Assembly: GCA_900317085.1 (NCBI GenBank)
Contig: ONFJ01000030.1
Coordinates: 1-40,610, forward strand
Direction of reading: 5' to 3'
Source: an uncultured Eubacteriales bacterium
Lineage (GTDB): Bacteria > Bacillota > Clostridia > Oscillospirales > Acutalibacteraceae
DNA length: 40,610 nucleotides
The position numbers and the translations under genes are program-made. Shown here piece by piece: positions 1 through 40,610 of this stretch (its first letter is position 1; each line of letters begins with the position of its first letter). Under the pieces are notes generated by a model that worked only from the letters and a program-made list of their open reading frames with translations, had not been told where the DNA came from and made no database searches.

Positions 1-129
1 GGGTGCGGTGTCCACGTCCTCCGGCGCTCTGCTCGACATGGTCGTGACCATGCGGAACACGAGGAGCCCGAAGACCACGAGGACGGCCAGGGCAGCGGCA
101 ACGAGGGCCGCGATGGATGACTTTTTCAT
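1..129 (-). CDS. Partial membrane-anchored protein (N-terminus only)
   Basis: The reading frame starts at an ATG at 129 and runs off the left edge of the window, so only about 43 residues are visible. They begin MKKSSIAALVAAALAV, a positively charged start followed by a hydrophobic helix through residue 27 or so. A polar stretch rich in Ser, Asp and Glu follows. This is a signal peptide or N-terminal anchor. A GAGG ribosome binding site lies about 8 bases upstream, and a TATAAT promoter lies about 50 bases upstream. The function cannot be judged from this fragment. Confidence 0.6.
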   Translation of the reverse strand, partial: MKKSSIAALVAAALAVLVVFGLLVFRMVTTMSSRAPEDVDTAP

Positions 130-177
130 AGAAAAACCTCAGTGAGTGTAATCGTTAAGCGTAATAGTTCAACAGAC

Positions 178-205
178 ATTATAGTACGCACGCAGTTAAA
201 ATCAA
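178..205 (-). promoter_or_regulatory. Sigma-A type promoter of the left-edge gene
   Basis: Reading leftward there is TTGATT, a 16-base spacer and a perfect TATAAT, placed about 50 bases before the ATG at 129. The match to the housekeeping consensus is good. Confidence 0.6.
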
Positions 206-287
206 GTGACATGCGGTCTAATTCAGACGAAACGCGGTCTGCCCGGCGTCAAGAGCAACAGAAACGGCAAAACACAGCAGAAACCAC

Positions 288-316
288 AAAAAGCTCCCCG
301 ACGGATGTCGGGGAGT
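288..316 (-). terminator. Intrinsic terminator after the SDR gene
   Basis: On the minus strand CTCCCCGAC and GTCGGGGAG form a 9-bp GC-rich stem with a 4-base loop, followed by CTTTTTG. It lies about 35 bases after the stop of the SDR gene. Confidence 0.85.
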
Positions 317-349
317 TTCACTCTAAAGCATGGTGCGATCTTCAGAGGG

Positions 350-1177
350 TCAGTCTTTGATGATGCCCATCATCTTGAGGGGCGCGAGCGGGTCGTGCTT
401 GAACTCCGCATTGCCGCGGGTGGAGCCGCCGTCCGCGAGGACGTCGACGGCCGCGAGGTAACCGTTGCGCGGGTCGGCGCAGGTGGCGATGCAGTAACCG
501 AGCTCATCGGCGGTGCCCATGCGCTCTTCGCAGTTCTTCTTGATGAGGTCTCCGCCGTGTTCGACTTCGGCGTTGCCCATGGCGGTCGCGATGAGTCCGG
601 GGGAAACGGAGCAGACACGGATGCCGCGCGGGCCGAGGTCGAAGGCAGACTTCGCGGCATACCAGGTGACGAAGTTCTTCGAGAAGCTGTAGGCCATGCC
701 GGCGGACATGTAGTCATCGGAGATCTTGCCGGCGAGCTTCATGAAGAAGTTGACGAACTTGTCTTCGTCCTTATCGGCCCACTTGTAGGCGAACTTGACG
801 GCCTTGGTCATGAAGCCGGGCAGGGCGTAGGCGGAGTTGGAGGCGACGTCACAGATGACGGAACCTCTGTCCATGTATTTCGCGAATTCCTGGTTCACAT
901 AGACGGTGCCCATCGCGTTGATGCGGAACAGCTTTTCGGCGTTCGTCATGGACGGGGACATGCCGGCGCAGTTGATGACCTGCTTGATGGTGCCCTGCTC
1001 AGAGGCAAACTTCGCGAGCTCAGCAACGCTGGCGCGGGAGGAGGTGTCACAGGTCTTGTAGATGGCTTCGACGCCCGCTTCTTTCAGTTCTTCACAGGCC
1101 GCGGCGAGCTTGCTCTCGGTACGGCCGGAGATGATGACGAGACGGTCTTTGATGTACTTCGCCGTGGCAAGGCCCAT
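350..1177 (-). CDS. Short-chain dehydrogenase/reductase lacking its N-terminal strand
   Basis: This is a Rossmann-fold oxidoreductase of the SDR family. It shows the NAG-type motif (VINCAGMS), the catalytic YxxxK (YSFSK) and the downstream GPRGIRVCSVSPGLIATAM stretch. Family members start with a beta strand and a TGxxxGxG cofactor loop. Here only GSGMG remains. The longer frame from an ATG at 1225 gives an unrelated 14-residue stretch (MFTGRTSPTLERSG) and has no ribosome binding site. A good AAAGGAG at 1188-1194 sits 10 bases before the ATG at 1177, so I chose 1177. The cofactor site would then be incomplete. The sequence between the ribosome binding site and the GSGMG codons appears to be deleted, so the protein may be inactive. 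The substrate cannot be inferred. Confidence 0.7.
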   Translation of the reverse strand: MGLATAKYIKDRLVIISGRTESKLAAACEELKEAGVEAIYKTCDTSSRASVAELAKFASEQGTIKQVINCAGMSPSMTNAEKLFRINAMGTVYVNQEFAKYMDRGSVICDVASNSAYALPGFMTKAVKFAYKWADKDEDKFVNFFMKLAGKISDDYMSAGMAYSFSKNFVTWYAAKSAFDLGPRGIRVCSVSPGLIATAMGNAEVEHGGDLIKKNCEERMGTADELGYCIATCADPRNGYLAAVDVLADGGSTRGNAEFKHDPLAPLKMMGIIKD

Positions 1178-1201
1178 GCCGGAGCCGCTCCTTTCGAGTG
1201 T

Positions 1202-1212
1202 GGGCGATGTAC
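1202..1212 (-). repeat. GTACATCGCCC short motif, site 1
   Basis: This is one exact copy of an 11-bp motif found five times in non-coding DNA of this window. It lies in the 5' leader of the SDR gene between the TATAAT box and the ribosome binding site. Its surroundings read GGGCG-tacat-CGCCC, a short dyad. Confidence 0.5.
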
Positions 1213-1240
1213 GCCCTGTAAACATGATTTGTCACTCTAT

Positions 1241-1246
1241 ATTATA
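1241..1246 (-). promoter_or_regulatory. Probable -10 box of the SDR gene
   Basis: A perfect TATAAT reads leftward about 60 bases before the ribosome binding site. No convincing -35 hexamer is seen at 16-18 bases, so this is a tentative promoter. Confidence 0.35.
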
Positions 1247-1312
1247 CGGAATTGATATTCTTTTCACATCCGCAATTATGAGTATTTTGCCTGATCAATT
1301 CTGACACTTTGT

Positions 1313-1482
1313 AGGGGCTTTTTTGTGCCCCACCTTAGAAACGAGGCCAGGGGAGCAGAAAAGTTGTCTGGATGGCGCGCAGGGGGGAGCAGCGCGATGC
1401 TTTATAAGCGGGCGGGGGTTCGGGTTGGCAAGCGCCAGACGGACCTTTTCTGCGGAACCCGATTGGGCACAAAAAAGCCCCT
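1313..1482. repeat. Structured interspersed repeat, copy A
   Basis: The core at 1381-1420 is a 40-bp sequence identical to 11000-11039. It is enclosed by nested inverted repeats: GGCGC/GCGCC at 1374-1378 and 1432-1436, then GCAGAAAAG/CTTTTCTGC at 1355-1363 and 1445-1453. The outermost pair is a perfect 18-bp inverted repeat, AGGGGCTTTTTTGTGCCC at 1313-1330 and its complement at 1465-1482. The inner and outer stems differ in sequence from those of copy B but still pair, which suggests a folded RNA or a hairpin-forming mobile repeat. The right outer arm overlaps the terminator of the DUF368 gene. Confidence 0.7.
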
Positions 1483-1504
1483 GATATCCGAAGATACCAG
1501 GGGC
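1471..1504 (-). terminator. Intrinsic terminator of the DUF368 gene
   Basis: Leftward, GCCCCTGGTATC and GATATCAGGGGC form a stem with one mismatch and a TTCG tetraloop, followed by TTTTTT. It begins 17 bases after the DUF368 stop codon. Confidence 0.9.
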
Positions 1505-1521
1505 GAAAGCTCAGAAACGAG

Positions 1522-2451
1522 TTACATCTTGTAGGAGCCGTAGAAGCCGAGGGCGGCGAGGGCGACACCGAGGATGTACTCCCAGACCGGGGTGCCGGCC
1601 AGAACGGTGGCGGCGGAGGTCCAGGCACCGTCGAGCATGAAGAAGTTCTGCAGGACGATGATGATGGCGGAGGCCAGGACGAAGCCGATGATGCCCCAGT
1701 AGGACTGGATCTCGAACTTCTTGAGCAGCATCTCGATCAGCTTGGCGACGGCCCAGATGCCGACGGCGGTACCAATGAGGAAGGCGAGCGCGATGAGTGC
1801 GTCGTTGCCGCGGGTCGTGGAGTCGGCGTTCGTGAGGTCGCCGATGGCGCCGTAGATGGGGGTGTAGTAGCCGAACGTCATGAGGAGCGCGGAACCGGAG
1901 ACACCGGGGATGATCATGGTGGCGGAGCCGATGGCGCCCATGAAGATGACGGTGAGGAACTTCAGCGGGCCCATGTGACTGAGGTCCGCGTTACCGCCCT
2001 GTCCGAGGAACAGCATGCCGATGACGAGCGCGAAGGTGATGAGGCAGATGACCACATACAGCGGCTTCACCGGGTCTTTCTTCACGCGGGCGATGAGCAT
2101 GGGCATACCGCCGAGGACCGCGCCGACGAACAGCATGATGGTGGCGAACGTGTAAGCGTCCAGGCAGTAGGTGATGACCTTGCTCATCGAGAGGATGGCG
2201 ACCGCGACACCGACGAGGACGGGCAGGAGCGTGAGGACGCTCTTCTTGAACTGATTGAAGATGTTCGAGATGGAACCGATGACCTTCTCGTAAATACCGA
2301 GGACCAGCATCAGAGTGCCGCCGGAGACGCCGGGGATGACGTTCGCGGTACCGACGATGAAGCCCTTCACGATGTCGAGGAGCCAGTCGAGGCCTTTGTT
2401 TTTCGGCTCTTTGGTCTCGACTTCCGCCGGAACTGTGGTTTGTTCACTCAT
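1522..2451 (-). CDS. DUF368 membrane protein (PopT-type polyprenyl-phosphate transporter candidate)
   Basis: This is a 309-residue polytopic membrane protein. It contains two copies of the family signature, PGVSGGT near the N-terminus (in NVIPGVSGGTLM) and PGVSGSALL in the second half, an internal duplication typical of DUF368. Members of DUF368 have been reported as undecaprenyl-phosphate flippases that recycle the lipid carrier across the cytoplasmic membrane. That role is transferred from the family and not shown here. I chose the second ATG at 2451, because AAAGGA lies about 10 bases before it and covers the first ATG at 2472. The gene stands alone, with its own promoter and terminator. 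Confidence 0.85.
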   Translation of the reverse strand: MSEQTTVPAEVETKEPKNKGLDWLLDIVKGFIVGTANVIPGVSGGTLMLVLGIYEKVIGSISNIFNQFKKSVLTLLPVLVGVAVAILSMSKVITYCLDAYTFATIMLFVGAVLGGMPMLIARVKKDPVKPLYVVICLITFALVIGMLFLGQGGNADLSHMGPLKFLTVIFMGAIGSATMIIPGVSGSALLMTFGYYTPIYGAIGDLTNADSTTRGNDALIALAFLIGTAVGIWAVAKLIEMLLKKFEIQSYWGIIGFVLASAIIIVLQNFFMLDGAWTSAATVLAGTPVWEYILGVALAALGFYGSYKM

Positions 2452-2506
2452 AGTCTCATTTCCTTTCTGCAAAGGGTTTGCAATGTATCATAATTGTGCA
2501 AATGTC

Positions 2507-2534
2507 ATTATAGCAAAATACGGAAAAAAGTAAA
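2507..2534 (-). promoter_or_regulatory. Promoter of the DUF368 gene
   Basis: Leftward TTTACT, a 16-base spacer and a perfect TATAAT lie about 55 bases upstream of the start codon. Confidence 0.6.
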
Positions 2535-2544
2535 TGCAGTTTCG

Positions 2545-2583
2545 GGCAAAGAAACGACACGTCCGCAGATGAGTGCAGACGTG
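2545..2583 (-). terminator. Terminator of the carbohydrate operon
   Basis: CACGTCTGC and GCGGACGTG pair (one G-U) around an 8-base loop, followed by the imperfect U tract TCGTTTCTTTG. It lies 15 bases after the stop of the ABC ATPase, the last gene of the operon. Confidence 0.8.
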
Positions 2584-2597
2584 GCGTTTGCTATGTA

Positions 2598-3782
2598 TTA
2601 GAATTCCAGATTTTTCCCGTCTTTGCTGAAGAGGTGGACAACATTTCCGCCAAACGTGAACGAGATGTTCTGCCCGGTTTGGAAATGGCTGGGCTGTGGT
2701 CCCTGAAGGTTCATGGTCTGAGCGATCACGATGACGTCCTGCCCAAGCGACTTCAAGTGCAGATGTACGGAACTGCCCATCATTTCGCTGACATCGACGG
2801 TTCCGGTGAACATGTCCTGCCCTTCGCCGAGGAGAGCGATATGCTCCGGGCGTACACCGAGTGTGATGTCCTGCGGTTCGACGCCGCCGGCTGCAAGACG
2901 GTCCTGTTTCTCCTTGGAAAGTTCAATGGTTTTGCCGTCAAGTTCAACCGCGTATGTATCCGCCGTTTTGACAAGCTTTGCGTCAAAGTAGTTCATCTGT
3001 GGGACACCGATGAAGCCGGAGACGAACAGGTTTGCCGGGTGGTCGAATACATCCTGCGGGGTGCCGACCTGCTGTACAACGCCATCTTTCATGATCACGA
3101 TACGGTCGCCGAGCGTCATGGCCTCTGTCTGGTCATGCGTGACATAGATAAACGTCGTGTTGATGCGCTCGCGCAGTTTGATGATCTCTGCCCGCATCTG
3201 GTTTCTCAGCTTCGCGTCGAGGTTGGACAGCGGTTCGTCCATCAGCAGGACCTTCGGCTCGCGGACAATGGCGCGGCCAATGGCAACGCGCTGACGTTGG
3301 CCGCCGGACAGGGCCTTGGGCTTGCGGTCCAGGTACTCCGTGATTCCAAGGATCTCGGCGGACTCATTTACCTTGGCGTCGATTTCCTCCTGCGGCATCT
3401 TTTTGAGTTTCAGTGGAAATGCCATGTTTTCTCGTACTGTCATATGCGGGTACAGAGCATAGCTCTGAAATACCATGGCGATGTCGCGGTCTTTCGGTGC
3501 AACATCGTTCATCAGTTTGCCGTCGATATAGAGCTCGCCGCCCGAAATCTCTTCGAGTCCGGCGACCATGCGAAGGGTCGTGGACTTGCCGCAGCCGGAG
3601 GGGCCGACGAGCACGACAAACTCTCTGTCTGCAATTTCGAGGTTGAAATCTTCGACTGCGACGACGCCCTCTTCGGTGATCTTCAGGTTGGTTGCCTTTT
3701 CAGGCTCGCCTTTCTTTTTCTTCTTTTTCTTTTCGTTATTGGGATAAATCTTCTTTATATGTTTCAGACTGACTTGAGCCAT
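2598..3782 (-). CDS. msmX: MsmX/UgpC-type sugar ABC transporter ATPase
   Basis: This is a 394-residue ATPase that energises oligosaccharide import. Walker A GPSGCGKST is near residues 60-68, the Q-loop in MVFQSYALYP, the signature LSGGQRQRV at 158-166, Walker B VLLMDEP at 178-184 and the H-loop in THDQTEAM. A C-terminal TOBE-type regulatory region follows (VRPEHIALLGEG). The family is usually about 360-370 residues. The extra length is a Lys-rich insertion of about 20 residues (positions 17-36, seven consecutive Lys) between the first strand and the rest of the nucleotide-binding domain. GGAAGGAG precedes the ATG by 8 bases. The first 47 bases overlap the end of malQ. This is the last gene of the operon. 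Confidence 0.93.
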   Translation of the reverse strand: MAQVSLKHIKKIYPNNEKKKKKKKGEPEKATNLKITEEGVVAVEDFNLEIADREFVVLVGPSGCGKSTTLRMVAGLEEISGGELYIDGKLMNDVAPKDRDIAMVFQSYALYPHMTVRENMAFPLKLKKMPQEEIDAKVNESAEILGITEYLDRKPKALSGGQRQRVAIGRAIVREPKVLLMDEPLSNLDAKLRNQMRAEIIKLRERINTTFIYVTHDQTEAMTLGDRIVIMKDGVVQQVGTPQDVFDHPANLFVSGFIGVPQMNYFDAKLVKTADTYAVELDGKTIELSKEKQDRLAAGGVEPQDITLGVRPEHIALLGEGQDMFTGTVDVSEMMGSSVHLHLKSLGQDVIVIAQTMNLQGPQPSHFQTGQNISFTFGGNVVHLFSKDGKNLEF

Positions 3783-5268
3783 TGTTCTTACTCCTTCCGT
3801 AGAGTTTGGTCATTCTCGCAATATCCTCTGCCAGGCGGTCGGAAAGTGCCCCGGGTGTGGATCGCCACAGCCAGTTCCCGGTAGAGGTACCGGGGCGATT
3901 GATCCGCGATTCGTTGCCGAGTTCCAGCCAATCCTGCAGCTGGGCGATGAACAGTTCCGACGGGCTGCCCATGCCAATACGGAGGATGCCTCTCGCAAAG
4001 TCCGCATCGCTGTGGATATTCGCATATTCTTTGGCAAGGATGATCTCGGCCGGATCTCCGGATTCTTTCCAGCCCATGACGGGCGGGTTATCGTGGGTGC
4101 CGATGTAGCAGACACTGTTCTTTGCAAAGGTGTGCGGCAGACCCGGGTTTTCGTCAGTAACGCTGAAGGAAAATTCCAGTAGTTTCATGCCGGGGAACCC
4201 GGACGCCGCCAGCAGTTCCCGTACTTCACGGCTCGGGTAGCCGAGGTCTTCCGCAATATAGGAGAGGTTCGGGAATGCGTCGCGTAAGAGTGCGACCAGC
4301 TCCATGCCGGGACCTTTTATCCAGCGTCCGTTTCGTGCGGTTTCCGCTCCGTACGGCACAGCCCAGTAACTTTCGAAGCCGCGAAAATGGTCGATCCGAA
4401 TGATGTCATACAACTTCATGGCTCCACGGATGCGGCGAAGCCACCAGCGGTAGCCATCCTGTGCCATCGCCTCGTAATCATATAACGGGTTGCTCCAGAG
4501 TTGTCCGTCTTCGCTGAAGCCGTCCGGCGGTACGCCGGAAACCTCGCGCGGACGATTGCATTCGTCCAGTTGAAAGTTCTCCGGATCTGCCCAGACATCT
4601 GCGGAATCGAGGGAGACGTAAATCGGCAAATCGCCGATAATTCCGATCTGCCGGCTCTTCGCATACTCCTTCAGTGCATCCCACTGCTGGTAAAACAGGA
4701 ACTGGAGGTAGGTATAAAACCTCACATCCCGTTCAAGTTTTTTGCGGTAGTGTGCTACGGCATCGGGCTTGTGAAGGCGGATCGCTTCCTCCGGCCAGTC
4801 CTGCCAGGACGACATGCCGAAGTGTTTCTTGACCGCCATGTAGAGCGCATAATCGGGCAGCCAGTCCTCATTCTCTCCGGAGAATGTTTCTACCGCGGTC
4901 TTATCCTGCTCCCAGCCCCGCTCAAACGCCTTTTCTAAAAGGATAAAGCGATTCTTGTAAAGAAGGGCATAGTCTACGCGAGCTGGGTCGTCTCCAAAGG
5001 GGAGCGATGCGATCTCGCTTTTCGTCAGGAGTCCCCGGGTTGCAAGTTCGTCCAGATCGATGAAGTACGGGTTGCCGGCAAATGCAGACAGGCTCTGGTA
5101 TGGGGAATCCCCGACGCTTGTCGGGCCCACCGGAAGGATCTGCCACCAGCGTTGGCCGGCCTTGCCCAGAAAATCGATAAAGTCCCTTGCGGCCTGCCCC
5201 AGCGTGCCGATGCCATGGAGCGAAGGAAGCGAGAAGATCGGCAGTAAGATACCGCTGCTTCTCTCCAT
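3736..5268 (-). CDS. malQ: 4-alpha-glucanotransferase (amylomaltase)
   Basis: This is a 510-residue GH77 enzyme, normal length. It transfers alpha-1,4-glucan segments between malto-oligosaccharides in the cytoplasm. Visible signatures include GTLGQAARDFIDFL near the N-terminus, GDLPIYVSLDSADVW, the nucleophile Asp in RIDHFRGFESYW, the acid/base Glu in IAEDLGYPS and GTHDNPP. It starts 4 bases after the upstream permease stop, and its last 15 codons overlap the ATPase gene, so translation of the three is probably coupled. Sitting inside a sugar transporter operon, it suggests that the imported substrate is maltose or maltodextrin. Confidence 0.95.
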   Translation of the reverse strand: MERSSGILLPIFSLPSLHGIGTLGQAARDFIDFLGKAGQRWWQILPVGPTSVGDSPYQSLSAFAGNPYFIDLDELATRGLLTKSEIASLPFGDDPARVDYALLYKNRFILLEKAFERGWEQDKTAVETFSGENEDWLPDYALYMAVKKHFGMSSWQDWPEEAIRLHKPDAVAHYRKKLERDVRFYTYLQFLFYQQWDALKEYAKSRQIGIIGDLPIYVSLDSADVWADPENFQLDECNRPREVSGVPPDGFSEDGQLWSNPLYDYEAMAQDGYRWWLRRIRGAMKLYDIIRIDHFRGFESYWAVPYGAETARNGRWIKGPGMELVALLRDAFPNLSYIAEDLGYPSREVRELLAASGFPGMKLLEFSFSVTDENPGLPHTFAKNSVCYIGTHDNPPVMGWKESGDPAEIILAKEYANIHSDADFARGILRIGMGSPSELFIAQLQDWLELGNESRINRPGTSTGNWLWRSTPGALSDRLAEDIARMTKLYGRSKNNGSSQSETYKEDLSQ

Positions 5269-5272
5269 AGGG

Positions 5273-6130
5273 TCACCCTTTCACGGCGCCGGCAGCAACA
5301 CCTTTGACGATGTGTTTCTGACAAGCCAGGTAAAAGATGATGACCGGGATGATGGATAAAAGGATCAGTGCCATTGTGGCGCCGAGGTCCACCGTGCCGT
5401 AACTTCCCTTGAGGTACTGGATATGGATGGGAATGGTGCGATATTCGTTGATATCGAGCACAAGGTACGGAAGAAGATAGTCGTTCCAGACCCACATGAT
5501 CTCGAGGATGCCGACGGAGATCATGGTCGGTTTCAGCATCGGGAACACGACGGAGAAGTAGGTGCGGAGGGGTCCGCAGCCGTCGATGGATGCCGCTTCT
5601 TCGATCTCGATCGGGATCGATTTTACAAAACCGACAAACATGAAGATGGCAAGACCGGCACCGAAGCCAAGGTACACGACCGGAATGGTCCACGGGGTGT
5701 TCAGTTTCAGAGTATCCGCTGTCTTGGACAGGGTATACATGACCATCTGGAACGGCACGACCATGGAAAATACACACAGGTAGTAAATCGCCCGGCACAC
5801 TTTTGAGTTGACCCGCGCAATATACCACGCCGCCATGGATGTGAATAACAAAATGAGTGCAGTGGACACAATGGTAATAAAAGCACTGTATGCGACGCTC
5901 TGCCAGAACGGATAGTTGCCGAATGTCATGCCTTTAATGAAGTTTGAGAACCCGGCCCACATCTCTCCGGTGGGAAGTGCGAACGTATCGCTTTTTACAT
6001 AAGTGTTCAGTTTGAACGAATTGATGACGACCGCCAGTACCGGCAGCACGTAAATGATGCAGATGACGGCGAGCGTTGCAGATAAGATGCCTTTTCTCCG
6101 TCTCTCTGCGGATAATGTCTTCGAATTCAT
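5273..6130 (-). CDS. Sugar ABC transporter permease, MalG type
   Basis: This is a 285-residue inner-membrane permease. It has a hydrophobic first helix (residues 13-36), a periplasm-like loop, and the EAA loop EEAASIDGCGPLRTYFSVVFPMLKP that docks to the ATPase. It ends with LACQKHIVKGVAAGAVKG, the usual MalG-family tail. Its ATG overlaps the stop of the preceding permease by one base (ATGA-type junction), a sign of coupled expression. It forms the transmembrane channel with the gene at 6130-7026. Confidence 0.93.
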   Translation of the reverse strand: MNSKTLSAERRRKGILSATLAVICIIYVLPVLAVVINSFKLNTYVKSDTFALPTGEMWAGFSNFIKGMTFGNYPFWQSVAYSAFITIVSTALILLFTSMAAWYIARVNSKVCRAIYYLCVFSMVVPFQMVMYTLSKTADTLKLNTPWTIPVVYLGFGAGLAIFMFVGFVKSIPIEIEEAASIDGCGPLRTYFSVVFPMLKPTMISVGILEIMWVWNDYLLPYLVLDINEYRTIPIHIQYLKGSYGTVDLGATMALILLSIIPVIIFYLACQKHIVKGVAAGAVKG

Positions 6131-7026
6131 TACTGCTGCACCTCCCTCTTTCTGGTGTACGCAAGCTGTGCAAGACCGAGTCCCGCAACCAGGACAAAGA
6201 AGATGACGGCTTTTGCCTGTGCCATACCCGGCGAGGTAGAGCTGGACCCGTAGAAGGTGTTATAAATGTTGAGGGCCAGCATCTCTGTAGTTTTGATCGT
6301 GGTGCCGTCATCCTGGATGATAAACGGCAAACCGCCGGTCAGAGCCAGGTTCTGGTCAAACAGTTTGAAGCCGTTTGTCAGCGACAGGAAAGAACAGATG
6401 GTGATAGACGGCATAACGTTCGGAATGGTGACCTTGAACAGCGTCTGTCTCCGGGACGCACCGTCTATTTTGGAAGCTTCGATCATGTCCTCGGGGACTG
6501 CCTGGAGACCGGCGATGTAAATGATCATCATATAACCGATCTGCTGCCAGCACATGAGGATGATGAGGCCCCAGAATCCGTATTTCGTCTCCAGCAGGAT
6601 CGACGTCCCGTAGTGGGACAGGATGCCATCGAAAATCATGGACCAGATGTATCCGAGGACGATGCCGCCGATGAGGTTCGGCATAAAGAAGACCGTTCGG
6701 AACAGGTTGCTGCCTTTGAGCCCCTGAGTGAGCAGATAGGCCACCGTAAAGGCAAGCACGTTGATCAGGACGAGTGACACGATGGCAAACAGTGCCGTAT
6801 ACCAGAACGAATGTCGGAAACTCTCGTCAGAAAATGCCTGAACATAGTTGGAGACACCGGTGAATTTGGCGTCTCGAATGAGGCGGAACTGGCAAAATGA
6901 CAGGTAGATCCCCTGAGCGAACGGCCATACAAATCCGATGCAAAACGCCGCAACGATGGGCCCCATGAAAAGCCAGGACCACCGACGAATCGGATTTTTG
7001 AACAATCCTTTCGTTTTCGTATTCAT
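6130..7026 (-). CDS. Sugar ABC transporter permease, MalF type
   Basis: This is a 298-residue permease with six probable membrane segments. It carries the EAA motif EASKIDGASRRQTLFKVTIPNVMP and the conserved MMIYIAGLQAVPEDMIEA stretch before it. It lies between the binding-protein gene and the MalG-type permease on the same strand. The order binding protein, MalF, MalG is standard for CUT1 carbohydrate importers. It lacks the long periplasmic P2 domain of enterobacterial MalF, as is usual in Firmicutes. Confidence 0.93.
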   Translation of the reverse strand: MNTKTKGLFKNPIRRWSWLFMGPIVAAFCIGFVWPFAQGIYLSFCQFRLIRDAKFTGVSNYVQAFSDESFRHSFWYTALFAIVSLVLINVLAFTVAYLLTQGLKGSNLFRTVFFMPNLIGGIVLGYIWSMIFDGILSHYGTSILLETKYGFWGLIILMCWQQIGYMMIIYIAGLQAVPEDMIEASKIDGASRRQTLFKVTIPNVMPSITICSFLSLTNGFKLFDQNLALTGGLPFIIQDDGTTIKTTEMLALNIYNTFYGSSSTSPGMAQAKAVIFFVLVAGLGLAQLAYTRKREVQQ

Positions 7027-7052
7027 AGTTGTTACCTCTCGGGGTCAGCCAA

Positions 7053-8336
7053 TCACTGGTTGGCCTTCTGGTACTGCACGGCCCAGCCGTCTACGAACGC
7101 AGTTTTTACTTCATTCCAGTTCGCATCGGACTGGTCTGCATTGTACTTGTTGAGCGCGGAGACAAGAGCGGCACGGTAATCATCGACATTCGGCTGATAG
7201 TTCGTCGCCCAGTCCATGACATAGCAGCCGTCTTTCGTGTACTGTTCCGCGTCTGCAAGGAATCCGTTTTCGGATGCAGGAGCATTTTTGTAGGGAAGGA
7301 CGCCCAGTTCTTTCACCATGAGAGCCGATGCTTCCGGGTCGGAAACGAGCCATACCATGAAGTCCATGGTGGCCTGCTGGTCTGCCTCCGATGCCTTGGA
7401 GTTGATTGCCCAGCAGTTTTCAGTACCGCAGTTCAGTCCGGCTTTCTCTTCGCCGGCAACGCCGCAGTAGTACGGGATCATGGTAGCGTTCGGAACGTCT
7501 TTTGAAACGGCGGGATATTCCCAGGAGCCGTTGACGAAGAAGGCCGCTTTGCCGGTCTTGAATTCGTTCTCTGCGTCGTGACCGCCATTGGCCAGTGCTT
7601 TCGGTTCGGTCAGCGAGTTGTTGATGCAAAGGTCATAAAGGTTTTTGAAGTTGTTCATGTAAGTGCCTTTAATGCTCGACGGGCACTCCGTCCAGCCGCC
7701 TGCATCCCGCTCTTCGTAGAAGTACTCAAGGTTCGCCATGTGACCGGTGAATCTCCAGGACGAGGAATCGTCCATGTCGCAGGAAGTAAATGCATCGAAT
7801 CCAAGCGTGCCGGCATTCTGGTGGATGTACTCTGCGACCTTCTTCAGACCGTCAAAGTTTTTGATGTCGTCCATGCGGAAGCCTGCTGCCTCTACCAGAT
7901 CCGGGTTGACGATGATGCCGTAGCACTCGTAGCAATAGCCGATCGATACCAGTTTTCCGGTGTCGTCGTACAGGTTGTACGCATCGGTGTTGAGCTGGTC
8001 TTCAATGGCTGTACCCTTGAGGTCCAGCGCATAGTCTTTCCAGTCCTTGACGCCTGCCTGGTTGCCGATGACAAACAGGGTGGGTGCCGAGGACTTGTCC
8101 ATTTCAGACGTCAGCGTCTGGCTGTAGGTACCGGATGCTGCCGTTACGACTTTGACGGAGACTCCTGTCTCGTCGGTGTACTTCTTTGCCAGTTCCTGCG
8201 CAGTGCCGTCGAGTTCCGGCTTGAAATTCAGCCAGTAGACAGACCCCTCGCTGCTGCCGGAACCACCGCACGCAGCAAGGCCCATCACCATGATCATGGC
8301 GATCAGGATCGCAAGTACCTTTTTGAAATTGTTCAT
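7053..8336 (-). CDS. Extracellular sugar-binding lipoprotein
   Basis: This is a 427-residue family 1 solute-binding protein. The N-terminus is a lipoprotein signal: two Lys, a hydrophobic stretch and the lipobox LAAC with Cys23 as the lipidation site, followed by a Gly/Ser linker. The mature part has the expected pattern of this family, for example KKYTDETGVSVKVVTAASGTY near the N-terminus, FKTGKAAFFVNGSWE in the middle and DPEASALMVKELGVLP later. It would capture the sugar outside the membrane and deliver it to the two permeases encoded next. The ribosome binding site is AGGGGG, 8 bases before the ATG. Only 54 bases separate it from the LacI gene, so it is probably co-transcribed. Confidence 0.93.
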   Translation of the reverse strand: MNNFKKVLAILIAMIMVMGLAACGGSGSSEGSVYWLNFKPELDGTAQELAKKYTDETGVSVKVVTAASGTYSQTLTSEMDKSSAPTLFVIGNQAGVKDWKDYALDLKGTAIEDQLNTDAYNLYDDTGKLVSIGYCYECYGIIVNPDLVEAAGFRMDDIKNFDGLKKVAEYIHQNAGTLGFDAFTSCDMDDSSSWRFTGHMANLEYFYEERDAGGWTECPSSIKGTYMNNFKNLYDLCINNSLTEPKALANGGHDAENEFKTGKAAFFVNGSWEYPAVSKDVPNATMIPYYCGVAGEEKAGLNCGTENCWAINSKASEADQQATMDFMVWLVSDPEASALMVKELGVLPYKNAPASENGFLADAEQYTKDGCYVMDWATNYQPNVDDYRAALVSALNKYNADQSDANWNEVKTAFVDGWAVQYQKANQ

Positions 8337-8390
8337 AAAATTACCCCCTTTTACAATTTCATCAAAACGAGCAAAGTATATGTTTCCGTC

Positions 8391-9416
8391 TTACGACGTA
8401 AAATCCTGAACTGGACAGACCGTACCGCCCTCTCGCAGTACGGTGCCAAGTCTTTCATGCATATGTCCGCCCTTGCCGGACAGGATGTCGGTGAGAATGG
8501 AGACGGATCGGGTGCCAAGCTCCTCTTTTGGCTGTGTGAGAGTGGTGAGGGTCGGGATGGTATAGAGTGACATGTCGATGCCGTCTATTGCAATGACAGA
8601 GCAGTCTTCCGGAACACGTCTGCCTTCGTCGTGCAGAGCTTTCATGGCGGCAATCGCCAGGGTGTCAGAAATGGCGAAGAGCGCCGTGAAGTCCTGCCGC
8701 TCACGCGAAAGTTGACGTGTGATTTCGTAGGCAGAACCCATGTCGAACCGGCCACATTGCATAACAAGTCCTTCATCCGGCTCAATGCCGGCATCTTTCA
8801 GGGCATCCAGATATCCGTTATAACGCAGTTCGCTGATAGAACGATCGTTGGTTGAACTCGTAAGTACTGCAATTTTGCGATGCCCCTGTTTGATCAGATG
8901 GCGGACAGCGCGATATGCCTCTGCCCGGTCCCCGATGGAAACAGAGGAGAAATCGGTAGCATCGATGGTGCCGAAATTGTTGGCAAATGTGCAGCAGACG
9001 AATGGGATGTCGATGAGTTTGACTTCTTCTTTCGTGTAGTTGAAGCGCCCGCCGAGAAGAATGAGACCGTTGAGCCGCTTGGAGCGGGTCAGTTGTGCTA
9101 CATCATCCAGTTCATCATCTTCCGTCGTGATCTGATGAAGCACCAGTTCGTACCCGGCGGCTTCCACCGCTTTTTCAATGGCATGGATGATGGGGGTGTA
9201 GAACGGGTTTCCTGCACCGCGAACAACGAGCCCGAGCGAATCGTTGGTGGTCTTTACCAGATCTCTGGCCGCCGCGTTCGGCACATAATGAAGCGTTTTC
9301 ACGGCTTCCATGACCTGCACGCGGACTTCCTCGCGTACATCGGGATGGTTGTTCAGCACACGCGAAACCGTGCTGACAGACACGCCGCAATAGTCGGCGA
9401 CATCTTTGATGGTCAT
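8391..9416 (-). CDS. LacI-family transcriptional regulator
   Basis: This is a 341-residue repressor. The helix-turn-helix is at residues 2-22 (TIKDVADYCGVSVSTVSRVLN), followed by the hinge region YVPNAAARDL and a periplasmic-binding-protein-like effector domain. It is the first gene of the operon, and an overlapping double operator lies between its promoter and its start. It therefore probably represses itself and the transporter/malQ genes until a sugar is bound. The ribosome binding site CGGAGGG is 7 bases before the ATG. The effector is probably a maltodextrin, inferred from malQ. Confidence 0.93.
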   Translation of the reverse strand: MTIKDVADYCGVSVSTVSRVLNNHPDVREEVRVQVMEAVKTLHYVPNAAARDLVKTTNDSLGLVVRGAGNPFYTPIIHAIEKAVEAAGYELVLHQITTEDDELDDVAQLTRSKRLNGLILLGGRFNYTKEEVKLIDIPFVCCTFANNFGTIDATDFSSVSIGDRAEAYRAVRHLIKQGHRKIAVLTSSTNDRSISELRYNGYLDALKDAGIEPDEGLVMQCGRFDMGSAYEITRQLSRERQDFTALFAISDTLAIAAMKALHDEGRRVPEDCSVIAIDGIDMSLYTIPTLTTLTQPKEELGTRSVSILTDILSGKGGHMHERLGTVLREGGTVCPVQDFTS

Positions 9417-9449
9417 GCAAACACCCTCCGGAATCGTATCATCTGTTCC

Positions 9450-9473
9450 GGAAACGTTCCCGGGAACGTTTCC
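9450..9473. promoter_or_regulatory. LacI-type operator, 24-bp perfect palindrome
   Basis: Two inverted sites, GGAAACGTTCCC and GGGAACGTTTCC, abut to form a perfect 24-bp palindrome. Each site is itself a near-palindrome with the central CG typical of LacI-family operators. It lies just downstream of the predicted transcription start of the operon and about 34 bp before the LacI start codon, an ideal position for autorepression. Confidence 0.8.
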
Positions 9474-9485
9474 AGTTTCAACTAC

Positions 9486-9514
9486 ATTTAACCATGGAAG
9501 CGCTGAAACGTCAA
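9486..9514 (-). promoter_or_regulatory. Promoter of the LacI/transporter operon
   Basis: Leftward TTGACG, a 17-base spacer and TTAAAT (a 4/6 match to the -10 box). The predicted start falls near 9479, immediately before the palindromic operator. Confidence 0.55.
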
Positions 9515-9591
9515 ATATATTTTTCTGCTATTGAAAGAAAAATCCTGGAAAACTTTCGCTAACAGGATGCTTTTCTGCCCGCTCGGCCTAA

Positions 9592-9620
9592 TTGTAACTT
9601 ATTAGAGTTCGTGGTATAAT
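9592..9620 (+). promoter_or_regulatory. Promoter of the DUF951-prfA run
   Basis: TTGTAA, a 17-base spacer and a perfect TATAAT. The predicted start near 9627 leaves only about 4 bases before the ATG at 9631. This favours the ATG at 9655 as the true start of the first gene. Confidence 0.7.
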
Positions 9621-9654
9621 TGCGGACACTATGAAAAAGGAGGGAGCGTCAGCG

Positions 9655-9858
9655 ATGGACCTTGTACTCGGAAGCCATGTGCAGCTGAAGAAACCGCACC
9701 CCTGCGGCAGCACCGAGTTCACCCTGACCAGGGTCGGGATGGACGTAAAACTCGTCTGCGTGAACTGCGGCCGCGAAGTCATGCTCCCTCGTAAGAAAGC
9801 CGAAAAGGCGATCAAAAAGGTCCTGACGGTCCCGGAGGGAGGGTCGCCTGATGTTTGA
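9655..9858 (+). CDS. DUF951 family small protein
   Basis: This is a 67-residue protein with the family hallmarks LKKPHPCGS near the N-terminus and a second CxxC (CVNCGRE), which together suggest a small zinc-binding fold. Its function is unknown. Family members commonly start within a few residues of the DLxLG motif, so I chose the ATG at 9655. AAGGAGG at 9636-9642 lies about 12 bases upstream. The alternative ATG at 9631 would precede the ribosome binding site. It overlaps prfA by 8 bases, which suggests coupled translation. Confidence 0.85.
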
Positions 9859-10924
9859 GAACCTTGCGAATGTTGAGGAGCGATTCACCTCTCTTGAAGC
9901 GAAACTTGCAGACCCGGCTGTGGTCTCCGACATTAAACAGTACACATCGCTCCTGAAAGAGCATAAGAATATGACGCCCATCGTCGAGACCTATCGGGCG
10001 TTCCGAAAAGCGGAAGCCGACCTTGCCGAAGCGAAAGTGCTTCTGGACGAGTCGGGAATCGACAAAGAGATGAAGGAACTTGCCGAGGAAGAGGCTGCGT
10101 CCGCGAAAGACGCGATGGAAGACCTTGCCGAGAAACTGAAGATCCTTCTGCTGCCGAGAGACCCGAACGACGACAAGAACGTCATCGTCGAGATCCGATC
10201 CGGCGCCGGCGGGGAAGAAGCCGCTCTGTTTGCCGGGTCCCTTCTGCGCATGTATTCCATGTATGCCGAAACGCACGGGTTCAAGACGGAAGTCTTAAGT
10301 TCCAACCCGACGGAACTGGGCGGGTATAAGGAAGTCTCCTTCGAGATTACCGGCGACGGCGCCTACTCCCGCTTCAAATTCGAGTCGGGCGTCCACCGCG
10401 TGCAGCGGGTCCCCGAGACCGAGAGCCAGGGACGCATCCAGACGTCCACCGCCACCGTCGCGGTCCTGCCGGAAGCAGACGAAGTGGAGTTCGAGATCAA
10501 CCAGAGCGAACTCAAGATCGACACCTTCCGCTCGAGCGGCGCCGGCGGGCAGCACATCAACAAGACCGATTCCGCCATCCGCATCACCCACCTGCCGACC
10601 GGCACGGTGGTCGAGTGCCAGGATGAGCGGTCGCAGCATAAAAACAAGGAGCGGGCCCTCAAGATCCTGTCGGCCAGACTCCTCGAAGTCGAACAGCAGA
10701 AGCACAAGGACGAGATCGACTCGGCCAGACGCGCCCAGGTGGGCACCGGCGACCGGTCGGAGCGCATCCGGACCTACAACTTCCCCCAAGGAAGGGTCTC
10801 GGACCACCGCATCGGCCTCACACTCTACAAGATCGACGCCATCATGAACGGCAACCTCGACGAGCTCATCGACGCCCTCATCACCGCGGATACCGCTGCC
10901 AAATTAGAAGCTGCTGGTGAATGA
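9851..10924 (+). CDS. prfA: Peptide chain release factor 1
   Basis: This is a 357-residue class I release factor, full length. The catalytic GGQ is at residues 232-234 ([15 protein letters not shown]), and the codon-reading tripeptide region is [10 protein letters not shown] at 186-195. That is the PxT signature of RF1, which reads UAA and UAG, rather than the SPF of RF2. It acts on the ribosome to hydrolyse the finished peptidyl-tRNA. It overlaps the DUF951 gene, and the start GATG follows a GGAGGGAGGG ribosome binding site. Confidence 0.97.
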
Positions 10925-10933
10925 TCGAATATA

Positions 10934-11074
10934 GGGGGAAGAAAAGGCCTTTGATGGAAGAAACGCCCGTCCGGGAAATAAAAGGCTCGGATAGTTGGCA
11001 GGGGGGAGCAGCGCGATGCTTTATAAGCGGGCGGGGGTTTGGCTTGGCGCCAAATAGACGACCTTTTATTTCCC
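10934..11074. repeat. Structured interspersed repeat, copy B
   Basis: It contains the 40-bp core at 11000-11039, identical to that of copy A. The inner stem is TTGGC/GCCAA (10995-10999, 11049-11053). The outer stem is GGGAAATAAAAGG/CCTTTTATTTCCC (10973-10985, 11062-11074). Both positions are also paired in copy A but with different bases. A second possible 5' arm, GGGGGAAGAAAAGG at 10934-10947, could compete for the same 3' arm, giving two alternative folds. It lies between prfA and the Sua5 gene on the transcribed strand. Confidence 0.7.
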
Positions 11075-11107
11075 CCACACAAATGATTTAGAAAAGATTT
11101 GGATATC

Positions 11108-12145
11108 ATGCATACGTTAGAACTGACCAATTCCAAACAGGATATTCAGACGGCCGGCAAGCTGTTGAAAGACGGCGAGCTGGTGGCCATTCCGACCGAG
11201 ACGGTCTATGGCCTCGCGGCGGATGCCCTGAACGGGGAGGCCGTCGCGAACATCTTCAAAGCGAAGGGCCGTCCGATGGACAATCCGCTGATCGTCCACA
11301 TTGCGGACCTCTCTCAGGTCGACGACCTGGTCGCCTTCGTGCCGCCGGTCCTCGAGGACCTCGCGAAGGCCTTCTGGCCGGGACCGCTCACCGTCATCAT
11401 GGAGAAGTCGGACCTCATTCCCGACGAAGTCTCCGCCGGTCTCGACACCGTCGCCATCCGCATGCCGTCCCATCCGGACGCCCGGGCCATCATCCAAGCG
11501 GCCGGGACTCCGCTGGCGGCGCCTTCCGCCAACACCTCCGGCATGCCGTCGCCCACCACGGCGGCCCATGTCATGCATGACATGGACGGCAAGATCGCCG
11601 CGGTGGTCGACGGAGGAGCCTGTGAGGTGGGCGTCGAGTCCACGGTCCTGACGCTGTGCACCCGGGTGCCCCGCATCCTGCGGCCCGGCCGGGTCACACC
11701 CGAGGACCTCTTCGACGTGCTCGGCGAAGTGGACGTCGACGACGCTGTCCTCGGACAGCTGGCGGAAGGCGCCGTCGCCGCGTCTCCCGGCATGAAATAC
11801 AAACACTATTCCCCGAACGCGGAGGTCTACATCGTCGACGGGACCAAAGAGGGGTTCGCGAACTTCGTCAACGACAAGGTCGCGGAGCGGGCCGCCGAAG
11901 AGGCTGCCGTTGCCGCCCTCGTCTTCGACGGCGAAGAAGACCTTGTCCATTGCGTCACTCTGCCCTTCGGCGCCGAAGACGACCCCCTCGGCCAGGCAGA
12001 GCACCTCTTCGACGACCTGCGCAGAGCGGACGAACTGGGCGTCTCGGACATCTACGTCCGCTGCCCCTCGGCGGAAGGCGTCGGCCTCGCGGTCATGAAC
12101 CGCCTCCTCCGCGCCGCGGAATTCCGCATCATTCAAGTAGATTAA
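11108..12145 (+). CDS. ywlC: L-threonylcarbamoyladenylate synthase (Sua5/YwlC, long form)
   Basis: This enzyme makes threonylcarbamoyl-AMP from threonine, bicarbonate and ATP, the first step of t6A37 tRNA modification. The N-terminal YrdC domain shows AIPTETVYGLAADA, FKAKGRPMDNPLIVH and APSANTSGMPSPTT. The C-terminal Sua5 domain follows the linker SPGMKYKHYSP. The length of 345 residues matches the two-domain type found in Firmicutes. The start is uncertain: I chose the ATG at 11108 over a TTG at 11099, but the ribosome binding site is weak. The gene directly follows repeat copy B. Confidence 0.93.
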   Translation: MHTLELTNSKQDIQTAGKLLKDGELVAIPTETVYGLAADALNGEAVANIFKAKGRPMDNPLIVHIADLSQVDDLVAFVPPVLEDLAKAFWPGPLTVIMEKSDLIPDEVSAGLDTVAIRMPSHPDARAIIQAAGTPLAAPSANTSGMPSPTTAAHVMHDMDGKIAAVVDGGACEVGVESTVLTLCTRVPRILRPGRVTPEDLFDVLGEVDVDDAVLGQLAEGAVAASPGMKYKHYSPNAEVYIVDGTKEGFANFVNDKVAERAAEEAAVAALVFDGEEDLVHCVTLPFGAEDDPLGQAEHLFDDLRRADELGVSDIYVRCPSAEGVGLAVMNRLLRAAEFRIIQVD

Positions 12146-12161
12146 AGGAAGAACGATCACT

Positions 12162-12782
12162 ATGAGGAAAGCCATCGTCATCGGCCTCACCGGTCAGACC
12201 GGCGCCGGCAAGACCACCGTCGCGGACGGGCTCCGGCACTTCGGCTATCAGGTCATCAAAGCGGACGAGATCGCCCGGCTCGTCACCGAGAAGGGCTCCC
12301 CCGTCCTGCAGGAACTGGCCGCGGTCTTCGGAAAAGACATCCTGAAAGAGGACGGCACGCTGGACCGGGCGCTGCTCGCGGAGCGGGCCTTCGCGACGCC
12401 GGAGGAGACGAAACTCTTAAACGGCGTCACCCATCCCGAGATCCTCCGCCTCATCAACAAAAAGATCAACGGCGCATTTTTCGATGGCTATGAGGGCGTC
12501 ATCCTCGACGCGTCCCAGCTCTTCGAGTCCGGCCTCAACGAACGCTGCACCCTCGTCGTGTCCGTCGTGGCGCCGGAGGACGTGCGGCTCAAACGCATCA
12601 TGGAGCGGGACGGCATCTCGGAAGAGAAGGCCCGCCTGCGCATGAGCGCCCAGTACCCGGAAGAGTTCTTCCGGACCCATTCGAACTATGTCATCGAGAA
12701 CACCGGCACCGCGGAGGACCTGAAACTCCAGCTCCGCCAGCTCGCCGGACTGTTCGAACAGCATATCGCGGGCGAGCGGTAA
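12162..12782 (+). CDS. coaE: Dephospho-CoA kinase
   Basis: This is a 206-residue P-loop kinase for the last step of coenzyme A synthesis. The P-loop is GLTGQTGAGKTTVA at residues 8-21, where Thr replaces the usual Ser after the Lys. KADEIAR is the adenine/CoA-side motif, and HPEIL follows. The DGYEGVILDASQLFESGL stretch matches the family's VxDxPLLFE region, although Pro and Leu are replaced. The ribosome binding site GGAAG lies 10 bases before the ATG. It is followed within 25 bases by the lytic transglycosylase gene. Confidence 0.92.
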   Translation: MRKAIVIGLTGQTGAGKTTVADGLRHFGYQVIKADEIARLVTEKGSPVLQELAAVFGKDILKEDGTLDRALLAERAFATPEETKLLNGVTHPEILRLINKKINGAFFDGYEGVILDASQLFESGLNERCTLVVSVVAPEDVRLKRIMERDGISEEKARLRMSAQYPEEFFRTHSNYVIENTGTAEDLKLQLRQLAGLFEQHIAGER

Positions 12783-12805
12783 ATCGCCCCAGAAGGAGAA
12801 CTGTT

Positions 12806-13558
12806 TTGTCCATACGAAAACACGGCTGCGGTTGCGGCTGTTTCCACGGCATCCTGTCGCTCGTCCTGAGCCTCGTCGTCATCGCGGCGGTCGTGCTCAC
12901 GGTACGGGAGGCCTTCTACCAGTACACCTACCCGGTGAAGTACGCCTCCTACGTGGAGGACGCTTCGGCCGAACTGGGTGTTCCGGAGACCCTCATCTAC
13001 GCGACCATCCAGGTCGAGAGCCACTTCGATCCCGAAGCCCGTTCGGAGGTCGGCGCCCGGGGGCTCATGCAGATCACCGAAGAGACCTTCGACTGGCTGC
13101 GCACCAAGGAGACCTTCGGGAACGACAGCCTCACCTTTGCGGACCTCGACAAGCCGGACATCGCCATCAACTACGGCACCTACTTTTTGAAACTCCTCCT
13201 TGAGGAATTCGACGGCGATGTACCGACCGCCATGTCCGCCTACCACGCGGGGCGCGGCAGCGTCCACTCCTGGCTCGAACAGGGGAAATACTCCTCGAAC
13301 GGTGAGACCCTCGACGAGATCCCGAAAGACGACACGGCCTACTACGTCCAGAAGATCGAGCGGGCCATGAACGTCTATGAAAAACGCCTGAAAGAACAGG
13401 CCGAAGAGAACGAGAACGTGCATCGCCTCCGGGCGAACTTTGCGAAGTTCGTCGACGCGTACATCGTGCCCCTCCTCGACAGTTTCTTCGACCGCTTCAG
13501 CGGAAGTTTCGCTAATAAACTCCAGTCCCTGACGTACCTCGCGGGGACCGGACGATGA
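12806..13558 (+). CDS. Membrane-anchored lytic transglycosylase (SLT domain)
   Basis: This is a 250-residue protein. A short Cys/Gly-rich start is followed by one membrane helix (about residues 14-33), then a Slt70-like domain. The catalytic Glu is in TIQVESHFDPEARS, with GARGLMQIT and the AYHAGRGSVHSWL motif after it. It cleaves peptidoglycan glycan strands outside the membrane. The start is TTG at 12806, set by AAGGAG 8 bases upstream. A helical tail of about 55 residues follows the catalytic domain. Its stop overlaps an in-frame ATG of the next gene. Confidence 0.9.
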   Translation: MSIRKHGCGCGCFHGILSLVLSLVVIAAVVLTVREAFYQYTYPVKYASYVEDASAELGVPETLIYATIQVESHFDPEARSEVGARGLMQITEETFDWLRTKETFGNDSLTFADLDKPDIAINYGTYFLKLLLEEFDGDVPTAMSAYHAGRGSVHSWLEQGKYSSNGETLDEIPKDDTAYYVQKIERAMNVYEKRLKEQAEENENVHRLRANFAKFVDAYIVPLLDSFFDRFSGSFANKLQSLTYLAGTGR

Positions 13559-13575
13559 TAGAAAGTGTGAACACC

Positions 13576-14979
13576 ATGGCAGAGAAAACCAACGCAAAAG
13601 CTCTGAAAGAAGAGCTCTTCTACGCACCGAAACACATGGCGACGGTCGTGGAAGAAGACCTGTTCCCGAAGGCGGACGTCTTCGCGGAAGGCTACAAAGA
13701 CTTCATGTCGAACTACAAGACCGAGCGGGAGATCACCGCGTTCTTCAAGGCCGAGGCCGAGAAGAGAGGCTACACTGAGTTCGACAAGACCAAAACCTAC
13801 CAGCCCGGCGACCGCGTCTACCGCGTCAACCGGAACAAGTGCATCATCCTGACGGCCTTCGGCAAGAAGCCCCTCTCGGAAGGTCTGCGCATCGCGGCGT
13901 CCCACATCGACTCCCCGCGCCTTGACCTCAAACCGAACCCGCTCTATGAGAAGGAGGAACTCGCGTTCTTCAAGACCCACTACTACGGCGGCATCAAGAA
14001 GTACCAGTGGACCACCATCCCGCTGTCCCTCCACGGCGTCATCGTCAAGGGCGACGGCACGACCGTCACCGTGAACATCGGCGAGGACGAGGGCGACCCG
14101 CAGTTCGTCATCACCGATCTCCTGCCGCACCTCGCGAAGGAACAGGAGAAACGCACCCTGGCCGATGCCATCAAGGGCGAGGACCTGAACGTCCTCGTCG
14201 GCTCCCTTCCCTTCAAGGGTGAGGAGGAGTCCGAGCTCGTGAAGCTCAACATCCTGAAGATCCTCAACGAGAAGTACGGCATCGTGGAAAAAGACTTCCT
14301 GACGGCGGAACTCGAACTGGTCCCGGCCTTCAAGGCCCGCGACATCGGCTTCGACCGCTCGCTCATCGCCGCATACGGCCATGACGACAAGGTCTGCAGC
14401 TACCCTGCCGCCATCGCGAACTTCGAAGTGGAAGACCCCGAGTACACCGTCGTCACCATCCTGACCGACAAGGAAGAGATCGGCTCCGACGGCAACACCG
14501 GCCTCAACTCCTCCTACTTCAAGTACTTCGTCGAGGACCTCGGCGAGAACGCCGGCATCCCCGGCCACGACATCCTCTCCGCGTCCGAGTGTCTGTCCGC
14601 TGACGTCACCGCCGGCATGGACCCGACCTACCCGGAACCGATGGAGGCGAACAACGCGTCCTACGTCTCGAAGGGTGTCTGCATCTGCAAGTACACTGGC
14701 TCCCGCGGCAAGTACTCCACCTCGGACGCCACCGCGGAGTTCTTCGGCAAAGTCCGCCGGCTCCTCGACGAGCAGGGCATCGTCTGGCAGACGGGCGAGC
14801 TCGGCAAGGTCGACGCGGGCGGCGGCGGAACGGTCGCCATGTACCTCGCGGCCCTGGACATCGACGTCATCGACATCGGCACGCCGGTCCTCTCCATGCA
14901 CGCCCCCTACGAGGTCATCTCCAAGCTGGACCTCTACTCCACCTACCAGGCGATGTACGCCTTCTTCGACCAGAAGTAA
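13576..14979 (+). CDS. M18 family metalloaminopeptidase
   Basis: This is a 467-residue cytoplasmic aminopeptidase with a two-zinc active site. Ligand motifs visible are SHIDSPRLDLKPNPLYE (His/Asp), DKEEIGSDGNTG (the Glu-Glu pair), and SMHAPYEVISKLDLY near the C-terminus (His). The family releases N-terminal residues, often acidic ones, from peptides. I chose the ATG at 13576 because MAEKTNAKALKEEL aligns with typical family starts. An upstream ATG at 13555 overlaps the preceding stop and would add seven residues. A strong terminator follows at 15095. Confidence 0.92.
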   Translation: MAEKTNAKALKEELFYAPKHMATVVEEDLFPKADVFAEGYKDFMSNYKTEREITAFFKAEAEKRGYTEFDKTKTYQPGDRVYRVNRNKCIILTAFGKKPLSEGLRIAASHIDSPRLDLKPNPLYEKEELAFFKTHYYGGIKKYQWTTIPLSLHGVIVKGDGTTVTVNIGEDEGDPQFVITDLLPHLAKEQEKRTLADAIKGEDLNVLVGSLPFKGEEESELVKLNILKILNEKYGIVEKDFLTAELELVPAFKARDIGFDRSLIAAYGHDDKVCSYPAAIANFEVEDPEYTVVTILTDKEEIGSDGNTGLNSSYFKYFVEDLGENAGIPGHDILSASECLSADVTAGMDPTYPEPMEANNASYVSKGVCICKYTGSRGKYSTSDATAEFFGKVRRLLDEQGIVWQTGELGKVDAGGGGTVAMYLAALDIDVIDIGTPVLSMHAPYEVISKLDLYSTYQAMYAFFDQK

Positions 14980-15094
14980 CTGGCACCATGGGAACTTTTT
15001 GGAGCGCGAACAGCGAATCGCGAGCTGAAACATCTCAAGCCAAAGCATCGTGAGCGAGGCATCGCAAGATGCAGCTTGCTGAAACTCATATAAC
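14980..15094. other. Non-coding stretch after the aminopeptidase
   Basis: It holds short imperfect hairpins (for example GCATC-GCAA-GATGC near 15058-15071) and no plausible gene. It is probably the 3' untranslated region before the terminator. Confidence 0.4.
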
Positions 15095-15133
15095 ACCGGA
15101 CTCTCCCAAAACGGGAGGTCCGGTTTTCTTTTG
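15095..15133 (+). terminator. Terminator of the prfA-to-aminopeptidase run
   Basis: ACCGGACTCTCCC and CGGGAGGTCCGGT pair with one mismatch around AAAA and are followed by TTTCTTTTG. Confidence 0.88.
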
Positions 15134-15206
15134 CCTTGCTATTCACTGACGCCTGCCAGGTGGTTGATACAAAGCAGGTATTATAATATTGCGCCAACGT
15201 CATGAA

Positions 15207-15582
15207 TACATGTCAAACTATCATATTTGGAAGCTTGCCATGTATTCTCAAGCCATCTATCCTTTGGGTTCTCGCAAAATGCATGTCAAATCAACTTTTT
15301 CAGAGGATTGCCATGCAAATCGCCTCGGCATATGCCAGAGAACAGTACTAACGTAGGGGCAGCTGAAAGAATAATACATGGCAATTATTGGGAGATCCTG
15401 AACCTGACATGTAAAATGAAAAAACCAGCATGTCTCCCTCGACCAGTAATACATGGCAATTCTCGATGATAACGATTCTGCCATGCATCTGTCCTTCATC
15501 TCTCATGCTTCTTTCATCCGGCTGGACTGTTGAACCACATTAGAAGCATGTCAAATGAGTCTTTTCATAATTCTGCCATGTG
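15207..15582. repeat. Dyad array 1: five 38-bp units
   Basis: Units lie at 15207-15244, 15280-15317, 15375-15413, 15450-15487 and 15545-15582. Each has a left arm like TRCATGKCA and a right arm like TGMCATGYA. The CATG cores are 30 bp apart (31 in unit 3). The 20 bp between arms are unrelated from unit to unit. Spacers between units are 35, 57, 36 and 57 bp, so starts step by 73, 95, 75 and 95 bp. The first 57-bp spacer carries a GGCATATGCC palindrome. No credible coding sequence crosses the array. It resembles a set of protein-binding dyads more than RNA hairpins, because arm mismatches are common. See arrays 2 and 3. Confidence 0.85.
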
Positions 15583-15726
15583 TTTTAGAAAAGCAACCCC
15601 TTGCCTGCTGCCGGTACTCTGCCCGTCATCAGCATACTACTCAGTATTAGCCTTTTGTCCGGTGTCTACTTTCTTGACCTCATCGGATGCACTGTGGCTT
15701 GTTAGACAAAAGTGCCGGGTTGGCGT

Positions 15727-15758
15727 TTCACATTTTCCCTGCAGCCGGCTAATATAGT
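15727..15758 (+). promoter_or_regulatory. Putative promoter of the sigma-factor gene
   Basis: A TATAGT box lies 20 bases after TTCACA. The same pair with the same 20-base spacing, and similar flanks (AATATAGT then GARAG), precedes the VanZ-like gene at 17068-17099. The shared block suggests a common regulator or sigma factor. Confidence 0.45.
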
Positions 15759-15786
15759 TATGAGAGCAATCAGGAGGCGATACACA

Positions 15787-16356
15787 TTGGTTGCCATTAT
15801 GTTTATGGATCTGCTGGATGACCCGGCAGAAGAACCGCGATTCACGCAGATGTGTGAGCACTACAAAAACTATATTTATACGATATGTTTCAGTCGTTTG
15901 CATGACGAGCACCTTGCGGAAGACTGTACCTGGATGACGTTTGAACAGGCGGCAAAGCAGTTCCACAAATTCGATGGGGACATTTTGTCGAATCGGGTGA
16001 GAAACCTGCTTTGTACGATCGCTGTTGCGAAATGCAGCCGGGAATGGAGAAAGCAGAAACGGTTTTACGAGGTTGGAGGAAAGCTCGGCGAACAGAAGGA
16101 TGGAACGGCAAGAGAACCTTCCACCGAAGATGTTCTGTGGAACCGATGGCAGCTGGAAGAACTGAAATCGGCGATCGACCAGTTGCCGGAACACTATAAG
16201 GTTTCTCTGTTTTTGGCGAAAATCTATGGCTTTTCTGCGAAAGAAATCGCGGAAATATGCGATGTAACGCCTGAAACGGCTCGAAAACGAGTCAGCTTGG
16301 CAATGAAAGAAGTTCGCAACATTTTGGAAGGAGAGCAAATCGGCGATGAAGAATGA
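15787..16356 (+). CDS. RNA polymerase sigma factor, ECF-like
   Basis: This is a 189-residue sigma-70 family protein. Region 2 spans roughly residues 15-65 (HYKNYIYTICFSRLHDEHLAED). Region 4, near the C-terminus, has a clear helix-turn-helix, FSAKEIAEICDVTPETARKR, preceded by IDQLPEHYKVSLFL. I chose TTG at 15787 because AGGAGG at 15772-15777 is 9 bases upstream. It overlaps the next gene by 11 bases. That next gene encodes a membrane protein, as in sigma/anti-sigma pairs. Codon use and base composition are AT-richer than in the housekeeping genes to the left. Confidence 0.85.
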   Translation: MVAIMFMDLLDDPAEEPRFTQMCEHYKNYIYTICFSRLHDEHLAEDCTWMTFEQAAKQFHKFDGDILSNRVRNLLCTIAVAKCSREWRKQKRFYEVGGKLGEQKDGTAREPSTEDVLWNRWQLEELKSAIDQLPEHYKVSLFLAKIYGFSAKEIAEICDVTPETARKRVSLAMKEVRNILEGEQIGDEE

Positions 16357-17017
16357 CATGTTCACAGAAGCATGTGTTCTGGCGCAGGAACAGTGGGTCC
16401 CTGCTTTTCTGAAAACGGAAGAAGAACACAAGTTCAGCAGGCAATTTAACCAGCGAATGGATCGCCTGTACAGTAAAATGCGCGGAGGTCACTACCACCG
16501 CCTGACAAAAACGTCTTTGTCCATTCTCGTGGCGGCAGTTCTCATCGCGACACTGATGGTTGCTTCGATCGCCTATGCTCCGACACGAAGATATCTAATC
16601 GAAGTATTTGATGATCACACAGAATTTAAAACAGAAGACAGCGGGCTGACATCGATTCCTATGGACATCCACTTTGGATTTATTCCTGAAGGGTTTGAAT
16701 TGGTGGAGCGGGAAATTGATGGGGAAACGTGCGAACTAGACATAGAAGGCAAAATAGGAATGGTTTCCGATTATCATTTCGAGACTCCCGATGGGCGTTG
16801 GATCGATGCATCGAAATATCCTGCCGCTGGGCAACTAGACGTTGACAGCGAAGATCATTCTGTTGAAGTTATCGGTCACGATGACATAGTATACTTTTTG
16901 TCCTATTCCGAGCCAGATATCTATGGAGTGTATTGGCTGAAATCGGGAATACAATATGATTTAGGAGGAAAGCTCACCCGCGAAGATGCTTTAAAAATGG
17001 CTTATCAGATGTGGTAA
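16346..17017 (+). CDS. DUF4367-like membrane protein, probable anti-sigma partner
   Basis: This is a 223-residue protein. An N-terminal cytoplasmic part of about 55 residues is followed by a single membrane helix near residues 56-76 (LSILVAAVLIATLMVASIAY). The extracellular C-terminal domain begins PMDIHFGFIPEGFELVERE and resembles DUF4367, a domain often carried by products encoded next to sigma factors. The 11-base overlap with the sigma gene argues for a regulatory pair in which this protein holds the sigma factor at the membrane. That role is inferred. A canonical zinc-binding anti-sigma motif (HxxxCxxC) is not seen. Confidence 0.75.
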   Translation: MKNDMFTEACVLAQEQWVPAFLKTEEEHKFSRQFNQRMDRLYSKMRGGHYHRLTKTSLSILVAAVLIATLMVASIAYAPTRRYLIEVFDDHTEFKTEDSGLTSIPMDIHFGFIPEGFELVEREIDGETCELDIEGKIGMVSDYHFETPDGRWIDASKYPAAGQLDVDSEDHSVEVIGHDDIVYFLSYSEPDIYGVYWLKSGIQYDLGGKLTREDALKMAYQMW

Positions 17018-17040
17018 AACAAACAATAGAGAATGAGCGG

Positions 17041-17080
17041 CATTCTGAAAGTATTTTCAGAATGTCGTTCACTTTTTTTG
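17041..17080 (+). terminator. Terminator of the sigma operon
   Basis: CATTCTGAAA and TTTCAGAATG form a 10-bp stem around GTAT, followed by TCGTTCACTTTTTTTG. The T tract overlaps the putative promoter of the next gene. Confidence 0.75.
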
Positions 17081-17099
17081 CCAACCAGGGAAATATAGT
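17068..17099 (+). promoter_or_regulatory. Putative promoter of the VanZ-like gene
   Basis: TTCACT, a 20-base spacer and TATAGT, matching the arrangement before the sigma-factor gene. It overlaps the tail of the preceding terminator. Confidence 0.45.
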
Positions 17100-17145
17100 A
17101 GTGAAAGGGTAACCAAAAGCAAATACGAAAAGGAGGAGTTCTTGC

Positions 17146-17637
17146 GTGAATAGCCAAAAGAAGCGATATGTGGTGAGCGGCTTGAGTGTTGCTTATGTTT
17201 TATTCCTTGTCTATCTGTTTCTCGTGTGGGGAAGAGGGCCGATATTTCAGGAACTGCCGATCAGTGAATATGCAAAAACGTATGTGAATGTTATTCCGTT
17301 TAAAACGACCGTGGAGCAACTTCGCAATCTGAATGCCGGACTGATTAACACGGAAATCGTTTTAGCCAATACACTTGGCCATATTCTGGCGTTTTTCCCG
17401 ATGGGAGCATTACTGGCGCTCGCTTATGAAAGAACACGGCAGAAGCATCTGCTTCTTGTTTCGTTTTTCTCTCTTCTGTTAGAACTCATCCAGTTGGTCC
17501 TGCATATTGGCAGCTTCGATGTGGATGCCATCATATTCAATGTCTTAGGCTACTTTGTCGGTTTGTGGTTCACAAAAGCTGTTACGAGCAGTATCAAAAG
17601 AAAGCAGACTAAGAGAGGAGCGACAGTTTCGTACTGA
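17146..17637 (+). CDS. VanZ-like family membrane protein
   Basis: This is a 163-residue membrane protein with about four hydrophobic helices. VanZ-domain features are visible: NVIPFKTTVEQL, then NTLGHILAFFPMGALLALAY, LLLELIQLVLHIGSFDVDAIIFNVLGYFVGLW. VanZ itself gives low-level teicoplanin resistance, but most family members have no known role. The start is GTG at 17146, supported by AAGGAGG 9 bases upstream. It is a monocistronic unit between two terminators. Confidence 0.85.
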   Translation: MNSQKKRYVVSGLSVAYVLFLVYLFLVWGRGPIFQELPISEYAKTYVNVIPFKTTVEQLRNLNAGLINTEIVLANTLGHILAFFPMGALLALAYERTRQKHLLLVSFFSLLLELIQLVLHIGSFDVDAIIFNVLGYFVGLWFTKAVTSSIKRKQTKRGATVSY

Positions 17638-17681
17638 CAAATGGAAAGACTGCTTGAATAAGACTAGTTGCCTAGATGTGA

Positions 17682-17711
17682 GACTCACCGGCTTCGGCCG
17701 GTGAGTCTTTT
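17682..17711 (+). terminator. Terminator of the VanZ-like gene
   Basis: GACTCACCGG and CCGGTGAGTC form a perfect 10-bp stem, followed by TTTTGCG. Confidence 0.88.
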
Positions 17712-17789
17712 GCGTAGTGACAGCTGCTCTCTCTGATCCACTGGACGATTTATGTCCCTTTGAACCGTTCGTCGCCCAAAATGGAAACA

Positions 17790-17803
17790 ATAACGACCGT
17801 TCG
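17790..17803. promoter_or_regulatory. Shared 14-bp upstream motif (copy before the 17919 gene)
   Basis: ATAACGACCGTTCG is identical to 25835-25848, upstream of the paralogous gene. Further partial copies (ACCGTTCGTCG at 17764, CAGTCGTTCGGG near 17819) lie within 60 bp. It is a candidate regulatory site for this gene family. Confidence 0.55.
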
Positions 17804-17872
17804 ACCGGCAAAATCGACCAGTCGTTCGGGACAACCCGTTTTCATGGCTCGATTTCGTATATGCTGAGTTCG

Positions 17873-17900
17873 TTGGACCTGTCAATAAAAACCATATAGC
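17873..17900 (+). promoter_or_regulatory. Putative promoter of the 17919 gene
   Basis: TTGGAC, a 16-base spacer and TATAGC, ending 18 bases before the ATG. The leader would be very short. Confidence 0.4.
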
Positions 17901-17918
17901 GAAGAAAGGAAAGATCCG

Positions 17919-18815
17919 ATGAACGACAATGCAAGAATGATGATCGACCAGCTCGGCGAAACGACGATTCCATCGATTGGGAATGCGCTCCACGAATTAA
18001 AAGACAGGAGAGCGTATTTGCAATATCTGATTCGAAAGAAGGAGAAGTCTATCGCCAAAGCTCCAGAGGGGTATTTGATCGTGCAAAAAGCCGGACGCGG
18101 CGAAAGCCTGCAGTATTACCGTGTCACGTACGATGAGCGGAATCGCCGCCGCAGGACCTACATTTCAAAAAGAAAGGACCTGCCATTGATTCAGGCGCTG
18201 GCACAAAAGGATTATGACCGGAAGGTGCTGGAAGCAGCAAATCTTGAACTGGCTGCCATCGACGGGCTCCTGACCCATATTCCGAAGAACTCGGCAGAGA
18301 ACATATATGCGTTGCTGGACCTGCAGAGAGCCCTGTTAGTGCATCCGGACGTGGAACCGACAGATGTTTTCATCGCCAAATGGCAAGGGAAAGAGTATGA
18401 CGGGAACCCTTATCCGATCCAGAAAAAACACTACACTGCCCGGGGAGAGATCGTCCGTTCGAAATCAGAAGTGGAGATTGCGAACTTCCTGTTTTTTCAC
18501 GGCATCCCTTACCGCTATGAGCATCCGCTGAAGTTGAGAGATGGGCATCAGACAGTGACCTATTATCCCGATTTTATCATTATGGATCCGGTCACACGGA
18601 ACGTCATTTTGTTGGAACATCTGGGGCGAATGGATGACCCGGAGTATGTGGAGGAACAGGTCCGAAAACGCCGTGTCTATGAAGAAAACGGGTTCTTCGA
18701 AGGGGAGAACATTATCTATACCTGGGAGACAGGGTCTCAACCGTTGACACGAGTGCAGCTGGAACGCAAACTCGGCCATTATTTGCATCTGGGTCTGGAG
18801 CCATGGCGCTCTTAG
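17919..18815 (+). CDS. Unknown protein, possible PD-(D/E)XK-like nuclease, linked to dyad array 2
   Basis: This is a 298-residue soluble protein with no signal or membrane segment. The N-terminal half starts with a helical stretch (residues 17-45), then a small domain with APEGYLIVQK, LQYYRVTYDE and RTYISKRKDL. The C-terminal half has RSKSEVEIANFLFFHGIPYRYE, TYYPDFIIMDP and ILLEHLGRMDD. The order Glu, PD, Glu within a short alpha/beta domain resembles PD-(D/E)XK nucleases, but the expected Lys is His (EHLG), so activity is uncertain. A clear paralogue is encoded at 24912-25751. The ribosome binding site is AAAGGAAAG before the ATG. Dyad array 2 begins 73 bp after the stop. I do not know its function. 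Confidence 0.75.
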   Translation: MNDNARMMIDQLGETTIPSIGNALHELKDRRAYLQYLIRKKEKSIAKAPEGYLIVQKAGRGESLQYYRVTYDERNRRRRTYISKRKDLPLIQALAQKDYDRKVLEAANLELAAIDGLLTHIPKNSAENIYALLDLQRALLVHPDVEPTDVFIAKWQGKEYDGNPYPIQKKHYTARGEIVRSKSEVEIANFLFFHGIPYRYEHPLKLRDGHQTVTYYPDFIIMDPVTRNVILLEHLGRMDDPEYVEEQVRKRRVYEENGFFEGENIIYTWETGSQPLTRVQLERKLGHYLHLGLEPWRS

Positions 18816-18888
18816 TGCCGGAATTGCCCTGGCTTCTTTTCAGCAACCATGTTGGCCAGTGCGAAGTTATCTTTGCTTTTTGGGCGGA

Positions 18889-19240
18889 TGCATGTCAAAG
18901 CTGGAGAAAAGGAAAAATGCCATGTGAATCTGGCTTCGCAAAGCATCCGGGTTTGCCAAAATACATGGCTGAGTCATAGTGCTTTAAAACTGCCATGTAA
19001 TTCTCACAACGGGAGACGAGTCAGTTTGATGATTTACATGTCAGGGCTTGGTTTTCCGGTCATTGACATGTGTTTTTCTGTCAACGGATCCGGTTCGCAA
19101 ACAGCCTGCCGGCATATGCTGTGGCGATTTACATGGCAGACTTTCCATAACGCAGAATTGACGTGCATTTTATAAATGTCAGCAAAATGGCGTGCCGAAG
19201 AATGCATGGCAGAATTGCGAAAATGCAGAATTGACATGCT
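18889..19240. repeat. Dyad array 2: five 38-bp units
   Basis: Units lie at 18889-18926, 18962-18999, 19035-19072, 19130-19167 and 19203-19240. All are exactly 38 bp with arms TRCATGKCW and TGMCRTGYR and core-to-core spacing of 30 bp. Starts step by 73, 73, 95 and 73 bp. Unit 4 has CGTG instead of CATG in its right arm, matching the core of array 3. The 57-bp spacer contains GGCATATGC, as does a 57-bp spacer in array 1. The array lies directly 3' of the gene at 17919-18815. Confidence 0.87.
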
Positions 19241-19260
19241 TATTATGAAAATCCAAAGCA

Positions 19261-19290
19261 AAAACCCGCCGGTCTGGTCCGGCGGGTTTT
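19261..19290 (+). terminator. Bidirectional-type terminator after array 2
   Basis: AAAACCCGCCGG and CCGGCGGGTTTT form a perfect stem around a 6-base loop, with TTTT on both strands. Confidence 0.85.
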
Positions 19291-19554
19291 GCTTGTTTTG
19301 GGATTTGGGTTAGGAAAGGTATTCTATGTCTTTGAGAAGGAGAGGATGATGTTTGTTCCAGAGGTGCTCTCGTTCTGGTTTCATTGTAAAGCCCTGCTTC
19401 TACTGCCCACAAGCCCCCATGGGGGTTCTTTTTGGAAAGTTGAGACACATTTTTCAAAATGTCTCATTTTGACAAGCCGTTTTTGGCGCAAACCGGGCTG
19501 CAAGCGAAGAGCGATTCTGACTCTCCTTCTTCGACTTGAAAGTGAATACGAATG
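19291..19554. other. Non-coding stretch with further hairpins
   Basis: No convincing gene is present. It contains AGCCCCC-AT-GGGGGTT followed by CTTTTT (about 19412-19433) and an imperfect TGAGACA...TGTCTCA hairpin (19441-19465) followed by TTTTGAC. Both look like extra terminator-like structures. A short frame from an ATG near 19348 runs through these hairpins and is unlikely to be coding. Confidence 0.45.
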
Positions 19555-19584
19555 CAAAAAACCGGACCTCCAGCGAGGTCCGGC
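19555..19584 (-). terminator. Terminator of typA
   Basis: Leftward, CCGGACCTC and GAGGTCCGG pair perfectly around GCTG and are followed by TTTTTTTG. It lies 44 bases after the typA stop. Confidence 0.9.
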
Positions 19585-19628
19585 TTTGGGTTTGATTCAT
19601 TTGTGCTGCAGCTTGCGAGGAGTGGCAG

Positions 19629-21429
19629 TTACTTATGGAACTGCTGTTTGAGGCGCTTTTCCTTTGAGAGGATGGTCTTTCTGAGACGAAGGCTCTCCGG
19701 GGTGACTTCGAGGAGTTCGTCGTCGCCGATGAATTCCATGCACTGTTCGAGGGAGAGGTTCGTTGGCGGGACGAGGCGCAGGGCGTCGTCGGAGCCGGAG
19801 GCGCGGGTGTTGGTCAGGTGCTTCGTCTTGCAGACGTTGCAGACGATGTCTTCTGCCCGGCTGCACTCGCCGACGATCATGCCTTCGTACACGTCGACGC
19901 CGGCGCCGATGAAGAGGGTGCCGCGGTCCTGCGTGTTGAAGAGGCCGTAGGCGGAGGAGACGCCGGTCTCGTGGACGACGATGGAGCCGCGCTCGCGGGT
20001 CTCGATGTCGCCCTTGTACGGCGCGTAGCCGTCGAAGAGCTGGTTCATGATGCCGTTGCCGTTGGTGTCGGTCATGAACTCGGACCGGTAGCCGATGAGG
20101 CCGCGGGACGGGACGGAGAACTCGAGGTGGGTGGCGCCGCCGTCGTTCCGCTTTGCGGGTGCCGAGGTTCTCGATGACCGCGCCGACGTAGTCGCCGGGG
20201 ACCTCGATGGAGAGGAGCTCCATCGGTTCGAGGAGCTGGCCGTTCTCGTCGCGCTTGTAGATGACCTTCGGGCGGGAGACCGCGAACTCGTAGCCTTCGC
20301 GCCGCATGGTTTCGATGAGGATGGACAGGTGGAGTTCGCCGCGGCCGGAGACCTTGAACGTGTCCGTGGTCTCGGTCTCTTCGACGCGCATCGCCACATT
20401 CGTCTCGACTTCCTTGAAGAGGCGGTCACGGATGTTCCGGGAGGTGACGTACTTGCCTTCCCGTCCCGCGAAGGGGGAGTCGTTGACGATGAAGTTCATG
20501 GAGATGGTGGGTTCGTCGATCTTGATGAACTCCATGGGTTCCACGTGCTCGGGGTCGCAGGCGGTCTCGCCGATGTTGATGTCCGAGATGCCGGAGACAC
20601 AGATGATCTCGCCGGCGCCGGCCTCTTTGACTTCCTTACGGGCGAGGCCTTCATAGACATACAGCTTCGAGACTTTGACCTTCTCTTCGGAGCCGTCGGC
20701 CTTGCACAGGACCAGGGGCTCGTTCTGTTTGATGGTGCCGCGCTCGATGCGCCCGATGCCCATACGACCGACATAGTCGTCGTAGTCGAGGGAGGAGAAG
20801 AGGACCTGGAGCGGCGCGTCCACATCGCCCTTCGGCGCCGGGACCTCTTTCAGGATGCTCTCGAAAATGGGCCGCATATCGCCCTCGCGGTCGCGCTCAT
20901 CGTAAGAGGCATAGCCGTCTCTGGCGGAGGCGTACACCACCGGGAACTCGATCTGGTCCTCGTCCGCGCCGAGCTCGATGAACAGGTCGATGACCTCGTC
21001 CACCACTTCGGCAGGGCGGGCGCCGGGCCGGTCGATCTTGTTGATGACGACCACGACCTTCTTCTTGAGGCCGAGGGCCTTCTTCAAAACGAAGCGGGTC
21101 TGGGGCATGCAGCCCTCGAACGCGTCGACGAGCAGCAGGACGCCGTCCACCATGAGGAGGATGCGTTCGACCTCACCGCCGAAGTCCGCGTGGCCCGGGG
21201 TGTCGATGATGTTGATCTTCGTGTCGCCATAGCGCACGGAGGTGTTTTTCGAAAGGATGGTGATGCCGCGTTCCCGCTCGAGGTCGTTCGAGTCCATGAC
21301 CCGTTCATCGACCTGCTCGTTCTGGCGGAAGATGCCGCTCTGCTTCAGCAGCGCGTCGACCAGGGTGGTCTTGCCGTGGTCGACGTGGGCGATCATCGCG
21401 ACGTTGCGAATGTCTTCTCGGAGTTTCAA
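19629..21429 (-). pseudogene. typA: Ribosome-associated GTPase TypA/BipA with a frameshifting deletion
   Basis: The N-terminal part has the GTPase motifs [14 protein letters not shown] (P-loop), DTPGHADFGGEVERIL and NKIDRPGARPAEV. The frame reads through ENLGTRKAE. At about 20147 it breaks, and the rest (NDGGATHLEFSVPSRGLIGYRSEFMTDTNGNG to the C-terminus) continues in another frame. Relatives have five or six more residues at this point (a KAEM..M type stretch), so several bases appear to be missing and not just one. The translated product would end in an unrelated Arg-rich tail. The start is probably TTG at 21429 ([16 protein letters not shown]), although the purine-rich GGCGGAG is unusually close. 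A TTG at 21522 is an alternative. TypA is involved in ribosome assembly and stress adaptation. Confidence 0.9.
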
Positions 21430-21549
21430 AGCTCCGCCCGGCCGTTCGCCAACCGAACCCCGCAATTGCTTTGCAAGAGGGGCAATTGGGACCCCAAACG
21501 CCCGGCCGGACTTTTCTTCCAAGATAGCATTAGATTTTTGTTCCGCAAA

Positions 21550-21578
21550 ATTCTATCACTCGCCCCGCTCCATTGCAA
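21550..21578 (-). promoter_or_regulatory. Promoter of typA
   Basis: Leftward TTGCAA, a 17-base spacer and TAGAAT. The leader of roughly 110 bases can form AATTGC/GCAATT and CCGGCCG/CGGCCGG stems. Confidence 0.55.
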
Positions 21579-21610
21579 GGATTTCTCTTTTATTTTAAAG
21601 GAACGCGCGG

Positions 21611-21616
21611 TATAAT
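21611..21616 (+). promoter_or_regulatory. Probable -10 box of the 21677 operon
   Basis: A perfect TATAAT lies about 60 bases before the start codon. The -35 region is poor (TTTTAT at 17 bases). Confidence 0.4.
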
Positions 21617-21676
21617 GAGTAGAACTGTATCCCGGGGGCGATGCACGCCCTCTCTCCAGAAAGGAACCGTACCAAT

Positions 21677-22216
21677 ATGGCAGAACAGAATACAGCAAAA
21701 CCGAAAAACACGAAAAAGATCGCCATCATCGTGGTGGCCGCCGTCCTCGTCGTCGCCGTCATCGCGGCGGCCGTCGTCCTTCTTTTGAAGAACAGCGGGA
21801 ACGTCGGGCCGAAGGACCCGAACGGAGACCCGCTCTTCCCGAAGGCCTCCGCCGTCACGAGCGTCGAGTACCTCCACCGGGGCGGCATCGACTCCGGCGT
21901 CTCCCTCGCGGAGAAAGAACTGACCGATGAAGCGGGCATCGAGGTGTTCCTCGACCAGCTGAAGGCCATGGAGTACCTGGAGCCCACCGATGAGGACCGG
22001 GCCTCGGTCGACTACACCGGCGACGTCGAGATGCTCACCCTGAAAAAAGAGAAGGGCGAGGATGTCCTCCTCATCATGGGGAAGACCATCAGCATCACGA
22101 ACGAGTATGGCAACTATTTCTATAAGTGTAACGACATCGACATCGAAGCCCTGACGAAGGACTTTGTGGCGATGGACCTCTCCGGCAAGATCGGCGACAC
22201 CGCCGAGGCCGAGTAA
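21677..22216 (+). CDS. Unknown membrane-anchored protein
   Basis: This is a 179-residue protein. A Lys-rich start (AKPKNTKKI) is followed by one strongly hydrophobic helix at about residues 16-38, then a polar extracytoplasmic domain of about 140 residues with no motif I recognise. The topology suggests a small surface-exposed domain on a single anchor. AAAGGA precedes the ATG by 11 bases. It is the first of three closely spaced rightward genes (gap of 21 bases to the next), so the three probably form an operon concerned with the cell envelope. That is inference from context only. Confidence 0.75.
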   Translation: MAEQNTAKPKNTKKIAIIVVAAVLVVAVIAAAVVLLLKNSGNVGPKDPNGDPLFPKASAVTSVEYLHRGGIDSGVSLAEKELTDEAGIEVFLDQLKAMEYLEPTDEDRASVDYTGDVEMLTLKKEKGEDVLLIMGKTISITNEYGNYFYKCNDIDIEALTKDFVAMDLSGKIGDTAEAE

Positions 22217-22237
22217 CCAGAGAACGGAGGTGCCCAT

Positions 22238-23821
22238 TTGAGCACAGACAACCTGAAACAGGCCGAAAAGGACGCTGCAAAGGCCAAGAAAAAAGCCGAA
22301 AAAGCCGCCCGAAAAGCCGAAAAGATGAAAGAAAAGGCCCGCCGCAAGGCTCTGAAGGACGGCACGCTGAAAGCTGCCCTCGACGAGACGCCGACGGACC
22401 CGGACGCGCCGGACCCCCTGCGTCCCCGCACCGAAGAGGAATTGAAAGTCGAACTCGAAGACCTTCGGGCCATGGTCCAGGGCGAGATCGACGAGATGCG
22501 CGAACAGGCCCCGAACGCCGAGTGGGACGACATCGTCAAGCAGGCGCTCTATGAAAAACAGCACGGCATCAAGGCAGAGTACCACCGCCCCGTCATGTGC
22601 GAGATCTGCGGCGAACACGAAGTCGCGGAGGGCACGGACTACTGTGAAGAATGCCTCGACGACATGAAGCACTATCCCTTCGAGTGGTGGCAGTTCATCA
22701 TCCCGCTGATGGCCGTCTTCTTCCTCGTCTTCGGCATCCTGCTCGCCCATGAGGGATTCCCCATCTACCACGGCACCGCCCAGGCCCAGAGCCTTGCCCG
22801 GGAGGGCAAGCTCATGTCCGCTCTCGACAAGTATGGTGAGCTGAACGGGCAGATCGCCGAAGGGTCCGACACCTACGGTTTCCAGTACCGGAAGAACCAG
22901 GTCAAACTCCTGAACCGGACCGGCATCCAGCAGTACGGCGTCCTCGCAAACTACCTCGAGGCCTACTACCCGAACGACCTGAACAAGTGGTACAACCGCT
23001 ACGCGCAGCAGTCCAAGGCCCGGATCGACGAATACGAGGCGGCCTACAACTGCTTCGAGGAAGCGGCGAAGAGTTCGAAGGACTTCAAGTCTCTCATCAA
23101 GGCTTATGACAAGGCCATCGAGGGCAAGGACATCAACCCCGCCTTCGCGAACTACTACCGCTACTATGCCTGCCTCATCTATGAGCAGGGCCTCGACACC
23201 CAGAAGAAGTACGTCGAAGCCATCAAGGCGCAGGGCGAAGAGTACGAGAGCCTGTACTTGCCCCTCGAGACCGAGATCGCTCTGACCGAACAAGACTATG
23301 ACAAGGCGCTGTCGCTCTGCGATACTCTCGAAAAGCGCAACGCCGAAGACGTTTACTCTTACGTATACCGGACGGTGGCGTATCGCCTGAAAGGGGACCT
23401 GAAGGCCGCCGCCAGAGCCTGCGACGCGGGCCTCAAGATCGACGGTACCGCCTCCACCCTCAACTACCAGCGCGCCATCCTCTACCTGCTCGAGGGCGAC
23501 TACAAGCTGGCCTCCGCCTATGCGGAAGAGGCCCACGCGAACGCCGCCACCGCGAACAACTACGTGTCCGCCTGCAGCATCTACTCGCTGATCCTTCAGG
23601 AGCAGATCGCCGACAAGACGACCGCTGTCAAGAACGCCAAGGGCGAGACCAAGACCAAGCTGAAGAGCGAACTGTCCGACCTCAAGTCCACTCTGGAGTC
23701 CCTCGAGACCGAGATGGACGAGTACGGCTACGCGGTCAGCCCGGACGTCGCCAAAGTCATCGCGGGCAAAAAGACCCTCGATGAAGTATTCCTGAAAGGA
23801 GAGGGGGACTTCGCATGGTAA
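22238..23821 (+). CDS. Unknown protein: coiled coil, zinc ribbon, membrane helix, TPR-like repeats
   Basis: This is a 527-residue protein of mixed architecture. Residues 8-42 are a Lys/Ala-rich charged helix, probably a coiled coil. Residues 121-139 hold a CxxC-x11-CxxC zinc ribbon (CEICGEHE and CEECL). Residues 151-170 are a membrane helix. The remaining 350 residues are helical with repeated Tyr/Ala/Glu patterns such as EKRNAEDVYSYVYRTVAYRL and LNYQRAILYLLEGDYKLA that resemble tetratricopeptide repeats facing outside. The start is TTG at 22238, with GGAGG 7 bases upstream. It overlaps the next gene by 7 bases. The function is unknown. Confidence 0.75.
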   Translation: MSTDNLKQAEKDAAKAKKKAEKAARKAEKMKEKARRKALKDGTLKAALDETPTDPDAPDPLRPRTEEELKVELEDLRAMVQGEIDEMREQAPNAEWDDIVKQALYEKQHGIKAEYHRPVMCEICGEHEVAEGTDYCEECLDDMKHYPFEWWQFIIPLMAVFFLVFGILLAHEGFPIYHGTAQAQSLAREGKLMSALDKYGELNGQIAEGSDTYGFQYRKNQVKLLNRTGIQQYGVLANYLEAYYPNDLNKWYNRYAQQSKARIDEYEAAYNCFEEAAKSSKDFKSLIKAYDKAIEGKDINPAFANYYRYYACLIYEQGLDTQKKYVEAIKAQGEEYESLYLPLETEIALTEQDYDKALSLCDTLEKRNAEDVYSYVYRTVAYRLKGDLKAAARACDAGLKIDGTASTLNYQRAILYLLEGDYKLASAYAEEAHANAATANNYVSACSIYSLILQEQIADKTTAVKNAKGETKTKLKSELSDLKSTLESLETEMDEYGYAVSPDVAKVIAGKKTLDEVFLKGEGDFAW

Positions 23822-24342
23822 TCCTGTATGAGATCATCAAAATGCTCACCTTCCCGGGTGCCCTGCTCAAAGGGTTCCTCGAGCACCTCTTCTGCCGGCT
23901 CTGGAAAGTTCCGGTCGAGTACTCCGACTACATGCAGCGCAACGAGCTCTGCGGCCACGTCGAACACCTGCTGGCGCCGCACAAAGGCTCTTTCGCCATC
24001 TGCTTCGGCCCGCACCTCATCATGCTGCTCCTCGGTTCCGTCATTGCGTTCCCCGGGGCGATGAACCTCTTCTACATCGGAACGTTCAACTGGCTCTCCG
24101 TCATCCTCTTCTATGTCGGCGTCAGCTTCCTGGCGAACGCGTTCCCGCTCGTCGAAGACGCCCTCAACATGTGGAGCGAACTCTTCTCCGACGAGTCCAA
24201 AGGCGTCTCCAAAGTGCTGCTCGCCATCCCGGCCGCCGTCATGTACTGCGGCGCCTACCTCGAGCGCTACTGCGTCTCGCTGCTCACAAGCCTCGCGTTC
24301 GCGTACGCGCTGCCCTGGCTGGTGGCACTCATCGTCGGCTGA
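23815..24342 (+). CDS. Unknown integral membrane protein
   Basis: This is a 175-residue protein with at least three hydrophobic segments: about residues 63-81 (ICFGPHLIMLLLGSVIAF), 86-106 (FYIGTFNWLSVILFYVGVSFL) and the C-terminal 140-175. The pattern of His and Glu residues between helices (CGHVEHLLAPHKG) could bind a metal, but this is speculative. The start ATG at 23815 follows AAAGGAGAGGGGG and overlaps the preceding gene by 7 bases, so they are translationally coupled. No family is recognised. Confidence 0.7.
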   Translation: MVILYEIIKMLTFPGALLKGFLEHLFCRLWKVPVEYSDYMQRNELCGHVEHLLAPHKGSFAICFGPHLIMLLLGSVIAFPGAMNLFYIGTFNWLSVILFYVGVSFLANAFPLVEDALNMWSELFSDESKGVSKVLLAIPAAVMYCGAYLERYCVSLLTSLAFAYALPWLVALIVG

Positions 24343-24427
24343 GGCCCGGCGCTGCTCGCCGGCTTCCTTACGAAGTCCGGGGATTTCTCTTTGCTTTTGA
24401 TCGAAGGCCAGGCCAGGTCTTCTCAAA

Positions 24428-24762
24428 AGCACGTCTTTCTCAGCTTTTTCGGAGAAAGACGTGCCTGGGTGAGCGAGAATCGGGCTGCCGCTCATGGCTA
24501 CGGCACGTCTTTCTCAGCTTTTTCGGAGAAAGACGTGCCTGGGTGAGCGAGAATCGCGCTGGTTCTCATGGCGGCGGCACGTCTTTCTCAGCTTTTTCGG
24601 AGAAAGACGTGCCTGGGCGAGCGAGAATCGGGCTGCCGCTCATGGCGGCGGCACGTCTTTCTCAGCTTTTTCGGAGAAAGACGTGCCTGGGCGAGCAAGA
24701 ATCGCGCCGGTTCTCATGGCAGCGGCACGTCTTTCTCAGCTTTTTCGGAGAAAGACGTGCCT
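24428..24762. repeat. Dyad array 3: five 38-bp near-perfect hairpin units
   Basis: Units start at 24428, 24502, 24576, 24650 and 24724, an exact 74-bp period with 36-bp spacers. Each unit is a 14-bp stem, GGCACGTCTTTCTC and its complement, around AGCTTTTTCG (the first unit lacks the outer G-C pair). The arms GCACGTC and GACGTGC have their CACG/CGTG cores 30 bp apart, the same unit length and spacing as arrays 1 and 2, differing by CACG for CATG. Spacers alternate between two types: units 1 and 3 are followed by a form with GGGCTGCCGCTCATGGC, units 2 and 4 by one with a GGTTCTCATGGC ending, so a dimer was probably duplicated. The array lies 3' of the gene at 24912-25751. Confidence 0.92.
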
Positions 24763-24911
24763 GCTACTGTTTTCGGGCTCTTGAAGCCCCTACATTTTGT
24801 AAGCAAAACTTATGCTTTGCTTTTTTGTCTTTTTCTCCTTGCCTGGCTGGGAAGCACGAATGGTGAATCGCCAAAAGGAGTAGGTGGCTAACGTGGACGT
24901 GCTATGTGCGA

Positions 24912-25751
24912 TCAGCTGTCTCGGCCGAGGGCATGCTCCACCCGCCTGCCCAGGGTGCGAACGTCCAGCGGCACCTTGTCTGACTCGAAGGAGAGGAGCA
25001 GGGACTCGCCCACGAAGTAGCCGTTCGCTTCGTAGAGCGAGATCCGGTCCATGGCGGAGCGGAAGTAGCGCTCGTCTTCCATCATACCGAGGTGTTCGAG
25101 GTAGAAGCATTTTCCGGTTGCCGGGTCCAGGATGGTGAAGTCCGGGTAAATGGTGATCCGCCTGGGCTGCTTCGGGTCCCACAGTTCCAGCGCGCACTCG
25201 TAGCGGTAGGGGATGCCGTGTTGAAAGAGCCAGTTCGCGATGATCAGCTCGGACTTGGAGCGCACCCGTTCACCGCGCTCGGTCACATAGTACGGGTCGT
25301 CTTCCCGGAAGCCCTTCCGCGGGTATTCTTCGCGGAGCCAGCGTTCCAGGAACACGTCTGCCGGTTCCCAGTACGGGTCCACCAGTGGCTTCCGGTCTTC
25401 CGAGAGCTTTGGGTAAATGTCTTCCCCAAGCTCTGCAGGATATGTTTTTAAGAAGCGTGAAATGACAGCGTATTCTGCCCTGACTCTGCTCAAAACGGTC
25501 AAATAGTACCCCTTGTTTGCCAGCGCTTTGATCAGCGCCAGATCCGTTTTGCGGATATAAGTTTTCTTGCTGCTCCGGTGTTCGTCCCCGTCGCCGGAAA
25601 CACACTGGTAGTATTTGACAGATTCGCTCTGTTTATGTTTCGAGATGACCAGGTGGCCGGGCGGGGCTTGGGCGATTCGCGCCGTGAGCTCTCGGATGAC
25701 TCGCTCGAGTTCTTTCTGGCGGTCGATGATGGGCTGTAAGTCGAGTTGCAT
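24912..25751 (-). CDS. Unknown protein, paralogue of the 17919 gene, linked to dyad array 3
   Basis: This is a 279-residue soluble protein. It shares with the 17919-18815 product the N-terminal pattern APPGHLVISK, VKYYQCV and TYIRKTDLALIKALANKGY. It also shares the C-terminal block RSKSELIIANWLFQHGIPYRYE, ITIYPDFTILDP and FYLEHLGMMEDERY. The Glu/PD/Glu order again suggests a PD-(D/E)XK-like fold with His in place of the Lys. I chose the ATG at 25751 because AAAAGGAG lies 8 bases upstream. An upstream in-frame ATG would add 20 residues that do not match the paralogue. It is GC-richer than its paralogue. Its 3' side holds dyad array 3, and its 5' side the shared 14-bp motif. Function unknown. 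Confidence 0.78.
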   Translation of the reverse strand: MQLDLQPIIDRQKELERVIRELTARIAQAPPGHLVISKHKQSESVKYYQCVSGDGDEHRSSKKTYIRKTDLALIKALANKGYYLTVLSRVRAEYAVISRFLKTYPAELGEDIYPKLSEDRKPLVDPYWEPADVFLERWLREEYPRKGFREDDPYYVTERGERVRSKSELIIANWLFQHGIPYRYECALELWDPKQPRRITIYPDFTILDPATGKCFYLEHLGMMEDERYFRSAMDRISLYEANGYFVGESLLLSFESDKVPLDVRTLGRRVEHALGRDS

Positions 25752-25811
25752 GAAGTGCGCTCCTTTTTGAAAGATTTCCTCATCATAAGCACACTTCGAG
25801 GGGCTTCGCAA

Positions 25812-25817
25812 CTATAA
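25812..25817 (-). promoter_or_regulatory. Putative -10 box of the 24912-25751 gene
   Basis: TATAGT reads leftward about 60 bases before the ATG. The -35 candidate TTATGG at a 16-base spacing is weak and overlaps the shared motif. Confidence 0.35.
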
Positions 25818-25834
25818 GCCGTTTTTCGGAGACC

Positions 25835-25864
25835 ATAACGACCGTTCGGCAGTTATTAACTGCC
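25835..25864. promoter_or_regulatory. Shared 14-bp motif plus 17-bp palindrome
   Basis: ATAACGACCGTTCG (25835-25848) is identical to 17790-17803. It runs directly into the perfect palindrome GGCAGTTATTAACTGCC (25848-25864), itself followed by CCGTTC again. It is a candidate operator upstream of the paralogue, in reverse orientation relative to the gene compared with the other copy. Confidence 0.55.
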
Positions 25865-25896
25865 GTTCATCGAGAACTTGTTATATTTTGGCGAAA

Positions 25897-25930
25897 AAGA
25901 GACCCCGGAAACTCGGAGGAGTTTCCGGGG
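25897..25930 (-). terminator. Terminator of the DUF975 gene
   Basis: CCCCGGAAACTC and GAGTTTCCGGGG form a perfect 12-bp stem around a 4-base loop. Leftward it is followed by TCTCTTTTTCG, and rightward by TGTTTGTTTGG, so it may work both ways. Confidence 0.88.
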
Positions 25931-25951
25931 TGTTTGTTTGGTTTGTGGTGG

Positions 25952-26803
25952 TTACGCTTCGACGGGGGTCTCCGGGAGTTCCGGGAGGACGTTGGTCTCA
26001 GCTTTGAGCGCTTCATAGAACGCAGCGTGAGTGCTGAAGATGTAGGGGTTGACGTAGAAGAGGCCGAGGATGCCGAGGGTGAGGATGTCGAGAAGGATCC
26101 ATCCGATGAAGGACAGGTCGAGGACGAACAGTTCCCACTTGTGGCCCTTCATCATGTTCCAGGAAGCCTTGATGACATCCATGATGCCCATGCCGGGGTT
26201 GTCCGCCAGGATGTATGGGACCATTTCCATGCCGTAAGACACGATGATGCCGGGGATGAGGAAGAAGAGAAACCCAAGGGCGACGAACAGGTTTTTGAGA
26301 GCCATGGTGATCATGTTGTTCCAGTACTTCGGAACGAAGCCTCTGTTGAGTTCATCGAGTTCCGCTTTTTCCACAAGGTTCTTCTTGAAGAAGTTCCGGC
26401 CGCTGACTTCCAGAGGACCAAACAGGAAAAGGGTCAGGAGGGCGGACAGAGTGCCGAGGCCGGCGATGGTGCCGACGTTGACGGACTCCTTCAGACGCTG
26501 GGACACGGGTGCGGAGGGCGTGGCAGCTACATTCGCATCATCGTCCAGCAGGAACCCGAAGTCCTGATTGATGTCGGTCGTATCGAAGTCTTCACTTGGG
26601 AAGGGGTTATAGTCTTCGGGGTCGACCGAAACGGACTGAGACTGCTGCGGTTCGGCCAGCTCCTCGAAATCGACCGAATTCGAGGCGGAACCGGCGTTCC
26701 AGCCACCGATGGCGATGGTCAGAAGAATGGCGACCAGGACCGCTTTCCAGTAGTTTGCTTTAAAGGCCGCTTTGCCGCGGGCTTTCAGCTCTTTGCGATT
26801 CAT
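25952..26803 (-). CDS. DUF975 family membrane protein
   Basis: This is a 283-residue polytopic membrane protein. The N-terminus MNRKELKARGKAAFKANYWKAV and the C-terminal WNMMKGHKWELFVLDLSFIGW with LTLGILGLFYVNPY are typical of DUF975. A polar loop of about 60 residues, rich in Asp, Ser and Gln, separates the first helix from the rest. The role of the family is unknown. I chose the ATG at 26803, preceded by AAAGGAG at 7 bases, over an upstream start that would add 16 residues. Confidence 0.87.
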   Translation of the reverse strand: MNRKELKARGKAAFKANYWKAVLVAILLTIAIGGWNAGSASNSVDFEELAEPQQSQSVSVDPEDYNPFPSEDFDTTDINQDFGFLLDDDANVAATPSAPVSQRLKESVNVGTIAGLGTLSALLTLFLFGPLEVSGRNFFKKNLVEKAELDELNRGFVPKYWNNMITMALKNLFVALGFLFFLIPGIIVSYGMEMVPYILADNPGMGIMDVIKASWNMMKGHKWELFVLDLSFIGWILLDILTLGILGLFYVNPYIFSTHAAFYEALKAETNVLPELPETPVEA

Positions 26804-27014
26804 AGAAACTCTCCTTTCGAAAGCTGCCGAGGGGACTGCAGCTCGTTTCACTTACATTCTATAGTATACTTGGTTTTCCTGCCAGTTACAAATAGCAACA
26901 ACTTTGTAACAACTGTAACAGTATTCGCCATACACAATAGGCACCATATCACAGAGTGGCGATCCGCGCAAGCATTTTTTAGCCTGCGAAGAAAAAATCA
27001 AAAATTTTTCGTTC

Positions 27015-27183
27015 TTTAAGTACATTTTAGGTTGACATTATATAGTTAGAGCTGTCAAAGGGAGGTACCCCTCACCGAACTTTGACAGGAATACATTCTC
27101 TTCTTAATCTTTCTCATTTCTCACTCCAAATCACACACGCATGAAAGCGCCCCGAAGTGCAAGCCGGGGCGCTTCTGCATTTT
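27015..27183 (+). ncRNA. Putative small RNA element, copy 1
   Basis: An A/T-rich tract leads into TTTAAGTAC, TTTTAGGTTGACA and TATAGT, then a body with CTGTCAAAGGGAG and TACCCCTC, a conserved tail (CTTTCTCATTTCTCACTCC), and a strong terminator at 27147-27183 (GCGCCCCG/CGGGGCGC then TTCTGCATTTT). CTGTCAAAG (27052-27060) can pair with CTTTGACAG downstream or with the upstream TTGACA, giving two exclusive folds. The same block recurs at 28939-29126 in the same orientation. There is no open reading frame with a ribosome binding site. I do not recognise it as a known RNA family. Confidence 0.55.
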
Positions 27184-27297
27184 ATCCGGCGAAGGGGGCG
27201 GAAGAGCAGTTCCGGAAGGCAGACTGGCCGCAATTCACCGGAAAACGGTTTTTTTCAAAGGGGAGTTGTGCTATACTCTTCAGGAATTATGAGCAGG

Positions 27298-27390
27298 GGC
27301 AGTGCATCGCCTGAAGAGAGGGCAGTGCATCGCCTGAAGAGAGGGCAGTGCATCGCCTGAAGAGAGGGCAGTGCATCGACCGAAGAGGGT
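27298..27390. repeat. Tandem 23-bp repeat, four copies
   Basis: The unit GGCAGTGCATCGCCTGAAGA plus GAG repeats at an exact 23-bp step starting near 27298, 27321, 27344 and 27367. The fourth copy diverges (ATCGACC). Each unit contains GTGCATCGCC, close to the GTACATCGCC motif that follows at 27416. It lies in the leader of the phosphatase gene. Confidence 0.8.
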
Positions 27391-27415
27391 AGCAGAATGC
27401 CCGAAAGCAGGGGCG

Positions 27416-27426
27416 GTACATCGCCC
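27416..27426 (+). repeat. GTACATCGCCC short motif, site 2
   Basis: An exact copy directly abutting the GGGGAGG ribosome binding site of the histidine phosphatase gene. Confidence 0.5.
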
Positions 27427-27439
27427 GGGGAGGAACACC

Positions 27440-28165
27440 GTGAAGACTTATACGCTGCATTTCATCCGGCACGGCATGACGACGGCCAACGAAGAGGGCC
27501 GCTATGTCGGGCACCAGGACCTGAGCCTCAGCCTGCAGGGCGAGGACGAACTGCGTTACCTCAAGGACAACTGCGTCTACCCGGACCCGCCGGTCGTGTT
27601 CACGAGCCCCCTGAAGCGGTGCACGGAGACCTGCGAGATCCTGTTCCCTGACGCGCAGCCCGTCGTCATGCGGGAGCTCATCGAGTACAACTTCGGCGAG
27701 TTCGAAGGCCACACGGCGGAGGAGCTGCAGCAGTACGACGAGTTCGCGGAATGGCTCCGTGGCGGCATGGACGCGGCTCCGCCCCACGGCGAGAGCAATG
27801 CCGAGTTCGGCGAACGCATCCGCGGCGCGCTTGAGAGCATCGTGGAAGGTCTGCTGAAGACCGGCATCACCGAGGCGGCCATCGTCACCCACGGCGGTAT
27901 CATCTCCGCTTTGATGGCGATCTACTGTCTGCCGGAAGCACCGATGAACGAATGGGCCTGCATGAACGGCACGGGGTACACCGTGCGGATCACGCCGTCG
28001 CTCTGGGCGAAGGGCCGCAAGTTCGAAGGCGTCGCGCAGATCCCCACCGTGCCCGAAGAGAAACTTCGCGAGCTCGGCCTTACCGGCGACGACGAGGACT
28101 GGATGGACGACGAAGACTACGGATTCGGCCCGGACACCACCGGCGTCGAGCACTTCACGATTTAA
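27440..28165 (+). CDS. Histidine phosphatase (phosphoglycerate mutase-like)
   Basis: This is a 241-residue protein of the histidine phosphatase superfamily. The phospho-accepting His is in LHFIRHGMTTANEEGRYVG (RHG motif). The second Arg is in TSPLKRCTET, the acid Glu in ELIEYNFGEFEG, and the second His in IVTHGGIISALM. Family members hydrolyse or transfer phosphate on small metabolites, and the substrate cannot be told. The start is GTG at 27440, set by GGGGAGG 6 bases upstream. It has an acidic C-terminal extension (DDEDWMDDEDYGF). The next gene, a HAD phosphatase, lies 37 bases downstream and is probably co-transcribed. Confidence 0.9.
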   Translation: MKTYTLHFIRHGMTTANEEGRYVGHQDLSLSLQGEDELRYLKDNCVYPDPPVVFTSPLKRCTETCEILFPDAQPVVMRELIEYNFGEFEGHTAEELQQYDEFAEWLRGGMDAAPPHGESNAEFGERIRGALESIVEGLLKTGITEAAIVTHGGIISALMAIYCLPEAPMNEWACMNGTGYTVRITPSLWAKGRKFEGVAQIPTVPEEKLRELGLTGDDEDWMDDEDYGFGPDTTGVEHFTI

Positions 28166-28202
28166 CAGTTATTAGAAACGCATTAGAAACGAAGGTGAGT
28201 GA

Positions 28203-28853
28203 ATGGCCATCAAAGGCGCCATTTTCGACATGGACGGCACCCTGACCGAGTCCATGCACCTGTGGATCGAGATCGGCCGGCGCTACCTCGAAGGCCTCGG
28301 CTACACGGTCACTCCCGAGCAGAACAAGGTCATGACGACCATGCTCCTCGAGCCCATGGCGCTCTACATGCAGGACGAGTTTGGTCTGCAGAAGAGCCAG
28401 CAGCAGATCATCGATGAGATCAACAAGCTCGTCGAGCCCGGCTACTTCGAAGAGGTCGAGGTCAAACCCACGGTCGTCGAGACCCTGGAGGCGATGCACG
28501 AACGGGGCATCCGCATGTGCGTCGCAACGGCCACGGACCGCCATCTGACGGAGGCCTGCCTCCGCCGCAATGGCATCGACCGCTTCTTCTCCGCCATCTT
28601 CACCTGCGGCGAGGAGCACTGCAACAAGCGCACGTCGCAGATCTACGACAAGGCCCGCGCCCACCTGGGCACGGCCCCCGAGGACACCTACATTTTCGAA
28701 GACACGTACGTCAGCATCCTCGGCGCGAAGCAGTCCGGCTGCCGCGTCGTCGGACTGCAGGACCGCTGGTCGGAGAAGAAGCGGGACCTCATCCGCGAGA
28801 CGGTGGACATTTATGCCGAGCGGATGGGCGACCTGGAGCTTGATGAGATGTAA
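28203..28853 (+). CDS. HAD-superfamily hydrolase
   Basis: This is a 216-residue phosphatase-like protein of the beta-phosphoglucomutase/phosphatase subfamily. Motif I is FDMDGTLTESM, with the nucleophile Asp at residue 9. Motif II is VATATD, motif III Lys in NKRTSQIY, and motif IV FEDTYVSILGAKQSG. In most relatives motif IV reads FEDS, so the Thr is a mild variation. AAGGTGA lies before the ATG. It follows the histidine phosphatase with a short gap. Confidence 0.9.
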   Translation: MAIKGAIFDMDGTLTESMHLWIEIGRRYLEGLGYTVTPEQNKVMTTMLLEPMALYMQDEFGLQKSQQQIIDEINKLVEPGYFEEVEVKPTVVETLEAMHERGIRMCVATATDRHLTEACLRRNGIDRFFSAIFTCGEEHCNKRTSQIYDKARAHLGTAPEDTYIFEDTYVSILGAKQSGCRVVGLQDRWSEKKRDLIRETVDIYAERMGDLELDEM

Positions 28854-28865
28854 GAAGCTGGGGAG

Positions 28866-28876
28866 GTACATCGCCC
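28866..28876 (+). repeat. GTACATCGCCC short motif, site 3
   Basis: An exact copy 13 bases after the stop of the HAD gene and about 75 bases before small RNA copy 2. Confidence 0.5.
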
Positions 28877-28938
28877 AAGGGCTGCGGGAAACGCCCAAAA
28901 CGCACTTTTTTCAAAAAAATCCAAAAAAATTTCCAACC

Positions 28939-29126
28939 TTTAAGTACTTTTTAGGTTGACACCTTATAGTGGGAACTGTCAAAGGGAGATACCCCTCCTC
29001 CCGATGACACCAGATTATGATTTTTCTCCTAATTCATAATTCTCCAATCTTTCTCATTTCTCACTCCAAATTTCACACACAACAGAACTCCGCCTTCGGC
29101 CCCACGCCGGAGGCGGTTCTGTTTTT
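28939..29126 (+). ncRNA. Putative small RNA element, copy 2
   Basis: It has the same order as copy 1: A-rich tract, TTTAAGTAC, TTTTTAGGTTGACA, then TATAGT at the same 3-base distance, CTGTCAAAGGGAG and TACCCCTC, the conserved CTTTCTCATTTCTCACTCC tail and a terminator (CAGAAC-CCGCCT with AGGCGG-TTCTG, then TTTTTG, 29083-29126). The segment between the TACCCCTC and the tail is longer than in copy 1 and diverged, while both ends are nearly identical. The terminators are unrelated in sequence, so the terminator structure is preserved independently. That supports a transcribed RNA. Confidence 0.55.
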
Positions 29127-29162
29127 GCGCGTTGCGGCGTTTGGCAAGACGCTGCACATCAG

Positions 29163-29192
29163 TTTACAATTTGTTAATCATTGTGGTATAGT
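29163..29192 (+). promoter_or_regulatory. Promoter of the SGNH hydrolase gene
   Basis: TTTACA, an 18-base spacer and TATAGT, about 50 bases before the ATG. Confidence 0.5.
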
Positions 29193-29241
29193 AGTACCGT
29201 TGTATGTATTTTGTATGAGTAAATAAAAGGAGAATTATGCA

Positions 29242-30294
29242 ATGAAACTCACAAAGAAGCTTTTTGCCGCGCTCCTGGTCCTGTGCATGATGATCCCGGT
29301 GGTCTCCGCCGCGTCGTCTGCCAAGGCTGCCAGAAGTTACAACGGGAAGTCCCTGGTCGTGCTGGGTGACTCCATCGCCGCGGGCTTCGGCCTCAACAAG
29401 TGGGTCCCCGAGACCACGCTGACCCAGGGCCTCGTCATGCCCCACGGCGAGTTCGTCGAAGACTCGTTCCCGCAGCTCGTCCGCGACCGTTACGGCTTCT
29501 CGAAGAAGACGTCCGTCAACCTGTCCCGGAACATGTGGTGCTCCACCGAGTTCCTGCGCCTGCTCGACCCGAAGTTCGAAGCCGAACTCTGCGAGCCGGA
29601 GAACGCGTTCGACCAGTACGTCTCCGACTACATGATGTTCCCCTCCGAGGTCCTGAAACCCACCGACACCCTGCGCCTTGCGGCGTCCATCAAGGACTCC
29701 ATCAAAAAGGCTGACGTCCTGGTCTTCTCCCTCGGCTCGAACGACATCATGACCTACTCCATCTGCAAGCCCCTCATGAGACCGTTCTACCAGGTTTTCG
29801 GCCGCCAGGCGGCAGTCGCCCTGTCCGCGGTCACCCAGAGAGAGATCAAGACCCTCGACAGCCCCGAAGAAGTCGCCAAGTTCGTCCTCGGCCCGCTGGA
29901 CCTCAACCTCCTGCCCCAGGACGTCGCCCAGTCCACCAAGCGCTTCTACAAGCAGTATGACCGCCTCCTCGGCATCATCTACAAGCTGAACCCGGACGTC
30001 AAGGTCATCTCCATGGGCATCACCGCTCCCTTCCGCGGCCTTCAGATCCTCGACGGCGTCGACGAGATCATGCTGTCCCGCCTCAACGAGGAAGTCATCG
30101 TGAACGTCCGCAACTACATGACGAAGAAGAGCCCCTACCGCAACCGCACCACCTATGTCGAGGTGGGCGATGTACCGGGCCATGTTTTCTACAATGTGAC
30201 AAACCCGCTGTTCCTGCCGGAGTTCATCCTCGATGTCCATCCGACGAGAGAAGGCCATAACACCATCGCGAAGCGTATCGGCGCGAAGCTGTAA
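29242..30294 (+). CDS. Secreted SGNH/GDSL hydrolase
   Basis: This is a 350-residue protein. The signal peptide has LTKK, a hydrophobic core and a VSA-A type cleavage site near residue 24. SGNH block I is LVVLGDSIAAGFGL (nucleophile Ser), block III is SLGSNDIMTYS, and block V is LDVHPTREGHNTIA (Asp and His). The family comprises esterases, lipases and carbohydrate deacetylases, so an exported esterase is likely, but the substrate is unknown. AAAGGAG precedes the ATG. A tiny gene with a matching signal peptide follows 42 bases later. Confidence 0.9.
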   Translation: MKLTKKLFAALLVLCMMIPVVSAASSAKAARSYNGKSLVVLGDSIAAGFGLNKWVPETTLTQGLVMPHGEFVEDSFPQLVRDRYGFSKKTSVNLSRNMWCSTEFLRLLDPKFEAELCEPENAFDQYVSDYMMFPSEVLKPTDTLRLAASIKDSIKKADVLVFSLGSNDIMTYSICKPLMRPFYQVFGRQAAVALSAVTQREIKTLDSPEEVAKFVLGPLDLNLLPQDVAQSTKRFYKQYDRLLGIIYKLNPDVKVISMGITAPFRGLQILDGVDEIMLSRLNEEVIVNVRNYMTKKSPYRNRTTYVEVGDVPGHVFYNVTNPLFLPEFILDVHPTREGHNTIAKRIGAKL

Positions 30295-30336
30295 ATCGCG
30301 ATCAGAGCAAATACCCTGAAAGAACTGGAGTAAACA

Positions 30337-30426
30337 ATGAAACTGACCAAGAAACTGGTCGCCGTCTTTATGGCGCTGACCATGCTCCTGTCCCTGACCG
30401 CGTCATGGCCCGGCTGTAAGGCATAA
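30337..30426 (+). CDS. Signal-peptide-only mini ORF (29 residues), probable gene remnant
   Basis: The frame begins MKLTKKLVAVFMALTMLLSL, ends ASWPGCKA and stops. Its first seven codons match the start of the SGNH hydrolase just upstream (MKLTKKL), and both have a hydrophobic core. GGAG lies 8 bases before the ATG, and a strong terminator begins 5 bases after the stop. It may be the relic of a tandem duplicate whose body was lost, or a real small secreted peptide. Confidence 0.45.
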   Translation: MKLTKKLVAVFMALTMLLSLTASWPGCKA

Positions 30427-30430
30427 AAAT

Positions 30431-30469
30431 ATCCCCGGACTCCGCAAGGAGTTCGGGGATTTCTTTTTT
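30431..30469 (+). terminator. Terminator of the SGNH unit
   Basis: ATCCCCGGACTCC and GGAGTTCGGGGAT pair with one mismatch around GCAA and are followed by TTCTTTTTTG. Confidence 0.9.
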
Positions 30470-30507
30470 GTATTCTATTTGTCGAGCCGCGAGCCGAGGT
30501 CCGTAGC

Positions 30508-31032
30508 TTACGCGTACCCGGATGTCACGACTTCCCAGTCGCCGCCGTCGGTGCGGGCGAGGACCCACTGGTAGTCCGTGTACACTTCCCGGGGCTCGAG
30601 GGGCGCCGCGTTCTTCGCGAGGAACGCCGAGCGGAAGTCCGTGTTGAAGACGGCGCATTCGGTGTAGTCGCTGTCCGGGAAGCGTCCCTGGACGGAGGCG
30701 AGGTAGTTTTCGGACTGTTCATCGCCAATGTAGTGGATGTCGAGGACGCGGGCGTTCATCTCGTCCCAGAAGCTGTCGGCCAGAATGGCGTCCGAGGCGG
30801 CTTCCATCTCCGCTTCGGTGTAGACGTCCGAACCGATGTCCTTGTCGACGGGCGCGTACCAGGAGCCGAAGCCGTAGCCGAGCACCAGGATGACGAAGCA
30901 GAGCAGGGTGCACAGCACGGCCGCCAGCGTGCCTTTTTTGCGGCGCACGAACCAGAACAGGAGCACCAGCACGACGATGCTGACCGCAAGATAGATGATG
31001 CCGGCCACCGAGGGCCCGATCAAAGCTGCCAT
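30508..31032 (-). CDS. Unknown two-helix membrane protein
   Basis: This is a 174-residue protein. Two N-terminal hydrophobic helices (about residues 8-28 and 35-55) are separated by RRKKG. An acidic soluble domain of about 115 residues follows and contains YTEAEMEAASDAILADSFW and YQWVLARTDGGDWEVVTSGY. The two-helix anchor with an outside C-terminal domain resembles small lipid-anchored or immunity-type proteins, but no family is recognised. AAGGAGG precedes the ATG by 9 bases. It converges on the terminator at 30431-30469. Confidence 0.75.
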   Translation of the reverse strand: MAALIGPSVAGIIYLAVSIVVLVLLFWFVRRKKGTLAAVLCTLLCFVILVLGYGFGSWYAPVDKDIGSDVYTEAEMEAASDAILADSFWDEMNARVLDIHYIGDEQSENYLASVQGRFPDSDYTECAVFNTDFRSAFLAKNAAPLEPREVYTDYQWVLARTDGGDWEVVTSGYA

Positions 31033-31181
31033 AGGGCAATTCCTCCTTGGGGCGAGTAAGTTTCCTCTTCTATGATAGCGCCGAACGCGCTCCCGCGGTA
31101 GTTACAAGCCGGCTACAATTCGGTAAAGGAACGGTACTACATCTTGTGGTGCCGGGGCCTGCGGCAGCCTCCCTGTGGCGA

Positions 31182-31210
31182 TTTACTCATTGTAATTTTC
31201 ATGCTATAAT
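31182..31210 (+). promoter_or_regulatory. Promoter of the XRE regulator gene
   Basis: TTTACT, a 17-base spacer and a perfect TATAAT. The -35 box overlaps a reversed GTAAATCGCC motif. The leader of about 105 bases then carries GCACATCGCT (31269) and GTACATCGCCC (31288). Confidence 0.55.
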
Positions 31211-31287
31211 TCAGGTCAGAAATAATACAGAGCGTATATCGCGAAACTCGGACGAATGCCCGGCAGGCGCACATCGCTTACCAGGCA

Positions 31288-31298
31288 GTACATCGCCC
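31288..31298 (+). repeat. GTACATCGCCC short motif, site 4
   Basis: An exact copy in the leader of the XRE gene, 25 bases before its start codon, with a degenerate second copy 19 bases upstream. Confidence 0.5.
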
Positions 31299-31323
31299 GA
31301 CAGAATACACAGGAGGGGACCCC

Positions 31324-31932
31324 ATGCCAAACCAGACTTTTTCAGACCGGCTCACACTGCAGCGGAAACAGAAGGGCGTCAGCCAGAAGCAGGCGGCGGC
31401 GGACCTCGGCATCTCCCAGGCGCTGCTGTCCCATTACGAGAACGGCATCCGGGAACCGGGGCTCCAGTTCCTCGTGAAGGCGGCGGACTACTACAACGTC
31501 AGCTGCGACTACCTCCTCGGCCACGCCGCGAACGTGCTGCAGCTCAACCAGGCGGTGGACTTCGAGGACCTGCCGGAGGACGAGGAGTTCAGCCGGGAGA
31601 CGTTCATCCGGGCGGACATCGCCATCATGAACAACATCGTCGAGGACGAGGAGATGGCGGACGCCCTGAACAAGGCGGCGGCGCTGGCCGGCTACATGGG
31701 CCTGTTTGCGGCGGTCACCAAGGGACTGCTGCCCCGCAGCTGGCTCGGCAGCAACTCGGACAACAAGGCGCAGTTCAAGTTCCTGATGTACAGCATCGCC
31801 GGCGACATCCACGACCTCACCTCCGCGCCGGAGGACGAGGAACTCATCGGGACCGAAGCGCCGAAGAGCGTACAGTCCCTCTGTGCCTACATCAACGACC
31901 TCATCAATACCCGCGTCGCGCGGCTGATGTAA
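31324..31932 (+). CDS. XRE-family HTH transcriptional regulator
   Basis: This is a 202-residue protein. An N-terminal Cro/C1-type helix-turn-helix spans about residues 8-62 (LTLQRKQKGVSQKQAAADLG then SQALLSHYENGIREP and YYNVSCDYLLGH). The C-terminal 140 residues are helical and acidic, with no recognised effector domain. AGGAGGGG lies 7 bases before the ATG. It is monocistronic, with its own promoter, and shares a bidirectional terminator with glgA. Targets are unknown. Its position next to the glycogen cluster, convergent with it, does not by itself imply regulation. Confidence 0.9.
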   Translation: MPNQTFSDRLTLQRKQKGVSQKQAAADLGISQALLSHYENGIREPGLQFLVKAADYYNVSCDYLLGHAANVLQLNQAVDFEDLPEDEEFSRETFIRADIAIMNNIVEDEEMADALNKAAALAGYMGLFAAVTKGLLPRSWLGSNSDNKAQFKFLMYSIAGDIHDLTSAPEDEELIGTEAPKSVQSLCAYINDLINTRVARLM

Positions 31933-31936
31933 AAAA

Positions 31937-31975
31937 GAGACCTCCGAATGTCTTCGGAGGTCTCTCTGCTTTTCT
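31937..31975. terminator. Bidirectional terminator between the XRE gene and glgA
   Basis: GAGACCTCCGAA and TTCGGAGGTCTC form a perfect 12-bp stem around TGTC. Rightward it runs into CTGCTTTTCTT, and leftward into TTTTTTAC. Confidence 0.9.
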
Positions 31976-32013
31976 TATTCTGGTAAGCCTGCCGGCTCAG
32001 TAAGCGCAAGCGC

Positions 32014-33450
32014 TTACATCATCGCTTCCTTGTACATGTCGATGTACAGGCCGGCGGAGCGTTCCCAGCTGTTGTCGGACTTCATGGCCCGGTTCACGAC
32101 GGCTTTCCACGCGGTCTTGTCGTTGTAGTAGAGGTCGATGCCGCGGGTGATGGCCCAGAGCATGTCATGGGCGTTGTACGTCTTGAAGGTGAAGCCGTTG
32201 CCTTCGCCGTCGCCGCAGTCGCGGACGGAGTCCTTGAGGCCGCCGGTCTCGCGGACGATCGGGATGGTGCCGTAGCGCAGCGCGATCATCTGGGACAGGC
32301 CGCAGGGCTCGCTCTTTGAGGGCATCAGGAAGAGGTCGGCGCCGGCGTAGATCTTTCTCGCGAGGCCCGGGTCGAAGCCCAGCTCGACGCGGAACTTGTC
32401 CGGGTGCCGCTCGGCGACGCCGCGGAAGTAGTTCTCGTAGGAGCTGTCGCCGGAGCCGAGGACGATCATGCGGACTTCGGTGTTGTACAGAAGCTCATCG
32501 ATGATGGCGGTGATGAGGTCGAGGCCCTTGTGGGAGACGAGCCGTGAGATGAGGCCGATGATCGGTACATCCGGCTCGTGCTCGAACCCGAAGCGGTCTT
32601 CGAGGGCCGCCTTGTCCTTCTTCTTGTTGGTCTTGCGGGCCTGGGAATAGTGGAACGGGATGGCGGGGTCGGTGTTCGGGTCGTAGCTCTCGACGTCGAT
32701 GCCGTTCAGGATGCCGGTGAGTTTCCAGAGGTTCCGGTGCAGGATGCCGTCGAGGCCGTGGGAGTACCACGGGTCGAGGATCTCATTGGCGTAGCTCGGG
32801 GAGACCGTCGTCACCTTGTTGCAGCATTCGATGGCGCCCTTCGAGAAGTTGGCGAGGCCGTCGTTCTCGACGATGTAGTAGTCCTGGGGGTCGAGGCCCA
32901 CGACTTCGCTCAGGATGTCCATGCCGTAGAGGCCCTGGTACTGGATGTTATGGATGGTGTAAACGGTACGGATGTCTTCGTAGCCGGGAGCATCCCGGTA
33001 GAAGCAGTTGTAGTAGACCGGGATGAGCGCGGTCTGCCAGTCGTTGCAGTGGATGATGTCGGGCTTGAAGCCGTCCAGTTCTTCCAGATGCTTGACGGTG
33101 TCCAGAACGGCGCGGGAGAAGAACGCGAACCGCTCGGCATCGTCATAATACCCGTACAGGCCGGAGCGCTTGAAGTAGTACTCGTTGTCCAGCAGGTAAT
33201 AGGTGACGCCGTCTGCCTTCGCTTCGAACACGCCGCAGTACTGTCTTCTCCAGGCAACGGCGACGTCGAAGTTCAAAAGGTACTTCATCTCGGCGCGCTG
33301 CTCCTCGGTGACAGAACCGTAAAGCGGCAGGATGACGCGGACATCTTCACCTTTGGCCTTCAGAGCTTTGGGCAGAGCGCCCGCGACTTCGGCGAGACCG
33401 CCGCTGACGGCAAAGGGGACCGCTTCACTGGAAGCAAACAGGATATTCAT
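32014..33450 (-). CDS. glgA: Glycogen synthase (ADP-glucose dependent)
   Basis: This is a 478-residue GT5 enzyme, normal length, that elongates alpha-1,4-glucan from ADP-glucose. The N-terminal substrate loop is VSGGLAEVAGALPKAL, where the usual KxGGL Lys is replaced by Val-Ser, as seen in some Clostridia. HCNDWQTALIP, IGLISRLVSHKG and the C-terminal donor-site motif KSEPCGLSQMIALRYGTIPIVRETGGL are present. It is the last gene of the leftward glg cluster, 93 bases after glgD with a hairpin between. No strong ribosome binding site is obvious apart from GGAGG about 10 bases upstream. Confidence 0.95.
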   Translation of the reverse strand: MNILFASSEAVPFAVSGGLAEVAGALPKALKAKGEDVRVILPLYGSVTEEQRAEMKYLLNFDVAVAWRRQYCGVFEAKADGVTYYLLDNEYYFKRSGLYGYYDDAERFAFFSRAVLDTVKHLEELDGFKPDIIHCNDWQTALIPVYYNCFYRDAPGYEDIRTVYTIHNIQYQGLYGMDILSEVVGLDPQDYYIVENDGLANFSKGAIECCNKVTTVSPSYANEILDPWYSHGLDGILHRNLWKLTGILNGIDVESYDPNTDPAIPFHYSQARKTNKKKDKAALEDRFGFEHEPDVPIIGLISRLVSHKGLDLITAIIDELLYNTEVRMIVLGSGDSSYENYFRGVAERHPDKFRVELGFDPGLARKIYAGADLFLMPSKSEPCGLSQMIALRYGTIPIVRETGGLKDSVRDCGDGEGNGFTFKTYNAHDMLWAITRGIDLYYNDKTAWKAVVNRAMKSDNSWERSAGLYIDMYKEAMM

Positions 33451-33499
33451 AAAAACGGGTCCTCCATTTCATGATTCTCGATAAAAACTCGGTATTATG

Positions 33500-33532
33500 A
33501 CAGGAAGGCTGGCGGTGTGCGCAGCCTCCCTG
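33500..33532 (-). other. Intercistronic hairpin between glgD and glgA
   Basis: Leftward, CAGGGAGGCTG and CAGCCTTCCTG form an 11-bp stem with one G-U pair around a 10-base loop. No U tract follows, so it is probably an mRNA processing or stability element and not a terminator. Confidence 0.55.
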
Positions 33533-33543
33533 TGTTCAGTGTA

Positions 33544-34677
33544 TCAGACGACGATGTTCTTTGTAAAGTAAATCGGATAGGACGGGTCGCCCGCCAGATT
33601 CCGGTTCGCCGTGATGGTAACATTCTTGTCGGTGACGACGCTGTCGACCTTCGCGTTCGCGTGGACGACGGTGCCCTGCATGAGGATGGAGTTCTTGACG
33701 ACCGCACCCTTCTCGACGATGACGCCGCGGAAGAGCAGGGAGTTCTCGACGGTGCCTTCAATGGTGCAGCCGTCGGCGATGAGCGAATTGCCGGTCTGGG
33801 AACTCTCGCCGTAAAGGGTCGGGACGTTGTCCGCGATCTTGGTGGCGATGGGGTTCTTCGGGTCCAGAAGCGCCTTGCGGTTCTCCGGCTCGAGGAGTTC
33901 CATGCTGACTTTGTAGTACGTCTTGAGGGAGTCGATCATCTCGGCGAAACCGTCGATCTCGTAGCCGACGATCTTGAGGTCGCCCTCATTGGCCTGGGCC
34001 TGGATGACGTCCTTGGAGAAGGAGGTCTTGCTGTGCGCGATGGCGCCCTGGATGAGGTACTCGAGAAGAGACTTTCTCATGACATAGATGTTGAAGGAGT
34101 AATCGACTTCTTCCTCGCCGGACTCGGGAGTGCCGATGGTGACGTCCTTGACTCTCTTGTCGGCATCCATGTTGAGGATCTGGATGTTCTTGAGGGCCGG
34201 CAGTTTGCCGTGCTTGTAAGCGATGGTGATGTCCGCTTCCTGTTCGGTGTGGAAGTTGAACATATCCTGGAAATCGAAATTGTAGACCGCGTTGGCGTCG
34301 GTGATGACGACATATTCGTGGCGGGATTTCCGCAGGAAGTCGAGGTTGCTGTACAGGGAGTCGAGCCGGTTGTTCCGGCCGGTGGCAACCGACGAAGAGG
34401 TGTTGTACGGCGGCAGGAGGTACAGGCCCTCACGTTTACGGGCGAGGTCCCAGGGTTTGCCGGAACCGATGTGGTCCATCAGGGACTGATAGTTCTCTTT
34501 GGTGATGATGCCGACTTCCGTAATGCCCGCGTTGACCATGTTGGACAGGGGGAAGTCGATGAAACGATAGCGGCATCCGAAGGGAACGGAGGCCACAGTT
34601 CGCATGGTCGTGAGTTCCCGGATGGTGGAATCGTAGGCCTGCGAATGAATGATACCAAGCACATTATTTGCTCTCAT
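33544..34677 (-). CDS. glgD: Glucose-1-phosphate adenylyltransferase subunit GlgD
   Basis: This is a 377-residue paralogue of GlgC, found beside it in Firmicutes, where GlgC and GlgD form a mixed complex that makes ADP-glucose. The nucleotidyltransferase start [22 protein letters not shown] lacks the GGxGTRL loop of active subunits, as is usual for Glg[22 protein letters not shown] and a C-terminal left-handed beta-helix (repeated [19 protein letters not shown] type strands) are present. It overlaps glgC by 14 bases. Confidence 0.95.
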
Positions 34678-35890
34678 AGTTCGTGCCCTCCTCTACGTTC
34701 TCGTTGACCATGACATTGGCCGGGATGACCGCGCCCTTGCCGATGGTGATCTTTTCGCCGATGACCGCGACGCCCCACTTGTCGGGGTCGGTGATGTCGG
34801 GGCCTGCGCCGACTTTTGCGTTTTCTTCGATGACGGCGTTCTCAGCGACGATGGCATACTGGACGTCCGCGCCCTTCTTGACGACGGCGCCCGGCATGAT
34901 GATGGAATACTTGATGTTCGCGCCTTCCTCGATGGTGGCGTTCGGGAACAGGACGGAGAAGTCGACCTTGCCTTCGACGGAGCAGCCTTCGGTGACCATG
35001 GAGTTGCCCACTTCAGCACCGTCGGCGATGTACTGCGGAGCGGCCGAGGGGCTTCTCGCGTAGATCTTCCAGTGCGGGTCGTTCAGGTTGATGCCCGAGG
35101 CCGGGGACAGGATGTCCATATTGGCTTCCCAGAGGCTCTCGATGGTTCCGACGTCTCTCCAGTAGCCGTCGAACTGATAAGCGACCATCTTCTCGCCGGC
35201 TTCATGCATGGCGGGGATGACGTTGTGACCGAAGTCGTTGGAGGACTCGGGGTCGTTCTCGTCGGCGATGAGGTATTCGCGGAGTTTGGACCAGGTGAAG
35301 ATGTAGATGCCCATGGAGGCCTTGTTGGAACGCGGGTTCGCCGGTTTCTCCTCGAACTCGGAGATGGTGCCGTCCTCGTTGACGATCATGAGACCGAAAC
35401 GGGAGGCTTCTTTCCACTCGACCTCGCGCATGGCGATGGTGCAGGCAGCGTCCTGCTGCTTGTGGAAGGCGAGCATGTCGGCGTAATCCATCTTGTAGAT
35501 GTGGTCGCCGGACAGGACCACGACGTACTCGGGGTCGTATTTGTCGATGAAGTGGATGTTCTGGTAGATGGCATTTGCGGTGCCTTTGTACCAGTCCGTG
35601 CCCTGGATCTGCTGATACGGGGACAGGATGTGGACTCCGCCGTCCGTGCGGTCGAGGTCCCAGGGCTCGCCGTTGCCGACGTAGTCATTCAGCTCAAGGG
35701 GCTGGTACTGGGTCAGGACGCCGACCGTATAGATGCCGGAGTTTACACAGTTCGACAGCGGGAAGTCGATGATCCGGTACTTTCCGCCGAAGGGGACCGC
35801 AGGTTTGGCGATCTTGTGGGTCAGGATGCCGAGTCTGCTGCCCTGGCCGCCTGCCAACAGCATGGCGATGCATTCGTTTTTACGTGCCAT
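34664..35890 (-). CDS. glgC: Glucose-1-phosphate adenylyltransferase GlgC
   Basis: This is a 408-residue enzyme that makes ADP-glucose from glucose-1-phosphate and ATP. The nucleotide loop is [16 protein letters not shown], followed by [20 protein letters not shown], then [14 protein letters not shown] (catalytic Asp), [10 protein letters not shown] and [11 protein letters not shown]. The C-terminal half is a left-handed beta-helix involved in allostery. Ser replaces the common Thr in the GxGxRL loop. It lies 46 bases after glgB and overlaps glgD by 14 bases. Confidence 0.96.
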
Positions 35891-35936
35891 AAGTAGGACT
35901 CCTTTGGAATATTTCTACATATTATTTTTACAAAAA

Positions 35937-37809
35937 TTATGTACGGGGATAAGCGAAGCTGCCGGAATGCTCCGGGGACCACTTCGGGGTGCGGTCCTTC
36001 TCGGCGACCTTTTTCAGGAAGAGGGCCGAGTTGCCGGCAATGTTCAGGGCGATGCACGCCTTCTGGGAATGCATCGGCTCGTCGAGGGACTCGACCTTGC
36101 CACCGGTGGACCAGCCGCTGCCGCCGAATTCGGGCGCGTCGGTGTCGAAGACCACTTCGTAAACGCCGTCGTCACAGCCCATCTTGTAGCCTTCGCGATT
36201 TACTTTCGTGAAGTTCAGAAGACAGTACAGTACATCGTCGTTCTGGTCTTTCCGCTTGTAGGCCAGCACCGAGTTGGCGTTGTCGTCGGGGATGATCCAC
36301 TCGAAGCCTTCCCAGCTGTAGTCGATCTCCCACAGGGCCGGTGTTTCCTTATAGAAGGTGTTGAGGGCCCGCGTGTACGCCTGCAGCTTGTGGTGCATGT
36401 CGTAGTCGAGCAGGTTCCAGTCGAGCTGGCTCTTGTAGTTCCACTCGCTGAACTGGCCGAACTCGCTGCCCATGAAGAGGAGTTTCTTGCCGGGGTGGGA
36501 GTACATGTAGGCCAGCATGGAGCGGACACCGGCGAACTTCTCGGCGTACTGCTCGGGGTCGGACGGGTCGCCCGGGTGTTTGTTGATGAGGGAGCCTTTG
36601 CCGTGGACGACTTCATCGTGCGAGATGGGCAGGACGAAGTTCTCGGAGAAGGCATAGAAGAAGGAGAAGGTCAGGCAGTCGTGGTTGTATTTCCGGCTGA
36701 GACCGTCTAAGTTGAAGTAACGGATGACGTCGTTCATCCAGCCCATGTTCCACTTGAAGTTGAAGCCGAGGCCGCCGATGGAGGTGGGCTTCGAGACGTT
36801 GGGCCATGCGGTGGACTCTTCGGCGATCATCATGACGTCGCCCCGTTCCCGGAAGATGGACTCGTTGAGTTTCTGCAGGAACGCGACGGCTTCGAGGTTC
36901 TCGACGCCGCCGTTGGCGTTGGGGATCCACTCGCCGTCCTTGCGGTCATAGTTGAGGTACAGCATGGACGCGACGGCGTCGACACGGATGCCGTCGATGT
37001 GGTACTTGTCGAACCAGAAGTGGGCGTTCGAGACGAGGAAGCTCTGGACTTCCGTCTTGCCGAAGTCGAAGACCTTGGTGCCCCAGGTCTTGTGCTCGCC
37101 TTTGCGGGGGTCCGGGTACTCGTAGCAGGGCTCGCCGTCGAACTCGAAGAGGCCGTAGGCGTCCTTCGGGAAGTGGGCGGGGACCCAGTCGAGGATGACC
37201 CCGATGCCGTTCTGGTGGCACTTGTCGATGAGGTACATGAGGTCGGCCGGGGAAGTGGCGGCGTAGTAGCCGCAGACCTGATAGCCCCAGGACCCGTCGA
37301 AGGGGTACTCGGAGAGGGGCATGAATTCGATGTGCGTGTAGCCCATGTCGGCGACGTACGGAACGAGTTCGTCCGCGAGAGCGCGGTACGAGTACAGGTT
37401 CCCGTCTTCATAGACTTTCCAGGAACCGGCATGCACTTCATAGATGTTGACGGGCATGTCGTAGATGCGGGTGGAGGCGCGGTGCTCGAGCCACTCGTCA
37501 TCGTTCCAGGTGTAGCAGTCGTCGATGTCATAGAATTTCGAGGCTGTCCCGGGTCTCGTCTCCATATGATAGCCGTAGGGGTCGGCCTTCATGATGGTGC
37601 GTCCGTCTCTCGCCTCGATGGCATACTTATAGGCGGAATACTCTTCGATGGCGCCGTCGGGAGCCGTGGCTTCCCAGATGCCGTCGGAGATCTTCTCCAT
37701 CCGTAAATTGTAGGGGTCCCAGTCGTTGAAGTCGCCGATAGGCTTTCGAGTTGTTTCCCTGATGGAACAGGTAAACGGGGAGGTCTAAATTGTTTTGAGT
37801 TTTGCCCAT
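35937..37809 (-). pseudogene. glgB: 1,4-alpha-glucan branching enzyme with a frameshifting deletion near the 5' end
   Basis: Translation from the ATG at 37809 (CGGAGG 9 bases upstream) reads MGKTQNNLDLPVYLFHQGNNSKAY, the normal GlgB start. At about 37736 the frame shifts, and GDFNDWDPYNLRMEKISDGIWE follows. Relatives have about 30 more residues between these points, including the GVxFRVWAPxA part of the N-terminal CBM48-like domain, so a segment seems lost. The GH13 part is intact: GIRVDAVASML (nucleophile Asp), MMIAEESTAWP (acid Glu) and ISHDEVVHGK. As read, no full-length enzyme would be made. An internal start at 37700 could give a 587-residue product lacking the CBM48 start. The enzyme adds alpha-1,6 branches to glycogen. 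Confidence 0.9.
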
Positions 37810-38048
37810 AAGCGTCACCCTCCGTTTAGAAAAAGTTTGGCTTTTGCGTCAATTACGTCGTTTGCCTTGAAAATTGACCGCAAAAACCCTACATCTTTAT
37901 TTAATAATAACAGAAACAAATAGGCCATTCAAGGAGTTTATTGTCGAATTTGTGCAAAAATGACAAGGGCGATTTACCTCGTGGGGAGTCTCGCCATGAA
38001 GGGGTATATCGCCACCGGGTTTACATGTGTTAAAAACGTCAAAAACTA
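37810..38048. other. Intergenic region upstream of glgB
   Basis: This is an AT-rich divergent region. It holds GTAAATCGCCC reversed at 37967-37977 and GTATATCGCC at 38003-38012, both relatives of the GTACATCGCCC motif, and presumably the glgB promoter (TTGACG near 37847-37852 leftward, no clear -10 box). No gene is seen. Confidence 0.4.
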
Positions 38049-38078
38049 TTGCCTTAGGTAATTTTATTGTGCTATAAT
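38049..38078 (+). promoter_or_regulatory. Promoter of the 38190 gene
   Basis: TTGCCT, an 18-base spacer and a perfect TATAAT. The leader is about 105 bases and contains CCCG-GTCTCTTCTAA-CGGG, a possible small hairpin. Confidence 0.55.
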
Positions 38079-38189
38079 GACTAACGATTAGAAATTGTCC
38101 CGGTCTCTTCTAACGGGAACACCCAGTTTCTACGACAGTGGATGGAAAAATTTCTGCTCAAAAATTTTTAGTGAAAGTGAGGGAGAGAA

Positions 38190-39074
38190 ATGGACGATAG
38201 GAGACGCACCATTTCCTCCGAGGAATCTATGATCGGCGAAGCTCTCATGAGAGTGTCCAACACCCTTGAGGCGCAGCGTCTGACCAAGTCCTTGGATTAT
38301 CAAGAAAAGCTGAGAAGCAGATCCAACATCAGACTGATCCTTGCCATCATCGCTCTCGTCCTTGCGGGCGGCATGCTCATCATTGGCGGTTTCCTTCTGT
38401 ACGTACTTCTTAAGTACCAGGATCCGATTCTCGACACCGTCGTTCCGTTCCTGAAGAACTTCTTCGGCGGACTGAACACCATGTTTGCGGCACTGACCGA
38501 AACTACCACTTACCTGCCTGTTCTTACTGAGCAGCTGACCAGAATGATGGAACTCCTTCTCGGTGTTCTCAATGGTCTCAGCGGCCTCGACCTTGGCGAG
38601 CTCATGGGCTATCTGACCACGATGCTTGGCTCGGCCACTAGTATGGTCTCTGACCTGGCTGTTATTGTTCACGGCCTTACCCCGCTGGGTGACACTGTGA
38701 ACGGCCTTCTTACTGACATCAACGCAGGCGGCATTGGCTCCGTCGTCAACGATGTTCTGTCTGGCATGGGTATCGACATGAACGTTGTCTCTCAGATGAC
38801 GTCTCAGGCGATCGGTTCCGTTGCCAAACTTGCTGATGCAAGTGCTGCTCTGACGGATGCTACTCTTACCGATAGCAACATCAAAGCATTCAGCAGCGCG
38901 GCCGGTACGGCAGCCAGCACCTCCGCAGACCTTCTTGCCGGTCTGAACAACGGCCTCAGCGGCGCCGATGCACAGGGTGCAGGCGAAGCTGCCGGCAACC
39001 TCGTTTCCAGCTCCACGAACGCTGCAAGCGCTCTGGGCAATGCTCTTGCCGGTTTTGCCGGTGCTGTGAAGTAA
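38190..39074 (+). CDS. Unknown membrane-anchored, low-complexity protein
   Basis: This is a 294-residue protein. A charged N-terminus of about 47 residues (MDDRRRTISSEESM) is followed by one or two hydrophobic helices at residues 48-73. The remaining 220 residues are rich in Gly, Ser, Ala, Thr and Leu, with almost no charge in the last 100. Patterns such as LSGADAQGAGEAAGNLVSSS suggest an extended or helical-bundle surface domain. GGGAGAGA precedes the ATG. It has its own promoter and terminator. Codon use is more even than in neighbouring GC-rich genes. No family is recognised. Confidence 0.75.
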   Translation: MDDRRRTISSEESMIGEALMRVSNTLEAQRLTKSLDYQEKLRSRSNIRLILAIIALVLAGGMLIIGGFLLYVLLKYQDPILDTVVPFLKNFFGGLNTMFAALTETTTYLPVLTEQLTRMMELLLGVLNGLSGLDLGELMGYLTTMLGSATSMVSDLAVIVHGLTPLGDTVNGLLTDINAGGIGSVVNDVLSGMGIDMNVVSQMTSQAIGSVAKLADASAALTDATLTDSNIKAFSSAAGTAASTSADLLAGLNNGLSGADAQGAGEAAGNLVSSSTNAASALGNALAGFAGAVK

Positions 39075-39147
39075 TTCCACCTTTACAGTAAGCAATCTAT
39101 TAAGTATTTTAATAATTCGAGCAGAATTCAAATCGTTCAAAATAATT

Positions 39148-39182
39148 TCCCCCGCAGGTTTCCTGCGGGGGAGTTATTTTTT
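39148..39182 (+). terminator. Terminator of the 38190 gene
   Basis: TCCCCCGCAGG and CCTGCGGGGGA form a perfect 11-bp stem around TTT, followed by GTTATTTTTTG. Confidence 0.92.
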
Positions 39183-39206
39183 GTGCTGCGCTTCCGCGCT
39201 TCGCCG

Positions 39207-39217
39207 GTACATCGCCC
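39207..39217 (+). repeat. GTACATCGCCC short motif, site 5
   Basis: An exact copy between the terminator and the glycosyltransferase leader. A variant, GCACATCGCC, lies at 39300-39309 inside the leader ORF. Confidence 0.5.
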
Positions 39218-39280
39218 ACCTTCGGTTGACACCACAAGGTGCAGTCTTTAAAATAGTACCGAATAAAAGGAAAGGAAGGG

Positions 39281-39322
39281 ATGTTTCGAGTCTCCGGCGG
39301 CACATCGCCAAGGGGACTTTAA
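39281..39322 (+). CDS. Possible 13-residue leader peptide before the glycosyltransferase
   Basis: A strong purine-rich ribosome binding site (AAAGGAAAGGAAGGG) immediately precedes an ATG that opens MFRVSGGTSPRGL and stops, 18 bases before the glycosyltransferase ATG, which itself has no good ribosome binding site. The arrangement suggests translational coupling or a leader peptide. Chance is possible at this length. Confidence 0.3.
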   Translation: MFRVSGGTSPRGL

Positions 39323-39340
39323 CCACCCACCTGTCATTAC

Positions 39341-40456
39341 ATGTACAAGAACTGTTATTACGTTTCCGAGCGCAAGGCGGAGGACGCCCACCTGAAGAAC
39401 GCGACCAACAAGGCGCGGGCGGACGTGGAGTTCACGCTTGCGGAACTCGGGATGAAAGAAGTGAAGATCGCGCTGGAGTTCCAGGGGGACAATGCGTCCA
39501 TCGCCGCGTCTCTCCAGGAACACTGGAATACCTATAAAGTCTGGAAGAAGACCCTCGCGCACCTCGGGAAAGGCGACCTCCTGGTCGTGCAGTTCCCGTC
39601 CATTTCGCACTGCATTTTCCTCGGGAAACTCTTTAAGGAGCTGCGGGGCAGAGGCGTGACGGTCGTTCTGCTCATCCACGACCTCGAGAAGCTCCGGTTC
39701 ATCGAGGCGGAAGTGCCCTTCAAGACCCGGGTACGGCAGAGCCTCGACGAGTCCTCCGTGCTGAAGGCCGCGGACCTCGTCATCGCCCACAACCCGGTCA
39801 TGATCGACTACCTCGTCGGCGAAGGCGTCGCCCGGGAGAAACTCGTGTCCCTCGACATCTTCGACTACCGGATGCCCGCGGACTTCGAACCGCACAAGCC
39901 CTATGCGGAGACCGACGAGACGAACCTCGACGCTCCCGGCGCGGACCTCATCATCGCCGGCAACCTGGACTCCGACAAGGTCGGGTACCTCAAGGACATC
40001 GGCCGCGTGCCCGGTGTGCGCTTCCAGCTCTACGGCGTCGGCTACAAGGATGAGTCCTCGAACGCCGTGTACAACGGCTCGTTTCTGCCGGACGAACTGC
40101 CGGCCTACCTGCACGGCAACTTCGGCCTCGTCTGGGACGGCACGTCCGTCGACACCTGCGCCGGCAACTACGGCACGTACCTCAAGTACAACGACCCGCA
40201 CAAGACGTCCCTGTACCTCATGTGCGGCTTCCCGGTCGTCGTGTGGGACAAGTCCGCCATCTCGACGTTCGTCCTGGAGCACGGCGCCGGCATCGCCGTC
40301 TCGTCGCTCCTGGAGGCCGGAGACGCCATCGCGTCCCTCGACCCGTACGAGTACGAGCAGATGTGCAAAAACGCCGCCGCGGTCTCCGCAGACCTGCGCT
40401 CCGGCCACTACCTGAAGACGGCGGTCGCCGAATGCATGCAGCGGCTGGGCCACTGA
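39341..40456 (+). CDS. Gtf3-like sugar transferase (GT-B glycosyltransferase)
   Basis: This is a 371-residue cytoplasmic glycosyltransferase. The start MYKNCYYVSERKAEDAHLKNATNKARADVE, the VVLLIHDLEKLRF block and the donor-side GNFGLVWDGTSVDTCAGNYGTYLKYNDPHK then SLYLMCGFPVVVWDKSAIS match the family that includes Gtf3 of serine-rich adhesin glycosylation and galactofuranosyltransferases. It probably transfers a sugar to a surface polysaccharide or glycoprotein. The acceptor is unknown. The start ATG at 39341 is supported by homology, although no ribosome binding site precedes it. rsmA follows 37 bases later on the same strand. Confidence 0.85.
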   Translation: MYKNCYYVSERKAEDAHLKNATNKARADVEFTLAELGMKEVKIALEFQGDNASIAASLQEHWNTYKVWKKTLAHLGKGDLLVVQFPSISHCIFLGKLFKELRGRGVTVVLLIHDLEKLRFIEAEVPFKTRVRQSLDESSVLKAADLVIAHNPVMIDYLVGEGVAREKLVSLDIFDYRMPADFEPHKPYAETDETNLDAPGADLIIAGNLDSDKVGYLKDIGRVPGVRFQLYGVGYKDESSNAVYNGSFLPDELPAYLHGNFGLVWDGTSVDTCAGNYGTYLKYNDPHKTSLYLMCGFPVVVWDKSAISTFVLEHGAGIAVSSLLEAGDAIASLDPYEYEQMCKNAAAVSADLRSGHYLKTAVAECMQRLGH

Positions 40457-40493
40457 GGCCGCGAACAAGAAATACTCTCTTTTGGAGTTGTTT

Positions 40494-40610
40494 ATGAACC
40501 TATCTTCCCCTTCAGAAATCAAAGCTCTTCTTCAAAAGAACGGCTTTAACTTTTCCAAGGCCCTCGGTCAGAACTTTCTGATCAATCCGAGTGTCTGTCC
40601 CCGCATGGCG
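40494..40610 (+). CDS. rsmA: 16S rRNA dimethyladenosine transferase RsmA (partial, 5' end)
   Basis: The frame opens at ATG 40494 (TTGGAG 7 bases upstream) and runs off the right edge after 39 codons. The visible part, EIKALLQKNGFNFSKALGQNFLINP, is the conserved N-terminus of KsgA/RsmA, which dimethylates two adenosines near the 3' end of 16S rRNA. The family's SKSLGQNFL motif reads SKALGQNFL here. Confidence 0.9.
   Translation, partial: MNLSSPSEIKALLQKNGFNFSKALGQNFLINPSVCPRMA

Follow-up and report, generated by a model that had tools for sequence, protein, structure and literature searches.

We describe rows of dyads, spaced by nearly whole turns of DNA, that lie beside two predicted TnsA-like nuclease genes in an uncultured Eubacteriales bacterium; each row is probably a private docking site that is read by the variable N-terminal domain of the nuclease next to it. 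The stretch analysed (here called the window) is 40,610 bp long and lies on contig C58 of a genome of 1.94 Mb in 133 contigs that is 93.5% complete. The dyads are in helical phase, the arrays adjoin nuclease genes, their arms are private, the nucleases combine a variable N-terminal domain with a conserved nuclease domain, and the units occur at a given site in some species but are missing from it in others.

Dyad arrays in the window

An earlier note on this DNA placed three arrays of five dyads with one shared geometry in the window, and all fifteen dyads are found in those places. Array 1 (15207..15582, with dyads at 15208-15581) lies about 2.3 kb before the gene for nuclease A; it has arms of the type RCATGKCA..TGMCATGY and steps of 73/95/75/95 bp. 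Array 2 (18889..19240, dyads at 18890-19239) has the same arms, starts 75 bp past the stop codon of nuclease A, and has steps of 73/73/95/73 bp. Array 3 (24429..24763, dyads at 24429-24760) is made of five near-identical dyads with arms GCACGTC..GACGTGC at a constant step of 74 bp (74/74/74/74), and its end lies 152 bp past the stop codon of nuclease B; at E 0.001 its unit matches nothing else in this genome. The two cores of a dyad are 30 bp apart throughout the window, or 31 bp in the unit at 15376-15412. The N24 gap first proposed for the motif finds no match in the window, the correct gap being N22.

In agreement with the earlier note, the arrays exceed what chance would give: TTGMCATGYA with at most one mismatch occurs 23 times against 5.6 expected, and arrays of at least three dyads appear neither in dinucleotide shuffles of the window and 30 other loci (one each) nor in 140 shuffles of 28 further loci. 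Other details needed correction. An arm of array 2 with a CACG core (19159-19166) had been read as a bridge between the two arm types; since the orthologous array of the congener G004 has CATG there, it is a point difference rather than an intermediate, and we have dropped the bridge. Five units per array is common but not a fixed number—other arrays have 4 to 16 detected units—and the CAYGKC arm is a genuine arm type but only one of about 30 among the arrays examined. Elsewhere in the window, 27297-27387 holds four copies of a 23-bp tandem repeat.

A sequence model built from 17 dyads was used to find further arrays. In the same genome these comprise five units on contig C82 (steps 73/73/85/73), five on C23 (steps 74/73/84/73), four units with a step of 73 on C26 and C125 if these two contigs, which share an exact 99-base overlap, are adjacent, and an isolated dyad where C90 ends. 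Among 60 genomes searched (own included, with stricter filters), the CATG-type model matched only this genome and G004, which has two arrays at positions corresponding to arrays 1 and 2. The proposal of a defined element with one architecture, recurring in clusters with steps of 73-75 and 95 bp, is borne out: this genome has further five-unit clusters with steps of 73-75 bp, and steps of 95 bp recur in a congener. The first reading was right about the shared architecture and the defined element, but it was made without the nuclease genes, the phasing, the private arms, the presence and absence in relatives, or the dispersed copies.

Helical phasing

The centre-to-centre steps of the dyads cluster at 52-54, 62-65, 72-76, 83-85, and 95 bp. 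A period of 10.55 bp fits best when all 187 steps, those of dispersed arrays among them, are taken together (phase near zero, vector strength 0.855); without the 71-77 class (88 steps) the same period of 10.55 bp is obtained, with a vector strength of 0.81. Outside the genus (81 steps), the best of 11 periods is 10.25 bp (0.83), against 0.795 at 10.5 bp with phase zero. When arrays were collapsed by arm—an imperfect collapse that counts the CATG type three times, and from which L056 and L169 were left out as repeat views of other loci—32 of 33 arrays had a median step that deviated by no more than 1.5 bp from a multiple of 10.5 bp (p 9e-17), the period optimum being flat between 10.55 and 10.75 bp. 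Taking all steps of the collapsed arrays, 160 of 176 are within 1.5 bp of whole turns and five fall in the half-turn zone. Steps of 73, 85, and 95 bp are all explained by this helical phasing.

Step changes of more than 4 bp inside arrays (n = 49) include 16 of 9-12 bp, seven of 20-23 bp, and 22 of at least 52 bp; the last mostly look like missed units. Between array 1 and its G004 ortholog a 22-bp (two-turn) block differs, and the arms are 96% identical, the centres 77%, and the linkers 69%; array 2 shows less contrast (91%, 82%, and 86%, respectively). Proteins sitting on one face of B-DNA would be expected to give this phasing and linker pattern, whereas RNA hairpins would not: the whole-turn spacing points towards double-stranded DNA with bound protein. 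A reading of the arrays as RNA alone was dropped because of this DNA phasing; no Rfam family reaches its gathering score in the window, and weak sub-threshold matches occur in only three loci.

A family of predicted nucleases

Nuclease A (298 aa; 17919..18815, plus strand) is encoded by the last gene of the stretch between arrays 1 and 2, which also holds plus-strand genes for an ECF-type sigma factor (15712..16356; Pfam Sigma70_r2 and Sigma70_r4_2), a DUF4367 protein (16346..17017; Pfam), and a VanZ-like protein (17146..17637; Pfam). Nuclease B is a paralog with 43% identity on the minus strand (24912..25811), where the frame opens at 25811 and has an internal ATG at 25751. In the structural model, nuclease A consists of an N-terminal helix and three-strand meander, a long helix, and a C-terminal PD-(D/E)XK-like domain with the residues E184, P217-D218, and E233-H234; the PD-(D/E)XK superfamily is defined by a core fold with E..D..ExK. 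The conserved residues and the predicted, TnsA-like fold are of the PD-(D/E)XK type.

No Pfam or NCBIfam model matches nuclease A or B, a PDB sequence search gave no useful match, and Foldseek gave no significant match against the PDB; against viral models it gave eight matches at E <=0.001 with low TM-scores, some of them named endonuclease or restriction enzyme. The PADLOC candidates PDC-S68/S69, which are candidate defence helicases, share their nuclease end with the C-terminal domain of nucleases A and B (E 5e-26); our family, in contrast, lacks the helicase part and has a variable N-domain instead. Among phage and plasmid records, one phage record spans 91% of the protein at 29.6% identity and the other seven matches cover the nuclease domain only; three of the four plasmid matches are annotated as AAA family ATPase. 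A scan of viral contigs found no family member, and the ten window ORFs scanned include no methyltransferase of a restriction-modification system.

A search of the genus found 30 members in seven of eight genomes, seven of them in the genome studied here. The wider search found the family in 25 of 391 Clostridia genomes (own included) and in none of 52 genomes of family and order relatives, so its distribution is patchy; a protein search with one member returned 923 relatives.

The motif ATAACGACCGTTCG is seen upstream of nuclease A (17790..17803, plus strand) and upstream of the minus-strand gene of nuclease B (25835..25848, plus strand). Either it or its core precedes several nuclease genes (A, B, and those of L052, L153, L154, and L161) at a distance of about 95-155 bp; it is found upstream of some nuclease genes only, and is possibly the site of a common regulator.

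Arrays beside nuclease genes

Within the genus, 19 of the 30 family members have an array of at least four dyads within 1 kb of the gene. Of the other 11, one has its arrays at a distance of 1.8 kb, another has an array of three units, and nine are without an array; six of these nine sit at most 445 bp from a contig end. Outside the genus, an array of at least four dyads was found in the flanks of about 1.5 kb at 13 of 28 loci among the matches listed (L184 and L209, from the genome studied here, being left out); one locus has a three-unit array and 14 have none. Of the three loci L170-L172, one has an array, in a Lachnospiraceae MAG. The control of 17 stretches from five genus genomes (318,509 bp) yielded a single array, and the contig in question carries a family member too.

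Two loci have unusual layouts. At L147:2916-4179 (G006:C53), two arrays, of 8 and 11 dyads, stand next to each other; they differ in arms and in step (74 and 63 bp) and are 1.8 kb from one nuclease gene. At L191, a locus from outside the genus, one nuclease gene is flanked by an array of 9 dyads on one side and an array of 16 on the other, with a step of 53 bp; their related arms, GTCCGTGC and GTACGGAC, are in opposite orientation.

Adjacency of this kind could mean that the arrays are operators only, repressing or timing the adjacent nuclease gene. Phased operators are a common means of repression, and in nine of the 21 array loci of the genus the array ends at most 150 bp upstream of the frame start, while in a tenth (L152) it likewise begins upstream. 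However, nine of the 21—both window nucleases, L052, L145, L153, L154, L157 twice, and L160—have their nearest array at the stop codon or beyond it, and arrays with these same arms also occur dispersed, at a distance from the gene; a purely operator role is unlikely.

Private arms and the N-terminal domain

Arm sequences are private to each array, and the nucleases differ with them. Nucleases with common arms are 94-100% identical over residues 20-87, whereas those with unlike arms are only 51-65% identical there, with nuclease domains that are 82-92% identical (L156 was left out of this comparison). L158 and L163, for example, have nuclease domains that are 92% identical and arms that are unrelated. 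Because the identity of the N-domain tracks the arms while the nuclease domain stays conserved, the N-domain likely reads the arms; in nuclease A the putative arm-reading domain is encoded by codons 20-87 (17976..18179, plus strand).

Presence and absence in relatives

Congeners either carry or lack each of the two window units at one and the same site. G003 and G005 lack the 4.3 kb that separates the stop codon of the M18 aminopeptidase gene from the next terminator in the window (14980..19254): immediately behind their M18 gene comes the terminator that the window has past array 2. G001 has the ECF sigma gene right after the M18 gene and without array 1, after which its contig ends; part of the cargo between arrays 1 and 2 may therefore be older than the arrays. 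At the site of array 3 and nuclease B, G005 and G004 have neither. G003 carries a divergent allele of nuclease B there: the gene shows 72% identity, flanked by stretches at 91% and 98%, and it comes with a separate array built from GGACGTGC dyads. Beside it, window positions 25775-26500 are 98.4% identical to G003, against 91-94% for the neighbours and 72% for nuclease B, a sharp local change in divergence.

One candidate for such a unit is a Tn7-like transposon, with the arrays as ends like TnsB sites and the nuclease as TnsA. Tn7 has multiple binding sites at the edges of its mobile unit; here, arrays 1 and 2 bound the stretch that is absent in G003 and G005, their G004 counterparts have mirrored step orders (74/94/73/73 and 73/73/95/73), and the predicted nuclease domain resembles TnsA. 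Against this, the ten window ORFs scanned with Pfam contain no transposase, neither DDE nor TnsB, and no TnsC gene; no target duplication is seen at the absent stretch in the G003/G005 comparison, and the stretch starts 227 bp before array 1. In addition, nuclease A, its G004 ortholog, and L191 are the sole cases in which arrays were seen to flank the gene on both sides, and specificity, unlike in Tn7, appears to reside in the nuclease itself. We consider a Tn7-like transposon quite improbable.

Dispersed arrays

About 130 bp of conserved left flank precede the arrays on C82, C23, and C26; this flank is foldable (RNAalifold -27.7 kcal/mol; two pairs have two-sided changes, with a covariation term of only -0.05). 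Matches to this flank number four in the same genome, 13 in G004, nine in G003, and 15 in G007, hence in four of the eight genus genomes. Behind the flank in G004, G003, and G007 stand dyad arrays that keep the geometry but carry different arms: CTACA..TGTAG, AACCTACGC, TCAAAGGCAT, GGTGGTACA, CACGCYAAA, AAAGCAACC, CATGCTAA, and others. Once these dispersed elements showed other arms, the reading of CAYGKC as the only arm was dropped.

In 18 of 23 loci the left end of the dispersed element (of CAAACTGAAATTTGTCGAGG type) can be recognised and adjoins unrelated DNA; a right end of similar type is present in four. The element is apparently mobile. Its layout can be followed at L053:1228-2150, L054:8310-9250, and the ends in L055/L056—left flank, variable dyad array, right flank, and CAAACTGAAATTTGTCGAGG-type ends. 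At L074/L095 (G007:C61) a putative IS256-type transposase gene, recognised by eye, lies inside the element's array region, about 200-300 bp past the left flank.

Eleven of 21 dispersed arrays match a nuclease-side array of the same genome over seven of seven arm bases, and the other ten have no cognate found; these matches are not independent events, since elements of one family share ancestry. When dispersed and nuclease-side arms are compared between genomes, eight of 356 pairs match. The 21 do not include L102, L104, and L106, where no array was obtained, and the arms of L053, L055, and L109, which the detector did not group, were read by hand from the sequence.

Relation to known systems

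The nearest known system in layout is TIGR-Tas, in which, as PMC12045711 describes it, an array lies beside a coiled-coil protein and the repeats are private to the locus; both traits are seen here. A TIGR-Tas-like system would be RNA-guided: transcribed arrays would be cut into hairpin guide RNAs, with which a coiled-coil protein and a nuclease find DNA. A Nop-domain protein also belongs to TIGR-Tas. However, the dual-repeat array of TIGR-Tas (8-12 nt repeats alternating with two 9-nt spacers, 36-nt tigRNA) is not what we find, with steps of 52-95 bp; this step length, the DNA phasing, and the inherited, near-identical linkers all speak against an RNA-guided system. There is also a stem-loop type of array with box C/D motifs; our arrays do contain palindromes, and no common box is seen by eye in the arm lists, though TIGR-Tas motifs can diverge according to PMC12045711. 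A system of this kind is a long shot here.

Passive BOX- or REP-like tandem hairpin repeats, brought near nuclease genes by a shared intergenic preference, would account for dispersed copies in a separate repeated element with its own ends, but are very improbable given the adjacency (19 of 30 and 13 of 28, against one array in 318 kb), the helical phasing, and an N-domain whose identity tracks the arms.

Other comparisons are more distant. Plasmid centromere arrays such as F sopC are tandem dyads bound by dimers; the arrays here, in contrast, lie on chromosomal contigs, beside nuclease genes, and have private arms. A CRISPR array has a conserved repeat, unrelated spacers, and cas genes, whereas here we find dyad arms with inherited linkers and no cas domain in the ten ORFs scanned—in agreement with the earlier note, the arrays are not CRISPR.

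In logic, the nearest known system is the REPtron (TnpA-REP/RAYT with REP/BIME): by analogy, the array and its nuclease would work like a REP/TnpA-REP pair with an unrelated enzyme. REPtrons are described as a gene with cognate palindromes nearby, palindromes dispersed in the genome, and one palindrome per protein, the two co-evolving (PMC8266576, PMC3116915). Cognate palindromes near the gene and a different palindrome for each protein are found here too, and the dispersed cognates are represented by the 11 matching arrays. The differences lie in the enzyme, the repeat, and the unit: the REPtron protein is an HuH tyrosine transposase, a domain that neither Pfam nor NCBIfam finds in nuclease A or B, which are predicted to be PD-(D/E)XK-like; REP palindromes have a GTAG tag on their 5' side, whereas no common tag is seen by eye in our arm lists; and, unlike REPtrons, our units have gapped dyads phased in whole DNA turns, in arrays of 4-16, and a gene unit that is itself present or absent between species.

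A proposed mechanism and its meaning

We propose that a nuclease dimer binds each dyad, with the N-domains reading the two arms, and that four or more dimers would align on one DNA face and cooperate. The lined-up dimers could then load, place, or restrain the nuclease at the array. Going further, the nuclease gene and its array may form a unit that is gained, lost, and changed in specificity, and dispersed arrays with the same arms may be passengers or extra docking sites, as REP are for TnpA-REP. On the sequence evidence we favour a selfish or domesticated REP-like unit.

Whether this amounts to a new class of genome-resident unit—a nuclease with an exchangeable N-terminal reading domain and its own phased docking array, the reading domain and the array changing together—we judge to be an even bet; at least seven such nucleases and several private arrays per genome are possible, and the dispersed arrays would be addresses in the same private code. 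The earlier note knew of no described element with this layout, and in keeping with it, searches of open-licence papers for nuclease-associated repeat arrays, for Firmicutes and Clostridia, and for helical phasing listed nothing that matches by title and abstract opening. A nuclease docked on its own row would represent a previously undescribed kind of genome unit.

If the N-domain reads the arms, the family offers dozens of natural parallel experiments in changing the DNA specificity of one fold, each with the target beside the gene, and a protein-DNA recognition code would become directly testable. The Clostridia would then have their own REP-like system, built on an unrelated enzyme. Why a predicted nuclease should maintain such a phased platform for docking on the chromosome that encodes it then becomes a question, with self-spread, self-control, and defence as possible answers.
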